Shown here in pieces: positions 1 through 64,000 of a DNA stretch of 64,000 nt. The position numbers and the translations under genes are program-made. Position 1 is the stretch's first letter, and every line of letters begins with the position of its first letter. The notes beneath the pieces were generated by a model. That model saw only the letters and a list, made by a program, of their open reading frames with translations, made no database searches and had not been told where the DNA came from. This stretch comes from Phaeodactylum tricornutum CCAP 1055/1 (taxonomy: Eukaryota; Bacillariophyta; Bacillariophyceae; Surirellales; Neidiaceae): NCBI RefSeq assembly GCF_000150955.2, contig NC_011692.1, forward strand, positions 359,196 through 423,195. The letters run 5' to 3'.

Positions 1-802
1 CTTCCCAGTCTTTGGAACTCTTGCTCCGAAAAATTTCCTCGTTATGCTGCGCAATGGCAGCCGTTGCAGAGGGGCCCGCTTTGTCAATAGTAGAGGTCGC
101 AACGATGGACACCGTTGAGTAAGGACTGCGCTTTTCTAGCTGTATGGGATTCTCATCTTCACCGGCAAACAACCAGGCAGGATGAAAAGGCGCCAGTGTG
201 ACAGCATTTCCAACATGGTCTGGATCTTCGTCTATAGCATCCAAATATTGCTCCTCCTTTTCAAGAAACCAGTCGTAAAAGGATTCAAAATCCCATCTCT
301 CTTCGACTTCTTCGGCCAGTATTACAAACGCAATTGCGGTATTTGAATCCAGGGTCCCCGTTTTCATTTCCAGGCAGAAACGTTCTGCAACCGCATCTAT
401 GGCCTTTTCAAATAAAGTTGTATCCTTGGTCAAGTACAGTCGTATGGCACCTTGAGTGTTTACCGAGGACGAAGCCCAGGGGCATAGATTGTGCGGTACC
501 ACAAAGTTGGCGCACCAGCTCCAGGTCCGGACAGAAGCCTTTTGCAATGAAGGACTGGGAGGGGTCGATCCAAAGCGAACGACTTCGTCAAACGAGCTTT
601 CACCCCAATCCAGATACCAAATATTGGCATCAGAAGGAGTCGCGCAATGCCGTGTTTGGAGCCTCGCTTTTCCGTGAAATTTCCCTCCTAGTTGAAGTCC
701 AACACGCCGTGGTCTGTCAGCATACAAGGACGGAAACCAAGCAGCGCCACCAGTCGTTCCGACTAGAAAGACAATCGCTTCCAATGCAAAGGAAACTCCC
801 AT
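1..802 (-). CDS. DUF1415-type protein (3' end off window)
   Basis: The minus frame is open from an ATG at 802 to the window edge (about 267 residues), and an in-frame TAG lies a few codons upstream of that ATG. The N-terminus (MGVSFALEAIVFLVGTTGGAAWF) is hydrophobic and looks like a signal peptide or membrane anchor. The middle has FVVPHNLCPWAS and, further on, AFHPAWLFAGEDEN followed by KRSPYSTVSI. These match the conserved NLCPFA, FHPDYxFAG and NRSPYP blocks I know from the DUF1415 family, which is widespread in bacteria and algae and has no established reaction. The C-terminus and stop lie outside the window. Function unknown; the family call rests on motif recall only. Confidence 0.7.
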   Translation of the reverse strand, partial: MGVSFALEAIVFLVGTTGGAAWFPSLYADRPRRVGLQLGGKFHGKARLQTRHCATPSDANIWYLDWGESSFDEVVRFGSTPPSPSLQKASVRTWSWCANFVVPHNLCPWASSSVNTQGAIRLYLTKDTTLFEKAIDAVAERFCLEMKTGTLDSNTAIAFVILAEEVEERWDFESFYDWFLEKEEQYLDAIDEDPDHVGNAVTLAPFHPAWLFAGEDENPIQLEKRSPYSTVSIVATSTIDKAGPSATAAIAQHNEEIFRSKSSKDWE

Positions 803-1529
803 TTTCTGCAATGAAGACAAAGACTACAATCAGGATTTATGTAAAGCCTGTTTTGAAGATACAACAAGGTCGAGGAAGCTAGCTGAAGTAGCCATAGGAG
901 CCGGAAACGCAACCTACTACGAGTTATTACGTGGTGTGGTTCATTATTTCCATCTGGCCGGCGCTTCGTTAGGCTGTCGGGTCCCTGTGTTACAGTTAGT
1001 TGACTGTGAAGATCTGATCAACAACAAGAACGACATGGATACGACGTGTAAGCAATTGCCTTGTGGAGATCGAAGTCAGACTTAGTCGACAATCCGTTAA
1101 TTCAAAAAGATCGGGTCTTCTTCCGACACATATCGGGGATGGTTTGGAATTTCGACATAAATGAACAACAATAGCGCATCAAATACCCTGCAATGTTATT
1201 AAATGCCCCAAAACTCGGGGCGATTGCCAAGTAAGCTGGTAGAAGAAACCAGTGTTCACGCAGTCAACAGGATTTATTAATATATTGCTTTATCAAAAGT
1301 CATCAACACGAATTTAATTATCGCGTTGGTCAGAGTACAGGCAGGAGGAAACGACGTTGGGCCGGATGCCTCCCGTCACCACATCCCGCCGAGATCATCC
1401 TTTCGGCACTTTGAGTGGTTCCTCTCGCTGGTACCGCCGATAGCTCTCAAACGGCGACCAAAAAATATCTTCATTCGATATGAATTGAGGGATCTTTGGG
1501 CCAGACAATATAAATCGGCTAACAGAGGT
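803..1529. other. intergenic, divergent promoter region
   Basis: This stretch lies between the divergent DUF1415-type and Ser/Arg-rich genes. It contains TTGACTGTGAA at 1000-1010, one of several copies of a recurring intergenic motif (see findings). The frame of the next gene is open from 1326 but has no ATG before 1530. No other gene seen. Confidence 0.5.
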
Positions 1530-4214
1530 ATGGATACAACTTCGAACGAGACAAATCGGGGGGCAAAAGGCCTTGACGGTGATGCCCCCTTCGTCAAACA
1601 TACGTGCGTCAAGCCTAAAGCAGCAGCGGGAGTCAACAATTCCGTGCCGAAGTCGCTTAAGTGCCAAGCAAAACAACCTCAGTCTCCGGTAAAAAGAAAT
1701 GTCCATGCTTTGTCAGCTGCTGAAGTAGTTTTCCGTGGAGTCTCCCGCAACTCAAGTACTGACAGTTTTGAATTCGATAGCGCTGATACATCATGGGCCG
1801 ACGACGTGATAAACGAGAAAGATCCCGGACAGCTCAGTTCAAAGACAAAAAGCATTGTACAAATAAATAAAACGAAGCTCGACGAGGACGAATCAGATTG
1901 GTTTACGGAGATTTCCGAATGCGAATCGGATTTTACGTCTAGTGCTAGCCAGAGGCGAAAGTTCGCTGAAAAGGTAAAGCGCAAGACTGTCAAGAAAAGT
2001 ACGAGAAGAGGGGAACAAAATGGAAATGACGGTACTTCTAATAGTGAAACAAGGAATTCGCCACGCTCTATCCGTAAGGACTTGAAGCAGCTGGAACCCC
2101 AACTACGCACGAGTGTGAAGGGAAGTTCACACGTACTTTCAGAGCCTGCCGGTAAGAGCGGCGAGTCATCGTTTTTGTGCTCTGCCGATACAATAACCTC
2201 AAGAAAACAATGTAAAAATAATTTCGTAAGAGCGTTTGGTGATTCCATTGACTTTGACACTGCATTCAACGACGCATTTGGGAAAGAAGCTTTGAGCACC
2301 TCGTCTGAAAATCACCCAACTGGGAGCGGTAAGAAGCCCTTTGTGCGAAAGTTGGATGACAAACTCAGAGCCGAAAAGAAGGAGAAGAAGCGCGGTTCAG
2401 CCGCGTCATTTTCCGATACCAGGAACTTGAACAGAACGCTCTCCAAGGATAGAGTTGATGTCTGCGATGAAAAACAAACCATCAACTTTTCGTATCACGG
2501 GGTGTCATCCGAATCTCTCAAAGAAAGCCAAGCTTTCTATGCAAACAAAGATGGATTTCGCCAAAGGCGACGTGCATCGATAGGATCAAGTGCATCGAAA
2601 TCGATCAGAGAGGAAGTTGACGGTACTGTCAAACCTAAACTCTCCATCGGAGACACGATAGCAAAAGGACGGAAACCGGAGATGGATCATTCTCGACGAA
2701 GCAGACGCTCCAGTGGTAGCTCCCGTGGTTCCAAAGGATCTCGAACGAAAAAGCGATCAAGTATCGGAAACAGCTCCGCAGGATCGGGTGGTAGCAAAGG
2801 CAAGATTCACGAGGCAGTCAAAAAACGTCACCCCAGTAACGTCCACAAAGCAACCAGTCCAGACAGCACAAAAAACCGAAGCAGTGTAGTGGATCTATCT
2901 CAGAGAGGTAGACGGAAGAGCATTAGCAATAGATCACCCTCCTTTCCAGACGGAAAAAGTCCAAGAAATCGAGCGCAGCAGCCACCATCCGAGGACGATA
3001 GGAATGAAATGGGAGGAACCTCTCAAATTCGAAGACAATCGAGGACCCCGAAATCACCCAGAACAAGGAAGGATTTCGACGGAAAAATACCAGGCATGGA
3101 AAGCAGCAATAGTCCGGGATGGGATGAAAAAGGAGCGAAAGGGCGAAGTGCAGAATTGGATCATTCAATGCGCAGTCTCCGATCGAGCAACGAAAGGCGC
3201 AACAGCAGAAGTCGATGGGCCGAGTGTGAGGAATCTGGGAAACCCATGGCTGAGTATTCAGCAAGGCCTCAACGAGGTACTGCACAAGGCTTGAAGCCTA
3301 GCTCGAAGGAGAAACCACGGGGAGAGAGAATGGCACGCCGATCAACAATTGCAAACGCTGTCTCGAACGATGAAGTAGGAATACCGAATTGTGACACAAT
3401 CAAGCAAAAAGAGCGAGAAGAGCCATTGCAATGCCGTGGGAGGCAACTTGACGATTCCCAAAGGCGTACGGAGAGGTCTTTTGATCGTTGCAGAAGTAGA
3501 TCCAGGAGTCGATCGAGAACGGACGGCACCACCACTGGTCGTCGTTTGGAAGAGCTTTCGCTAGTCAGCCATAGACCTCCAGCCCTAGTTGCAAACAAGT
3601 CAACCGAGTATTTGCCAACTGGATTGTACGGCTTAGCAACAACACAGGCACTGAGCGGCGACTTGACGAGTGGGAGTGAAAGTGGGAGCGATCAAGACCG
3701 AAAATCTAGCCGAAATGTTTGTCTTCCACAGAGGAAATCGCTGGAAGAGCTTCTCCCGGGCGTTGCTTTGCCCAAGACCTCGAAACGGCTTTCTTCGTCT
3801 GCTTCGGTACACGCCGACTCGCTTCAGAGTCAAAAGGATCGGAATTATGGATTCTGCTCAAATTCTCTTCCAGGGGATGTCAGAAAAGCAAAGTCCGTCG
3901 GGAGGGGCAAGGATGCGGATGGACAGCTGCAAAAACGACGGGTGGTCTCCAAGCGATCACCATCCCGGCGCGAAAAGAGCAGTACGCGATCCAAAGGAAC
4001 GAAAGTGTCACCAGAAAAACGCACGCCAGCATTGAATTTGGAAAGATCGGGGTTTTCCCCGCGAAACTCCAAAAGTAGACCGCAGGATCAAACACAGTTG
4101 AGTACCGAGGTTGACCGCGATCTCGAAAGGCCTCTTCGCCCCCCACCACTCGCTCTGGACGGCACGAAACAGAAAAGTGTGGGCGCTCGGACTCGTAGAA
4201 CGTTACATATTTAA
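1530..4214 (+). CDS. Ser/Arg/Lys-rich disordered protein
   Basis: The protein has 894 residues from the first ATG in a frame that is open from 1326. It has no recognisable folded domain. Composition is dominated by Ser, Arg, Lys and Glu, with RS-type runs (for example around 3490-3520, RSRSRSRSRT) and repeated basic/serine patches such as RRSRRSSGSSRGSKGSR near 2690-2745. Acidic patches (DEDESDWFTE near 1880; EFDSADTSWADD near 1770) alternate with basic ones. This resembles nuclear speckle, chromatin or cytoskeleton scaffold proteins, but no specific assignment is possible. It ends 78 bp before the convergent HRD1-like gene. A short upstream exon cannot be excluded. Confidence 0.6.
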   Translation: MDTTSNETNRGAKGLDGDAPFVKHTCVKPKAAAGVNNSVPKSLKCQAKQPQSPVKRNVHALSAAEVVFRGVSRNSSTDSFEFDSADTSWADDVINEKDPGQLSSKTKSIVQINKTKLDEDESDWFTEISECESDFTSSASQRRKFAEKVKRKTVKKSTRRGEQNGNDGTSNSETRNSPRSIRKDLKQLEPQLRTSVKGSSHVLSEPAGKSGESSFLCSADTITSRKQCKNNFVRAFGDSIDFDTAFNDAFGKEALSTSSENHPTGSGKKPFVRKLDDKLRAEKKEKKRGSAASFSDTRNLNRTLSKDRVDVCDEKQTINFSYHGVSSESLKESQAFYANKDGFRQRRRASIGSSASKSIREEVDGTVKPKLSIGDTIAKGRKPEMDHSRRSRRSSGSSRGSKGSRTKKRSSIGNSSAGSGGSKGKIHEAVKKRHPSNVHKATSPDSTKNRSSVVDLSQRGRRKSISNRSPSFPDGKSPRNRAQQPPSEDDRNEMGGTSQIRRQSRTPKSPRTRKDFDGKIPGMESSNSPGWDEKGAKGRSAELDHSMRSLRSSNERRNSRSRWAECEESGKPMAEYSARPQRGTAQGLKPSSKEKPRGERMARRSTIANAVSNDEVGIPNCDTIKQKEREEPLQCRGRQLDDSQRRTERSFDRCRSRSRSRSRTDGTTTGRRLEELSLVSHRPPALVANKSTEYLPTGLYGLATTQALSGDLTSGSESGSDQDRKSSRNVCLPQRKSLEELLPGVALPKTSKRLSSSASVHADSLQSQKDRNYGFCSNSLPGDVRKAKSVGRGKDADGQLQKRRVVSKRSPSRREKSSTRSKGTKVSPEKRTPALNLERSGFSPRNSKSRPQDQTQLSTEVDRDLERPLRPPPLALDGTKQKSVGARTRRTLHI

Positions 4215-4292
4215 TAAAACTAGAAAGTGTATTACCTGATCCAAACATTTTCGTGGAACGCTTCGACCATTGGTGCGATTGTACAAGGATAA

Positions 4293-6191
4293 TTAAATTG
4301 CTGAGCGTGGTGCTTCTTTACCAATGGCGAGCCGAAATTCTACATCCGCCAGGGCCATCCAACCATCTGGAATACGTACGGCCTCGACGGGTTCGGGACC
4401 AACGAACCGTAGCGTTGCTCCCTCGAGAGCCAGCACGACGACGCCACGGGGAACGGTTCTCACCACGGTCGGCGTTTGGTGGGTGGCATCGTCGTGTGCA
4501 CCGGTGTAAACGGACGCACCACTTGATCGCGTGACCTGGTACAGTCCGGGCAGGACAAGAGCCGGCCGCGATCGTTGTCGAATCCGAGCTTGTAGCGTGG
4601 TTTGATAGTGTCGGAGCATGGTTTCGAAATCGTGCCCGTCTTCTTCGGTGAGAGTGGGTGGGGATTCAGCCCCGGACGTTGGCTCCACGGAACCGCTCGC
4701 ATCCGCGGGTGACAGAATATCTGGTGACGTGGTGGCGGGCGACGGTGTTGATTCGTCGGCGGACTGTCGTTCTTGCGCTGCGGCTTGTGCCGCACGGCGT
4801 CGTTCTTGCGTCACCTCGTTGGCACCAATATCACTCCGACAGGTGGGACAGGTTTGTTGTTGGACGAGCCATTCGCGGAGACAGGATTTGTGGAATAGGT
4901 GGCGGCATACGGGCAGGGCTTTGCAGTCGTGCGTTTTCATTTCGTCTCGACAAATAATGCAATCCCGACCGGCTTGTTCGAGTTCCTCGTCCGTGACGCT
5001 GTCGAAGCGGTCCATGCTGGCCATGAGCTGGCGGTAGCGCAGAAACGCCCAGAGCCGGTCCTTGAGTGCGGCAAAACTAACGTATACTTCCCGGAACAGA
5101 TTAATTGGTACGCCGTAGTACGTCATGACAATGGCGAAAAAGGTCAAATAGAAGAGGAACTGTACGGTTTGTGCCTGCAACTCGACCGCAAACGTCAAGG
5201 TGGCCTTGTATTCTTTCCAGGTATGGAGCCATCGCGCCACGAAACTGCGCGGATAGTGGTCGTGTCCAAAATGGAGCAATCCGTCCCCTACGTATATATG
5301 CCAGAGCAACAGGTGACTCCATGCCGAGACCAGGAGAATGGCGGCTTCAAAGGCGAAGAGTATATTGACGGAGGGTCCTCTCTCGGCAATGTCCCGACCA
5401 AAGTACTGGAGTGCGTAGAGATCACCAAGTTGGAGGATTCCCAAAAAGACCAGGATCCTCCAGTGCGCTGTCGGCACGGCGGGGAGTGGTGGCCAGGAGG
5501 CTTGTGGTGCGATCCGTTCCGGACGCCACCGGACCACGGCATCCTGCGTCATACGGACGTGCTGTTCCCGCATATTCGCCACGTGGTGTAGACACTTGCA
5601 GAGAATGAGGACCACAAATTCCACCGCCGTCTGCACGGTCAGTTCGGAGCGGAACATGGTCAAGGCGAGACACGTTTCCGTCACGTTCCAACGAAAGAAA
5701 TCTTGCAAACCTTCCGCTTCGTGTACGCGCAAGCCTCCGTTGGGTAGGAACAGACGGACGGTGAGTTGGAAAGTGGCGACGGCCGCGGCGAGTAGCGCGT
5801 TGCCGAGGACGGCACACGCCCACCGCGAGGAATGGAGATAGACGACGGCCAGATACCACTGTTCGTCCCGGGTGCGTAGTGCGTACCAGAGTGTCGCTCC
5901 GGCGGCGGCGAAACTCCACTGCGTGTAGGACCAGGACTTATTTTGGTGGGACAATGGCGGAGGCAGGGGCGGTTCTTGTTCGTCGGGGAGCGGAGGGAAG
6001 GGTACGGCAGGATCGTCGGGTGGTGGTAAACGTGTTGGATTCGGATCGTGTGCCGATTGTCTCTGGTCTTGTTGTTCCGCTTGCTCCTGTGCCCAGAGCA
6101 TTTGCTCCACGGCGCGTTCGCGCTCACGCTGGAGTCGTTGCTCGTCGTGGTCGTCGTCGTTGCCATGGTCGTCCATCGGTATGATCGTCAT
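4293..6191 (-). CDS. HRD1: HRD1/SYVN1-type RING E3 ubiquitin ligase
   Basis: The protein has 632 residues from the first ATG at 6191; the frame is open further upstream but without ATG. A Gln/Asp/Pro-rich N-terminal tail is followed by about six hydrophobic segments. These contain the HRD1-family signatures VTETCLALTMFR and RGPSVNILFAFEAAIL, then YKATLTFAVELQAQ. A RING-H2 domain lies at about residues 411-452 (CIICRDEM, CRHLFHKSCLREW, CPTC). The C-terminus is acidic and Pro/Ser-rich. HRD1 is the ER membrane ligase and retrotranslocation channel of ER-associated degradation. Diatoms also have a second, plastid-directed ERAD-derived system (SELMA). No bipartite plastid presequence is visible here, so the host ER copy is more likely (inference). 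Confidence 0.82.
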   Translation of the reverse strand: MTIIPMDDHGNDDDHDEQRLQRERERAVEQMLWAQEQAEQQDQRQSAHDPNPTRLPPPDDPAVPFPPLPDEQEPPLPPPLSHQNKSWSYTQWSFAAAGATLWYALRTRDEQWYLAVVYLHSSRWACAVLGNALLAAAVATFQLTVRLFLPNGGLRVHEAEGLQDFFRWNVTETCLALTMFRSELTVQTAVEFVVLILCKCLHHVANMREQHVRMTQDAVVRWRPERIAPQASWPPLPAVPTAHWRILVFLGILQLGDLYALQYFGRDIAERGPSVNILFAFEAAILLVSAWSHLLLWHIYVGDGLLHFGHDHYPRSFVARWLHTWKEYKATLTFAVELQAQTVQFLFYLTFFAIVMTYYGVPINLFREVYVSFAALKDRLWAFLRYRQLMASMDRFDSVTDEELEQAGRDCIICRDEMKTHDCKALPVCRHLFHKSCLREWLVQQQTCPTCRSDIGANEVTQERRRAAQAAAQERQSADESTPSPATTSPDILSPADASGSVEPTSGAESPPTLTEEDGHDFETMLRHYQTTLQARIRQRSRPALVLPGLYQVTRSSGASVYTGAHDDATHQTPTVVRTVPRGVVVLALEGATLRFVGPEPVEAVRIPDGWMALADVEFRLAIGKEAPRSAI

Positions 6192-7580
6192 GTTTTTTCG
6201 TGACGAAAAAGACACGGGGGTGTCGATGGAGAGAGAGACTGCAATCGTCAAGAGTGACCGGAACCGTACCAACGAACCGTGTGTCGGGTTGTTCTAGGTG
6301 AAAGACCTTGCGATGGACAACGAGGGAGTGGGGACATTACTGGAGTTCCGGGTAGCTTTCACAATCCGGGTTTCAGAAGGTCCACACGTCCGAATGGACA
6401 GTGGGACCTGTGAGAAGGACAGGATGGTCGTTCGACGGACGTATGGGTGCTTGGAAACAACATGTGTTTCGATGTGGTACTCCGTCCGGTAGTACGGATT
6501 TATCTTTCGAACGGACGGACGCTCTCTCTCGAGGATGTATGCCCCTTTGTACGCATCGATATTTTCGTACCAGTCATGTCACGGTACCCAGCAGTCCCGC
6601 GCCGAGGATATTGTGTCGGAGCGTGGGCCTACCTTTCGTGACCGGCCCTATGGAATTCGAAACGCGGTCTCAACGGTCCCGAACCGGTCGACATTGTCTC
6701 CCGTAGGTGGGGTCTGTCAGTCCTGTTTTGTCCTAAGAAAGTACCACCAGGTATTCGTTTCGTCGATGGTCGTGGCGCGACCACGACACGAATACAGTCG
6801 ATACTCCTCGGCGGGCAGGCAGGCGGAATACCGGGGTGCCCGAGTTCCCATAGAATACTTCCCACACACTCCGGCACGGCAACACCCCCGCTCACTCTCT
6901 CCCTACTCGTACTACGGTAGTCGACTATTTCGACAGGAGTTCGACTTCGCTCCATCATTTCGGCTGGATTCCCGGCGTTACGGCCTATTTTCCACAGATA
7001 CCGAGAGCCTTGGCCAAAAACAAGTCTACTCACACTCACATACACATGTAGTATACATACACACACACACACCCATTCCCTCACATAACAATCATATCCT
7101 CTTACCAACCAACCAACCTTGCTGCCGATACCATCCACGGAAGACACACACACACACACTCTCACTACCCTCAAAGTCACTTTTAGGTCACAGCCACTCC
7201 TCACACGTATCCAAGGAGTCGGTTTCGACTTCCCCATGGGACTTGGTTCCAACTTATCGTCGTCTCCGCTCGGTAGGAGCGTTCACCATTCTTCGAGTGA
7301 TTCGACGTTGCGGAGTCCCCCACGGACGACTCGGACTACCGTCCGGCATTCCACGGCGTGTGCGCGTTCCTCTCCCACCAGCGTTGCTCTGGTTCCGACG
7401 ACGTATCCGTCTCCTACTGCTCATCATCAACAACAACAACATCACTACTCCGTCAGTGCGAGTCATTGCCACCGCATGCCGCATCCCCAATCACCACCAC
7501 CGCGTTTCTGGCTCCAGTCATTCGTTCCATCCTCCTTCTTCTCTTCCTTCTCTTCTTTTTCTCTCTTTTCCGCACGTCCC
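6192..7580. other. intergenic, divergent promoter region
   Basis: This 1.4-kb stretch separates the divergent HRD1-like and rhamnosyltransferase-like genes. It holds CA-rich simple repeats at 7021-7165. From 7236 the frame of the next gene is open with an ATG, but that 115-codon stretch is low-complexity (Ser/Thr/His/Gln) and reads like leader. No other gene is convincing. Confidence 0.5.
7021..7165. repeat. CA-rich simple sequence repeats
   Basis: Two interrupted (CA)n/(AC)n tracts, at about 7021-7080 and 7143-7165, lie in the presumed 5' leader of the downstream gene. They are visible directly. Confidence 0.85.
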
Positions 7581-8948
7581 ATGAGCCGACGAAGACTGCG
7601 GAGATCGCGACCCAACGCTCTGCTATTGTACAGTCTCGTAGCCTGGGGGACGCTACTCGTCTCGTGTTGGACCATCTTTGTTATACTCTCACCGCCACAA
7701 TCCGCATCCGTACCTCCCAATCCGCTACCACACCATTCCGTCGCACTCCTGCGGCAGGCCTCCACCGAACTGCGGACATCGTCAACGGGACAACGGCGTC
7801 AAGTCACCACAGTCCAAGTCCCCGACCTGTCCTCCTGGCGCAACACACACGGCGTAGTACACGTCGTACAAACACGCTTTATGCAGTACCAACCCAACTT
7901 GTTGGATCTGGGTCATGCCCGTTTGGAAATATTCCAAGCCCTTACCCTGCCTTCCGTCCGCGCCCAGTCCTCGCAAGAGTTCCTGTGGCTCATTCGCACC
8001 GACCCGGCCTTGCACCCAACCTTGCGTACCGCACTCTGTCACGTCCTGCGGGACGTCCCCAACGTCATTCTGGTCGCCTCCAACGAAAACCCCGAAGGCT
8101 TCCGCGCGGACGACGCCGTCGCGGACGTCAGCGACGATTCCGTCTGGGTCGGCCACGCCGACACGGTCCGGGCCTACCACGCCGCGGCACAAACCCACGT
8201 TCTGTTGGAAACACGACTCGACGCCGACGACGGCCTCGAAACACACGTCCTCGAGAATTTGCAACGCCAGGCCGCCACCGCGCTCGTGCACGCACCGGCC
8301 GTGGGATGGCGCGTCTGGTGCGCCTCGAGTCACCTGGAATACCAACACTACAACGTGTGGGACGCTGGGGACGTCCGGGGAGCCATTGTGGGGATCAAAA
8401 CATCCTACTGCGTCACTCCCGGCTTGACTTGGGGCTACGCGGTTGGTGTCGTCCCGCACAAGGTCGAATCGAAACACGATCGCATACACAAACGTGTCCC
8501 GGCCTGTACGGAGGCATCGGCCGAGAACGCCCGTGTTACGGGCTGTCTGACCCGCATACAGAACGGACGGCATCCGGCCGCGGTGCGCGCGCGGTCGCCC
8601 ACCAGTGCCGGCATGGCCAATCTAATACTCGACGCCACCATGACACAAAGCGGCAACGCTGCCGCCACGATGCACAAACACAACCTACAGAAATTGCAAA
8701 AATCGCGTTGGAAAACGTTGCAGGACGATTTGTGGCTCACACTGCCCCTAGTGTTTGGGATTGTACCTGCACGGGTGTGGCAAGCCCGGGAATATCTAGA
8801 AGCTCACATGGTTAATATTGTGCGCGATAATCTGGCCGGACAGTGTACCAAGGGACACAGTTGCAAGGAATTGAGTAAACAGGCACTACAAGTTCTGTTG
8901 GATATGTACGAGGCCGACCAGGCGGAACCGGAACCCGAACAGCTGTAA
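7581..8948 (+). CDS. putative rhamnosyltransferase-like type II membrane protein
   Basis: From the ATG at 7581 the product has 455 residues. It begins with a short basic tail (MSRRRLRRSR) and one hydrophobic segment (ALLLYSLVAWGTLLVSCWTIFVIL), as expected for a Golgi type II enzyme. The luminal part has VVHVVQTRFMQYQ, the LPSVRAQSSQEFLWLIRTDPAL stretch and TRLDADDGLE. These match the layout of the putative rhamnosyl transferase family (PF11316 by recall), with the DADD as the likely nucleotide-sugar/metal DxD site. The C-terminal ~150 residues are less conserved and end in an acidic tail. In-frame ATGs at 7236 and further down would add a low-complexity leader; 7581 was chosen because it gives a clean signal-anchor. 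Donor sugar and acceptor are unknown. Confidence 0.68.
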   Translation: MSRRRLRRSRPNALLLYSLVAWGTLLVSCWTIFVILSPPQSASVPPNPLPHHSVALLRQASTELRTSSTGQRRQVTTVQVPDLSSWRNTHGVVHVVQTRFMQYQPNLLDLGHARLEIFQALTLPSVRAQSSQEFLWLIRTDPALHPTLRTALCHVLRDVPNVILVASNENPEGFRADDAVADVSDDSVWVGHADTVRAYHAAAQTHVLLETRLDADDGLETHVLENLQRQAATALVHAPAVGWRVWCASSHLEYQHYNVWDAGDVRGAIVGIKTSYCVTPGLTWGYAVGVVPHKVESKHDRIHKRVPACTEASAENARVTGCLTRIQNGRHPAAVRARSPTSAGMANLILDATMTQSGNAAATMHKHNLQKLQKSRWKTLQDDLWLTLPLVFGIVPARVWQAREYLEAHMVNIVRDNLAGQCTKGHSCKELSKQALQVLLDMYEADQAEPEPEQL

Positions 8949-9278
8949 CGCTATCCACTATAGAGAGACTGTCAAAGCCATCAATGAATGCACGGATATA
9001 GAAACACGGCATTCTTTGCTTGTACGCAGGCCCAAAACCGAGTGATACATTCCGGTATCCAATCCAAACTTTGGCCATCGTGTCATTACTTGCCAACAGG
9101 ACAACAGATTGGCAGGTTGAGATCTCTTTCAAGGCATGCCGCGACCCTCTTGTCGTTGTCATGGCGACCCTTCAATTGATGAATTAGATGTGTATAAATC
9201 CCGGTAGCTTTTGTTCTACTATGGCTTAACAAGTGGATATTGTGATGAAAATTTTGTAGCGAAACCTTCTAGTCGCTG
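8949..9278. other. intergenic between convergent genes
   Basis: Presumed 3' UTRs and terminators of the two flanking convergent genes. No gene or repeat seen. Confidence 0.5.
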
Positions 9279-10625
9279 TTACGACGTTGACTGTTGGGTA
9301 GTCTTGGGCTCTTGTGGTGCGGTAGCGGCCAAGAAGAGTGCGAACAAAAAGGCACAACCGCCGACGGCTCCCTGGACCCCGACGGTTTCCCCCAGAAACG
9401 CGTACGCCAGCATACTGCTCCACAAAGGCTGGGAGGCAAAAATGGTTTGGGCTCGGGTCGGACCGACCGCCTGCATGCCGCCAACTTGTAGAAAGGTTGC
9501 GAGTGCGTTGACAATAAGTCCGCTCCATAAAATAACGGGTACGAGGAGACCGGACGTGGCCCAATCCGGGTTGGCCCGGAAAAAGTCGACCGTGTCACCA
9601 CTGGCGACGGTGGCGCAGAGGGCGACGGACAAGGCCGCCTGCGTAGCAACCTTGGTGGTGACGAGTTGTTTACGAGGTACTTGCTTGCCCCATTTGAAGG
9701 TCTGAATATCGTAAAAGCTGTAAAAGACGGCGGCGCCCACGCAGAGGGCGTCTCCGGTAGCCTGCTGTTGAGCAGCAACCGCTGTGGTGGCGGCTCCACT
9801 GGGGTCCTGGGTAAAGGCGTAAACTCCGAGCAAGGCTAGCCCAACAGCGAACTGAATCTGTCGGGGAATTTTTTCACCCTGCAGCCCTTGCACCACGGGA
9901 ACAATCAGTGTGGTGAGTTGGATCAAAAAGGCCCCGTGATCGGCCGTGGTGAGACTCAATCCGTAGAGGTGTGCGGTTGTGCCGAGGAACTTCCAAAGGC
10001 CGAGCTCCATACCACCCAAGACGTGTTGTACGTTCGCGTTGGGAGAGGACGTTGGGTCGACAACGTCTCCGTTCGAGGGAATGCTGTCCGCAGCCTCCTC
10101 GGTTGGCAACGCTGCCGAGGCGGTAGCCGCGAGATTGGACACGGTGGGTGTTCGTCGATCCAGCAAGGGTCCACCCACCAAAAGGCCAAGCAGTGCAACT
10201 ACACTAACTCCAGCATTCAACAAAAATGGTGAAGGACCACCGTTAGCAAAGGCAGCGTGCCATAGGGGATTACAGGAGGCGTTGAGAAGCGTTATGAATC
10301 CGATAGTCAGAAAGCCTCTCTGGTATTCGTCCTCTTTCATACTCGCGAGGAACGGGTTCGTTTCGTCGGCTTCTGTGGGACTGCTCGGGCTGGAAACACG
10401 TTTTTTGCTAGTCTCCGTCAACGAGTCCGAGTTGCTAATCATGTGGACCCTCCGCCGTGTGGCGTGGTTGATATGAATCCGTGCCGCGTGCCGTACGGGC
10501 ACGACTCGTCTCGATAGTAACGACGGGACCGCAACGAGCCCTTGACACCGAGTCGGGAATGTTCCAATACATATCAGGGTCAGTATTACTATTACCAACG
10601 GAGAGCATGGCGTGCCAAGTTTCAT
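9279..10625 (-). CDS. EamA/DMT-family transporter
   Basis: The protein has 448 residues, starting with an ATG at 10625. An N-terminal signal-like segment (SPLVIVILTLICIGTFPTRC) is followed by a basic, Ser/Arg-rich stretch that could be a transit peptide. About ten hydrophobic helices then follow in two halves. The last contains QTIFASQPLWSSMLAYAFLGE, the typical end-of-repeat motif of EamA drug/metabolite transporters. A bipartite presequence would place it in a plastid envelope membrane, but the residue after the likely signal cleavage is not the aromatic typical of ASAFAP motifs, so location is uncertain. Substrate unknown. It is convergent with the rhamnosyltransferase-like gene and divergent from ISCA2. 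Confidence 0.75.
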   Translation of the reverse strand: MKLGTPCSPLVIVILTLICIGTFPTRCQGLVAVPSLLSRRVVPVRHAARIHINHATRRRVHMISNSDSLTETSKKRVSSPSSPTEADETNPFLASMKEDEYQRGFLTIGFITLLNASCNPLWHAAFANGGPSPFLLNAGVSVVALLGLLVGGPLLDRRTPTVSNLAATASAALPTEEAADSIPSNGDVVDPTSSPNANVQHVLGGMELGLWKFLGTTAHLYGLSLTTADHGAFLIQLTTLIVPVVQGLQGEKIPRQIQFAVGLALLGVYAFTQDPSGAATTAVAAQQQATGDALCVGAAVFYSFYDIQTFKWGKQVPRKQLVTTKVATQAALSVALCATVASGDTVDFFRANPDWATSGLLVPVILWSGLIVNALATFLQVGGMQAVGPTRAQTIFASQPLWSSMLAYAFLGETVGVQGAVGGCAFLFALFLAATAPQEPKTTQQSTS

Positions 10626-11491
10626 ACTGTATCAGCTGCCGGGAAGTTGTGGGAGCCGAGATGGATGCTGGCGTAGAAGGAAACGGAAAGTTCCGAGTCC
10701 GGACAAAGAGAGAGGGAGAGGTCGAATGCGAAAGCGAGAGAAGACCAACCCCTGTGAGTGTACTGGTGTTTGTGTGTGTGTCGACAAGTAGAAAGAGTCC
10801 CACCGAACGCAATGGAAGATAAGAGGGCAGTAGTAGTTGGCTTGTAGCGTCCTCGATTGGATCGCTTCTGGGCTCGTTGACGGTGAAAGCTGGTGTTCGT
10901 ATGCTCGTTTGTTGGTGCGACGGGTCTCTCTAGTGCCCCGACGACTAACTAGCTAGCTAGATGTCTCCGTACCGTAGTCCCTTGTATGTTCTTGTGGAGA
11001 GCTGCTCCCTGTCGGCGGATTCGAGAATATATTGGTACGGTGGCGTTTCTAGCTAACTGTTGGTAAGTTACTGTTACCTCCTGACGATACACACCCGACC
11101 GGTATCTAACAATAAAAAAAGATGCCGAAACAGATTCGGAATTTGTTCGTCGGTTTCGGCAATCGGAACTTCGAAGTTCGGCGACGTGTGTTAGTACACC
11201 CGCCGGCTTTCTATGGAGTGCTCACAATAAACCCGGAGATAAGTGAATCTACGTCATCGGTCCCCGTCGAAGAAAGCTACTTGTGGGTAGTAGTAGTAGT
11301 GCAGACACAGACTCAACCACGATTGATGCCCAGCAATCCCACTGCGGCGACACTATGGCCACAATGGGAACGATCCGGGTTCACTGTCAATTCCATTTTT
11401 ATTAATAATATCATTGATAGCTTGGTTGCCATTGTTTTCGGTGAAAGCGTGACCGTATCGGCTACTGTCTGTATCTATTATTGCTAGCGGT
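10626..11491. other. intergenic, divergent promoter region
   Basis: This lies between the EamA transporter and ISCA2. It contains TTGACGGTGAA at 10877 and TTCACTGTCAA at 11380-11390, close relatives of the recurring TTGACTGTGAA motif. An open frame at 11122-11487 has no recognisable features and looks like leader sequence. Confidence 0.45.
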
Positions 11492-12175
11492 ATGATGAAG
11501 ATGGCTGCGACTCGAGCAACGATTCGGCTGGGCCGCGCCCTTCGGCCCGTCCGGTCGGTCTCTCAAGCCATTCGCACGTCGACCTGTATTGCGACTACAC
11601 AACAAAGTCTCATACCATCACTCGTGGTTCCCACAACCTCTTACCGAAGTATGGTGATGGTGACCCAAACCAAAGCGGATCACGGCTCGGGGGAGAACCT
11701 GGTTGCCTCCAACGACGACCAGAAGAAAAGTAGTCCCCACACGAGCTTACCAACGCCAACGACCGTACCAGCCGACGATACTCACCAATCGCAATTGCTG
11801 GTCACCGATTCCTGCTGGAACCGTGTCCGCACCTTGGCGGCTCGCAAACAACAGAGTCTCGATGACGTCTATTTGCGCGTATTCGTCGACGCGGGGGGTT
11901 GTTCCGGATTCACCTACCAATTCGAATTGGACCAGGAAGCTCTCGCAGCGGATGACGTTGTCTTTGTGCAACCGCATAGCGACGGCAACGGTACCGCCCG
12001 CGTTGTGGTGGACGAAACCTCACTCAACTACATACGCGGATCTACCATTAATTACGTCCAGGAAATGATCAAGAGCAGCTTCGAGGTTCAGGAAAATCCA
12101 CAGTCGGAATCGGCCTGTGGCTGCGGCAGTTCCTTTGCCCTCAAAAACTTTGCCGCCAACCCTGCTTTAGATTGA
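11492..12175 (+). CDS. ISCA2: mitochondrial A-type Fe-S cluster assembly protein ISCA2
   Basis: The protein has 227 residues. The first ~100 are basic and Ser/Thr-rich with no acidic residues at the very start (MMKMAATRATIRLGRALRPVRS), typical of a mitochondrial presequence, followed by a low-complexity linker. The C-terminal ~110 residues are an A-type carrier domain (HesB/IscA/SufA family) with the three cluster-binding cysteines: C137 in DAGGCSGF, and C209 and C211 in SACGCGSSF. ISCA2 acts with ISCA1 and IBA57 in making [4Fe-4S] clusters for mitochondrial enzymes such as aconitase and lipoate synthase. The domain is complete and the stop follows shortly after the C-x-C motif, as usual for the family. 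Confidence 0.9.
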   Translation: MMKMAATRATIRLGRALRPVRSVSQAIRTSTCIATTQQSLIPSLVVPTTSYRSMVMVTQTKADHGSGENLVASNDDQKKSSPHTSLPTPTTVPADDTHQSQLLVTDSCWNRVRTLAARKQQSLDDVYLRVFVDAGGCSGFTYQFELDQEALAADDVVFVQPHSDGNGTARVVVDETSLNYIRGSTINYVQEMIKSSFEVQENPQSESACGCGSSFALKNFAANPALD

Positions 12176-12342
12176 AAACTAGCTGAAAACCACAAAGCAC
12201 AGCGTTTTACAAAAATCGATCCGCAATTCCTCCTAGATTTTGTGTACATATATCTTTTGTTGTTGCTATAGCTAGCTAGCTGATTGGGTCAAGTTAGTTA
12301 CCCTTGTATAAAGGGTTCGTTGTTACGCAAGCTGCGGGTCGC

Positions 12343-14025
12343 CTATGACCGTGTCCGTGCGAAGCGCCCAACTATCCGTGCCGGCTCGCCATCACACACT
12401 TGGCTAGGACTCACAACTCCGTATCGGGTCAAGATATCGGATGCTTGCTGTAACAAGGCCAAGTCCTGTGGCAAAGCACGCTGCGATTGCGGATTCTCGA
12501 GTGTGCTCCGCAGCGGATCAAAGGCCTCGGAAAACTCGCGAGCCAGATTTCCGTCAGGCCGCACCACCGCATTGTTCAAGTGACACGGAACTACCCGTTG
12601 CATATCCCCGAAGCGGGTCGTGACGCGATCAACCCATGCCAGGGTTGCCACGGGCTCGCGATCTAGAATCAGCTTGGTGAGAATAGGTGGACAAAACAAT
12701 TTACCGTCTTGGGAGATAGCATCAAAACTAGGCACATCGACGGTATCGTCCTTCCAGCTCCAAGGATACAGGGTGTCGCCAGGAATAGCACCGGCTCCCA
12801 AATTCCGCATTGGGGATGGAACTTGTTGAGATTCCCGCAAGGCCTGTGATACGGTTTTGACTTCAATTTGCGAAGGGAAAAATACTAGTCCAAACTGAAC
12901 CATACGGCGCCAGCCCCTTTGGCGTGTTTCCGCATCGTCTGTTGCTAGTTCCATAGCATTATTTCGCGCGTGGAACAGAAGGGCGCGGGGATCCTCCTGG
13001 ATAATTGCAGGTGCGTCCTTGGTAACGGAACAAACAACATCGGTCACCAGGAGAGAATGTGTGGACTTGTGGTAGAATGCCGTTTCAGAGAAAGCACCAA
13101 CCGATTGAAAGTGAAATGGTCCCAGTGTTTCGAAATCAAAATCGTGGGCCCATTCAGGCAGTGAGTTTCTACTTCCGGAAGGGTTGATGGTAGTAGGCAA
13201 TTCTTGAAGACGGTTGCTTCCTACTTGGGGCAGTCCATAGAAAGACAAAGGCAGGTTAAGGGGAAAGCTCCATTGCCCTGGTTGAACCCAGGCGCTAGCG
13301 TTGGGGTATTGTCGACAAAAGGAGCAAAAAGCAGCCTTGTGTTCGAGTGCCACTGTGCCCAAGACTATATGGCGGACAGGCCCGTGCTGGGCTTCTAGCG
13401 AGTGCATATGCCGGAGCATCTCTGGGGTTGGTGCGACAGGATTGTACACCCACAGTCCACCGCCACTTGAATTTGAGAGTTTGACCACAATCTGCCGCAC
13501 GGGAACGTTGACGTTCACAATACCTTGAATCTGATCGTGCGTCCACATAAGGTTGGGAATCACTGTTTCTTGCAACGTTTTCCTTCTCGTTCGAGTACCC
13601 GCCAACGGTAGTAAAGAAAAGGCTACCTTGCCGATTGGCCAGTAGGTGTCTTTCGTCAATGGCGGGGTTGGTACCAGATAACTAGGGGGTGTCACGGCTG
13701 AAGCGGGAGAAGTGGCGAGAACAGTAGAGGAGAAAAATGTCGTCGTCGTTGTTGCTGCAGTCAGAAAAAAACCACGACGGGTCCGACGCGACACTGTCCG
13801 AGCAAGTTGATCCCTCCGTTCGACAGCGCCTTCATCGGCAATATTCTGTAATTTTGAATGCAGACAGCTTCTGTCATTTTTAGACGGAACCCGATGTGAA
13901 AGCGAAACCGTGTACAACTCGTTTGAACTGTGAGTGGTGCCGACAAAGCCTAGGACTTCTCGTAACCGAGCAAGCAAACCAATCCAAAGAAGCAATCGAA
14001 AAGTATATATTTGGCAGTGCTCCAT
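12343..14025 (-). CDS. DUF4336 protein with apparent thylakoid-lumen targeting
   Basis: The protein has 560 residues from the first ATG at 14025. The N-terminus looks tripartite. There is a signal peptide (hydrophobic LLLWIGLLARL) ending at VLG|FVG with the +1 Phe required in diatom plastid preproteins. A Ser/Lys/Arg-rich transit-like stretch follows, then a second signal with a twin-arginine core (SRRTRRGFFL), a hydrophobic Ala/Thr run and an ASPASA|V cleavage site. The mature part begins near VTPPSYLVPTPP. The block WTHDQIQGIVNVNVPVRQ, with LWVYNPVAPTPE and HIVLGTVALEHK, matches DUF4336, a family of cyanobacteria, algae and plants distantly resembling the metallo-beta-lactamase fold. The reaction is unknown. 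Targeting is read from sequence and is an inference. Confidence 0.78.
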   Translation of the reverse strand: MEHCQIYTFRLLLWIGLLARLREVLGFVGTTHSSNELYTVSLSHRVPSKNDRSCLHSKLQNIADEGAVERRDQLARTVSRRTRRGFFLTAATTTTTFFSSTVLATSPASAVTPPSYLVPTPPLTKDTYWPIGKVAFSLLPLAGTRTRRKTLQETVIPNLMWTHDQIQGIVNVNVPVRQIVVKLSNSSGGGLWVYNPVAPTPEMLRHMHSLEAQHGPVRHIVLGTVALEHKAAFCSFCRQYPNASAWVQPGQWSFPLNLPLSFYGLPQVGSNRLQELPTTINPSGSRNSLPEWAHDFDFETLGPFHFQSVGAFSETAFYHKSTHSLLVTDVVCSVTKDAPAIIQEDPRALLFHARNNAMELATDDAETRQRGWRRMVQFGLVFFPSQIEVKTVSQALRESQQVPSPMRNLGAGAIPGDTLYPWSWKDDTVDVPSFDAISQDGKLFCPPILTKLILDREPVATLAWVDRVTTRFGDMQRVVPCHLNNAVVRPDGNLAREFSEAFDPLRSTLENPQSQRALPQDLALLQQASDILTRYGVVSPSQVCDGEPARIVGRFARTRS

Positions 14026-14889
14026 TTCGGAACAAGAAATCAAAAGTCAGCAAGAGTTTGCTTAATAAGTCTGCGTCCTTCCTTATTCAAAAGCTTCCAG
14101 CATGTACAGGTGCCTGGAGAGCTTCAGTCAGCTTCGTAACGTCGGCATTCGGCTTTCTGTTACACATCACATTATGTCTCTGTTTCCCCGTACTAATGGA
14201 AGCGAAGGGATTCGAAGGGTAGGTAGGGTGGTGGTCGACGTTGGGAAGACACCCGATTCCAGAAAGCACAGTAGACTACCAACTACTATAGATAATGATG
14301 TTTGACTGTGAGTATTCCCTACAAACCCAAAAGTAGGAGTAGGTACACAAAGTTCCGGATTCCTCATGAAGGAAAATCATCCCTACCTCTCTTTCTGTTT
14401 TGTTTTGTCATTGACCATCAATGAGCTCTACAATGGTCCAAGAAATTCAACTCTATTGGTCGGCATTGACAGTGAAACCAACAACGAGTCTAATCCCTTC
14501 AATGTGAGTGTGAAATATGGAAACTGTCGCTGGCGTCGAAAAATGGACAAAACGATAATCAGGATCGGACTCCGGTCGTCATATAGTAGCATCAAGCGAG
14601 AAATGTGGTTGCACAGCGTACCAAGTAACATACTTGTAAGATATATTACCAGAGATGCACTGTATGATAAGCTGGATTGCTGTGAGGCCGAACGGAAGAT
14701 AGCAACATGCTATCAACTACTGCGGTATCCTCCAGATTGACAATAATGTGCATGTAGAGTAGTTTGGAACTATTCATTAAAGGAACTGGGAGCGCAATGC
14801 TGGTTTGCCTACATAATTTATTTGATTCTGAAAAACAGAATACGCGGAAATCTCTGCCACTGGAACCACGCCGTCTACACTCTCAAACC
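14026..14889. other. intergenic
   Basis: This stretch lies upstream of the DUF4336 gene and downstream of nothing on the plus strand. It holds TTGACTGTGAG at 14302 and TTGACAGTGAA at 14466. A 124-codon plus-strand ORF (14366-14740) has no recognised motif and atypical composition; probably not a gene. Confidence 0.45.
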
Positions 14890-16059
14890 TCATGACGATT
14901 CGCCTCGAAAAGTGGCGTAGGAGAACGAAGCCGACGTCGACGGTTCACTCATGCTGGCATCATCGTACGAAACTTCTTCCAACAAAGCTGCGCCTGGATT
15001 GGTTCCCGTGGCCGCGGCCTCGGCCTCTTGGGCTTCGTCCGTACTGCTGCCCCGCTGGTAGTGTTCCGCCCGAGTCTGGTGAACGCGTTTCATGGCAACG
15101 GCACGGACCTTGGCCATGCGAGCATCCCACGCGTACACAATTCCCGTTCCGGCCACAACATCGTGCAACAAGCGACCGTCGCGACGGGTTATTCCCATGA
15201 TCCCCAATATGGGCAGCACGGTCGTCGTCAGAGGTAGGATCGCGGTGCGCACCATCGCTTGTCGCAGCGATACATCCTCGCCGGTGCGGCTGCAGACGAC
15301 CTTGATGCCGACAATGGCCATGCCGAGAGTCTGTCCGGTAACAAGGACGGTCAAGAAAAAGCAGAGTACCCAGTATACACAGTACATGACAAAAACCCAC
15401 AGGGTGTCACGACTGACTTTTTTCCGTACTGTATCTGCGTCCGTATCCCTGACAAACAGAATCCAACAGAGTTGTAGGACAATGATAATGCCCGCAAAAC
15501 TGAGTGTTACAAACAAAGTATCCAAAAATATCGCAACGGCTTTGGAAATGAAGCCGGTGAAGTGACCTTGTACGGCAATGGCTTGGTCGATGCGTACTTT
15601 GGGACAGCGAGCAGCGCGAGGTCCATTGATAGCGGTAGGACCGGGAGACGGCGGCAGGCGCCCACCGTTTGCGTGGCTCCATTGGAAGCGGCGCATACGA
15701 AAGAAAATCAAATCTGCCACAACCAGCTGTGTACGTAGTTTGTCCAGAACCTGCGAAAAGACGCCGGTCGTGGATTGCGCAATGATCGCTCCCATATCGG
15801 ACCGGCCAACAATATCGTTGACGTCTACCCGCTCCAATACCGAGTTGATGTCCACTTTGGCAACATGTCGGTTCAGATCAACCCTATCTAACAGCCGATC
15901 GATGTCAACCTTGTCCAGCAACTCATTCATGTCTATACGTTGCAACAGACTGTTCACGTCCACTTTACGTACGACGCCGTCCACGTCGAGACATTCTACC
16001 ACCGGAGCGGCAACCGCTCCAATCGCTCGACCGCAAAGTTCCGCCATCGGATTGGTCAT
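14890..16059 (-). CDS. RDD-domain membrane protein with D-rich 9-residue repeats
   Basis: The protein has 389 residues. Residues about 24-89 carry seven imperfect repeats of the form [VI]D[VMIL][ND]xLLxx (for example KVDVNSLLQ, RIDMNELLD, KVDIDRLLD), predicted to form an amphipathic helical stalk. Similar repeats precede RDD domains in some bacterial proteins (recall). The RDD-type domain follows, with hydrophobic segments near AVAIFLDTLFVTLSFAGIIIVLQ, TLWVFVMYCVYWVLCFFLTVLV and QAMVRTAILPLTTTVLPIL, plus a GQTLGMAIVGIKVV motif. A Glu/Ala-rich tail ends the protein. RDD proteins are small-solute or ion transporters, or of unknown role. It is divergent from PIG-K. Confidence 0.8.
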   Translation of the reverse strand: MTNPMAELCGRAIGAVAAPVVECLDVDGVVRKVDVNSLLQRIDMNELLDKVDIDRLLDRVDLNRHVAKVDINSVLERVDVNDIVGRSDMGAIIAQSTTGVFSQVLDKLRTQLVVADLIFFRMRRFQWSHANGGRLPPSPGPTAINGPRAARCPKVRIDQAIAVQGHFTGFISKAVAIFLDTLFVTLSFAGIIIVLQLCWILFVRDTDADTVRKKVSRDTLWVFVMYCVYWVLCFFLTVLVTGQTLGMAIVGIKVVCSRTGEDVSLRQAMVRTAILPLTTTVLPILGIMGITRRDGRLLHDVVAGTGIVYAWDARMAKVRAVAMKRVHQTRAEHYQRGSSTDEAQEAEAAATGTNPGAALLEEVSYDDASMSEPSTSASFSYATFRGESS

Positions 16060-16448
16060 TTCGAAATTTGGAAGCTAGCGTGATATACAATCTTGCACAA
16101 TGCATGATTATGCTGGTAAGCGCATGGAGCTGAAAACAGAGATTTGTATTAGACTTCCATCGAAAAAATGAGAGGCTCGTCGAAATTCGTCGGTCGCCAG
16201 AAAAGTTTGTCGCATTGATTCAGGATTTGGTATATAGCGGCGGGTGTACTTTCACGCTGTATGCCGATTAGCTGACTGTGACAATGAGCGCGTCCCTTTT
16301 GCAATCGACCAATCCTATCAACGCTCCTGACAGAAAAGCCGGCACCAAAGATTGTGAACATAGACAAGAAGCGGAAAACGTGGCAGCAAGGAACTAAATT
16401 CATTGACAACAAACTACGAACCCAAGCCATTCGTGGCACGCGACAGAA
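16060..16448. other. divergent promoter, RDD / PIG-K
   Basis: This 389-bp region between two divergent genes contains CTGACTGTGAC at 16272-16282. No other structure seen. Confidence 0.45.
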
Positions 16449-17588
16449 ATGAGACAGCACTCCTGTATTTTAATCGTTACAAAAGCGGCAAAGACAACAC
16501 AAGTGCTATTCCGCTTCCTTTGTCTTTGCTTCATGACGAACATGTCGTTGGCTAGCCACACGTCCAATCATGCCGTCATTGTGGGTTCATCACGCTACTG
16601 GTTTAATTATCGCCACGAAGTCAATGCGTTGTCGATCTACACTCTCTTAAAAGACAACGGATTTCGCGACGAGAACATTGTCCTTATGCTCGCGGACGAA
16701 TATGCTATTAACCCACGCAACGTTTTGAAAAACGTGATGTACCCTGGAAATCGTAAACGATCCTTGTACGATAAGACCACAGAAATAGACTACCGCGGTG
16801 AGGATGTAACCGTACAAAACTTGGTCTTGGCTTTGACAGGACGGCAACGCAAAGGACTCGCCCAGCTACAGTCGGATCGCGATAGTCACATTTTGATCTA
16901 CTTGACGGGACACGGTGGAGATCAATTTTTCAAATTCCAAGATGTGGAAGAACTGCTGGCAACGGAAATTGCCTCGACGCTGGATCAGATGCATCGAGAC
17001 GGATTGTACGGGCAGGTCCTTTTGGTGGCCGACACGTGTCAAGCGTTTACGCTCGGTGACAAAATAACGGCTCCCAATGTCACCGTGATTGGGAGTTCAC
17101 TCCGGGACGAGTCGTCGTACGCACATCACTCTGACATGGAAATTGGGCTTGCTTCAATTGAGCGATACACGCACACTTTTATGGAGTACGTACGGGCCAA
17201 CGGGACATCGCATAGCCTTCAACAGTCCATGGTGGACGCGTATCCATTTTTAGTACAGCGGGCCCACATCGGGGCTAGGGATGATCTGTCTCCGCGCAAA
17301 CTTTCGCAAGTACCGCTGTCGGATTTTTTTGTAGCCCGCGAGAAGGCACAAAAACCCTTGTCCCCATCTCTGCGCATTCTTGAAGAATTTGAAAATACCC
17401 CAACGGTTCCATTGCGACCTCCGCCATTCCTATTCGGTTCTGAAGATCCAGTTTTGGAGCAAATGCAGCAGCCCGAGATGTCAGACCATGCATATATTGA
17501 AGGACAGCTAGAACCGAGCGATCCCTTTTTCCTTTTTTCTGTGGCCTTAACGCTCATAGCCTTTTCTTGGGCCAGCCTTCGCTGGTAG
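16449..17588 (+). CDS. PIGK: GPI-anchor transamidase catalytic subunit PIG-K/GPI8
   Basis: The protein has 379 residues. A signal peptide (residues ~1-33) precedes a C13-family cysteine protease domain starting NHAVIVGSSRYWFNYRHEVNAL. The catalytic dyad is visible as H155 in LTGHGGDQFFKFQD and C197 in VADTCQAFT, at positions very close to those of yeast and human enzymes. A hydrophobic segment at the extreme C-terminus (FFLFSVALTLIAFSWASL) anchors it in the ER membrane. The enzyme cleaves the C-terminal signal of precursor proteins and transfers a preformed GPI lipid, in a complex with GAA1, PIG-S, PIG-T and PIG-U. Complete, no intron needed. Confidence 0.95.
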   Translation: MRQHSCILIVTKAAKTTQVLFRFLCLCFMTNMSLASHTSNHAVIVGSSRYWFNYRHEVNALSIYTLLKDNGFRDENIVLMLADEYAINPRNVLKNVMYPGNRKRSLYDKTTEIDYRGEDVTVQNLVLALTGRQRKGLAQLQSDRDSHILIYLTGHGGDQFFKFQDVEELLATEIASTLDQMHRDGLYGQVLLVADTCQAFTLGDKITAPNVTVIGSSLRDESSYAHHSDMEIGLASIERYTHTFMEYVRANGTSHSLQQSMVDAYPFLVQRAHIGARDDLSPRKLSQVPLSDFFVAREKAQKPLSPSLRILEEFENTPTVPLRPPPFLFGSEDPVLEQMQQPEMSDHAYIEGQLEPSDPFFLFSVALTLIAFSWASLRW

Positions 17589-18054
17589 ATTCAATTCACT
17601 TCACAATTTTTCAGAGTTGGAGACTGTTTTTTTGTAAGAGGCTTGCTCGCGAAAGTCCCGAAAAAATCTTGACTTCACGTTGGGACCAAAATGCTTTTAC
17701 AACGGGGGATTTAAGTGGTCATCATCGAAGGACTCGCGTCTGAAGAAGAGTCAGTTGCATCTCTAGCCTCAATTGACGGAATTCGATAAAGCGGAATGGA
17801 GAGACTACCGATTACATTAACAGCCAAAAACGTCCTATCTACTCGCGTTCAATTCGGACATGGTAGAGTAACCGAGCTGTCTGGAGGATAGATCACTAAC
17901 TCTAGCGGCATCCAGAGGCCATCTTTGAGCGTGATGCAATTGACTCAGCTTGCCCCGGCTTGTCCAATTTTAGCGAGTTGTTGTCCCGTACACGCTCTCA
18001 ACCCAGCACTGACATCTTTCCGATCACATTCCCAGAAAAAGACCATTCCAATTT
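17589..18054. other. intergenic between convergent genes
   Basis: Presumed 3' UTRs of PIG-K and the metallophosphoesterase. No gene seen. Confidence 0.5.
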
Positions 18055-19512
18055 TTAGCAGTCGATGCCTGATTTGTCTGGAACAGCAAACAGTGGACTC
18101 TTTATCGCGCTTTCTGTTTCTGTAGGTATATTGACAACTAAGGATGTACCTCCGCAGAAAGCGTCAGCGCGGAGTATTCTCTCTTGGCATCCATTCAACA
18201 ACAAGGTGGACCTAAAGCTAGTCTCCAAATGAATTTCTTGGATTCCAAAAGCAGGGTGCACGTGACCGAAGACGTGTAGCAACAGATGCTTTCTAGCTAA
18301 TTTGAAATCGGCGTTTTCGTAGAGCTCGCCTCTAAGGTAGGGACAGGTAGCCCCTTGCTTTTCGTAGCCCAACCCACTTGGAGGCACATGTGTCAGCAGA
18401 ATATTAGTATCAGAAGGAATCTGCCGCCAAAGTGATTGGCGTTCTTGCCTACTACACTCAAATCCATTTGATAAATATCTCTTACCGAGGGCTTCCGCAC
18501 GGCATATGCATGTTGGTGATCCGTAGATTGTGAGACCTCGGAACCTGGTTGCAGTGTCATGTAAGTAGCAGACACTCTTATTGCCTCGGAGGAACTCTTG
18601 AAGAATTGATTTTGCCCGTTGGAAGGATTCCTTGTTGTTGTTGGCGTGCTTAGGATCCAAATAGGTGTCATGGTTCCCTGCAATAAAGACGACTTTCTTA
18701 AAGTTTGGTGCTACATCCGTCTGTATCCAGGTCAAAAAATCACAAAAGTGCTCAACAAGATCAGTCTGATTGGAATAGTTAGCGCAGATATCTCCAGAAT
18801 GTAGAAAGAGATCCCCTGGCGGAATGTTCAATTGCCTGTGTAGGTTGTGAGTATCGGAGACATGGACAACACGCATAATTGCCTTCGGCATCTGGTTAGT
18901 AGTATGCAACGTGTTTCCAAGCAGCTTGAGCTGCTGTTGAAGTCGGGCTGTCCAATTGTGAGTCTGCTGCAATCGAAATGTTGTGTGCCCACCTGCAATA
19001 CGGCGCAATTGATCTTCTCGTGTCCACCGGCGAGACATGACACCTTTGCATACAAGCCCCGAAATTTGCTCGGACGTCAACAATGCTTCTTCAGGTATAA
19101 GTAGACCGCGGACGGAAGTCTCCAGATCCAAGACTGTGGAAACAACTCCGTCAGCCCCACATTCGATGCATGCACGGAACAGGGATAGATTCGCATGCAC
19201 CATCCCGCTAAAGACAATACGCGCCGTCGAAATGGAATATTTGATAGCCGTGCGCAGCAGGTTGAATTTCACTCCAGCGCCTCTTTCAGTACAGTATTTT
19301 AGCAGTTCTTGGTCTTCGGTCGCAATGATCAACACCGTGTAGGACTCGTGTCGAAGGATGCGTATGGCATCACTCGCGCTTTCCACATGATGAAACGATG
19401 CAACGAAGGTACACGCTGATACTATTGATACAGCTGCTTTGTCGCTACAAACACATAGCACACTTGCTATCTTCTTTTCAGTTACTTTCCTTGAATCAGC
19501 AAGGTTCTGCAT
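18055..19512 (-). CDS. metallophosphoesterase (MPPED/239-like) with unusual N-terminal region
   Basis: The protein has 485 residues. The C-terminal ~270 residues are a calcineurin-like phosphoesterase domain of the MPPED1/2 (239) subgroup. Metal ligands are visible in order: VVHVSDTHN, LFLHSGDI, FIAGNHD, LTHVPPSG and FGHVHPAFG. This subgroup acts on cyclic nucleotides or other phosphodiesters; the substrate here is unknown. The first ~200 residues do not belong to that domain. They start ASVLCVCSDKAAVSIVSACTF and contain alternating hydrophobic strands, such as YTVLIIATEDQELLKYC and TARIVFSGMV, that suggest a degenerate response-receiver-like alpha/beta fold, without a clear phospho-acceptor Asp. 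No targeting signal is obvious. Confidence 0.8.
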   Translation of the reverse strand: MQNLADSRKVTEKKIASVLCVCSDKAAVSIVSACTFVASFHHVESASDAIRILRHESYTVLIIATEDQELLKYCTERGAGVKFNLLRTAIKYSISTARIVFSGMVHANLSLFRACIECGADGVVSTVLDLETSVRGLLIPEEALLTSEQISGLVCKGVMSRRWTREDQLRRIAGGHTTFRLQQTHNWTARLQQQLKLLGNTLHTTNQMPKAIMRVVHVSDTHNLHRQLNIPPGDLFLHSGDICANYSNQTDLVEHFCDFLTWIQTDVAPNFKKVVFIAGNHDTYLDPKHANNNKESFQRAKSILQEFLRGNKSVCYLHDTATRFRGLTIYGSPTCICRAEALGKRYLSNGFECSRQERQSLWRQIPSDTNILLTHVPPSGLGYEKQGATCPYLRGELYENADFKLARKHLLLHVFGHVHPAFGIQEIHLETSFRSTLLLNGCQERILRADAFCGGTSLVVNIPTETESAIKSPLFAVPDKSGIDC

Positions 19513-19856
19513 TTCTTCTGACCAAAGCTGATCGAGCCCATGTCGTCGAGATTGATCCTTTCAGGTGCATTTATCGACGCAAAGGCCGTATTTGTTTCCT
19601 GGGTGCTGCTGTCTGGGCGACCGGCGCTTGTCCTCTTAAGAGGACACGAAAAAAGCGAAAACTAAATGATAATTGTGTAGCTCTAGTACAATATTCAACG
19701 CAAAACTGGATTTTGACCATGGTGGTCAAGAATTGTATTATCTTTTCGAGACTTTTAGTCGAATGCATGAAAAGTTAAATAAAATGTACGTTATTCACTA
19801 TGGGAGGTGGCCATATGCTCAGAATAGCACAGCTTTCCATTTTTGGTGCAGCAAAT
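19513..19856. other. intergenic
   Basis: Upstream region of the metallophosphoesterase gene. It contains a perfect 16-bp palindrome, GTCCTCTTAAGAGGAC, at 19630-19645. No gene seen. Confidence 0.45.
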
Positions 19857-21416
19857 TCATGGTTCTCTACCACTGGGTTTTCCCTCATAATTGCACAGGG
19901 AGCAGACATGTGTTGACTTACTGGAACACACCAAGCACCTTCCCTGTAGCCTAATGCTGGTTGAGTTCCCTTTGCTGTCCCTTCTTGTCTTTTTTGTAGG
20001 GGATAGATGGCACTCTCCCGTTATCCTGCAAAGTGTTGGACTTATTTCCGTAGCAAAAGAACATCCCCCTCTGACCAATGTTCTGTTGCCTCCAACTGTG
20101 TCATATTGGTTATCCACAAGCTCGTCAGCCAAGTAAGTATAGAAGTCTTTCTGTTTCTCATCTTTCCCGGTACCCGTGTTATGCCCTGTGCACTGACTCT
20201 AAGCTAGCCAGGTATCAACAACAAGCATACCAAAAATTGATAAGTTGACCCTCATGGACCAATCTAATGTACCCAATTTCCTTTCAATCATGAGGGTATC
20301 CTGACAATGACAATTGTGCCTGGCTACCATTCCGCATATAGTAAAGTACAATTCCGCTGCTTTTGGTTGTGATACAACAATTTCAATTCTCTCTGGGTCA
20401 GCATTTGGCAATTGCTGAATCTGTCTCCATTGATGTCAAACAAATGGGCTCCTGGCATCAAGACTGAAGCATCACTCCGGAACATCCACATGGCGCATTT
20501 TGGATCTCACAGCCATTCTCTGGCTTTCAATCTATGGCAACACACATAGGCAGCCCATGATTAATCCAACTCCCCCTTGCCCATACCAGCGGGAGATTGA
20601 CTCATCAACACAAATCATGTGGGAGGGCTTGAATGCAGTACTTTGATGATCATTGTACCTTGCTGCAAAGCCATCAGCAAGTTTCCATCAGCAGCTCTGT
20701 GAACTCATACCTTCTGGACACTCAGAAGGCTATTCACTCCAGCAGAGACATTGCCATATGTCATTAAACCTGCTGTCTTGACATTCCTGTCTGTCCAAAG
20801 CATGTTGCAGGAATATACTTTGATAGTGCAGTTGTGGACCAGAGCTGGGATTGGCTTGTGTACTCAAACTTTGTTGTCAGAATGACTATTCCAAAAAATC
20901 AAAGGAGCTCTCCAATAGTGATGATATGCTTGCTCTGTTGCACAAGAGCATTGTTTGTTAGCTGACACATAGTGGTGAGCTGTTTGGGTGGAAACATCAG
21001 CAGGAAAATTCCAGCCTTGAGTACTTTCTGCAAATATCAGATCTTGGACCCAAGACTTAACCAATAGGTGTGGAAATACCAAAGTCTTTGATTGGCACAC
21101 TGCCATTTGTATCACTTAGAGTAGCTTCATCATCTTCATACCAGTTTGTGTGGTGCGCTACTACAGCAGGGACAGCTCCTACCTTGGAAAAGATATTGTT
21201 ACCAAAGGCAGAATTGGGCAGAACTGGAAATACTAGTAGCTGTACCGGTGACTCCATGTCTTGTTCTAAAATTGGATCTTGATCAACCCCTGCTTCCATA
21301 TGATGCAAATAAGTCTCTGCTGCAATATCTGTTGCTAATCTTGGAAGTGCACCAATTTTGTTGAGCAGGTTGTTGGGTGCTGCCGCAGCTGCTGTATCAG
21401 AATCATTTGGTGACAT
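19857..21416 (-). pseudogene. degenerate piggyBac-like (DDE_Tnp_1_7) transposase
   Basis: Reading the minus strand from 21416 downwards gives pieces of one transposase spread over all three frames, with several stops and frameshifts. The first piece starts MSPNDSDTAAAAAPNNLLNK (21416-21060). Then come FNDIWQCLCWSE and PSECPEGMSS (about 20780-20720), followed by MICVDESISRWYGQGG (about 20620-20570), which is the conserved catalytic-Asp block of PGBD-type transposases in stramenopiles. Next are LGTLDWSMRVNLSIFGMLVVDTWLA (about 20270-20200) and a Cys-rich C-terminal finger with CLVC and CSLC (about 19920-19870). The element cannot encode an intact protein. I did not find clear TTAA-flanked terminal repeats, so the ends given are those of the coding remnants. 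Confidence 0.75.
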
Positions 21417-21422
21417 TGTCAA

Positions 21423-22199
21423 GTTTGGTACAAATGCCTTGACGCTACGGATGTTTAGAGTGCTATGTTTGACACATACTTTCGTAGACGATCAAAGGCG
21501 TAAAAACATAAGATTATAGAATTGTCTGATAGACTTGGGGTATGAACCCCACATGTAATGCTTGACGTAGGGGTTTTCTAGGACAGCGCTTATGCAAAAC
21601 GTTTTCCCGAGTACCATAGAACCAAAAAAATTGTGTCTCGGCGCGGCTATCCCTGTCAATTGTGGATAAGGTAAGTAAGTCATCCGTCGCTAAAACCTGT
21701 GACATAGGTAGTAGCATGAATACATACAATTTATACCTTTGTATAGGAAACACTACAGGGGCTCTCTTCCGCTTTTATGGTTCACCGATTAGAAACGGTA
21801 TGATGTCGAGCGCTTGCAGTCCGTCGATCGTGCTACGCATAACAACTAAAATCGATGAAGCGAAAGCCAGGAAATTCTAGAAAGATTTGCATCTCAAGCA
21901 TTGATGACTCCTATATGCAACGTTGAACTCAGTTTTTGAACATGTGATTGAAATACCGGATGATTTTAGAAAAGAAATTTTCCGGACTCTTTTACTTCTT
22001 TGTCATTGATGGTTAGTAGTGATCCCCGAAGAGACAGGCAGTCTCAAACAAGTCAAGCTATTTCTTTCCCCGTCAACAACTGTACTGCTAATAGCAATCT
22101 ATAGGCATCAGTCTAGGATTCATTTCTACCCTGCGCTTGCCCGTTCATCGAAAACACTGATGCGCCGCGTAAATCTAAGAATGATAGACTCGGTATAAA
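21423..22199. other. intergenic
   Basis: This lies between the piggyBac relic and the TauE-like gene. There is a small hairpin (GGGGTATGAACCCC at about 21537-21550). Short ORFs here have no recognisable features. Confidence 0.4.
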
Positions 22200-23378
22200 T
22201 TACCCCGAAAGCACTACTTTCGCAGCAAACGCTACGCCTATAATACCAAACAGTGCCGCCACGATGGACTCGATAGTCTCATCGTCCAAGACACGTTTGG
22301 AAGCTAGATAGGGTGCGACTTGTCCGCCCACTACAGCACCAGGCACCGTGTACTGCACCAAATTCCAAGGTACCACTTGCCCAAGAGCCGCCTGAAGCGT
22401 CAAATCTGGGCTCAGGATCATGAGTTCATTGGCCAGGACTGAGAATTGCACAGTGGCGGCCGTCAGCGCTGTCAGGACTACTACAGCCACTGATGTACCA
22501 GCAGCGACCGGCAGCGGCATGCAAGATATTCGTACCAGTTGTGGTAAAATCACTTCACCGATTCCAACACCAAGTAGACCAGTAAGCGAAGCTCCAGCGG
22601 TAGTTGCTCCAATTGTTTTCCACGTTAACTTGTCTGGCTCGAGATAGGTAAAAACTGTGCCGTCGACAGCCGTTTTCGTGCGGATTATTGGGTCTTCTTG
22701 TGTTGAAAAATCGCACTCCTCGCTAAGTGCTACTGGTTTTTCGCTGAACAGTAGAAATGCACAGAGTGTCAACATGAGCGTAGAGTACAAGATTCGCAGA
22801 AACGTCGTTTCTCCCGCCAGCGAAGGCTCCAACAGCGCTCCAGCAAAGGACGTGGGTAGGGCCAATCCCAAGAACTTAAAGGCAACTCCCCAGTCGACCA
22901 GCCCTCGCCGCCAATAGCCGGAAAGGCCCGATAGAAAGCCGAAACATTCAGTCAATAGGGCACTGGCAATCGCGGCGGCTGCGGTTTGTAAAGGATACTC
23001 GGGGCCTAGCAACGGAAATATTAAAAGCAAAATAGGGCTCAGCAGAGCAGCTCCGCCGATGCCCGCGGACTGGCACGTAATAGACACAGCCATTACCGTA
23101 GGAAACATGAAAGCATATCGAAACGGGTGATCCTCGGCAGCAAAAATGTCATGAATGTAGCTGGGAAGAAGCAAAGGGAGGCCATTTATTGTAGTCTGTA
23201 TGGATTCCAGACCTTGGCCGGGATCTATGAGAGCCGTCCGCCTAGATAGTGGCGGTCTTCTCGAATTGAAAAGAGAGGCACGGAGGACTTTTGTCGGCGC
23301 TATGTAGAACGAGGTAGCCGATTTGGCGATGAGCAAGAGCAGTGCAATGCGATTGTCTGGGCGCAATCCAAAAGCCAT
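22200..23378 (-). CDS. plastid-type TauE/SafE-family membrane transporter
   Basis: The protein has 392 residues. The N-terminus is bipartite: a signal peptide (RIALLLLIAKSATS) cleaved before FYIAP, an ASAFAP-like motif typical of diatom plastid proteins, followed by a basic Ser/Arg-rich transit region (VLRASLFNSRRPPLSRR). Two repeats of hydrophobic helices follow. The first holds the TauE/SafE signature QSAGIGGAALLSPILLLIFPLLG, and the second the matching TGLLGVGIGEVILPQLVRI. The family exports sulfite, sulfoacetate or related organic anions in bacteria, and related proteins occur in algal plastids. Substrate not deducible. A plastid envelope location is an inference from the presequence. Confidence 0.82.
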   Translation of the reverse strand: MAFGLRPDNRIALLLLIAKSATSFYIAPTKVLRASLFNSRRPPLSRRTALIDPGQGLESIQTTINGLPLLLPSYIHDIFAAEDHPFRYAFMFPTVMAVSITCQSAGIGGAALLSPILLLIFPLLGPEYPLQTAAAAIASALLTECFGFLSGLSGYWRRGLVDWGVAFKFLGLALPTSFAGALLEPSLAGETTFLRILYSTLMLTLCAFLLFSEKPVALSEECDFSTQEDPIIRTKTAVDGTVFTYLEPDKLTWKTIGATTAGASLTGLLGVGIGEVILPQLVRISCMPLPVAAGTSVAVVVLTALTAATVQFSVLANELMILSPDLTLQAALGQVVPWNLVQYTVPGAVVGGQVAPYLASKRVLDDETIESIVAALFGIIGVAFAAKVVLSG

Positions 23379-24440
23379 GCTCCAAGGTACGACGATGGTG
23401 TGATTCGAAAAGCTAATCTGATTCTCGTGGAACTGGAACGGGTGTTGTGACTAGAGAGATGTTTACAAGGAACGGCCTTAATCGAGATTCTACCGAAGAT
23501 GAACCAGCTCGAGGACTGCCACGTATGCGGTGGCCTGTAGTTCGAAGATCTCTACTTAGAGATACCGTCACAAACGGCTCGGCATCATCGTCACGATTGA
23601 TTGCCTTAGAGGAAATGAGTTGTTTCTTGCGTTTCCATTTGACCGCAATCTTCACGATTGGCTAAACAGATATGACGTGGATGTCTGAGTCATTAGTTGT
23701 ACATAGCACAACCCGACAGCGGATAGCTACTAACAAGTAAATCGATGATAAAAGAATGTCTTACAGCTCAATTAGATTACATTGATGTAAGAGGAAATTC
23801 GCAAAATCGGTGATCAGACCATGCCAAATCCACTGACAGTAAATGGGTGATTTACCGCTCCACGTGTTTTTTGTTAAATAGATCTTGCTACTGAAAATAA
23901 ATGAATGCAACATTTCGTCATGAGTAAAAACATATGCGTAAAGACTAGGGACGACAACTTACATTAAGAGCTTAAAATCAGGATGGGCTGCTTGCTCACT
24001 GTCGAATTCACAATCAAGCAAAGCTAAACAATTGTGTTTTCGTAAGCTTAAAAATTGGCCGATGGCACTGTAGCTCTGACCTCAAAGTAAATTGTTACCG
24101 TGCCAGGAAGGCTCAAATGGTGTCCACTTGGCCGGCACCTTAAGTCCGACAACTGCTTGACTGTGAGGACTCTTGCGTTGCTATTTCTAATCTATCCTCT
24201 CATCGGCAATATTTTGTGATGGGAAATACTCTCATGAATGCTAGCTCCACAGTCATTCAAAAATCTTCTAAATTGTACATAATACCTGTATACGTGATAT
24301 GTCAGAAAACGGATAAATTACTTGTAAGTATTTGAGGTTGTTGCAGGACAAACCATTTAATTGGTTTGACATTGTTTAATAGTGAGCAACCGCGTACATA
24401 AATGAATTTTCCTCCTACAAAAAATTAAATTCAAACGTTA
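23379..24440. other. gene-poor intergenic
   Basis: AT-rich, with TTGACTGTGAG at 24157-24167. An 80-codon minus ORF (23413-23655) overlaps the presumed promoter of the TauE-like gene and shows no motif; not called. No other feature seen. Confidence 0.45.
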
Positions 24441-24802
24441 GTCATCACCAGGCCGGTTTAAATTCGGTTTTGGGGCCAAACACCGCAAATAAGGTTTCAG
24501 AAGCACCGCAAATAAGCTATTTGCGTCATTTGCGGTGCACGTAGAAGTTGTACTATTTCTACGTAAAATTACCTGCAATCAAAGTCAATTTTGACTTTCA
24601 TTTGAAGACTTTTCCAGCTCTCATTTCTGAATAGACAACCCTAACCCCGCGAAAACTAAAGAAATACAGCGCAAACCAGGGTAAATTCAGGGTTATTCTA
24701 GAGGGTTCCGCAAATACCCGCATTTAATTTTGAAAAACACCGCAAATAAGCTATTTGCGTTATTTGCGGTAAACACCGAATTTAAACCGGCCTGGTCATC
24801 AC
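24441..24802. mobile_element. 346-bp hAT-like MITE with 8-bp target duplication
   Basis: The element spans 24449-24794. Both ends start with the same 20 bp, CAGGCCGGTTTAAATTCGGT, read inward on opposite strands (24449-24468 and 24775-24794). It is flanked by an exact 8-bp direct repeat GTCATCAC (24441-24448 and 24795-24802). Just inside each terminus is a subterminal palindrome built from CACCGCAAATAAG / TTATTTGCGGTG. CA...TG termini plus an 8-bp duplication point to a hAT-type transposase acting in trans. There is no coding capacity. Confidence 0.88.
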
Positions 24803-25426
24803 AGAGGAAACTGAGCGTACTACTCCATCAGCAGTAAGCGCTATGCTGTTAGCAATGGAATTATGGCGCTGACTCTTTGGTCGCGAATATGACCTGACTG
24901 TGATTGTGAAAAAGGGAATGAATTCCTCGACAGTGAATCGGCTAAATTAAATAGTCATGGCAAAGGTCATTTGCCGATTGTGTAAACAACCTATTTCTTT
25001 TTTTCGAATAGACTTAACTTTGAGCGTAAACTGATATATATGGAAAGGAAGCAGTATCGAATGACGGAAGAAAGAAAATGACCAAAAATTTCACATCTGA
25101 TAATGGTCGAGGTAACAGTTGAAGAGGTAAAGTAGTCTGGTCAGTGTTGTATACAAAGTACTTAAATTGACTTACGGGTAATGACTTTACCAAGACTGAA
25201 ATGATAGTTGTCTCTGACCCGAACTTTAGTTGTTCTTGGAAGCAACAAGACAAGATTAAAACTTTATATATCTTTGTTGCAGCAATTCTGCTATAAATTC
25301 CAAATAGCTTCTCGCTGACGCCAACCTTCAAACATATATTGATAAAGCTAGATCGATTAGCCCCGACGACAACGTAACCAGAAGAATGGGAACGGGTACT
25401 TTGTTTGCTTCCCCTCGAGTAACAGA
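24803..25426. other. intergenic
   Basis: AT-rich, with TGACTGTGA at 24895-24903 and CGACAGTGAA at 24928-24937. No gene seen. Confidence 0.45.
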
Positions 25427-26317
25427 ATGAAAATTATTTGCCGGATGATGCAGCTTCTTCCTTTCGGAAGTCCTTCTTCTCAAACAACACTTCTGGTTTC
25501 TCGCGATAGTCACACAACCGAATTCGAAGTTACATCAAATTCTACGAAGCTGGTTCAGCAGGAAATGGCTTTCCAAATCTTCTCACTGAACGACAATGGT
25601 GTTGTCGCTATGCAACAAGGAAATTATGCTGAAGGGGGAAGATTTTTCCTTCAAGGTTTGGATAGTATACGCCAAATCCTCGAAACGAAGGCTCCAGCTG
25701 TTAGTGACTCAGAAAGAGCTACCGCTTTCTGTAGCTTCGCAGCGAGCTTGACATCTAAAGCTATCGGCTCCGAAGCATGTTGTGCAGTGGGGCCCAAGCC
25801 ACACCACACAGCATTAGAAAATAGGACATCATGGCAACTTGAACAGCAGCACGAAGATGCCTTTGATTTTTTTGCAAGGGTCTTTTTGGTATCTGCTTCG
25901 GACTTAGGTCAAAGTTCGTTCGATGCTATTTTGGGAGCAGTGTGTGTTTTGCTCTTGTTTAACGCGGGAGTTGCCTTCCATGCAGATGGAGTTCAGACCG
26001 GTAGGTCAAAGATGCTTCTCAAAGCATACAAATTTTATGAAAAGGCGGTAAGCATTGTGCAACAAGAACATCCCTCACCCTGGGAGGCAGGAAAACTCCC
26101 GCTCGTCTACCTTTCAGTACTGGCAAACATGGCCCATATACAGTCAGAGCTTTTCGAAAGTGATGCTCTTCATCAGACACAACTACTTCTTGAGAAAGTT
26201 CTAAACTGTGTTGTTCATCGCTTCTCGGCGGCCTTGGAAGCGCACGAACTCCGCTTTTTTCTGATCAAGTTAATGCTGCTCAACTGCCAGACATCAATTC
26301 AAGCGGCAGCTGCGTGA
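25427..26317 (+). CDS. hypothetical TPR-like protein
   Basis: The protein has 296 residues. An alternative start at M47 (MAFQIFSLNDNGVVAMQQGNYAEGG) gives the most family-like product. The stretch NDNGVVAMQQGNYAEGGRFFLQGLDSI looks like a TPR helix pair, and LFNAGVAFHADG followed by LKAYKFYEKAVSIVQQE looks like another. ANMAHIQSELFESD further on could be a third. Such short TPR-containing hypotheticals recur in diatom genomes (recall). There is no targeting signal or catalytic motif. Probably a scaffold or regulatory protein; function unknown. Confidence 0.65.
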   Translation: MKIICRMMQLLPFGSPSSQTTLLVSRDSHTTEFEVTSNSTKLVQQEMAFQIFSLNDNGVVAMQQGNYAEGGRFFLQGLDSIRQILETKAPAVSDSERATAFCSFAASLTSKAIGSEACCAVGPKPHHTALENRTSWQLEQQHEDAFDFFARVFLVSASDLGQSSFDAILGAVCVLLLFNAGVAFHADGVQTGRSKMLLKAYKFYEKAVSIVQQEHPSPWEAGKLPLVYLSVLANMAHIQSELFESDALHQTQLLLEKVLNCVVHRFSAALEAHELRFFLIKLMLLNCQTSIQAAAA

Positions 26318-26647
26318 AGGAAGCCTTGAATGGATTTCTCCTTTCCCAAGAAAAAAAGCAATGTAGAGATAAAATTCCCGAAGAGAGTCTAGACTTCATC
26401 GGTCATTTGACTATGTCTCAATTACGTTGACATCAAAAGTCTTGTTGAAGTATAGCTTCTTTTCAATTGCATCGGCATTGTACATGCACGTCCTGGTAAG
26501 GGAAGATCAGCGGTCATCACAACTGATCCTCCGATTAAATAGGACTTTCCCGTAGGAATTAAGCTGGGCTGTGTAGGTTGCCAATTCAACATTGATAGCG
26601 CCTGATACTTTGGCTTATTCCGGCCGTAGCTCTATCGTTGCGCTTGG
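26318..26647. other. intergenic between convergent genes
   Basis: 3' UTR space; nothing else seen. Confidence 0.45.
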
Positions 26648-27556
26648 TCACGATGCTTCCATCAAGATCTCGAAAGTGTCACCAGTCGACAATTTTCCTG
26701 GGGCGTCGACTACGGCGTAGACACCCAGATAGGGTCCGTGTTCGGGAAAGTGCTTGATCAAGAGCTCAGGAATATCCAACACGTGTCCTAAGTCGTTTGG
26801 GTCCACGGAAATGCCCTTACACCGGACAGTCTTACCAATGACGGCCAACTCCAATCCACTGTTGATGCACCGTAACTTGGCTTTGGATCGTACCCAATCG
26901 AATTCGCTCCATGCGTCTACGTCGTCGATCACAACGTTGGGTCGAAAGCGGCGCGGATCCAGCGCCACCCCAATCTTCTCGCTCAACGAACGCACCGTCT
27001 GTGCGTTGACAATATGTAGCGTTCGGGTGTCCCCATCGCGTTGCTTGAAGCCGGACGAGGTATTGCCAAACTGAAAAGTGTGCTGTGGAGAGGACGGATC
27101 GGACGCAGTAACGCAAACTACATCCTGAGACGATGTTTCGGACATCATTTCTCCTAATCGCTCACGACCAGCTTCGGTCGCGAGATTGCCCATAAAGAGC
27201 GGATCACCCGAGGCCCGATCCACAATCGTGAGTATTTTTTCGCCCGCGGTAGTTTCTCGATAGTAGGATTGGAGGGTCGCCATCAGTTCCGGTTCGGTAA
27301 AGGCACACAGAAAGTTTTCCTTGTGCAACCACGACTTTCCGTCGAATCGATCACGTCGGGATTGCTGGAGCAAGGCGTATCGTCGATCGTCGGGAAAGGT
27401 ATCCCCCGTGTTCGCAAAGGTGACGCTGTCGAGAACATCTTCCGACAACCCCTTGACCGCGTATCGATACAAAGCGGTCACTCTCGGAATTGCCAAAGAC
27501 ATACTAAAGGCAGGCAGCAACGAAAGTGTCAATGCCGAAAGTAGCCAAGCGCTCAT
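26648..27556 (-). CDS. MOSC-domain protein (mARC-like N-barrel plus MOSC)
   Basis: The protein has 302 residues from the ATG at 27556. A short hydrophobic leader (LLSALTLSLLPAFSMSLA) precedes the MOSC N-terminal beta-barrel, which starts PRVTALYRYAVKGLSEDVLD and has DRRYALLQQSR. The MOSC domain holds LHIVNAQTVRSLSEKIG, DPRRFRPNVVIDD, the EFDWVRSKAKLRC block and VIGKTVRCKGISVDPNDL, where the Cys is the expected molybdenum-cofactor sulfur ligand. MOSC proteins bind or transfer sulfurated Moco; mARC enzymes reduce N-hydroxylated compounds. The leader suggests membrane anchoring or secretion. Exact activity unknown. Confidence 0.83.
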   Translation of the reverse strand: MSAWLLSALTLSLLPAFSMSLAIPRVTALYRYAVKGLSEDVLDSVTFANTGDTFPDDRRYALLQQSRRDRFDGKSWLHKENFLCAFTEPELMATLQSYYRETTAGEKILTIVDRASGDPLFMGNLATEAGRERLGEMMSETSSQDVVCVTASDPSSPQHTFQFGNTSSGFKQRDGDTRTLHIVNAQTVRSLSEKIGVALDPRRFRPNVVIDDVDAWSEFDWVRSKAKLRCINSGLELAVIGKTVRCKGISVDPNDLGHVLDIPELLIKHFPEHGPYLGVYAVVDAPGKLSTGDTFEILMEAS

Positions 27557-27905
27557 GATCAATCAGGGATACGTTGGGAACGTTGAATAATGTGTCGTGA
27601 ATCCAGCTGGAAACTTTCGAAGCTCCAAAGTCGAAGCCAAGAAATCGGGAAAATGGATCCTGATACCCGGATTTACAAGAAGCATCTCGAATACGGAATC
27701 GAAAAATTTCCGAATTGTACCTACTTAAACATACCCCGGAACGCTGTGCATACCGCAAATCAGCAGCAACAGTGACAATGGCGAAAGTCCCAACTCCGGG
27801 TGTGGAGAGTACTGTGAACGCCAGCGAATCACTTATCCTGACACTAGAAACAACTGTACATCAATTGATCGACCACTTCATTCCCAATCACAAAGCTGTT
27901 TTAGA
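27557..27905. other. divergent promoter region
   Basis: An ATG at 27778 opens a short frame that overlaps the start of the next gene in another frame; it may be an upstream ORF. No other feature. Confidence 0.4.
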
Positions 27906-30900
27906 ATGTCTTGGCAAAGGCAACGGGCGGGATCCGAAGACGGAGAAATCGATGAGGAAGAAGGAGAAATCACAGATAATCCTCAGCCACCGGTGGCTTT
28001 ATCGCTGTCTCCTTCGAAGTCTCGTCCCACCGTCACCCACTCGCTCCCACACAGTTCCCAAGCAACGGCCGCATTCCATGGCGAATCAAACTTTCCTCCG
28101 CAGCCGCCTTTGCCGAACCGTCTGAGCAGTACTAGCGGGCCGAACAGCATCCATCCCTACCCGGGCGCCAGTCACAGTAGTAGTAACAGCAACAACAACA
28201 TACCGGTCCCTCCCCCGCGTCGTGGAAGCTGGCGGGGCGGACGTGGCGGTACTAGTGTCGGTGGTGGAGCCTTTGAACGACGTCCCGGTCGAGGGTTGGG
28301 CCACCGCAATACTTCTTTCGGCAGCGGACCGCCAGCGTTCGACGCGCCCCCACCGGCACGCAGCCAAAGCTTCCAGTCATTTCACCGCCACAGCAGCGGA
28401 AGCATTCCAGGCCTTCCCGCCAGCAATGTTCTCCCACCGGTAGCGGCTACTGATCCGAGACGGGCGACGGATCCACGGTTTCGGGGAGCACCCGGCGTTG
28501 CGAACACCCCGGTGTCCGCACCGCATTTTACCGAATCGCGGGCAACCAGCGAGGGCCGGGGCTTTACTACCTCGTCCAGTAGTGCTCCGGTATCGGTCAG
28601 TAGTACTTTAGCGGATTCAGTCAGTCTGGCAACACCCTACAGCAGCTTGGCTGAAGGCAAGCCACCCCACGTACTAGCTGCTGAAGACGCGAAGGTCGTT
28701 CGAGGACTCCGTGCCAGTAGTGTCGCGAGAAACGAGTCCATCGGCAATGATGTTCCACGGGATAGCAGCGTCAGTGGGCCCTTCCCGCCACTAGGGGGTT
28801 CCACGGAAATTGCCTCTTTTCCTGGAGGTTTTCGCGATAGAGGTCCACCGCATCGTCGACATACTGGCGACTTTCGGGGGCACCCTGGCGGCCACGGCTC
28901 GCTCAATCGACGAGTTTCAAGCGAATATGGTAGCGGCGACGGACCGAATAGCGAAGTCCTACCCTTTGGAAGGCCCAACGAAATTCATCAATCTGCTAGG
29001 CAGGGTTCTCAGCATGCAGTCCCCCCATCCGGTGAGCCACTGCCGGTGTCGCGTGGTCAATCCACAGGTAATCAGACTCCTCCACCTCCGTTTCATCGAG
29101 GCCCAGCGCCGCCTCCTACTCAAGAGCAACAGCAACCTCCATTCCACCGTAGTCATCCGTTACCGCAGGATCCACCGCCGGGAGCTTTCCCTCGAGACGG
29201 GCCGCCTCAAGGAGAAGTGCCATCCTTTTATAGGGATGAGCAATCAGTGTTTTCGCGAAATCAACACACCCATGGCGGAGATTTCCCACCGTTCAACCAA
29301 AGAGCTTCGGATCAGCCTCCTTTTTCCTCGGGCCCGCCCAACGTAGAGCAACCGCTATTTCGAGGACCAAGACAGGATTCCTATTACGGACCCGCTTCAC
29401 GCGACGTAAATTCTGGAAGGTTCGGGTCGCCCTCCCAACGTGATCGCCCCATTGTCAATGCCCGAGGGGTTTCGGGAGGTCCTCCACCTCCCCCACCACC
29501 ACTGGGATCGCAAGGGGCGCTCACATCCACACAACATCCCTCTTTAGCTCCTGGTGTGGCCCCGCTTCATCGACGGAACGATCCACGCCTTCATCGAGAC
29601 CCCGATGCGGAAGGACGAGATTTCGCGGACGCGGCATCCGCATCCGAGCCGCTTCGACCCAATTTTCCACCCGAGCGCACCGGATTCCCGATGCAAAGTG
29701 AACGCGGTTTCCGAAAGCCGCCTTTTGGACAAATGTTTCCACCGGGAGGTGCTACAGAAAATAGTACCGGCTCGGATTCGTTTGGTCGATCACGCGAACG
29801 GAATACCGCGGCAGCGCGGTCGCCTCAAACGTCACCACATACGCGTAAACCCGTTTTGAGCTACTTTCAGGAATCGCCGGCGAAGGAAATTCCGCGTCTG
29901 CCTGCCATAATTGATGCCAAATCGGGCAGTCTGTCGAGTCGAATCAAATCTGTAGGTCAACATACCGAAGCAAGGACAGAAGAGCCAGAACCTCTTTTGA
30001 CATCCGTGCTTGGTGAGGATTCAGTGGATAGGGCGGAAAAGGTTGTATTGCTTCTGACTGATCAAAGGGATAAAGCTAGCTTGGAAAGAGATGATAAGGG
30101 ATGTAGTGAGCTTCCGAAGAAGCAGACAATCCTGATTGCGCTGAATCGTATGGACACCAAAATCAAGCTGCTTCAGAAATCTACCTTAGATAAAGAAGAA
30201 GAAGTTGAAGCACATATCGAAAAAGAAAAGGAAGATCAAAAACGGGCTGCTAAAGAGGCGAAATCTGAAGCTGAACGTTTGGAAAAGGAACACAGGCGAC
30301 GCCGGGAAGAGGAACAACAAGCCGATGAAAAGGCCAAACAAGAGCAGATTGAAAGTATGATAGAAGAAGGGCAGGCTGGTTTCGATGCAGATCTAACAAT
30401 ATCTACAGTGACGTTCGAGACCGATCTCGAAGCAGCTCGTAAGGTAGAAGAAGCAAGGTTTGAGCTAGAATGTCAAGAACAGATATCTGCGGCTACGGAG
30501 CGATTCGACAATGATGTGCAAACTACACAGCAAGAGTTGGAGAATTCTATACAATCTATTTCGAATACTCAAAACCTAATTTCGGCACTCGAGGAGGAGT
30601 ACAAGTGCAAGATGGAGGAAGGAGATACAGCCGGTGAAGAGAAAATGGATCAACCTGATCTAGTAAATACAGTTTTGGAAGAAAATCGAAGGCGCGCTGC
30701 CGAGGCCCATGTGTCTCAATGGGCAGGTTTCCCTGTGGTGTCGGATGATGATGAGTACGGTGTTTTAGAGAACGAAAAGGATCCTAAAGAAGGTAAACGT
30801 CATGTACGGTGGGCAGAGATGGCGCAGAAAGTTACGGGAGTCGGAGATGCACTCTACAACGAACCTTCGGAAGCGCCGTATTTTGAGCAAAATGAGAGAC

Positions 30901-33062
30901 TTCATGCACTGATCGGCCCGCTGGTAACAGAGCAAATACGCTACAGTCAACGGCAATTCGACACCCACTGGAGAGAACTTGCCGAAGAATACGAATACCG
31001 AAGAGTAGTTTACGAGGCTCAACAACTCAAAGATGGCACGGCTCAGAGAAGGCGCATCAAATCCACAAGTGTGCCCCATAGGCTCGTTGGGAGCAAACCT
31101 AATGTCCCTATCCTCGAGTCCACATCTGGCCACGGACGCTCGTCGAACAACCCATATCGTCGGGCACGTAGAGGCAACGAGGTGCGGACAGAATACGAAC
31201 AAGAACAAATTATAGCAGAGCTGGCAGCCAAAGAAGCGCTGGAAAAGAGAATTGCAACTGGGGGGTCAGAGCTTCCGCGTCAGATAGGTCAGATCGAAAG
31301 AAGCTGGACAGCCACCTACATCCAAACATTTTCGGCGCAAAGGGTTGACCTTGAGGAACAGGAGGCAGAGTTACGTATTACGGGTGTTTGGACGGACATG
31401 GAAAAGTGCATTTTCTTAGACCGATTTATGCAGCATCCCAAGGATTTCCGCAAGATTGCTTCTTTTCTCCGAAATAAGACGACAACTGATTGTGTCGCCT
31501 TTTATTACGATTCCAAGCAAACGCTGCCTTATAAGGGTGCGTTAAAGGAACACGTAATGCGGCGGAAGAGACGTGGCGGATATCCAATTTGGGAAGCAAC
31601 TATTCAAGCCGCCCTCTCGGTAGGTGCAGTCGTTGAAGCAGGGGATAGTGAAGAAAAGCCATTGATCTTCACACTTCCGTTTGATGATCACACTTTTTCT
31701 ACTTTTGGCCTTCATCCTTTGAAACGCGAAGTTTTGGATTTAATGGAAATAAAAGAGCAGGCTCTCGCTGAATTTGACGCAGATGAGGATGCAGACGACG
31801 TTTCTAGCAAATCAGGGCAACCCAAAAAACGTCCTCGCGATCGTCTTTTCCTGTTGGATCCGAGACAAAGAAAATTCCTGAAACCCTTGCCCCAGGAATC
31901 GGCTCACGCTACCTGCCTTAAGGTGGACAGTGGAAAAGCAAGCACAGCTGACGATGATCACAACGATTCCAAAGAGGGTACAGCAAAAGATGAGTCGGGG
32001 CGATTAACTCCTCTAAGAAAAGCACCCCAAAAATGGACGGCGTCAGAGAAAAAGATTTTTCACGATACCTTGGAGAGTCATGGTAGGAATTGGAGCATGC
32101 TTTCCCAGGCTGTAGGGACGAAAACGATTTCTCAGATTAAGAATTACTACTACGACTACAAGAAGCAGAAAGATAAAAATCGGACGACTGACAAAGACAA
32201 AAAGGTCGAAAGCAAAACTGAGAGGACCGAATCTCACGAAAACAGTCCTACACCGCCACATATTGCCGCGGATCAAAGACCCGGCGACCAGACTAGTAAC
32301 GAGCCGATTTCGGATCTACGCAAAAATCAGCCGCCTCGCTATGATCCCCAATTTGAAGCTAAACATATCGAGCGACAGATGTTCGAAGTGTTGCAACAGC
32401 AAGGGCAGGGTCCATACCCCGAACAAGAAAGGCTTGTCGATCGACGTCCTGTCGAATCGTTGAGTGATCAAGAATTATGGGCCCAATTACACCGACAGGG
32501 ACTTTTGGGTCAACAGCGAGGGCATTTATCGGACGAGGCGGCACGGCAACTTCTCCAGCATCACTCGCAGTCACACCATCAGCAAGTCCTCTCAAATTTG
32601 ATGCCCTGGGCTTCGGGAGGGCAACTTCCGCAGCCAGTCAAACGAGCGCAACCAATCAATGTGCAAGAATGGGAGCAGCTGCAGGCAATTTTGCAGATCC
32701 AGCGTCAACAAGAACAACATCGCCATCAGCATCAACCTCACGTACCGCACAACCCGATGGCCAACTTGGACCCTCAAATGCTTGCGTTGGCCCGTCTAGC
32801 GGGTTTGGATTCCAGCGCATTGGGTATGAACCCGCAATTATCGCGACTTGCGCATCATCCTGCAGTTGGCTCAGCTGGAAGTCATGATGACGCACAAATG
32901 GCTTTAGCACAACGGCTTCTGAGCTACAGTCAGAGCGCTGGGGGAGGGGGGAATAGTGCCCAGGGGGCGCTAGATTTGTTGACACAGGCCATGAGTCGTG
33001 GGGGTGCCGGACGCCATCCGAATCCAGATCGGGGTTCAGATCGGGGTACAGATCGGTACTAG
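27906..33062 (+). CDS. large SANT-domain protein, NCoR/SMRT-like corepressor candidate
   Basis: The protein has 1718 residues in one open frame. The order is: an acidic N-terminal motif (EDGEIDEEEGEI), then ~700 residues of Pro/Gly/Ser/Arg-rich disorder with Pro runs. A long charged coiled coil follows (about residues 745-910, rich in Glu/Lys). The first SANT/Myb-like domain is at about 1160-1205 (VWTDMEKCIFLDRFMQHPKDFRKIASFL..KTTTDCVAFYYDSK), the second at about 1376-1425 (KWTASEKKIFHDTLESHGRNWSMLSQAVGTKTISQIKNYY). A Gln/His-rich tail ends the protein. Two spaced SANT domains, the first with 'DCVxFYY', are the layout of NCoR/SMRT-type corepressors that recruit histone deacetylases. That role is inferred. 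Confidence 0.8.
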   Translation: MSWQRQRAGSEDGEIDEEEGEITDNPQPPVALSLSPSKSRPTVTHSLPHSSQATAAFHGESNFPPQPPLPNRLSSTSGPNSIHPYPGASHSSSNSNNNIPVPPPRRGSWRGGRGGTSVGGGAFERRPGRGLGHRNTSFGSGPPAFDAPPPARSQSFQSFHRHSSGSIPGLPASNVLPPVAATDPRRATDPRFRGAPGVANTPVSAPHFTESRATSEGRGFTTSSSSAPVSVSSTLADSVSLATPYSSLAEGKPPHVLAAEDAKVVRGLRASSVARNESIGNDVPRDSSVSGPFPPLGGSTEIASFPGGFRDRGPPHRRHTGDFRGHPGGHGSLNRRVSSEYGSGDGPNSEVLPFGRPNEIHQSARQGSQHAVPPSGEPLPVSRGQSTGNQTPPPPFHRGPAPPPTQEQQQPPFHRSHPLPQDPPPGAFPRDGPPQGEVPSFYRDEQSVFSRNQHTHGGDFPPFNQRASDQPPFSSGPPNVEQPLFRGPRQDSYYGPASRDVNSGRFGSPSQRDRPIVNARGVSGGPPPPPPPLGSQGALTSTQHPSLAPGVAPLHRRNDPRLHRDPDAEGRDFADAASASEPLRPNFPPERTGFPMQSERGFRKPPFGQMFPPGGATENSTGSDSFGRSRERNTAAARSPQTSPHTRKPVLSYFQESPAKEIPRLPAIIDAKSGSLSSRIKSVGQHTEARTEEPEPLLTSVLGEDSVDRAEKVVLLLTDQRDKASLERDDKGCSELPKKQTILIALNRMDTKIKLLQKSTLDKEEEVEAHIEKEKEDQKRAAKEAKSEAERLEKEHRRRREEEQQADEKAKQEQIESMIEEGQAGFDADLTISTVTFETDLEAARKVEEARFELECQEQISAATERFDNDVQTTQQELENSIQSISNTQNLISALEEEYKCKMEEGDTAGEEKMDQPDLVNTVLEENRRRAAEAHVSQWAGFPVVSDDDEYGVLENEKDPKEGKRHVRWAEMAQKVTGVGDALYNEPSEAPYFEQNERLHALIGPLVTEQIRYSQRQFDTHWRELAEEYEYRRVVYEAQQLKDGTAQRRRIKSTSVPHRLVGSKPNVPILESTSGHGRSSNNPYRRARRGNEVRTEYEQEQIIAELAAKEALEKRIATGGSELPRQIGQIERSWTATYIQTFSAQRVDLEEQEAELRITGVWTDMEKCIFLDRFMQHPKDFRKIASFLRNKTTTDCVAFYYDSKQTLPYKGALKEHVMRRKRRGGYPIWEATIQAALSVGAVVEAGDSEEKPLIFTLPFDDHTFSTFGLHPLKREVLDLMEIKEQALAEFDADEDADDVSSKSGQPKKRPRDRLFLLDPRQRKFLKPLPQESAHATCLKVDSGKASTADDDHNDSKEGTAKDESGRLTPLRKAPQKWTASEKKIFHDTLESHGRNWSMLSQAVGTKTISQIKNYYYDYKKQKDKNRTTDKDKKVESKTERTESHENSPTPPHIAADQRPGDQTSNEPISDLRKNQPPRYDPQFEAKHIERQMFEVLQQQGQGPYPEQERLVDRRPVESLSDQELWAQLHRQGLLGQQRGHLSDEAARQLLQHHSQSHHQQVLSNLMPWASGGQLPQPVKRAQPINVQEWEQLQAILQIQRQQEQHRHQHQPHVPHNPMANLDPQMLALARLAGLDSSALGMNPQLSRLAHHPAVGSAGSHDDAQMALAQRLLSYSQSAGGGGNSAQGALDLLTQAMSRGGAGRHPNPDRGSDRGTDRY

Positions 33063-33248
33063 AATGGATACCTGATCGAGAAAAGTGGTTGGCGTTGGGT
33101 GTTGGCCGGGTACACAAGGTTTTTTGTGCATTCAGAAAAGTTCAACAGCTCAAGTCAATAGTTTTTGTGTTGAACTGCTCCGCTCTCTGCTATCGAGCGC
33201 TTGATCCGTTGGAATAGCAAATATCTGCCTCTCTTGATTTTCTATAGT

Positions 33249-34142
33249 TTACGGTATTTTCTGACTAGGACCCGACGCGTTCTCTTGTTTTCGGGGTTCC
33301 AAATATGCTTGGAAACCAAGTTCATTAATAGGTTTGAGAGCAGTCGACGGTGAAAAGCCTTGTGCGACCGCTGAATCGAGCTCGTCAACATGCAAGTAGT
33401 GCCCGCTTGAAGGACTTTCCAACACCGTCCAGAGCCCATTGGCAATGGATTCCGGCGTCCGCACTCCTCGTTTTTCGGGCGCTTTCGGAAAGGACCGGGT
33501 ATCGACCATACCTGGGCTGATGGAATTTACCGTGATTCCTTGGTCTTTCAATTCCGCCGCTAAAGTTGCCGTCAATCCTTCGAGAGCAAATTTGGAAGCG
33601 ACGTAGCTCGACATTTGGGGCAATCCCTGTTTTCCCGCTCGTGACGAAATGTTGATAATTTTTCCAGATTGCTGCGCGAGCATGGCGTGTTTTAGCACGG
33701 CAGCAGTAACACGATGTACAGAAACTACATTGAGATCCAGTAATCGCGTCAAATTTACGGCAGGTAACTCGTGTAGAAGACCTTTGGAGGCTTGGGCACC
33801 ACCAGCATTGTTGACGAGAATATCAATCCCACCCCAAGCTTGAACCACTGCTTGGACTAAGCTTTCCACTTGTTCGTCACTTGTCACGTCCGCCGTTAGA
33901 ACCAGGGATTGACCTTTTGGCAAAAGTCGTGCTGTTTCTTCCAGTTCCAATGTCGTCCGGGCCGTCAAGGCCACCCGCGCGCCTTCGGCGGCACACAGTT
34001 GAGCGATGGCTCGACCGATGCCCCGGCCTGCGCCCGTCACTAGTACGCGTTGACCCGACAAACGCAACGAGGTTGCCATTGTGCAGCAATCAAGGGAAAT
34101 CAATAAAAGCACGTAAATTTCAATCCGAGTACTACGTAACAT
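33249..34142 (-). CDS. short-chain dehydrogenase/reductase (SDR)
   Basis: The product has 297 residues from the ATG at 34142. A second candidate start at 34079 (MATSLRLSGQRV) would drop a short hydrophobic leader (IYVLLLISLDCC). Classical SDR motifs are all present: TGAGRGIG cofactor loop (residues ~36-43), DVTSDEQVESLV, the NNAG motif in DILVNNAGGA, catalytic Ser in IINISSRAG, and the YxxxK pair in SSYVASKFALEG. PGMVDTRSF follows, as usual. The enzyme is an NAD(P)H-dependent oxidoreductase, perhaps fatty-acyl (FabG-like) or a general 3-oxoacyl or alcohol type; the substrate cannot be named. It shares a ~300-bp divergent promoter with the Dus-type gene. Confidence 0.88.
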   Translation of the reverse strand: MLRSTRIEIYVLLLISLDCCTMATSLRLSGQRVLVTGAGRGIGRAIAQLCAAEGARVALTARTTLELEETARLLPKGQSLVLTADVTSDEQVESLVQAVVQAWGGIDILVNNAGGAQASKGLLHELPAVNLTRLLDLNVVSVHRVTAAVLKHAMLAQQSGKIINISSRAGKQGLPQMSSYVASKFALEGLTATLAAELKDQGITVNSISPGMVDTRSFPKAPEKRGVRTPESIANGLWTVLESPSSGHYLHVDELDSAVAQGFSPSTALKPINELGFQAYLEPRKQENASGPSQKIP

Positions 34143-34445
34143 AGCTAACAACAGTAAAGAGACGGAAGATCCATCGCGATCGTCGCGGAGCAGTCAAAGT
34201 GTAGACAACTCCGATGGTCGATATCCACAGTCAGTCCCGGTTCCCTTCAGTCATCTCGTTTTTCTTCTATCGTTGGATAAAGGGCAGACGACGAAATTGA
34301 CAGTAGAAAATCATGCAGACCGCGCGCGACGACGTCCACTCCATTTTTCTGTTCTATTAATTTTACATTTTCGTTTGGATTTTAGCTAGCGTATTCGTTG
34401 GATCCATTACTCCCGCAGAAGTTGCATTAGAAGTTGGCTGGAACC
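34143..34445. other. divergent promoter, SDR / Dus
   Basis: This 303-bp region contains TTGACAGTAGAA near 34297. No other feature. Confidence 0.4.
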
Positions 34446-36347
34446 ATGTCTTCTCAGGTCCAGAGTTTCATCCGAGATCTGCAGAAGAAGCGCAAACAAG
34501 TCTCGTCCGTAAAGAAGCGTGATGCGCAAAATGGCGTATTCCAGAGCGGTAGTACGAAACGACCAAAAGCTACGTTGCAGCGTACCACACATCATTTCGA
34601 AGACCGACTTGTCACCAAAAGCGTCGATAGCCATCGCGCGGAAAAGAAACCAAAGGAAACGGATGTTGAGAACAAAAAGCTACATCGGCAGCAGCGAGAT
34701 ATCGGTGACGCCGACTCGTCCGAACTCCTGCCCGCCCCGGAACGTCGCCGACCCAAACCTATTCCCTTTGACCACCGCTACATACTAGCCCCCATGGTGG
34801 GAGCCAGTGAACTTGCGTTTCGATTACTTTGTCGCAAATACGGAGCTCAAGTTGCCTACACACCCATGATGAGTGCACCCAAATTCGCGACGGATCCATC
34901 CTACCGATCGGCGGAATTTCAAACTTGTGCGGCCGATCGACCCCTCGTGTGCCACTTTGCCGCCAACGACGCTGCGGATTTCGCGGCCGCTGCCATTGCC
35001 GCCCAGCCCTTTTGTGACGCAATCGACTTAAATCTGGGCTGTCCCCAACGAACGGCCTATTTGGGGCACTTCGGTTCGTATTTGCTCGATCGCAAAGATC
35101 GCAGTTTGATATGCGACATTGTCCGAGCGGGAGCAGCGGCCGTGTCGATTCCTATTTTTGTCAAAATTCGTCTCCTGGATAAAGTGGAAGAAACGATCGA
35201 ACTTTGCCAGCAACTAGAGCGGGCGGGTGCCTCGCTCATTGCCGTTCACGCTCGGTACCGAGCGAGTTGGGAGCGGAAAGGAGCTGGCGCGAGAGATGGG
35301 CCCGCGTTGCTGGATCAAATCGCCGTTCTAAAACAGCACATCACGTCTATACCCATTATTGCCAACGGAAACGTCATCACTTACGACGACGTCGAAAAAA
35401 ATCTTGAGTTGACCGGAGCGGACGGAGTGATGAGTGCGGAAGGTATTCTAGACAATCCGGCTCTGTTTTTACCACGGCTTGGAAATAAAGAATCCGAAGG
35501 TGATCGACGGGTTCAAATTCCCATGCTGGATACGTCCACAGACAATGTTATCCAGGCTAACAAGAAGCGCAAACTTGAAAAGAAATTAAGTAAGATCTCA
35601 AAACTGGAACGCAAGGTCCAAGAGCATGGACAGGACATTTTGAGTGAAGCCGAAAAGGAAAAGTTGTTCGCCAAGGAACGGGTCCTACTCTCTTTTGAAA
35701 AACTAGAGGCTGAAGCTCAACATTGCCAAACTGGAACGCGACAAACTTCGTTAAGGGCCCTATACGACGTTGCGAACAGCAAGCTCAAAGTAGCCTCGGA
35801 ATACTTGGACCTGGCGACAATCTATCCAGTCAAGATTCGTTCCGTCGTCTTTCACACCCGCAGGATACTCAAAGATGTTTTGATGCAGTACCAATTACTA
35901 GAGGAATGTCTAGCTTGCGAAACGATAGATAAAGTGCGCTCCCTTTTGCAGAGAATCGAAAAGTACCAAGCTAATCCCGAAACGTTCGTCTTTGATCAGG
36001 AGAAGGCCAAACGTGAGAAAAAAGCATTGGAGCTGAAAAAGCGCGAAGAAGGGAAGCGAAAGGAGTACGAAGCCCGCATGGTTCGCAAGGCGAAGCGTGA
36101 GGGTCTGACGGATTTAACGCATTATTTGCAGATTGGTGCCGATGTACCAACGAGGAAAACGGTCCAAAAACTCAAGACGTTGTCGAAAGAAGAAGCGATG
36201 GCAATTTGGAAAGGTTATCATTCACAGCATTGTCTCTCGTTTCATCTAGAGTCAAACGGATGTGCTCGTGGCCGCTCCTGTGCTTTCTTACACGTGGATA
36301 TTCTAGGATCAAACGCGTTTGTGGAAAAGGACGAGGTTGCTGGATAG
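34446..36347 (+). CDS. DUS1: tRNA-dihydrouridine synthase, Dus1-type, with C-terminal CCCH finger
   Basis: The protein has 633 residues from the first ATG. A basic, disordered N-terminus of ~100 residues precedes an FMN-dependent TIM-barrel domain. This has RYILAPMVGASELAFR, DLNLGCPQRTAYLGHFGSYLL with the catalytic Cys at about residue 199, IPIFVKIRLLDKVEETIE, IAVHARYRASWERKG and IIANGNVITYDD...GADGVMSAEGIL. The last four are typical of Dus1 (U16/U17 of tRNA). A charged helical region follows. The C-terminus has a C-x9-C-x5-C-x3-H finger (CLSFHLESNGCARGRSCAFLH), which in other Dus enzymes helps bind RNA. The finger is at the C-terminus, not the N-terminus as in Dus3. Confidence 0.88.
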   Translation: MSSQVQSFIRDLQKKRKQVSSVKKRDAQNGVFQSGSTKRPKATLQRTTHHFEDRLVTKSVDSHRAEKKPKETDVENKKLHRQQRDIGDADSSELLPAPERRRPKPIPFDHRYILAPMVGASELAFRLLCRKYGAQVAYTPMMSAPKFATDPSYRSAEFQTCAADRPLVCHFAANDAADFAAAAIAAQPFCDAIDLNLGCPQRTAYLGHFGSYLLDRKDRSLICDIVRAGAAAVSIPIFVKIRLLDKVEETIELCQQLERAGASLIAVHARYRASWERKGAGARDGPALLDQIAVLKQHITSIPIIANGNVITYDDVEKNLELTGADGVMSAEGILDNPALFLPRLGNKESEGDRRVQIPMLDTSTDNVIQANKKRKLEKKLSKISKLERKVQEHGQDILSEAEKEKLFAKERVLLSFEKLEAEAQHCQTGTRQTSLRALYDVANSKLKVASEYLDLATIYPVKIRSVVFHTRRILKDVLMQYQLLEECLACETIDKVRSLLQRIEKYQANPETFVFDQEKAKREKKALELKKREEGKRKEYEARMVRKAKREGLTDLTHYLQIGADVPTRKTVQKLKTLSKEEAMAIWKGYHSQHCLSFHLESNGCARGRSCAFLHVDILGSNAFVEKDEVAG

Positions 36348-37416
36348 GCTAGGAGGACTCATGGATCTCCCGATTGAGGTATGATGAACGACTCTCCACA
36401 TCTTGTCGGAGGCGGAGATTCTTGGAAATGGTCGCATTCATACGAAGCGATTTTCGAATTTATGCGGCGTTTACTGTGAATGATGCTACGGCAAGAAAGT
36501 GGTTTTTCCATTGAGCTGACCGAATAAAATTTCGAAAACCGGCCGGGGTGTCTATCAAAATCCTTATCGGTCGTCCGGTTGCGGTAAGTGCAAGCAGAGA
36601 CAGTGCGACATATAAATCATCCGGTGGGAGACCAACGACTCCACAAACGACCAGCTAGATCTTCAATATTAGAAAATGCTTTGATTGGTGGACTAGCCAT
36701 GGTTTCTTACTTAAACAAATGAGTTGCATTACACGGTAGATCACAGTTATGTTAGCCCGTTTGGCGCTTTGCGGAAATAACGTGTAACTGTGTGAAACGA
36801 TTACTTTGAGGGACAAAAATCCGAGTACCCGGAAGTTTTAATTCCTCAGTCACGTCCTTGGAATTGGTTCGTGTCATATGTGTACCTACCTTATGTGCTC
36901 TACATCCCTCCGGGATGGTTCGTCTTTGGTAGGAGCCGGTGAGATTACATGTTACAGTTAGGTTGGTCCGTCCGTCTGTAGTAGTTTTCTTCCGATCCGT
37001 ACGAAGCAAAAGGAACGAAGCGATCAGAGTTCCTGGAAGAACCCCCAGACGCGTCGAAGGAAAATGGATTTGATCCCGCGGTACTTTGGTCATTCCGAAT
37101 AACTTGCAACTGTAACCAAAGAAGTGAGTCAACGGCCGGTTAATTTTTCACGATGGAGTCGTATGCAACGATTTATTGATGGATCGATTCCACTGACACA
37201 AATTTGACGACGGACTGGCGACCTATATACTTTTGACACGATGCCAATCACAATGTAAAGCACAAGAACTCACGCACCGTATTTGGTTACGTTCTTTGTT
37301 AGGTCGTTTCTAACTCTAGGAGGATTGACATTTGTTCGGAGCGTTTCACATCGCGTAGCTAGAAGCTATTGCCGCTCGTTGTCGCTCCTCTGGATTTGGC
37401 GACGAGCGCAATCGCT
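36348..37416. other. intergenic
   Basis: About 1.07 kb between two plus-strand genes. TTTACTGTGAATG occurs at about 36470. A 126-codon minus ORF (36752-37132) has no motif and no support. No gene seen. Confidence 0.45.
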
Positions 37417-39888
37417 ATGCCCAGGGACCCGCTAAAGCACACGTCTGCGACTCCTCCCTCCCGATCGGCACACCCTTACAGATCCCCCGTGCGGCAGTAC
37501 TTTTCAAGACGTGATCGCAGCCGAGGCATTCCCGAGATTCCCGTCGACGCCGAATCTTGGGTCGGTATCTACAGCGGCTGGGCTCTTTTGTGGGGATGTC
37601 TGTTTTTACTGATTCCGGTTTGTTACGTCTACATTGCCTTGACGCTACTGCGTCAATTGTGTTTCGCTTTTCCGGACTCTCTTTACGCTTCAATACAAAC
37701 GCATTTGCCCAGTCTGGCGAATATTGTGAATGCTTTGGAGCAGCATTCTTCGAGGGCGGTCGAATTCTGGTGCTGGATTGAAGGAATTTTTTACATTGGT
37801 TGCAAATGGCACGTTCGCTGGTTGCAGACGCGAGATCCACTAGAAGCCTCCCTGTCGGCAGCACCCATGATGGATTTGTCGGAACGGCAAGAATTGTGGA
37901 ATTTCATGATGGAAAGTGAACGAGATATTGTAGGATTTCTGCGGGGTTGGTTTTTTGATCAACCACTCGAAAATATTAGCAAGTACGATGTACGAGACTT
38001 TGCCGCCTGGTCGTTGTTTGAAACACGACATCAGGAGCATCTGTCGACCAGCGAGCTAGAGCAGCTGGAAGCTTTTGTTGATGAGATCCAGGTGAGGATA
38101 TCCTTAGAATTGTATGGTGAAGATTCGGACGAGGATAGTGTCAGCGTGCAGCTCGACTTTGAACGACGAGATGATATGGAAATTTGGCAACATAATCTTC
38201 CAAGACCCACAAAACGTAAGTGCAGGACGCTTCGGCGAGGAATACAGTAGACTTTTGCATGCACGCAAACTCATGGGTCCAGTTACTACTTTTCTTTGTC
38301 ATCAGAATTTGAGTTCTCGGAGGAGTCGAATATTGAAGAACCGAATTTCTTCTCCAACTTGTACGAGACATATCGCACACGGTACGATCAAATGGTACGG
38401 ACGGGTGAAAATATGGTGCCTACCTTCCATACCGTTCAGGAGATTCGCAATTTGGTGGCAAATGCTGACTTTCATCCGGTGCAGGACCTGCGTAATATGG
38501 TTGGCAATACAGCTCAGCGTTTTGCTGAAGCTGAGGAGCACGCCAAGGCTACAGGTCGGCAAGTGTACGAAACACTAGTGCCAACGGGCTCTTCAATCGA
38601 TAAACAATTGTCAGCGATGAGTCGCGCAACCTACACTCAGCTCACTGAGGCTTGGAACTCCGTCAAAAACATAAGCGAACGGCTAGAGACAGCACGATTT
38701 TTATCGAAGCAGCGACAAAGATTGCGGCAACAGCTTAAAGGTTACCGGGTCATGCTTAATCGAATGCTTGAAAAATCTTCGGCTGTTCCGTCCAAGCAAA
38801 TGGCTTCTTTAATGCGTCAAATTACGGAATGCAATCAAGCGATGGAACATCTTGAAAGCCGGGCGCAAAACGCTTTCGTGCAAGCTACGGGCTTTGCCCA
38901 GCGCACATTACCTTCCTTTTTGCAACGTAAAGAGCCACAGCATTTCGCAAAATACTCGTCGGATCCACTACTGGGAATCGCAACCTATCCCTTGGGATTC
39001 CATTTGCTAATTTTGGGGGGAACCGAAATTCCTTTGAGAATTCTTATGGCGAAGCGTGGATTCACGAGGAATGTATGTGGAGCAGTCTCGTACTATTTTC
39101 ACCCCGGATCTTCAACTGACGACGATGACGAACTCGGTGAGAAGATGCCGATTGCGTTCGTACATGGCATCGGGATAGGTCTCATTGCATATATGCCGCT
39201 GATAGATCGTCTACTTGCCACTGGGCGTCCAATTATTTTGCCCGAGATTCCATATGTTTCGGCCTTTCGGCCATGGCAAAGTCCCAACGCTGTTTTGCAG
39301 CCAGCAGTTGTGACAAGCACCATGACAGCTATTCTTGCCACACACGGCTTCATGCTGGCCACCTGGGTTGGTCACTCCTACGGAACGTCGTGGCTTTCAT
39401 ACATGTGTAAATATGCTCCCAATGCTGTCGCTGCTCTCTTATTCCTAGACCCTGTGTGTTTCTGTCTCCATTTACCCCGCTTGACGAAGTCCTTTGTCTA
39501 TACAAGAGCGGATCCAGGAACCATCAGCTACTTGGTTCGCACTGATATCATGACAAACTGGACTGTTCAGAGATCCTTTCCTTGGGCGTGGATTGATTTG
39601 TTTGTGGAACATATCGAAGTGCCTTGCTCAATATATTTGAGCGAGCGAGACGCGCTGGTGCCGTCAAATAAAATAGCCGAGTATCTGCGAAGCAAAGACA
39701 TACCAATTCGAGAGTTCCAAGGCCATGCTCCGGACGACTTCGATGGGGCTTCTATAAACTGCACAGTCTTTCTCGGCGTCGGTCATGGAGACTGGACAGA
39801 GAATACCGTGTTGACAGTTCCAGACATTGCCAATTCCGTCGAGGTGCTATGCCGACGAGCGGAATTACTTCATGAGAAGTCGCAGTGA
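37417..39888 (+). CDS. membrane-anchored alpha/beta hydrolase, two exons
   Basis: Exon 1 (37417-38215) and exon 2 (38306-39888) are joined by a 90-bp intron with GTAAGT at 38216 and TCATCAG ending at 38305. Frames match across it, giving 793 residues. Exon 1 encodes a basic N-terminus, a strong membrane segment (ALLWGCLFLLIPVCYVYIALTLL) and a region of unknown fold. Exon 2 has a helical region, then an alpha/beta-hydrolase core: PIAFVHGIGIGL with the oxyanion-hole HG, the nucleophile elbow VGHSYGTSW, and FLGVGHGDW with the likely catalytic His. The acid residue is probably in YLSERDALVPSNK. The substrate is unknown; lipids or esters are likely given the membrane segment. Confidence 0.83.
38216..38305 (+). 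other. intron of alpha/beta hydrolase gene
   Basis: A 90-bp GT-AG intron (GTAAGTGC...TTTGTCATCAG). Removing it joins codon 1 of CAA to the exon-2 frame and removes the in-frame stop at 38248. Confidence 0.85.
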
Positions 39889-40424
39889 TATACCCTCTAG
39901 CTTGAAAAGTATCAGAGTTCACTCATAAGATTAAAAGCACCTCTCGTTGCCATCGCGGAAGCCGAAGAATATTGATTTGAGACATGAATGCCGCATTCTT
40001 GCGCCAGAACGCAGTTGTTCGTATCAGCTGCTGGTAGTGATGTAAATGGTAGTGTCATGACAGGGTATGCATTTCTACCGACAAGCTGAAATGGACTGGT
40101 CGAAGATCATTCACATTTGTGCATAAAATCTGACAGTGAATGGTCGATGTGGGTCTCTTTTTTTTTTAATGTCGGTTCTAACTGTGTTTTCCAATTCTGT
40201 ATCGCGGTGAGGACCCGGGTTCCTCCGGGTAATTGGAGATTGCCCAATATACGGTAGAGAATACACTATTTTAAACTGATGCGGCCGCAACTGTTTGCGA
40301 AGCCGACAATGGCTTAGATATCTACCAGGTCCAGCGTTCAACATATGCATTCTTCACAACCCTAAACCAGAATATTTTTGATAGATTAAGACAGTTTCCC
40401 GGGTCAATACGTAAGTAAATAGTA
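39889..40424. other. intergenic between convergent genes
   Basis: Contains CTGACAGTGAA at 40130, a T10 run near 40160 and a GC-rich imperfect hairpin around 40207-40230 (CCCGGGTTCCTCCGGG). No gene seen. Confidence 0.45.
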
Positions 40425-41663
40425 CTACGATTGTACAGATGATGGTAGTGTCGGATTGCGAAAGCAGGCGTCGAAACAGAGCGTCACAGCTTGGGGTTTC
40501 CGTCGTCGCATACGGGTATTGTCATAGGAGGGTGATGACGCAAAACCTTGGACCCGGACCGTAACGTGTCCCGGCGCCAGCGCTCCTTGGAGAGGAATCC
40601 ATTCGACCATCGGTACAGGGGAGGGATCCTTTGAGACTTCTGAACTGTTGCTTGGTTCGTAAGGAGGCACCCATTCCGGTGGATAGGTAAGACCACGTAA
40701 AAACTCGACATTCCAGTGACGGGCGGCTGGGGGGTAACTCGATACTTGACTTGTTTCTGTGAAGACGTTTTCGTACTCATCCTCATACTCATCCACTATC
40801 TCTCCTATTTCATGCTGTAAGACTACCCCGAGTGCCGTTGTAATGCGGTTCATGGCAGCTAGGTACAATTCCATGGACGCTGCCCAGGGACCGTCGTGTG
40901 CCAGTCGGTTGGCGAGATTGGTCCCCGTTTTCGAACGCACCCGCATAATCCAGTTTGAGCTCAGCTCGTACGCATGTCTAGTGTCGTCGCTGCGATCTCT
41001 ATACTGCTGGAAGGACACAGCGGCCGCGTCGTGTTCTTGCGTCAAAATACCATCCGCCAGATTAATGTGATCCTGCAATAATTGAACGGGAACCCCGTGG
41101 CCTTGTAGGACAAAGCTCGTCGGACTGGCTCCTCGTAGCGGTGCCTTGCGCAATACATGCTGCCGCAGGTGGGCAACAAAGTCTCGCTTTCCCCGGAGCA
41201 ATCGTCGGGCCGCTTCGGTTCCAGATTTTGAGGTAGCGGAGTTGGCGGAGCTGACGCAGTAGTCCTTCGTATTGAGCAAGGCGGAGGCGTTGAGAAGAGG
41301 TAGCTGGTGCGTGCGGCGGTAGGTTCCCGACGCGGTGGATCGGTAGAATTGTGTTTTGTTGGAGGAGATTGCGTTGCCGGGTTTCAAAATTGCCAGGCCC
41401 TGTCCGTCCTTTACCTCTTTGGTTAATTGACGAGCAACAGTGAGGTTGGACTTCTTTCGACGGAGACGCTGAGGGATTTTCTGCGGAGCTGGTTTTTGCG
41501 TGTCTGCTGGAGATTCCGCCTTCTTCTCAGGGGAGTCGGAAGATTTTGACTTTCCTTTGCTTGTTTTGCTGGAGAAGGTTCGAAGGGTTGGGATGGAAAA
41601 TAGTGTTCCGCTGGTAGAAAGGTATATGGGAACAAGCCGCCTTTGAGCCAGGAGACAGTTCAT
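40425..41663 (-). CDS. hypothetical protein with mitochondrial-type presequence
   Basis: The product has 412 residues from the first ATG at 41663. The N-terminus MNCLLAQRRLVPIYLSTSGTLF...LRTFSSK is basic, lacks acidic residues and looks like a mitochondrial presequence. A Lys/Ser/Pro-rich linker follows. The remainder has helical segments (VPVQLLQDHINLADGILTQEHD, and ANRLAHDGPWAASMELYLAAMNRI with GVVLQHEIGEIVDEYEDEY) and a C-terminal part ending PGHVTVRVQG. I do not recognise the family. Its position, divergent from another mitochondrial-type gene at 42124, may be coincidence. Confidence 0.65.
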   Translation of the reverse strand: MNCLLAQRRLVPIYLSTSGTLFSIPTLRTFSSKTSKGKSKSSDSPEKKAESPADTQKPAPQKIPQRLRRKKSNLTVARQLTKEVKDGQGLAILKPGNAISSNKTQFYRSTASGTYRRTHQLPLLNASALLNTKDYCVSSANSATSKSGTEAARRLLRGKRDFVAHLRQHVLRKAPLRGASPTSFVLQGHGVPVQLLQDHINLADGILTQEHDAAAVSFQQYRDRSDDTRHAYELSSNWIMRVRSKTGTNLANRLAHDGPWAASMELYLAAMNRITTALGVVLQHEIGEIVDEYEDEYENVFTETSQVSSYPPAARHWNVEFLRGLTYPPEWVPPYEPSNSSEVSKDPSPVPMVEWIPLQGALAPGHVTVRVQGFASSPSYDNTRMRRRKPQAVTLCFDACFRNPTLPSSVQS

Positions 41664-42123
41664 TTTGCAGCTGACTGCGTTAAGATTCGTGCAATCGGAA
41701 TTGCCACAATGGAACCGCACGGGTATATTACGTGGGAAAAGCCCGAAAGAGTCTACGGATGTATGACACGAGTGGGACGTGCTAGCCGTGTGCTGCCTGC
41801 AAACCTGCTTGACGATTCTGTTGCGTGGTTTCGTTGTGCTTCCCTGTTGGGCCTCCACTGGCGTGTGTCGCGTGAAAGCATTAGGCTCACCAACAAAACC
41901 TTTGAAGCAAAGCCCTAATGTAAAACCCTGAATACAAACGGTGGGCTCACAAACATTAAATGTACCCGGATGTTTGTGCAGATCGGCCGTTTCGGATTTC
42001 TACACCATCCTGGTATGGACGAATTCCCCAGTAGCACTTTGTGTGTGACCATTCCACAGTGAGGTCCGTCCTGTTTGGTGTTCCCGTTACATCTATCATC
42101 TCCGCCTTTTTCGTTGTATCGAC
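41664..42123. other. divergent promoter region
   Basis: 460 bp between two genes for mitochondrial-type proteins. Plus-strand open frame 41643-41918 is a shadow of the minus gene's leader. No other feature. Confidence 0.4.
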
Positions 42124-42552
42124 ATGTTTGGCGCTAGACATCTAGCATTAAGTCGGACGAGCCGACTGGCTCCTGTTTGGACGGTACGTTTCGTCCAAAT
42201 CTGATCGAATTCCCGTGTTCGTCGCGTAGACGCACTCAAGATGGGCTCCTGGGCCAAGTCTGCAACAACAGAGAGTTCACGGTTGCTAACACTCGATTTT
42301 CCTTTTTGTGTCGTATTCGCTGGTCAGAAAAACGCTCTCCGCACGCTAGCAACGGAATCTGCTGTTGTTGCCCCGGAAAAAAAGACGGGCGCCGGTTTGT
42401 GGCAACGATTGACGAGTTTCATTGTTGGTGCAGGATTAACGGGTGTCTTTACGCAGTACTATATCTTCGAAGAAGTCAAGAACGGGAATTTGCTCATGCT
42501 AGCCAAGCAAAAAGAGCTGGAAACCCGAATTGCTAAATTGGAGAAGAAATAG
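42124..42552 (+). CDS. small mitochondrial-type membrane protein, two exons (94 aa)
   Basis: Exon 1 (42124-42183, 20 codons) and exon 2 (42328-42552) are joined in phase 0 by a 144-bp GT-AG intron (GTACGT...GCTGGTCAG). The result is MFGARHLALSRTSRLAPVWT followed by KNALRTLATESAVVAPEKK, an Arg/Leu/Ser-rich, acid-free mitochondrial presequence. One membrane segment follows (LTSFIVGAGLTGVFTQYYIF), then a short charged coiled-coil tail ending LEKK. Without the intron the reading starts at an ATG (42241) in intronic sequence and gives a worse N-terminus. The size and layout suggest an accessory subunit of an inner-membrane complex; family not recognised. Confidence 0.72.
42184..42327 (+). other. 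intron of small mitochondrial-type gene
   Basis: A 144-bp GT-AG intron in phase 0, GTACGTTTCG to CGCTGGTCAG. It is inferred from the sharp improvement of the targeting peptide after splicing. Confidence 0.68.
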
Positions 42553-42984
42553 TAGACCGGTGAAGGAAGGTGACGGACCGACAGGATACCCAGTGTCGTG
42601 CTACAACCCTGTTGTTTCGTTTGATCGGAATGGAACCGCGAGCGGCTAATATTAATGAGACCGGTCATGATGTTTTTCTGCCATCTTTTGGTTGCGTGTC
42701 TTTGCTCGCCCGGATCCTCCCGCACCCGTCGTCTTTGCTCTCGCAAGGAAGTTTGCAGGAATTTGTCGTGGAAAAGATGGCCGATGCGATCTTCTCGGGA
42801 AGTACATTCTGAAGATCAAATCGTGCTTCCATTCCCACGGCCCTCCGTATATGAGATGTGGAGTCTCTTTCTCTTCTTTTTACAAGTTATTCCACTGAAA
42901 AATACTGCATGCCTGGCTGATCCCGCAGGACGGAAAACGATCATAATCTGTTATTAACTTTTAAGAGTTCATGTTTTCTAGCGT
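42553..42984. other. intergenic
   Basis: 3' region of the small gene and 5' flank of tRNA-Phe. Overlapping short ORFs have no motif. Confidence 0.4.
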
Positions 42985-42989
42985 GCTTT

Positions 42990-43030
<41 letters not shown>

Positions 43031-43057
43031 CCCAGTGTTCGATTCACTGTCAAAGCA
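42985..43057 (+). tRNA. tRNA-Phe (anticodon GAA)
   Basis: A 73-nt cloverleaf. The acceptor stem GCTTTGA pairs with TCAAAGC (43050-43056), and discriminator A is at 43057. The D-arm is TAGCTCAGTTGGGAGAGC. The anticodon stem-loop CAGACTGAAGATCTG has anticodon GAA. The T-arm CAGTGTTCGATTCACTG contains box B (GTTCGATTC). No intron; CCA is not encoded. Confidence 0.96.
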
Positions 43058-43728
43058 TTCTTTTTGAAAAGAAGATTTCCGAACACAGTTACTTTTGTTT
43101 TGGACATAGCCTACGGCTACATCCTTTTTTTTTCCTTCCTTTAATAAGCCTCGAGATTGGTTTGCTGCTGCACATATGGACTCTTCCTCGAGTGATCTCT
43201 ACTTTACATATCCCGCACAGTCAAGAATTTACCTTTTTCGTTGCACCACTGTGCGGCACGGCATTGGTTGGCACGCGCGGCAGTTTTGTGCGAAGAAATC
43301 CAGTGTAAGACATATCCGACGACACATTCCCTTCCGAACCTATCGGACACTCTGACATCTCCTCCCCTCTCGAAAGAGCTCGCCGACGCCTGACCGTGTG
43401 AGAAACCGAGAGAACAGCGGTCTCGATCCCTCGCGGCCGCGGCCTCGTGGCAGGCCAATACTAATCCACGGCCGAGCAACGATACGGGTCGATCCGTTCT
43501 GCCTCGTGTTGTTCCCCTTTCTTATTTTCCTTCTGATCCAATTAGACAGACACTGCATCAAAGTTACTGTGCAGTGTTTGTGCCCAACAGGATTGGAAGA
43601 GCGGGACGGGAAAATTCGGTATTGTGCGAAGGAGACGTACCGGTTGTTTCACTTCCGAAAATTCTCGGGAGTCGTAGTTCGCATAGTCAGTCGTATTAGG
43701 TTTCCCTCTACTGCTGGTATCCCTCAGT
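43058..43728. other. intergenic, CK1 promoter
   Basis: Upstream region of the casein kinase gene. It contains T- and C-rich tracts and no clear gene. Confidence 0.4.
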
Positions 43729-45023
43729 ATGGAACTGCGGGTGGGTAAAAAGTACCGTCTCGGTCGGAAGATCGGTTCCGGTTCCTTTGGAGATATTTAT
43801 CTCGGAACGAACATGACTACGGGTGAAGAAGTTGCCATCAAGCTCGAATCGGTCAAAACCAAACATCCGCAGTTACTCTACGAAAGCAAGATTTATCGCA
43901 TTCTGCACGGCGGCTGTAAGTACAGACAGAGTGTTATAGTTCGTAGCGTGTCTTTGTACACTTTGTGTTTTTTGTTTTTCCAACACTGTATTATGGCGAA
44001 ATATCTGCAGTGGGAATCCCGAACGTTCGATGGTACGGTATCGAAGGCGATTACAACGTCATGGTGTTGGACCTGCTGGGTCCATCACTGGAAGACTTGT
44101 TCAACTATTGCGGTCGTCGTTTCCAACTCAAGACTGTCCTCATGCTGGCTGATCAACTGTTGTCGCGGCTCGAATACGTGCACACCAAGTCTTTTATTCA
44201 TCGGGACGTCAAACCGGACAATTTCTTGATTGGTCTCGGCAAGCGACAGTCGGTCATTCACATTATCGATTTTGGTTTAGCCAAAAAGTACCGAGACCCA
44301 CGTTCGCATCAACACATTCCCTACCGTGAAAACAAGAACTTGACAGGAACGGCCCGATATGCCTCGATCAATACGCACATTGGGATCGAACAGTCGCGAC
44401 GGGACGATCTCGAGTCGCTCGGTTACGTTCTCATGTACTTTATTCGCGGCTCCCTCCCTTGGCAAGGACTCAAGGCAAATACCAAGAAACAGAAGTACGA
44501 GCGCATCATGGATCGCAAAATGAGTACCAGTACAGAGCAACTGTGCAAGGGATACGCCACAGAATTTCGTTCGTATTTCGAGTACTGTCGGTCGTTGAGA
44601 TTCGAAGATCGACCGGATTACGCCTACCTCAAACGTCTATTCAAGGAGCTGTTTTATCGCAAAGGATTTCAATACGACAACATGTTTGACTGGACGGTTT
44701 TGAATCTGCAGCAAGAGCGTTCACGCTTGCCTCCGGATCGCCCACTCGCGGCCCCTGATACGGCGGCTCCAGCAGATGTTCAGGAAAAGAAGGAAGAGCG
44801 CGATCGTAGTTGTAGTGGGAACGGTGCAGCGGATCCCTACAACAATGCCACCGGTGTCGCGGCCCGCGATCCTTCCCAACGATCGGGATCCCGGTACGGG
44901 TCCCAGCAGCCCGGCGTGGTCGCGCCCCCACACGGGTCCCAGCACATTCCGTCCGTCCACGAATCACAGACCGGGTATCCGCCGGCGCAGGGAGCCCATC
45001 ACGATCCCCGGGGTCCCCAATAA
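43729..45023 (+). CDS. CK1: casein kinase 1 (delta/epsilon type), two exons
   Basis: Exon 1 (43729-43915) and exon 2 (44011-45023) are joined by a 95-bp intron (GTAAGTACAG...ATATCTGCAG); frames fit, giving 399 residues. The kinase domain is complete: glycine loop [13 protein letters not shown], catalytic Lys K38 in [20 protein letters not shown] within [12 protein letters not shown], and the CK1-specific [22 protein letters not shown] replacing the APE motif. [17 protein letters not shown] and [12 protein letters not shown] are also CK1 hallmarks. The C-terminal ~100 residues are a Pro/Gly/Ser-rich tail like that of CK1 delta/epsilon, which can be autophosphorylated. CK1 works in circadian, DNA-repair and trafficking pathways. 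Confidence 0.95.
43916..44010 (+). other. CK1 intron
   Basis: A 95-bp GT-AG intron. Splicing makes the junction codon TTG (Leu), giving [13 protein letters not shown]; most CK1 members have Val or another small residue at that position. Confidence 0.85.
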
Positions 45024-45375
45024 ACGGTGACTATAGTCGTCAGTGAGTCTATCTGTCCATCTTGTAGTCTTTTCCATTCGTACTATAAAAAGAAATAAGG
45101 TTCTTTTACAGATTCCGCTAGTTGCGTTCACTATACTAGAAACGGTTTGCGGTACAGTTTCATCTTTGACAAAAGCTCCCTCTGCGTAGCTCATACGACA
45201 CTCGTAGAATCTGTATTTGCAATAGCAGCTGCAGCTCGTCAACGATCAAGTGCGCAGAAATCTCAGACGACGTTCACCCAAAACTATGTAAAGCTCTGAA
45301 CGAATGTATATGCAAGTCAAATTTTAAGTTTACGATTTCTTCCTCCACACACCGACACTTAAGATTTTTTTTGGT
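45024..45375. other. intergenic between convergent genes
   Basis: 3' UTR space; no gene seen. Confidence 0.45.
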
Positions 45376-46455
45376 TTACATAGATGAATCGTCGTCATCA
45401 CTGTCTGTTCCAAAACTGCTATTGTGTTCGCCGAACTCAACGTTGCAGTATTCGATTTGAGCCTGCGGTGGCGGAGGAGGCCATTCCGATCGAGGCTTGC
45501 CGCGTACCTCCATCATGCGCTCGTAACGCTTGCGGTTTCGTTCCACACGCAGTAGGCCGTCATCAAATTTGATCGCTTCCAGTGGCAGCGTACCGTCAAT
45601 GTATAAGTTGTACCAGTTGCTTCCAAAGCATTGTGTAAGATTTTCGTTCGTAAACACATCCATCTTTGCGCAAGCTCGGGCAATCGCCAGCTGTTCAGCA
45701 CGGTGAGCTCGAAAAGATTCCAAGCGGTAAATAAGGGGAAGGACCGAAAATAGTACACAGCAAAAGCCAGTGATCAGTACGATGGCAGCCAGGACAACCC
45801 AGATAAAATAGGCCATCCCTGTGGGTAACTCATCCAACCACTCCAGAATCTTCCAATCGGGGTAAGAGACGGTCCTGGTTGTAGGAGATGGAGGCGATGG
45901 AACAAGCCGAGTCGACTTTTCTGCTGGTGTCAATGAGTCGTTGGAAATTAAGCCTGGCTGCAACCGTCTCAGATTTGGTCGAGCTTGAATGTCATCTCCC
46001 TTCCGCGGTAAACCGTGATAGTGAATAAGGTGTCGTGAGGATTGACGGATTTCACCAATGTTTTGCAATATGGTAACGGCGACCATCTCGTCGATTTCAA
46101 TTTCAGAGTGTTGCGAAGCAAAATTTTCGTCAACGATTGTAGTGGTAATCATAACTTGCCCGTTGGCGTATTCGAGTCGGGTGACGTCGGTGTCGTGCAC
46201 TAGACCACCGTGCGCGACAGGCGTCGCGGTCGAGCTACCGCCGTTGTACACGATGGTGAACGTGTCCATTCCAACCACCGTGGCATCCAAAACTGTTGTG
46301 CACACCGAAAATGCTTCCCCAGGGAGAAAGAAATCTGCTTTTTCTTTCCTGCAAAGGACGTTTCCATGTTTGAAAAAATGGTCACGCTGGCAAAAACAAA
46401 GAGCATCAGCATTGATAAGCACAATGGAGCATATGAACAAAATCTGGGATCTCAT
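45376..46455 (-). CDS. hypothetical type I membrane protein
   Basis: The product has 359 residues if started at the ATG at 46455, which puts a clean signal peptide at the N-terminus (MRSQILFICSIVLINADALC). An in-frame ATG at 46593 would add 46 residues before it and is less likely. The extracellular or luminal part has several Cys and no recognised domain. One membrane segment follows (MAYFIWVVLAAIVLITGFCCVLFSVLPLIY). The cytosolic tail is basic, then Pro-rich (PPPPPQAQ) and ends in an acidic Asp/Ser run. This is the layout of a receptor or sorting protein; no function is assigned. Confidence 0.68.
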   Translation of the reverse strand: MRSQILFICSIVLINADALCFCQRDHFFKHGNVLCRKEKADFFLPGEAFSVCTTVLDATVVGMDTFTIVYNGGSSTATPVAHGGLVHDTDVTRLEYANGQVMITTTIVDENFASQHSEIEIDEMVAVTILQNIGEIRQSSRHLIHYHGLPRKGDDIQARPNLRRLQPGLISNDSLTPAEKSTRLVPSPPSPTTRTVSYPDWKILEWLDELPTGMAYFIWVVLAAIVLITGFCCVLFSVLPLIYRLESFRAHRAEQLAIARACAKMDVFTNENLTQCFGSNWYNLYIDGTLPLEAIKFDDGLLRVERNRKRYERMMEVRGKPRSEWPPPPPQAQIEYCNVEFGEHNSSFGTDSDDDDSSM

Positions 46456-46921
46456 GGCGCTGTGACCACTGATTGATATTCTGAAGCAATGGCTTTGCGT
46501 TTGTACTGAGTCGGAAAAAGTGTCTGGAAGGGGGGCACGGGACACCAGGCTTGTTGCAAAATTGCTGACAGTGTGCGGGGCCCACGACTTCATTAAACGG
46601 ACGTTTGTTGCCAAACGTGTGGGGGCGTTCAGAGGAGTCGTGTCTTCTACCGATCCCAAATCAACGTTTACGGTTGGATGGACCAGTTTCGCACCTCCCC
46701 CGAAAAAAGTTGGCCGGTTTACTCCGGGAGTGCATACAGTTCCATCCGGGATGCGAGCCGTTCGCGCGACGCGTTTTCAAAGGTCATTATTCCCTCACGC
46801 AGGATCTTCCACACACCGAACGCAGCTCCCATATAAACTGTATAAAACAACAATCGCAACAAAAAGTCAGAACGCGATTGGTCTTATCTTTCAAACATAA
46901 CAGGATGTTGATGCTTTTCGA
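46456..46921. other. intergenic
   Basis: 467 bp between two minus-strand genes, including possible 5' coding extension up to 46593. No other feature. Confidence 0.4.
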
Positions 46922-47548
46922 TCATACAAAACAAACGACCTTACCAAGTGGCATGGGTAAATAGTTTCGAAAACCCAGTGTGAAGCCAAAGGCCATAAGC
47001 AACCCATGCAATTGAATTGACAGAATTTGCCGCGACGAAAAGACGTCACCGTTCCAGAACTGGATCAAATCTCCTGCGACACCGAGGGCCATTGGAATAA
47101 CAAAAATCCACGTATTGCCATTGAGCCACTCAGCTTGGTACGAAGGAATTAAAGGCCAAGCACGCCACAGTAAGAGTGCCAAGGTACTACGGAATCCAAT
47201 ATCCATGGAATGGTCCCGAAAGGCCAGACATGTGACACGTGTGACGAGGTATTGCATTCCGCTGATTGTCCGTTGGAATGCTTCCCTGTGCGGGGCAACT
47301 ATACCAGGAAAAATTTGTGTGGATGCCGGCACTTGAGAGAGAAGATTTCGGGCATGGGTAACCGTTACTAGATTTGCAACTTGCGACAATCCAATCCATA
47401 TTGGGTATTCGCTTGGATAGCTGTAGTATGCGAGGATGGTCAGAGATAATGAAGAAAAACCTAGCAACCCGTGCATGCCAAGATGCAGTCCACCAACTTT
47501 GAAAAAAGATCGTCTGTTGGATCTTTTAATCAGCTGGGTTTCCCCCAT
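46922..47548 (-). CDS. hypothetical multi-pass membrane protein
   Basis: The product has 208 residues from the first ATG at 47548. Four or five hydrophobic segments are visible (GMHGLLGFSSLSLTILAYYS, GLSQVANLVTVTH, FRSTLALLLWRAWPLI, WIFVIPMALGVAGDLIQFW, LHGLLMAFGFTLGF). The N-terminus is basic with no signal peptide. I do not recognise the family. It is divergent from the Lhcf gene, sharing a ~450-bp promoter region. Confidence 0.65.
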   Translation of the reverse strand: MGETQLIKRSNRRSFFKVGGLHLGMHGLLGFSSLSLTILAYYSYPSEYPIWIGLSQVANLVTVTHARNLLSQVPASTQIFPGIVAPHREAFQRTISGMQYLVTRVTCLAFRDHSMDIGFRSTLALLLWRAWPLIPSYQAEWLNGNTWIFVIPMALGVAGDLIQFWNGDVFSSRQILSIQLHGLLMAFGFTLGFRNYLPMPLGKVVCFV

Positions 47549-48001
47549 AATGACAGTCAACGTGGTTTTATGAATCTCCTATAACTACTGTAAATCGAGA
47601 GGTAGATGCGAAGATGCTCCGTTTTTGTGTCTACAGGATTTTCCTTCCCCGAATAATCATCGCTCCTGTCGGATTTCTATCGGCACTTTCTCGATGAAGA
47701 ATTAGCGTTATGGCTTGACTGTGATCGTGTGATCGAAACTTCGATCGGTTCGTAATGACTCAGAACCTAGGTTTTCGTTTCGATAATTGTCCATCGCTGA
47801 TCTCAGTCGTTAAGTTATTGATGTCGCGGACACTCGTCATCTACTTTGGGACCACGAGTTGAAGAAATCCTCCTGTCGGTATCTTGTTCGCGATCTTGGC
47901 ATCCGCTGTTCAAGCAGGCGAGAAGTGTGGGCTGTTCCAACACAATTCTGCCGAATTCTTCGTCTAGGACTGTATCACACCCAAAGTTTACCGTTTTCAC
48001 C
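47549..48001. other. divergent promoter, membrane protein / Lhcf
   Basis: Contains TTGACTGTGAT at 47715-47725. The sequence just before the Lhcf ATG (GTTTTCACC) is its presumed 5' leader. Confidence 0.4.
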
Positions 48002-48616
48002 ATGATGAAGCTTGCTCTCCTAGCCTCTATTGCTGCTGGCGCCGCCGCATTTGCTCCGTCTCAGGGTCAGTCTGCCCGCGCTTCGGTTGCCACGAACATG
48101 GCCTTCGAAAACGAAGCCGGTGTCACCGCTCCTCTGGGTTTTTACGATCCCCTCGGATTGGTTTCGGACGGCGACGAGGCTAAGTTCAAGCGTCTCCGTT
48201 TTGTAGAACTCAAGCACGGACGCATTTCAATGCTTGCTGTTGTAGGGTACATTGCCACCGCGACCGGAAACCGTCTGCCGGGAACCATTGATTTCGCTGG
48301 TACCAAGTTCTCCGACATTCCGGCCGGATTCGGTTCTTTGGCCAACATCCCCGCCGCTGGCCTCTGCCAGATTCTCTTCTTCATTGGACTTTTGGAGACT
48401 TCCTTCATGCGTGACTGGGTTGGTGGAGAGTCGGTGGGTGACTTCCGCAACAAGTACATCGACTTTGGCTGGGACTCCTTCTCGGATGAAGAAAAGGCAC
48501 GTCAGTACAATGTTGAGCTTAATCAGGGCCGTGCTGCACAGATGGGAATTCTTGCCCTCATGGTGCATGAGCAACTCGGCAACGTGGACGATATCTTACC
48601 GTTCAAGCTTATCTAA
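48002..48616 (+). CDS. Lhcf: fucoxanthin chlorophyll a/c-binding protein (Lhcf type)
   Basis: The protein has 204 residues from 48002; a second ATG lies at 48005. The N-terminus is a signal peptide (LALLASIAAGAAA) followed by the plastid motif AAA|FAPSQ. The mature protein starts near MAFENEAGVTAPLGFYDPLGL. Three membrane helices follow. Helix 1 has the chlorophyll-ligand motif RFVELKHGRISMLAVVGY, and helix 3 the matching RYNVELNQGRAAQMGILALMVHEQL-type motif (VELNQGRAAQM). The pair of E..H/N-x-R motifs is the LHC signature. The protein binds fucoxanthin, chlorophyll a and c in thylakoids as the main antenna. Paralogue number not assigned. No intron. Confidence 0.95.
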   Translation: MMKLALLASIAAGAAAFAPSQGQSARASVATNMAFENEAGVTAPLGFYDPLGLVSDGDEAKFKRLRFVELKHGRISMLAVVGYIATATGNRLPGTIDFAGTKFSDIPAGFGSLANIPAAGLCQILFFIGLLETSFMRDWVGGESVGDFRNKYIDFGWDSFSDEEKARQYNVELNQGRAAQMGILALMVHEQLGNVDDILPFKLI

Positions 48617-49243
48617 AGTTGCTACCACGAGTAGTTTGTAAAAGTGGTTAGAACTCCTATAACCATTCCGACACTCGTGCTTTTATAGATAAGAGTAGGC
48701 ATTTGTAGAAGATCAGAAAGCAGAAGTTCTAGATAAGTCGCTTGACGTGGCCTAGCCCGTATTCAAATCGTTAACTGAACTCTCTATGGACTACCTTCAC
48801 GATCAACTGTACAGCATTCGCCAGCTAGTTTTGGGCGCGTTCCAATGGAAGTTGCGTTGATGTCAGATACAAAAGTGTAAGCAGACCAGAATGGTGATCG
48901 AAAAAGGGAGAGAAGCAGCTCTTTTCATGGAGATGGGCAAATTTTGGTGGGCATTTGGACATGTCAAAGAAGCTGGAGTATCTATCTACCTTATTGTATA
49001 CCTACGTGCCTATTTCGATGGGATACGACCTCCAAGATTGCGCTGACTGTCACAAAGTGTGTCATTTTCGGTCAAATGGATCGTATGGTTGACTTGACCT
49101 GTGCGTCTCACAGAAAACTTGTCCTTTTTGTGCTGGGTCAAATTCCACGCTCGGGCTTCCTTATAGAAAAGACTGTAGGAACGTAGATTTCGCGGAGGAC
49201 CACAGTAGTTCATACATGCGTAGAGATTGCAAAATTTTGCTCA
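48617..49243. other. intergenic between convergent genes
   Basis: 3' flank of Lhcf and of the next minus gene. No gene seen. Confidence 0.45.
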
Positions 49244-49783
49244 TCACCTCAAAATGACGTACAGAGTCGCTAAAACGAACAACGGATTCACCTCCCACGG
49301 ACCATTGCCGACGTCCACAATGAGTGGATGACCTTGGTACAGATTCTTGCCGTAAACGAATCCTGCCGCAACGGTCGGTAGTCGCACAAATATCATGTTG
49401 TAAATTCCAGCCAGAGGATTATCGTCGGCGGTGTCCACTTGTCGTGCTCCCGTCAGCACTTGTGGTAGGCGGGACTTCAGGCCGCGCCACAGGCGGAGAG
49501 CGTCGTTGTTGTACTTACTAGCGGACGACTCGTCAAAGAGCAACGACTCCTTGCGGAATTTTACCAACGGGGGTGTGAGATCATCGGTAATGGTCACATT
49601 CGTTCCACGGGAAGTCCAAAAGGTGTACTGATTGCTGTTCTGATCGCCGTCGCTGTTAGCCATTTGCAATTGGAGCGGCGAGACTGGCCGAGTGCTATAT
49701 TGCCGGTTGGAAACATCAACGCTGACCAAGGCAAGACAACGACAGGCTTGAACAAAAGCGACCATTATCAGAAGCGACTTCAT
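49244..49783 (-). CDS. hypothetical small membrane protein with signal peptide
   Basis: The product has 179 residues from the first ATG at 49783. The signal peptide KSLLIMVAFVQACRCLA is followed by a Ser/Gln-rich stretch that could be a plastid transit region, though the residue after the likely cleavage site is Leu, not aromatic. A conserved-looking middle has DDLTPPLVKFRKESLLFDE. A C-terminal pair of hydrophobic segments (MIFVRLPTVAAGFVYGKNL and VNPLFVLATLYVILR) ends the protein. Not recognised. Confidence 0.6.
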   Translation of the reverse strand: MKSLLIMVAFVQACRCLALVSVDVSNRQYSTRPVSPLQLQMANSDGDQNSNQYTFWTSRGTNVTITDDLTPPLVKFRKESLLFDESSASKYNNDALRLWRGLKSRLPQVLTGARQVDTADDNPLAGIYNMIFVRLPTVAAGFVYGKNLYQGHPLIVDVGNGPWEVNPLFVLATLYVILR

Positions 49784-50481
49784 CGTAGTGAAGAGATTAG
49801 GAGTTAAATCCCTTGACACATCTGCATCGTGAAACCAAGAGGCATACACTGTTTGTCATGGTGGACCTCATGAAAGACAGGAAAATGGGTCGCACTTTTC
49901 GCTTCTGCGATAAAGTTCAGGTTTTATCTTCCAAGCTCGTTGTCCACGTGACTCCCACCTATCTGTATATTATCTACAGCTAAAACATTTATTTGGAATG
50001 GTGTCGTCGTCTTGTCGTCATGTCTTCATAGAAAAACGTTAACTCTAAGTGTGAAGTTTCTGATTGCTACAAGGAGCGCAATAGCCGATATCTCATGTTG
50101 TGGTAGTTACAGTTAGTGCATGCTCATTCCGTTGCGCTCTGTCGATGGATGATCCCCCCCTTTCTCGATTCCGACTCCGGGACGATGCTTTGACTGTGAA
50201 TGGTGTTCCACTCCGTGCTTTTAATTCTGGTTGATAGCGGTTCTTGCCCCGTCTTACCCAAACACTTCACTTTTTCAGCCTCGTGCATCCTCTCGCTTAT
50301 AGCAGAGAATCGTATAATCGAGAAAGAGTGATAGCAAACTGAGAGCTTTTTGAATTCCTCTAACGACTGACCGAATCACTTAATTTCTTCTGTATCATTT
50401 AGCGACGAGAAACCAGCGCACTCTCGGTGAGAGGTCCGAATAGAGGGTGAGGAGAGAAGGAAGAATTGCTTCTTATTTACT
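49784..50481. other. divergent promoter region
   Basis: Contains TTGACTGTGAATG at 50190-50202, about 280 bp before the Rav1-like ATG. No gene seen. Confidence 0.45.
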
Positions 50482-53400
50482 ATGGTTGAAAAGAATTCGT
50501 CTCGAACTGGAGACACAGAAGGTTTTTTTCGACGTAGCTGGACTGGAAACAATCATCGACCCGGCACGCAGATCGAGGAGGGTGTAAACAGCGCGCCCCC
50601 TCCTCTACCATCATCCTCGATCCATCCAGGGGTTCGCAGTTTCTCTGCACCCATCCAGAATGGCATGGACCGACTTCCTGTCGCTCCCAATGGTATTAAA
50701 CCAGGTTCCTTGAGGGCACCAGGGGAACTCGGTGTCGTTCGTAACTCCGAATCCACTGACCGCGCGGACTCGTCAGAAGAGGAAGCCGAAGCTAATCCCT
50801 TTGTTCGAACACACCCAAATGTGCTCCGTATGCATCAACGAGAAAATGATTTGATTCGAGCATCGCGAACACCGGCATCCATTGCTGCCCAGACCCAGGC
50901 TCTTCGCGAGCTGGCAAAACGGTATCCGACGCCGACTTACTCGGCAAGCTTCTGCTACCGTGGTATGGAGGTTCTAGTCGCCACCACATCCTTGCCAACT
51001 TGTTATTTAATGTTTGCGCGGACACGATTTGTTTTCCAAACCTTGCAAGTCGATACGAATTTCGCGATTGTGGCCTTGACGATACATCCAACTTCCGGAC
51101 AAATTGTCCTGGCCCAAAAGGATGGGTCGGTTCGATCCTACGACCCCGAATCGACTGATCCTTTAGTGGAGAATTACGGCCCTTATCGTTGGAGGGACGG
51201 ACATGCTTTTTCTTGTGTCGATTTCTTCTCCACCGAAAACGATTCCATGCAGATCACTGATGCCTCGGTTGATCCAGCCCATTCCATAGCACTGAGTCTA
51301 TCTGACGACTGTAAATTACTCGTTGGTCATCATGATCAAATTGCGGTCTTTGACGTAGCTTCCAAAAATTCCAAATCAAAGAAGCATCGGAAAACGGTTG
51401 AGTGTCTGTGGACCACCCGGTTGCCTAAAAGAGTCCTCTTGGCACAGCTTTCTGGTGATGGACATGCCATAGCATTGGTTTTAGATCACAACTCAAGTTT
51501 CAATACAACAGGCTCTTTGGATGGTACCGACAACGCTGATGCCGACGGTGTGTATACATTCGAACGCGATTTTGACGACGGGGGTAGTCTAAGTTCTTTT
51601 GGTCCCGTATCAGTCGACGATGTGCCCTCTGTTGTGAGTTTGGCAAGTTCCCCAACGGTCGGTATTCTCTATAGGCCGGGCCCATACATTGTTCTCCCTT
51701 CGCCAGTTGTCCGACTCTCTTTTCGTGGTTTTGGCCACTTGACCTCTGAAATTACGCGAGATCCAAAAATTCGACCTGCAGGGAACGATTTGCTGCTGAC
51801 TAGTTGCTCCGACGGTGTGGCCAAAATTTTTTCCCAGTACGAGTGGCAAGAACTTGTGTCGTGGGAAACACCCCCGTCGACACGGGTAGATTGGGTTCGC
51901 AACATTACTGCCTTGACATTGGGTGATTTGGACTCGTCCACTCCAAGCAAAGCCCGGAGCGCCCGGTCGTCCCGTCGACCGAGCACCACTTCGCTGATGG
52001 ACCTAGACGAGGAAGCCGGCCACGAAACCTTAGGCAAGAGAAACCACTTTTCGTCTATTCCTAGCCACACGACACCGTCGTCACACGCTGGAGCGTGGGT
52101 TTCCGAATTAACATTTCAAGGGGCGTTTCCAGCATTACGTATTTCTCGATTGACTTACCTGAAACGTAGTCTAAGTGACTGGAAGCCAACACTGCTCGAA
52201 TCCATATCGGCCTTTTTACCGCCCGATAGTGTATTAAAAGATCGGGTTCTTCATACATCTGATGTAGGCTTAACAGTGGAAGGTGTTTGGCCTGCTTGGA
52301 GTCCGTGGGCAGCAACGGTCGAGCCGTCAAGCAATGCAGGCGATGCCTTGGGAGGGTCAGCCATGGAAAGCCTGGGCTTGTCGTCGGGACCGCGAACGCA
52401 AGGCGGCGGATTTTTTTGCGACAACTTTTTAGGTGGAGCGCAGACCCCACCAATCGAATTGCGTATAACTGCTCTGCATCCCGTTAGCGGTCAAGTGGTC
52501 GTCATGGAAATTCCCGTGTTCGGAGATCAGACTTTGAATACGGTAGAGATGGGAAGTCCAATTCGCTCCGTCGTGTCTGTACTGGATCTGGATTTAAGAT
52601 CCAAACAAGAGGTGACTCCTTCAGCTTCGACAGATAATGCTGCGAATCGATTAGTCGCAAGTCTTGAAGAGGCTACCAACATTATTTCGCTTACCTTGCG
52701 GCAACCCGGGACTATGTCGCTCCTCCCTGATACCTGGTCACGAGAAGATGCAAATCCCAAAGTAGCTGGACATTTGCTCAATAATCCCACAAAATTTCGG
52801 GATGAAAGCTTGGTATCTGTACCTTTAGCGTTACCTCCATTTCAGCTCCCCAAAGATGATGGTGTTGTGACAGCCTTGCGGTGGTGGCCAAGCAATCCTT
52901 TTTCGGGGACGTCAGTCGTTTTGGCATTTACAAGCGCTGGTACTATTGTAGCCATCAAAATCCCTCCCACCTGGAGTTTTTTGGAGCCCCCAATGCCTGG
53001 TTGTGATGAATCGATCCCTTCTATAGTGGGCAATAAGTCCAGTATGTGGGAAGACGATCCTGATTTCCGTATGGAAGACTACGAAGTATCGATCGTTCCG
53101 GAGGCAGAATATGGGCTTGGCCTTCGGCTAGAGAGTCATGTGCACGGCATGACCGCGATCGCCGGCTCGTTCAAAAGGCATCCCTTAAACGGCGAAATGC
53201 TCCCGGCCGAAAGAACCGGAATGATTACGCTAGGTGATGAGCTTTTGAGCGCCAACGGAATCTCCCTCAGTGAAAAGTCGTTTGAAGAAATCATAAGCGC
53301 TGTACGTGAAATAGGCGCCAACGCAAACATTCGACACCCAGTCAGGATGAAGTTTCGACGCCGACCCCTCAATACGCGGCGAAGGGCTGGTAGCCAAACG

Positions 53401-56400
53401 TCGGAGACCTCGGGAAGAAGGACGATGAATGAGATGATTGGTGTTACACCCGAGGAATTGGAAAGAAACCCAGTTTTTAATCGAGGTAGTGCCCAGACCA
53501 CGGACCGATCCCAGAATGGTTCAGAGAAGAATTGGAACCCTACGAACATGTATGGATCAATTGCCGTGTGTACGGTCTTTCGAAACCTTGGATTGTGGGA
53601 GACACCAGACGACGTTTCGCGTATGGTCATTTTACCGCTTAATTCCAACCGTGACACCATTCATGCTCATCAGGAAGCAATCCTGTTCTCCATTTCTGGA
53701 ACGCATGTCCTTGCAACAGCTCTATCATTGTCACAAGATCTGGACCAGATGGCGTCTCCCGCAGAGAAGTTGGGGTCGTGCCGAATCGGGGACCAAATAT
53801 TGACAAACATAACGACCGCAGATGCTTCCTCTTCAAGTGTGTCACTGGTGGTAGTAGACAGTGCAGGAATGGTGCGTTTGCTTGTTGTCTCTATCACTCC
53901 TAAAGAGAGTACGCACTGGACCATTTCCTTTCATACCTTCGATCTATTCAAAACAGAGATACGGAGGATGACCAACTTGATTGTTAGGGCCTGTTCAGTG
54001 CAGCTTATTGCCGTATCGTCGTCAGAGGACGAAAATGAAATTGCTGTATGGTCGGCTAGACCGCACCCAGGTTGTCTTCTCGAAAAAGGCGGCGGAAAAG
54101 AGCATGTACAGGATATCAGTTGGGATTATTTTGTTTTTCTGTTGAGAGTTAGTCCAAACTCAGTCGGCACTACTTCAGACAAAACCAAGATTATTGATTT
54201 CTCTTTCCTTCGATCTGGCTTTCTAGACGCATCTCCCTCTTTAATCTGCTATTCTGGCAAGAGCGTTTCGATATACCAGCGCTGCGGTGGCGGACGGGAC
54301 TGGGAACAAAGAACTGAAATTTATTACTCAAACAGTCCAACCTCGTCGAGTACTACAATGACTGCATCTGCTTTTGGCTCGACTGCACTGCGCCAACTGC
54401 GCCTTTTGGCGTCTACTCGAACCCATTGGATGTGTTTCCTCACATACTACCTGCCTTGCAGTGTGCCTTTGCGTCATCAGACGAGAGCACCTTCTTACGC
54501 TCGGACTGGCACCCGGACTCCTTTCTTGCAGAAATTTGTTTGGATGATAGAGGTGTTAAGGCTGCTTTGGACGACCGACTGCGATCTTTGTTTTTGTGGC
54601 TTAGCTCCGTAGGAAAGGATTTGTCGGACGAAGATTTGGAAGGGCCTCTACGTGTAGCACCCCTGCTCATAGTCGAAGAAAAAATTTCTGAAGACAGCGA
54701 TGGTCAGGATCAACCTCGAGCAAGACTGACTCTGCTAACGGGTCCGGCTACGGACCAAACACTCCCATCGCAAAACGTCGCGAGAGAAGTGAGTAAACTG
54801 AAGAGTTTTCGGGATATACTCTTGTGTAGCATCAATCAGGCAATTCCTGAGTCGTCTTCCACCGTTCAGTCGCTCGATTGCGACCTAGGCATCAAAAAAG
54901 AAGAGCTCCCACCGCTCCTACGCACATTGTCTTCTGAAGATTTGGAAATTATTTGGGCCCTATACGATATGCTGGTAAAACCGCCTTGTTTCGACAAGCT
55001 AGATAAGCTAGGGCAGCTATTCCTGTTCACCAGAGAAATCTTTCATCGGCTTGCAGCTATTACAAATAAGATAGAAAGCTCGATTTCTACAAGGATACCA
55101 ATGCCGTCAATGCATGTTAAGATCACTTCGAAGTCCGGTGGGAGCCAGAGTTGCGAAGAAACGTACGTGGCCTCCTCCGGCTGCTTGGCTGCTCTTATGA
55201 GCCGCTCTCAAAATAAAATTTTGGACTGCTGCCGTGCAAATGGACATAAGTTTGACTGGCCATTCGCGAGAGACCTTCGCATTGCATTCTGGCTGCGGTC
55301 GGATAGGGAGCTTGCCAAGATATCGGAAGAGATCGGCCAGACTCTTTACAGGGCCAAGAAAGAGATAATGGAATGCGCACTATTCTTTGTGATTGCGCGA
55401 AAGACGAGAACTCTCCGAAATTTAGCAGCAGCAGATTCGACCGATAGTGGGAGGAAGCTATTCCAGTTTTTGACGTCTCATGACTTCTCTGACGAGCGAG
55501 GTCGACGAGCTGCAGAAAAAAACGCATACAGCCTTCTTCGCAAAAACAGATATGGCATTGCATCCGCGTTTTTCCTCCTTGCCGAGCCCCCTTTTCTCAA
55601 GTCAGCTCTCGAAGTGATTGTGACAAAAATGCGAGACTCAGACCTTGCTTTCGCTGTTGCGAGGCTAACGGAGAGTTCTGTTGCCGCCCTACAACCCAGT
55701 CTGAATGCATCTTCCGTAGGGCTTGGAGGCATACTTGGAGGTGGAGGCGGGTATGCCATTCCACCCGGATCAGACTCTTCGTTGGATGGTGAGGACGGAG
55801 AACGTTTTGACGATTGGCAACCAGATCTTGGAATGTATTCTAAGAAGCTGTTGGTGGAACAATTGCTTCCTCAAGCTGAGCGAGACAATGCTCTGAGCGC
55901 TATCCAGCTATTATGGCTTGGTAAAATTGAGGAAGCGTCTTGGTGGCTATCCGGGTTCATAGAACCCAGCCATGATAGCGACACGGGTTATCGCTTAGTC
56001 AACGATATCGATCACCGTGTATTCGGAACAAGGACTGATGCGAAAAGACAGTGTGCTGGATCAATGAAGCTGTCGAATGCAATTGGCAAGGTAAACTTGC
56101 TTGTTGACTTCATCTCGGCTCCGCTCTTGCTTGACGCCCTGGGTGGGAGTCAGCGAGCTCAATTTGCTTCATGTTTAGCAGTTTCGAGTGCGTTGATTGC
56201 GCGGGGAGTTGAGATGCCAACTATTCGCTCTCTACTACATTTAGCTGGTTCTCAAATGCTTTTGAAGCATCCCATAACTTGTCTAAGTCCCAGAGAGGAC
56301 GCGAAACACGGTCTGTCGCCCTCGTCGGCAGCTGTGAAGCCGTCGATATCCAAGTCATTAAGTTCTTCCCTCCAGCCAAAGCGAAGCTGCAATTTAGCGG

Positions 56401-59400
56401 TTGCTGCTTCCTCGGGGGTTATGTCGTCCTCTGTTTTTGATTCGTTTGATACACCTCCTACCCACAACTCGAAAGCGAAGGTTTCAGACCATTTTGAGAG
56501 ATCAGAAACGGTGCAGTCTTCTATTTTCGATGCCTTTGATGCTCCGCCTACCCAAAATTCGAACCCGAAGGTATCAACCCAGGAAGGCAGATCCTATGGG
56601 ATGCAATCATCCATATTTGACTCCTTTGATCCTCCTCCTCTCCAGAATATAAGTGTTACGGCAGGACGTGATGAGACATCGGGGAACATAGAGTCGTCCA
56701 TTTTTGACTCGTTTGATGTTCATCCCGGACCGACTGTGAAGGGATCTGCATGCGACGATCGATCCGGAGACGTGCGGTGTACTGCCATTTCATTTGATGA
56801 CACAAGACAATTATTCAGCGAAAATGATGCCCAAGAATCGAAGGTTTTATGTCCTGTTGACAATAGACCAACTATTGACAATCAAGAGGCGATCAAGAAG
56901 TCCGAAATAGCGATTTCTCTTTCAATCTGTCGGAAAGGGATCCCAGATTTGTGGAGCGAATGGCGTTATAACATGCTTTTGTTATGCGCTGGGAGGCGCC
57001 TACTGCGTGAAGTGGCGAGCGTCGTAGCTCAATTTCACGGGGACCCGCGGCCTCAGTCAATGGTGTCTTTTTATCATAGCGAACACCCGCTTGTTCCCTC
57101 AAGGGCATCTGAAGTACTGCAGCTGAGATGCGACTCCGAAAAAATAATAGGAAGAGTCAAACGGTCTCTGGAACAGCTTTCCACAGCAAGCGGGTTGGAA
57201 ACTCTTGTTGTTGTAAGTTGCTCAGTCCAGCTTTTGGGTCATTCCCAACAACGCCGTAGAACACTTTTTACTGTTATTCTTTATGCCGCAGCGCAACAAG
57301 ATGACATGGCTGATCTCATCGTTCGAGCCGCTGCTTCGGATCTCATTCAAATGGCGAAGAGTATGGTGTTTTGTAACGACGTTTTTGTACTCAAACAAAA
57401 ATCGCGTTCGCACGCATCTACACAGCATATTCGGCGACTAGCGGCAAGGTTGAGTTGGCAACTAGAAATTTGCATGTGGCTGCAGCGGGGTGGAGGTCTT
57501 TACTTATCTGCAAGTACAATCAAAGATGCAATTGCCGCTGTGCGAGTTGGCATTCTCATAGCCAGCTGGAACCGCAACACCGAATGCTTGGAAGCCATGA
57601 TTCGAAACCAACCAGACTGTTCTCTCGACGACGAAGCAGGACATCCGCTGTGGACAAATTTAAAAAGCTTTACCGCTCCCGAGAGAGAAGTAAAAAAAAA
57701 CAGAAAGATCTCAAGTGGTGGATGGGAGTTTTTGGTAGACTGCAGAAGAACAGAGGCGACAAAAATGCTGCGATGTAGACCTACGGGGTGCTTCATTATT
57801 AGGCCACATCCAAACGACCATGGGGTTTTCACGCTCAGTTTTAAAACTAACTTAGCGAGTGAGGAGGGAATGCCTAAGGATGGCGAACAGCAGCTATCTG
57901 ATCATGGGGAGTTGGTGAATAGGCCTGAGCAACCTAGTTCTACAGTAATGTCTTCACGGGCTTCGAAAAGAGACGACATAGTTCAACATGCGGTTGTCAG
58001 GTTGTCTGAATCTGGATTTCGATGTGGTTCTTTTGGTCCTTTCGCTAGCCTCATCGGTCTCCTTGAAGCCGTGTCAGCATCGCTCCCTTTCAATTTGAGG
58101 TTCGATCAACCGCCAGTTGACCGGGTAATTCAAGAAGGATTCCAGCCTTCTCCAAATGCAGTATTTTTCCGAAAGCTAGCCCTCAGTCATGCGGATAGCG
58201 GAGCTTATCCCCAGCCAGCCAAAGTACAGAGTTGTCAAGTCCCGTCTTCTCCCAAGGAGGAGCGAACCTCTTCGACATTCCGAACAGGGAGCGAAGATAC
58301 CAGATCCGAAAAGAAGATATCTTTTGCCTATTTTCTCGAGCTCACGACTCTGAGCAAAATTCATCGGCAATTAAGTGCCGTTGTATCAGTTCACGTTGAC
58401 GAGGCTCATCAGTCTGATGGGGAGGTCATGACGACAGACGAAAGCTACGAAGCAGCGTCGGATAGTGTTTTATCGCTAATGACTTTTCATGGAGTCTCCA
58501 CTCCGTACGCTTCTTCGCGGAGGCTTCTTAGTCCTCTGATATGTTGGGGCCGTTCTTTGGAAATTCTTTCCGTGGAGTATGTAGCCCCGGAATTGAATGG
58601 CTCTTTCGATCCCAGATTGCCAGTGGATTTTGAGGAGTCGGCCGAAGAAATTGAAATATTTCAGCACGAATCCGCAACTACGGTCGAGCAAGGGGACGCA
58701 GTACTTCGACAAATGATCAAACGAGGATCTGGAGTCGATTTCAGTACGTTACGCTTAAGTGACGGTGGTGATTGCACTATGGTTGTGGTTTTTGGAAAGA
58801 AGGAAGGAATCGAGTGGTTGCTTTCCAGCGGATTAGAAGCTAGTGAAACCGGCGCTTTGAGAAGATTGAAGATAATGGAGCATGAGAATATTATCGAACC
58901 AATTGAAATGCAGCGACTCCCTCTGAAACATAAGGTACCTGAGCACGGAGAAAGTGATGTGAGATACAGGATTGTTGACCCCTGGGAAGTGGAAGCGCTT
59001 CCGAATCGTGAAGGCGAGACTCGAGGAGCCTCTCTTGGCAGAGAAAGCTTCTCAAGGTTTAGTATAGGGCAGGTGGCACTGTCATCAGAGAGTACCCTTC
59101 GTGATATTGGCGGGCATTCGCTTTTAGAGCTGTGGACCAGCACGAAAGGAGGAGTGCTTTTGACAAAAGCGTTAGCTTCGATAGATACACCTTGGGAACG
59201 TGCCGGGGCAGGAGATTTGCTTCCAGGAAATGGAATAATGACCAGTGTTCCTCCGTACTTAAATAGCATCAGGCAGCACTTGTACAGGAACGCGCTGTTT
59301 CGCCGCCTCGACCTTCCGCAGCGTTTTGTTGCACTAATGCAAGTGGAGTTGCTCGACCTAAAAAACTTGTCGTCTCCCGGTGGCTCAGTTTCCCTCTCAA

Positions 59401-59987
59401 CTTACGCGCTGTTGCGCCTGAAACGTGACGGCAACAGGGCGGGCTTAACCAACAAAACACGGACACTTGACACAGCAAAGACACATGCCACCAAGCTTGG
59501 GAAATCTTCTGGTCCAAATGCCCCGGCGTCCTGGGGAAGCGTCGTTCGATTCCGTTTCCCCCTCCCTGAAGATGTTTCTGTGGAAGGGTCAAGTCTCGAC
59601 GATGATCGAGAAACACTATTCAAAGGACCCCCGTGTGTACTTCAGATTACAGTGTACGAAAAAAAGCTTATCGTGGATAACTCACTGGGAACTGCAGATA
59701 TTCGCACAGACGGCCTTTGGAGCGGAGGCCAGCTTGAGGAGTGGGTGCCTCTGCGCTCAGATAAGCAAACCATTACATGGTTTGCTCGAATCAGATTGAC
59801 ACTAAGGTATGAATTAATGTGCCATGCGTGCGACGCAGTATCCATGGACACTATAAGCGGTACCTCAAGTGTTGGACTCCGGAGGATGGAGGAACTCATC
59901 CGTGCAGGTGCTTCGGCGCACGAAGATAACAAGCAAGCTACAAGCTCCCCGGATTTGTTGACATACTTTGAGAGCATGGTGTACTAA
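50482..59987 (+). CDS. Rav1/DMXL-type giant protein with PDZ-, SH2- and C2-like modules
   Basis: Two long overlapping frames (50482-54612 and one open from 54318 to 59987) make one gene. A GT-AG intron at 54350-54480 would join them in frame (3124 residues), but see findings. N-terminal WD-like repeats are followed by a PDZ-like module at ~875-962 (GMITLGDELLSANG). The Rav1 C-terminal domain at ~1555-1785 has FWLRSDRELAKI, AEKNAYSLLRKNRYGIASAFFLLAE and IQLLWLGKIEEASWWLSGF. Four ~30-residue repeats with SS[IV]FD[SA]FD come next (~1940-2043), then an SH2-like module at ~2370-2500 (WEFLVDCRRTEATKML, GCFIIRP, GVFTLSF) and a C2-like module at ~2905-3070. Rav1/DMXL proteins drive V-ATPase assembly in the RAVE complex. 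The extra modules are inferred from motif reading. Confidence 0.8.
53104..53370 (+). other. PDZ-like module in Rav1-like protein
   Basis: The segment GLGLRLES...GMITLGDELLSANGISLSEKSFEEIISAVREIG...PVRMKFRR has the length, glycine positions and GDxLLxxNG turn of a PDZ domain. A carboxylate-binding loop (GLGL) is present. Seen in the translated sequence; domain call by eye. Confidence 0.65.
56433..56740 (+). repeat. four ~30-residue tandem repeats (FDxFD motif)
   Basis: The motif [IV]FD[SA]FD begins at 56433, 56523, 56613 and 56700, spacing 90, 90 and 87 bp, in frame. Each copy continues with Pro-rich residues (TPPTHNS, APPTQNS, PPPLQNI, VHPGPTV). Regular codon-length spacing shows a tandem duplication within the gene. 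Confidence 0.85.
57718..58110 (+). other. SH2-like module in Rav1-like protein
   Basis: WEFLVDCRRTEATKML matches the SH2 start (W..G.ISR.EAE.LL). GCFIIRPHPNDHGVFTLSF matches the FLVR-loop strands with the phosphotyrosine-binding Arg present. After a ~45-residue insertion, VQHAVVRLSESGFRCGSFGPFASLIGLLE matches the rest. Confidence 0.68.
59325..59820 (+). other. C2-like module in Rav1-like protein
   Basis: The stretch from MQVELLDLKNLSS through STYALLRLKRDG, SWGSVVRFRFPLP, CVLQITVYEKKL, LGTADIRTDGL to EEWVPLRSDKQ...IRLTLRYELM has the strand order of a C2 domain near the C-terminus. Few acidic Ca2+-loop residues are seen. Confidence 0.65.
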
Positions 59988-61479
59988 GAATTTGCCGCTA
60001 TCTTATCAAAATTGTAGACTATATTTAAAGCACTAAAAAATAAGCCTCAACCAGTCCGCAGTATTTTCGACTTTTTTGAGCAGATGGGTACAAGTACCAC
60101 ATACAATAATAGCATGCAGAAGCTTGGTCCACACACCAGGCTCTCCAAGCCCGCTCGTTCAGAAATTTTGTGGTAGGTAGGCATCTGTTGTTCCCAATAC
60201 CGCAACTGGTGAGTTTGGTTTCTTCGTGATCGACTGGGACGAAGATCTCACCGACTTCTCTATGGAAGGCATCTTGTACTGTAAAAAATTGCCAAGAACT
60301 GCACTCACTGTCACTGCCAAGTGTGACATTATCTAGTATGCTGAGTACAAGGGATATTACAACAGAGGCAAAGTCGGCCGACATTTGGAGCGACTCATAG
60401 TATCGCAGCAATTTTAGAGGTAGCTCCTTTCCGGGTATGATAAATTATAGCCACATATTGCTAGAATTTGATACTATGTATAAGATAAAATTGCACAGTT
60501 ATTAGCATTTGTTGGAACATCTATCTAGGTTTTACTAGCTCTAGGTATTGGCTTTGTTGCCACTTCCTTTTTCCTGACCCTGTCGTAGGACAGACCGTTA
60601 AAAGCAAAATTGCATATGGTTCCTATACATGTAACGCGATGCTGAGTACAAGAGATATTACAACAGAGGCAGATTCGGCCGATATTTGGAGCGGTACATA
60701 GTATGGCAGCTATTTTAGAGGTAGCTTCGTTTCTGAGTGGATCCTATTAGAACCCCCACTTTCCACGTCACGGTATGACGTCTACGGACAAAATGTATCA
60801 CTTATTTCTTCCACGTGGAAGCTAATCAACGACGGAATCTTTGTTTTCGTCTGTCTCGAGTTTGTTCTCCTCTGTTTTTTCAAAGTTTATATCATAGTTC
60901 ATGACTGTGTGTAAAACATATTAAACCGTTTTACAGTTAAATCTATGATTGAAACGAAGCGACGTGAAGCAATGTAGAAAAAGCTAGAGAGGATGCCGGT
61001 AATTGAGGGTGTACATTAACGGGACGGACCACCTTAGAGTTGGTTAAGATGGGAAACGGCACGTGAAATTGGAAGAAAAAGTACTACCTATTATCTTTTG
61101 AAATATTTCTTGTTGCACAAGAATTAAACGTCTCCTTCGAAGCCTAGAAAGGCATTGGAAGACTAAAGCACAACAACAGTTGCGGCGGCAGCGTGTGAAG
61201 ACGAATTTGGTGGACCTATTGGGGAAGCACATACTTTGCTTCACTCTTGGCGAGTCTTGGGGAGACAACAAACTCCTGACCCAAAGCTTTCGTTCCGCCA
61301 AGCAATGAACAAAAGCTAGCGGATGCTGGCAATTGAGGCTTCCAATCCATGACGTACTGCATTCCAGCCACGCCTTTTCTTGCCGTGGTCCAAGCGCAAC
61401 GGTAAAGACGACGACAACGATGACAAGCACGTCGATTTTATTGTTGCTTACGTCGACTCGCTGACAATGGATTGTCCCA
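59988..61479. other. intergenic with repeats and decayed sequence
   Basis: About 1.5 kb downstream of the Rav1-like gene. It holds a ~99-bp direct repeat (separate entry). Short minus ORFs at 60025-60411 and 61044-61727 look like remnants rather than genes. Confidence 0.45.
60338..60738. repeat. ~99-bp direct repeat, two copies 302 bp apart
   Basis: Copy 1 is about 60338-60436 and copy 2 about 60640-60738. Both start ATGCTGAGTACAAG and end with TTTTAGAGGTAGCT and a few bases; they differ at roughly one base in eight. They read as degenerate copies of one element. Confidence 0.8.
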
Positions 61480-61866
61480 TCAACCTTCGATTGCGGCGAC
61501 GGCGGCCAGCTCAGCACTGGCAAGATACACGTTAGCACCTTGTCCAAGACAGATGGGGAAGTTCCGCGTTGAGGTAGACACGACGGTACATCTCGGAGCA
61601 ATCCGAGCTTGGTTGCCCATGCAAAGGCTGCAACTAGGCATTTCCGTACAGGCACAGGCCTAACCAAAGATATTGCAATAGCCCTCTTCAACCAACTGCG
61701 CTTTGTCCATCTTGGTAGGAGGAGCAATCCAAAGGCGTGTCGGGATGGGCTTCTCCAATTTGTTGAGCAACTTTCCGGTGGCGCAAAAGTACCAAATGTT
61801 GGTCATGCATGAGCCAATAAAAACTTCGTCAATGTGACTGCCCTGCACTTTGGACAACAAGGCCAA
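61480..61866 (-). pseudogene. aconitate hydratase 2 (AcnB-type) C-terminal fragment
   Basis: The minus strand reads KVQGSHIDEVFIGSCMTNI...KLLNKLEKPIPTRLWIAPPTKMD, then after a frameshift near 61655 [27 protein letters not shown], followed by [19 protein letters not shown] and a stop at 61480. These are the C-terminal blocks of AcnB, including the cluster-ligand CSLCMGNQ region. The fragment has a frameshift and lacks the rest of the enzyme, so it is a relic. Confidence 0.82.
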
Positions 61867-61889
61867 AGCATTGTTTCCGTTGCAATTGC

Positions 61890-62070
61890 TTTACAAAAAG
61901 GCTCTTTGCGGGAAGCGACCCTCTCCCACCAACAAAACTTTTTCGCTCGACTTGGGAACCACCCCCGGACGAAATTCCTCCTGAATTTCGTGTCCGCGTT
62001 GCAACTTTTTCTCGTGACGTCCGTCGCCTTTTTTGGCGACAATTTTGTTCTTCAAACTTACTTCCGTCTC
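61890..62070 (-). pseudogene. possible DUF2431-type fragment
   Basis: A minus frame reads KNKIVAKKGDGRHEKKLQRG then KVLLVGEGRFP. The last resembles the KxLLVGEGxFSFS start of DUF2431 (rRNA-methyltransferase-related) proteins. It is short and broken by a stop soon after. Tentative. Confidence 0.35.
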
Positions 62071-62439
62071 AGTCTGCCGCGCTTTGTACCCTTAGTACAA
62101 ATTATTTGCTGATTGTTTGCAAAACGGATAAAAATTTGGGCCCCGCTATCATGGATCCTTCAACATACATTTGTCGAGCCTTCCATGATCATCTTTTGGA
62201 CGCCTCTACCTATTGTAGCCTTTCTGAAATTTTTGTTGATCCAACTCCTGGTAAGGACAACGTCTAACCAGAAGTTCAATCGCCTACTGCTAAACGCCAA
62301 GTCGCTTCCGTCCCACACACAACGAATCACAGCCCCACAGTCCCTACGAATATCCAAGAGTACAATGTAGACTCATAATCTTCGTAGTTCATCGTTTTCC
62401 TGACTTCGATCTTCATCGTCGTTTTGTGTTCTTCAATAA

Positions 62440-62781
62440 TTACAGCTACCAATTGGGTTACTGCCATGCGCCGTATTATTTTGGGTTTTATTTTGACAAA
62501 GGGCCTTGAAATCATTGTGTTTCACAATGTTTTTTGATTTGGCGATACATTCTGGGTTCAGCAAACCGGAACCGCCATGGGTACACCGCCGGCTTCCATG
62601 TACGCGACTCTGTATTTTGCCATTCATGAACACCATATTCTCCCTTCTTTCTTGAGAGAGTTGGTGGACTATGGTTGCTATATTGACAGTGGATTCGGAA
62701 TCTGGATTCCGGATCCAACACTTTCCGATGTAGACAACAACGCTCATTGGCTGTCGTTCCAACATGCCATCAACAATTACA
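62440..62781 (+). pseudogene. reverse-transcriptase fragment of unclear class
   Basis: The plus strand reads VFHNVF, a stop, then [35 protein letters not shown] and [27 protein letters not shown]...A and YIDSGFGIW correspond to RT motifs 4 and 5, with the catalytic DD replaced by DS. It is broken and ends where the AcnB piece begins. Confidence 0.6.
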
Positions 62782-62925
62782 GACAGTCAAGCCACAACCA
62801 ATAATCAAAGGAATTTGTCCTCCCACTTGGACTTTGTCCATGATAACGGGAGCCTTGATTTGAATTTCCGTAATGACTTTGCCCGTGTTGTGGTTCTTGA
62901 CAACACCTTTGTAGGGGTAGACGTC
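62782..62925 (-). pseudogene. AcnB-type internal fragment, interrupted by copia LTR
   Basis: The minus strand reads 48 codons, DVYPYKGVVKNHNTGKVITE then [23 protein letters not shown] and GLT. This is the AcnB segment that precedes the aconitase core. It starts exactly at the LTR border and ends at the RT relic. It is in the same orientation and order as the C-terminal piece at 61480-61866. Confidence 0.75.
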
Positions 62926-63257
62926 TGTTGAAATCTCGACTCTCTCTCTGTATATTCCACGTAGAATAACAGTAATCTTCTCACAAGTTGACTAAACCTA
63001 AATTAGTGAGCATTTGCTCTTATCCTCTAAAGTGATTTCGCACGATCAACTTCGACCAACTCATTCCTTCTTTCTTGCTGATTCGTTCCCATGTTGAACA
63101 TATCTTGCTTCTTCACGTTCAATACTGTTTTCCTAAATGTGTATCTTGAACTTCATGATCTTGAATAGTTTCTCTCTCCACGTCAGTCAGACGTGCGTCT
63201 CTAACGTATGCTCTCAGTCCGAAGTACGGACACATGACTGACCGTCATATCACGACA
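62926..63257 (-). repeat. 3' LTR of Ty1/copia element
   Basis: 332 bp, reading TGTCGTGATA...TTTCAACA on the element's strand, with TG...CA ends. Directly before it (63258-63268) is a purine-rich tract, GGAGGGAGGA, the likely plus-strand primer. Outer boundary inferred from the break into AcnB sequence; the flanking 5 bp ACGTC (62921-62925) would be the target duplication. Confidence 0.72.
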
Positions 63258-64000
63258 TCCTCCCTCCGGGCTTCGGACTTGGATTTCCTTCATCAAATCG
63301 TTCCAATTTTCTCGAACGTACATTGTACCATTCCTAATATTGCCTGCATGCTTCTGATGCAAATTCTCGGTCGTATTCTTCGTACCAATATCCGCCTCAT
63401 TGTTCTCCGATCGTGTATATGTAATATCAATCTCGCCTTTGTCATAATGTTCGCGAATAAAATGATAACGCACATCAATGTGCTTTGTCCTCTGACCTAC
63501 TTGCTGGTTCTTCACCAAAAATATTGCTCCGGTGTTATCCTCCAATATGACTCCTGGATATTCGCATTCTCCGAGTTCCTTTAATAACATCTGCATAAAA
63601 AGTAATTCTTGTGTAGCCAGCGCGACTGCAACATACTCTGCTTCGCAACTGCTTAACGTTACCGATGTTTGCGTTTTTGACATCCAATTTGTCAATGTTC
63701 CACCAACTGTAAAAAATGCTCCTGAAACACTTCGACGGTCATCTTTGTTTGTTGCGTAATTACTGTCAACATTAGCAACAGCTCGCATCTCTCGCGGTTT
63801 TCGATATGTTAATTTCACATCGTTCTCGTTTTTCTTCAAATATCCCACAGCTCTTTCCAACTCTTTCCAATGTTCCAATCCTGGATTCGAAAAATGTTTT
63901 GTTAATTCTCGTGCCGTATTCGATCCTTCTGGAAATATCTTCGTAACCAAATACATGTATTTTCCGACAATAGATCGATATTTTTCTGCATCCACTGTTT
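63201..64000 (-). CDS. Ty1/copia polyprotein, RT tail and RNase H (5' part off window)
   Basis: At least 264 residues continue beyond the window edge. The visible part starts in the end of the copia reverse-transcriptase/connection region (MDAEKYRSIVGKYMYLVTKIFPE). It contains RNase H: VDSNYATNKDDRRSVSGAFFTVGG, SSCEAEYVA, EDNTGAIFL and TKHIDVRYHFIREHYDKGEIDITY, giving the D-E-D triad. The stop lies 57 bp inside the 3' LTR, so the last 19 residues come from LTR sequence. Frame is intact in the window. Similar to diatom CoDi elements in kind; subfamily not assigned. Confidence 0.9.
   Translation of the reverse strand, partial: TVDAEKYRSIVGKYMYLVTKIFPEGSNTARELTKHFSNPGLEHWKELERAVGYLKKNENDVKLTYRKPREMRAVANVDSNYATNKDDRRSVSGAFFTVGGTLTNWMSKTQTSVTLSSCEAEYVAVALATQELLFMQMLLKELGECEYPGVILEDNTGAIFLVKNQQVGQRTKHIDVRYHFIREHYDKGEIDITYTRSENNEADIGTKNTTENLHQKHAGNIRNGTMYVRENWNDLMKEIQVRSPEGGCRDMTVSHVSVLRTESIR

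Follow-up and report, generated by a model that had tools for sequence, protein, structure and literature searches.

Reassembly of the V-ATPase by RAVE responds to signals, but little is known of the route from these signals to the scaffold. A Rav1/DMXL-like gene of Phaeodactylum tricornutum was predicted from its sequence to carry PDZ, SH2 and C2 modules, which raises the question of whether these modules truly belong to the protein and what they could contribute to a RAVE scaffold. Thus, we analyzed a window of 64,000 nucleotides (C24:359196-423195) within a genome of 27.45 Mb in 88 contigs, together with the relatives of the encoded protein.

Gene layout and the break in the reading frame

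The open reading frames of the window place the start ATG at 50482, one frame up to about 54379, and a second frame that ends with the stop at 59987 (Table 1). Used as query in a protein search, the second frame retrieved P0001, a 3163-residue protein that is near-identical to the window translation and continuous across the frame change. Since the window and P0001 differ at only 7 positions in each part (counted in the second part from the fourth residue of the translated piece), the locus is, as judged from its sequence, a single gene with approximately 3160 codons and no visible intron. The original prediction had spoken of a spliced protein; however, the frame change results from 14 extra bases that P0001 reads through. 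An intron joining the two frames was ruled out, as the difference amounts to these 14 bases and intact copies have none between the two parts.

Table 1. Positions in the window of the Rav1/DMXL-like gene and of the features assigned to it.
Feature	Position	Strand	Basis or remark
Rav1/DMXL-like gene, first part (residues 1-1299)	50482..54379	+	frame open 50431-54612; part reaches to the 14 extra bases and differs from P0001 at 7 of 1299 residues
Pair of beta-propellers (model residues 50-1189), enclosing the PDZ	50923..54342	+	predicted structure
PDZ, inserted in second propeller	53095..53367	+	GLGL-type loop; present in 117/117 relatives of at least 2700 residues
14 extra bases shifting the reading frame	54380..54393	+	absent in second copy on same contig; P0001 continuous there
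Rav1/DMXL-like gene, second part (P0001 residues 1301-3163), with stop codon	54396..59987	+	7 differences from P0001
Rav1p_C domain (helical)	55155..55676	+	PF12234, 2.9e-34, 118.9 bits vs cut-off 27
Linker with four SSIFDxFD-type repeats	56427..56717	+	repeats at 56427, 56517, 56607 and 56694
SH2	57723..58106	+	Pfam profile, predicted fold; variable insertion in CD loop
C2 near C-terminus	59307..59831	+	predicted fold; weak sequence profile

The 14 extra bases resemble an imperfect repeat of the bases just 3' of them, and they are missing from a second copy on the same contig that covers the gene's 3' part (C24:426504-433171; 99.6% identity over 6682 bases, with 13 mismatches and one gap). 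This copy is directly preceded by a run of 3308 N (C24:423196-426503) and followed by an LTR-type element with two 309-base direct repeats (C24 433173-433481 and 438478-438786). A genome study describes the published reference as a mosaic of haplotypes and mentions haplotype-specific LTR insertions (PMC8147415). Given the adjoining N run, the high identity, the LTR-type insertion and the mosaic nature of the reference, the two copies are probably two alleles laid in tandem in the assembly, a reading that we favor over a possible true tandem gene duplication. The term 'Chromosome 24' is absent from the main text of either long-read genome paper. If the insertion is real, the allele carrying it would retain the propellers and PDZ only. 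The end of the window coincides with the assembly gap; the window also holds a gene for a light-harvesting chlorophyll a/b-binding-type protein (47822-48616, 2.5e-33) and, at 63201-63998 on the minus strand, an open frame that, by eye, resembles the terminal portion of a Copia-type retroelement polyprotein, its Pfam matches being confined to a weak one to Endonuclease V below the cut-off.

The Rav1 core and the modules added to it

The Rav1 core brings V1 to Vo in yeast. Both the Rav1/DMXL-like nature of the diatom protein and the clear Rav1 C-terminal domain of the original prediction were confirmed by the Rav1p_C match; this part also matches yeast Rav1 in a sequence search (PDB 9cop_x, 9.5e-16), and comparison of the predicted structure revealed a pair of N-terminal beta-propellers. 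By analogy with Rav1, the protein would be a Rav1/DMXL-family RAVE scaffold of diatoms that binds V1 and promotes V1-Vo assembly. A search for Rogdi gave no match, as was likewise the case for its controls. Alternatively, the protein could be a Rav1 descendant that no longer takes part in V-ATPase assembly and serves as a general trafficking or signaling scaffold, as might be suggested by the endosomal and signaling roles of a zebrafish rabconnectin-3 protein reported in PMC4011682, and by the FD repeats of the linker, which are reminiscent of adaptor-binding motifs. This we consider improbable, given that the propeller pair and Rav1p_C are both retained and that no further Rav1p_C locus was found in the genome.

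In size and in possessing Rav1p_C, the diatom protein resembles animal DMXL1/2 (rabconnectin-3 alpha; mRAVE), the propellers of which are reported to be superimposable with those of Rav1 (PMC12527914). Yeast Rav1 (RAVE; PDB 9cop chain x), in contrast, comprises 1357 residues versus approximately 3160 in the diatom protein, which has PDZ, SH2, C2 and FD repeats; the comparison with yeast Rav1 concerns length, and the module scan covered fish proteins. Known RAVE scaffolds had been predicted to lack the three modules, and this held for the fish DMXL1-type proteins examined, since the SH2, PDZ and C2 profiles each matched none of 18 (a count obtained by subtracting the reported match numbers). 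One of them, DMXL1 protein P0108, ends in a C-terminal WD propeller, in place of which the diatom protein has a C2 close to its C-terminus, and no SH2, PDZ or C2 appeared among the 25 of 37 Pfam families listed for P0108.

The PDZ segment of the window scores below the Pfam cut-off (18.0 vs 23.2 bits); Pfam PDZ matches all 12 sampled members of the family (best 3.5e-7), and a profile of the members retrieves the PDZ domains of GRIP1 and DLG in the PDB (best 9.9e-14). These matches bear out the PDZ originally placed at 53104-53370, with slightly shifted borders. In the structural model (residues 768-861), the order of strands and helices fits a PDZ, and the list of structural matches is filled by propellers, with no PDZ chains among the matches listed. 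G878 and G880 of the GLGL loop are kept in 117/117 relatives, as is a Phe (53281-53283) at the presumed specificity position, which was picked by eye and would suggest a hydrophobic-type PDZ ligand. Comparison of predicted structures gave a clear C2 fold as well, and thus the C2 predicted at 59325-59820 stands, with wider limits and with a sequence score below the PF00168 cut-off of 22 (16.2 bits in the window; weak matches in 10/10 sampled members, best 0.0079). A sequence search of the PDB with the C2 profile found no C2, and its lone match, Cas2 at E 0.31, was taken as chance. In C2 domains that bind calcium, loops 1 and 3 bear Asp. Compared by eye with this pattern, the diatom C2 lacks most of the usual calcium-binding Asp: loop 1 (SPGGSxSxT) keeps none, while loop 3 has Glu 3055 in 108/117, two Lys, and Asp 3061 in 98/117 relatives.

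Of all modules in the protein, the SH2 is the best conserved. A 130-residue segment exceeds the PF00017 cut-off of 21 with 23.5 bits (22.8 in the genome search), and scores below this cut-off were obtained for a 138-residue cut of P0001 (20.7), the whole second frame (17.9) and the second copy (20.2). All 12 sampled members match PF00017 with E values of 1 or less (best 4.6e-8), and structure comparison of the model recovers an SH2 fold. Hence, the predicted SH2 itself was upheld, while the coordinates given for it (57718-58110) were two bases out of frame. Three residues, Arg 57747-57749, Arg 57801-57803 and His 57987-57989, occupy what we take to be the alphaA2-, betaB5- and betaD4-type positions; the corresponding residues bind phosphate in classical SH2 domains. 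All three are kept in 117/117 relatives, including the FLVR-type Arg named in the prediction (betaB5-type Arg 2436 of P0001). The diatom SH2 differs from classical ones (SHP2, Fyn, Crk, PLC-gamma, p120RasGAP) in its host protein, in its BC loop, in a variable CD-loop insertion of about 40 residues (conservation 0.287) and in an invariant CGSFGP segment.

These features bear on whether the SH2 reads phosphorylation at all. The three modules could instead be structural, stabilizing the scaffold or binding fixed partners of diatom RAVE. This would fit the departure of the BC loop from the classical pocket, the long CD-loop insertion, the many positions outside the pocket that are as invariant as those within it, the scarcity of calcium-type Asp in the C2, and the best-scoring SH2 structure, which by its title binds a nonphosphorylated peptide, though it is close in score to the others. 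We regard the structural reading as unlikely, though deserving some weight; against it stands the full retention of the phosphate-type Arg, Arg and His. Another possibility is that the SH2 recognizes phosphoserine/threonine or a double phosphate in the manner of the tandem SH2 of Spt6 (PMC5599234), or a phosphosite within the same protein, e.g., in the Ser-rich linker, whose conserved SSIFDxFD repeats lie N-terminal to it, so that it would act as an intramolecular switch. A diatom phosphoproteome study assigns 81% of phosphorylation sites to serine and 3% to tyrosine (PMC7408324). Nevertheless, such a specificity appears rather doubtful, as the segment is nearer to PF00017 than to the Spt6-type SH2_2 (PF14633, 11.2 bits vs cut-off 27), though 4 of the 12 members match the latter weakly (best 0.012). 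Spt6, whose tandem SH2 also occurs in a non-animal eukaryote and is encoded in this genome (C15, 9.8e-27), differs from the diatom protein, where the SH2 is single, sits in another protein and pathway, and by its Pfam score stands closer to the classical type; no other classical-type SH2 was detected in a six-frame search of the genome.

Conservation and age of the layout

Relatives were collected from two lists (the best 120 of 125 and the best 120 of 135 matches), for which a filter on shared words had capped the candidates at about 8000. From the 156 proteins found, 19 (P0102-P0120) were set aside, and conservation was counted in the 117 of the remaining 137 that have at least 2700 residues. 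They are called diatom-like as judged by identity to the species-named members, all of which are diatoms; the sampled members mentioned above come from small alignments (12 of 16 SH2, 12 of 16 PDZ and 10 of 15 C2 rows listed). A profile search found all modules in 117/117, partly by construction, as these proteins had also served to build the profiles. Among all 137, PDZ was present in 124, SH2 in 136, C2 in 133 and Rav1p_C in 131, and every protein missing a module was shorter than 2700 residues. The layout is kept across pennate and centric diatoms, as the prediction had proposed to examine, the named carriers among the matches listed being Nitzschia, Epithemia, Mayamaea, Cylindrotheca, Chaetoceros, Thalassiosira, Skeletonema, Cyclotella and Discostella. 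Among the first 101 rows listed, precomputed Pfam labels name SH2 for 7 and PDZ for 8; therefore, annotation pipelines detect the modules only here and there. A looser SSIFDxFD motif occurs in 1 to 9 copies in each of the 117 relatives and in none of 50 shuffled proteins, and the repeats look like candidate binding motifs.

That the modules are chance matches or parts of a separate neighboring gene might have been suspected from the sub-cut-off scores of PDZ and C2 in the window and from its division between two frames. We give this reading almost no chance: the relatives hold all modules in a single protein, as predicted (117/117, the profiles coming from the same set), the peaks of conservation coincide with the modules, and the predicted folds of SH2 and C2 match. 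The one-protein relatives and these folds refute it, and a separate gene was likewise ruled out.

Two proteins outside this set carry parts of the layout. The more distant P0157 has a PDZ in the same place (44.1 bits with the family profile, 30.2 bits with Pfam) and joins PDZ and Rav1p_C to a C-terminal glycosyltransferase, most likely because of a fused gene model. In the Rav1 part, the fragment P0109, whose source name, trimeric autotransporter adhesin, is misleading, shares 65% identity with P0157 along about 100 residues. Its SH2 is diverged and has the segments GTLLLRP and CHAVLR, and the match is weak (19.2 bits) and missed by Pfam; none of 2000 shuffled versions reached this score (maximum 8.2). 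P0109 also has seven similar FD repeats, and none were found in P0157 or in the three fish proteins tested. A protein search with residues 22-125 of P0109 retrieved only P0109 itself and P0157. Given the PDZ of P0157 and the SH2 of P0109, both modules are probably older than diatoms.

A possible link between V-ATPase assembly and signals

Our collective results argue, somewhat more for than against, that the protein is the diatom RAVE scaffold, orthologous to Rav1/DMXL, in which the added PDZ, SH2, C2 and FD linker place or gate V-ATPase assembly. The layout and its conservation are observed, and the folds of the propellers, SH2 and C2 are predicted by modeling; V1 binding is extended from Rav1, and we infer the gating as well as the binding of phosphopeptides, lipids and protein tails. 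The two N-terminal propellers and the helical Rav1p_C would form the core that binds V1 and assembles the V-ATPase, to which the lineage would have added the SH2, a C2 in the C-terminal region, a PDZ within the second propeller and the FD-repeat linker. The scaffold would be anchored to a particular membrane by its PDZ, through a protein tail, and by its C2, through anionic lipid without calcium, the SH2 would bind a phosphorylated partner, and V1 would join Vo only where these signals meet. More tentatively, and with the odds rather against it, the scaffold of diatoms and perhaps of other stramenopiles could act as a coincidence detector, in which the SH2 reads phosphotyrosine while PDZ and the calcium-independent C2 select the membrane. 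If so, a phosphotyrosine reader would have become established in a lineage other than that of animals and coupled to organelle pH, not to kinase cascades. Among the titles and opening abstract lines listed for the open literature on diatom or stramenopile SH2 and on RAVE, where subscription papers are mostly uncovered, we found no publication on this protein, and the words 'algae', 'protist' and 'tyrosine' are absent from the main text of a RAVE review by term counts (PMC8264551).

The diatom scaffold itself bears modules that in other settings recognize phosphorylation, protein tails and membranes, and a classical-type SH2 in a lineage far from animals bears on the origin of phosphotyrosine reading. 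The modules suggest that in diatoms the reading of phosphate, of protein tails and of membranes may steer acidification, the candidate outputs being acidification of the endosome, the vacuole and the silica vesicle.
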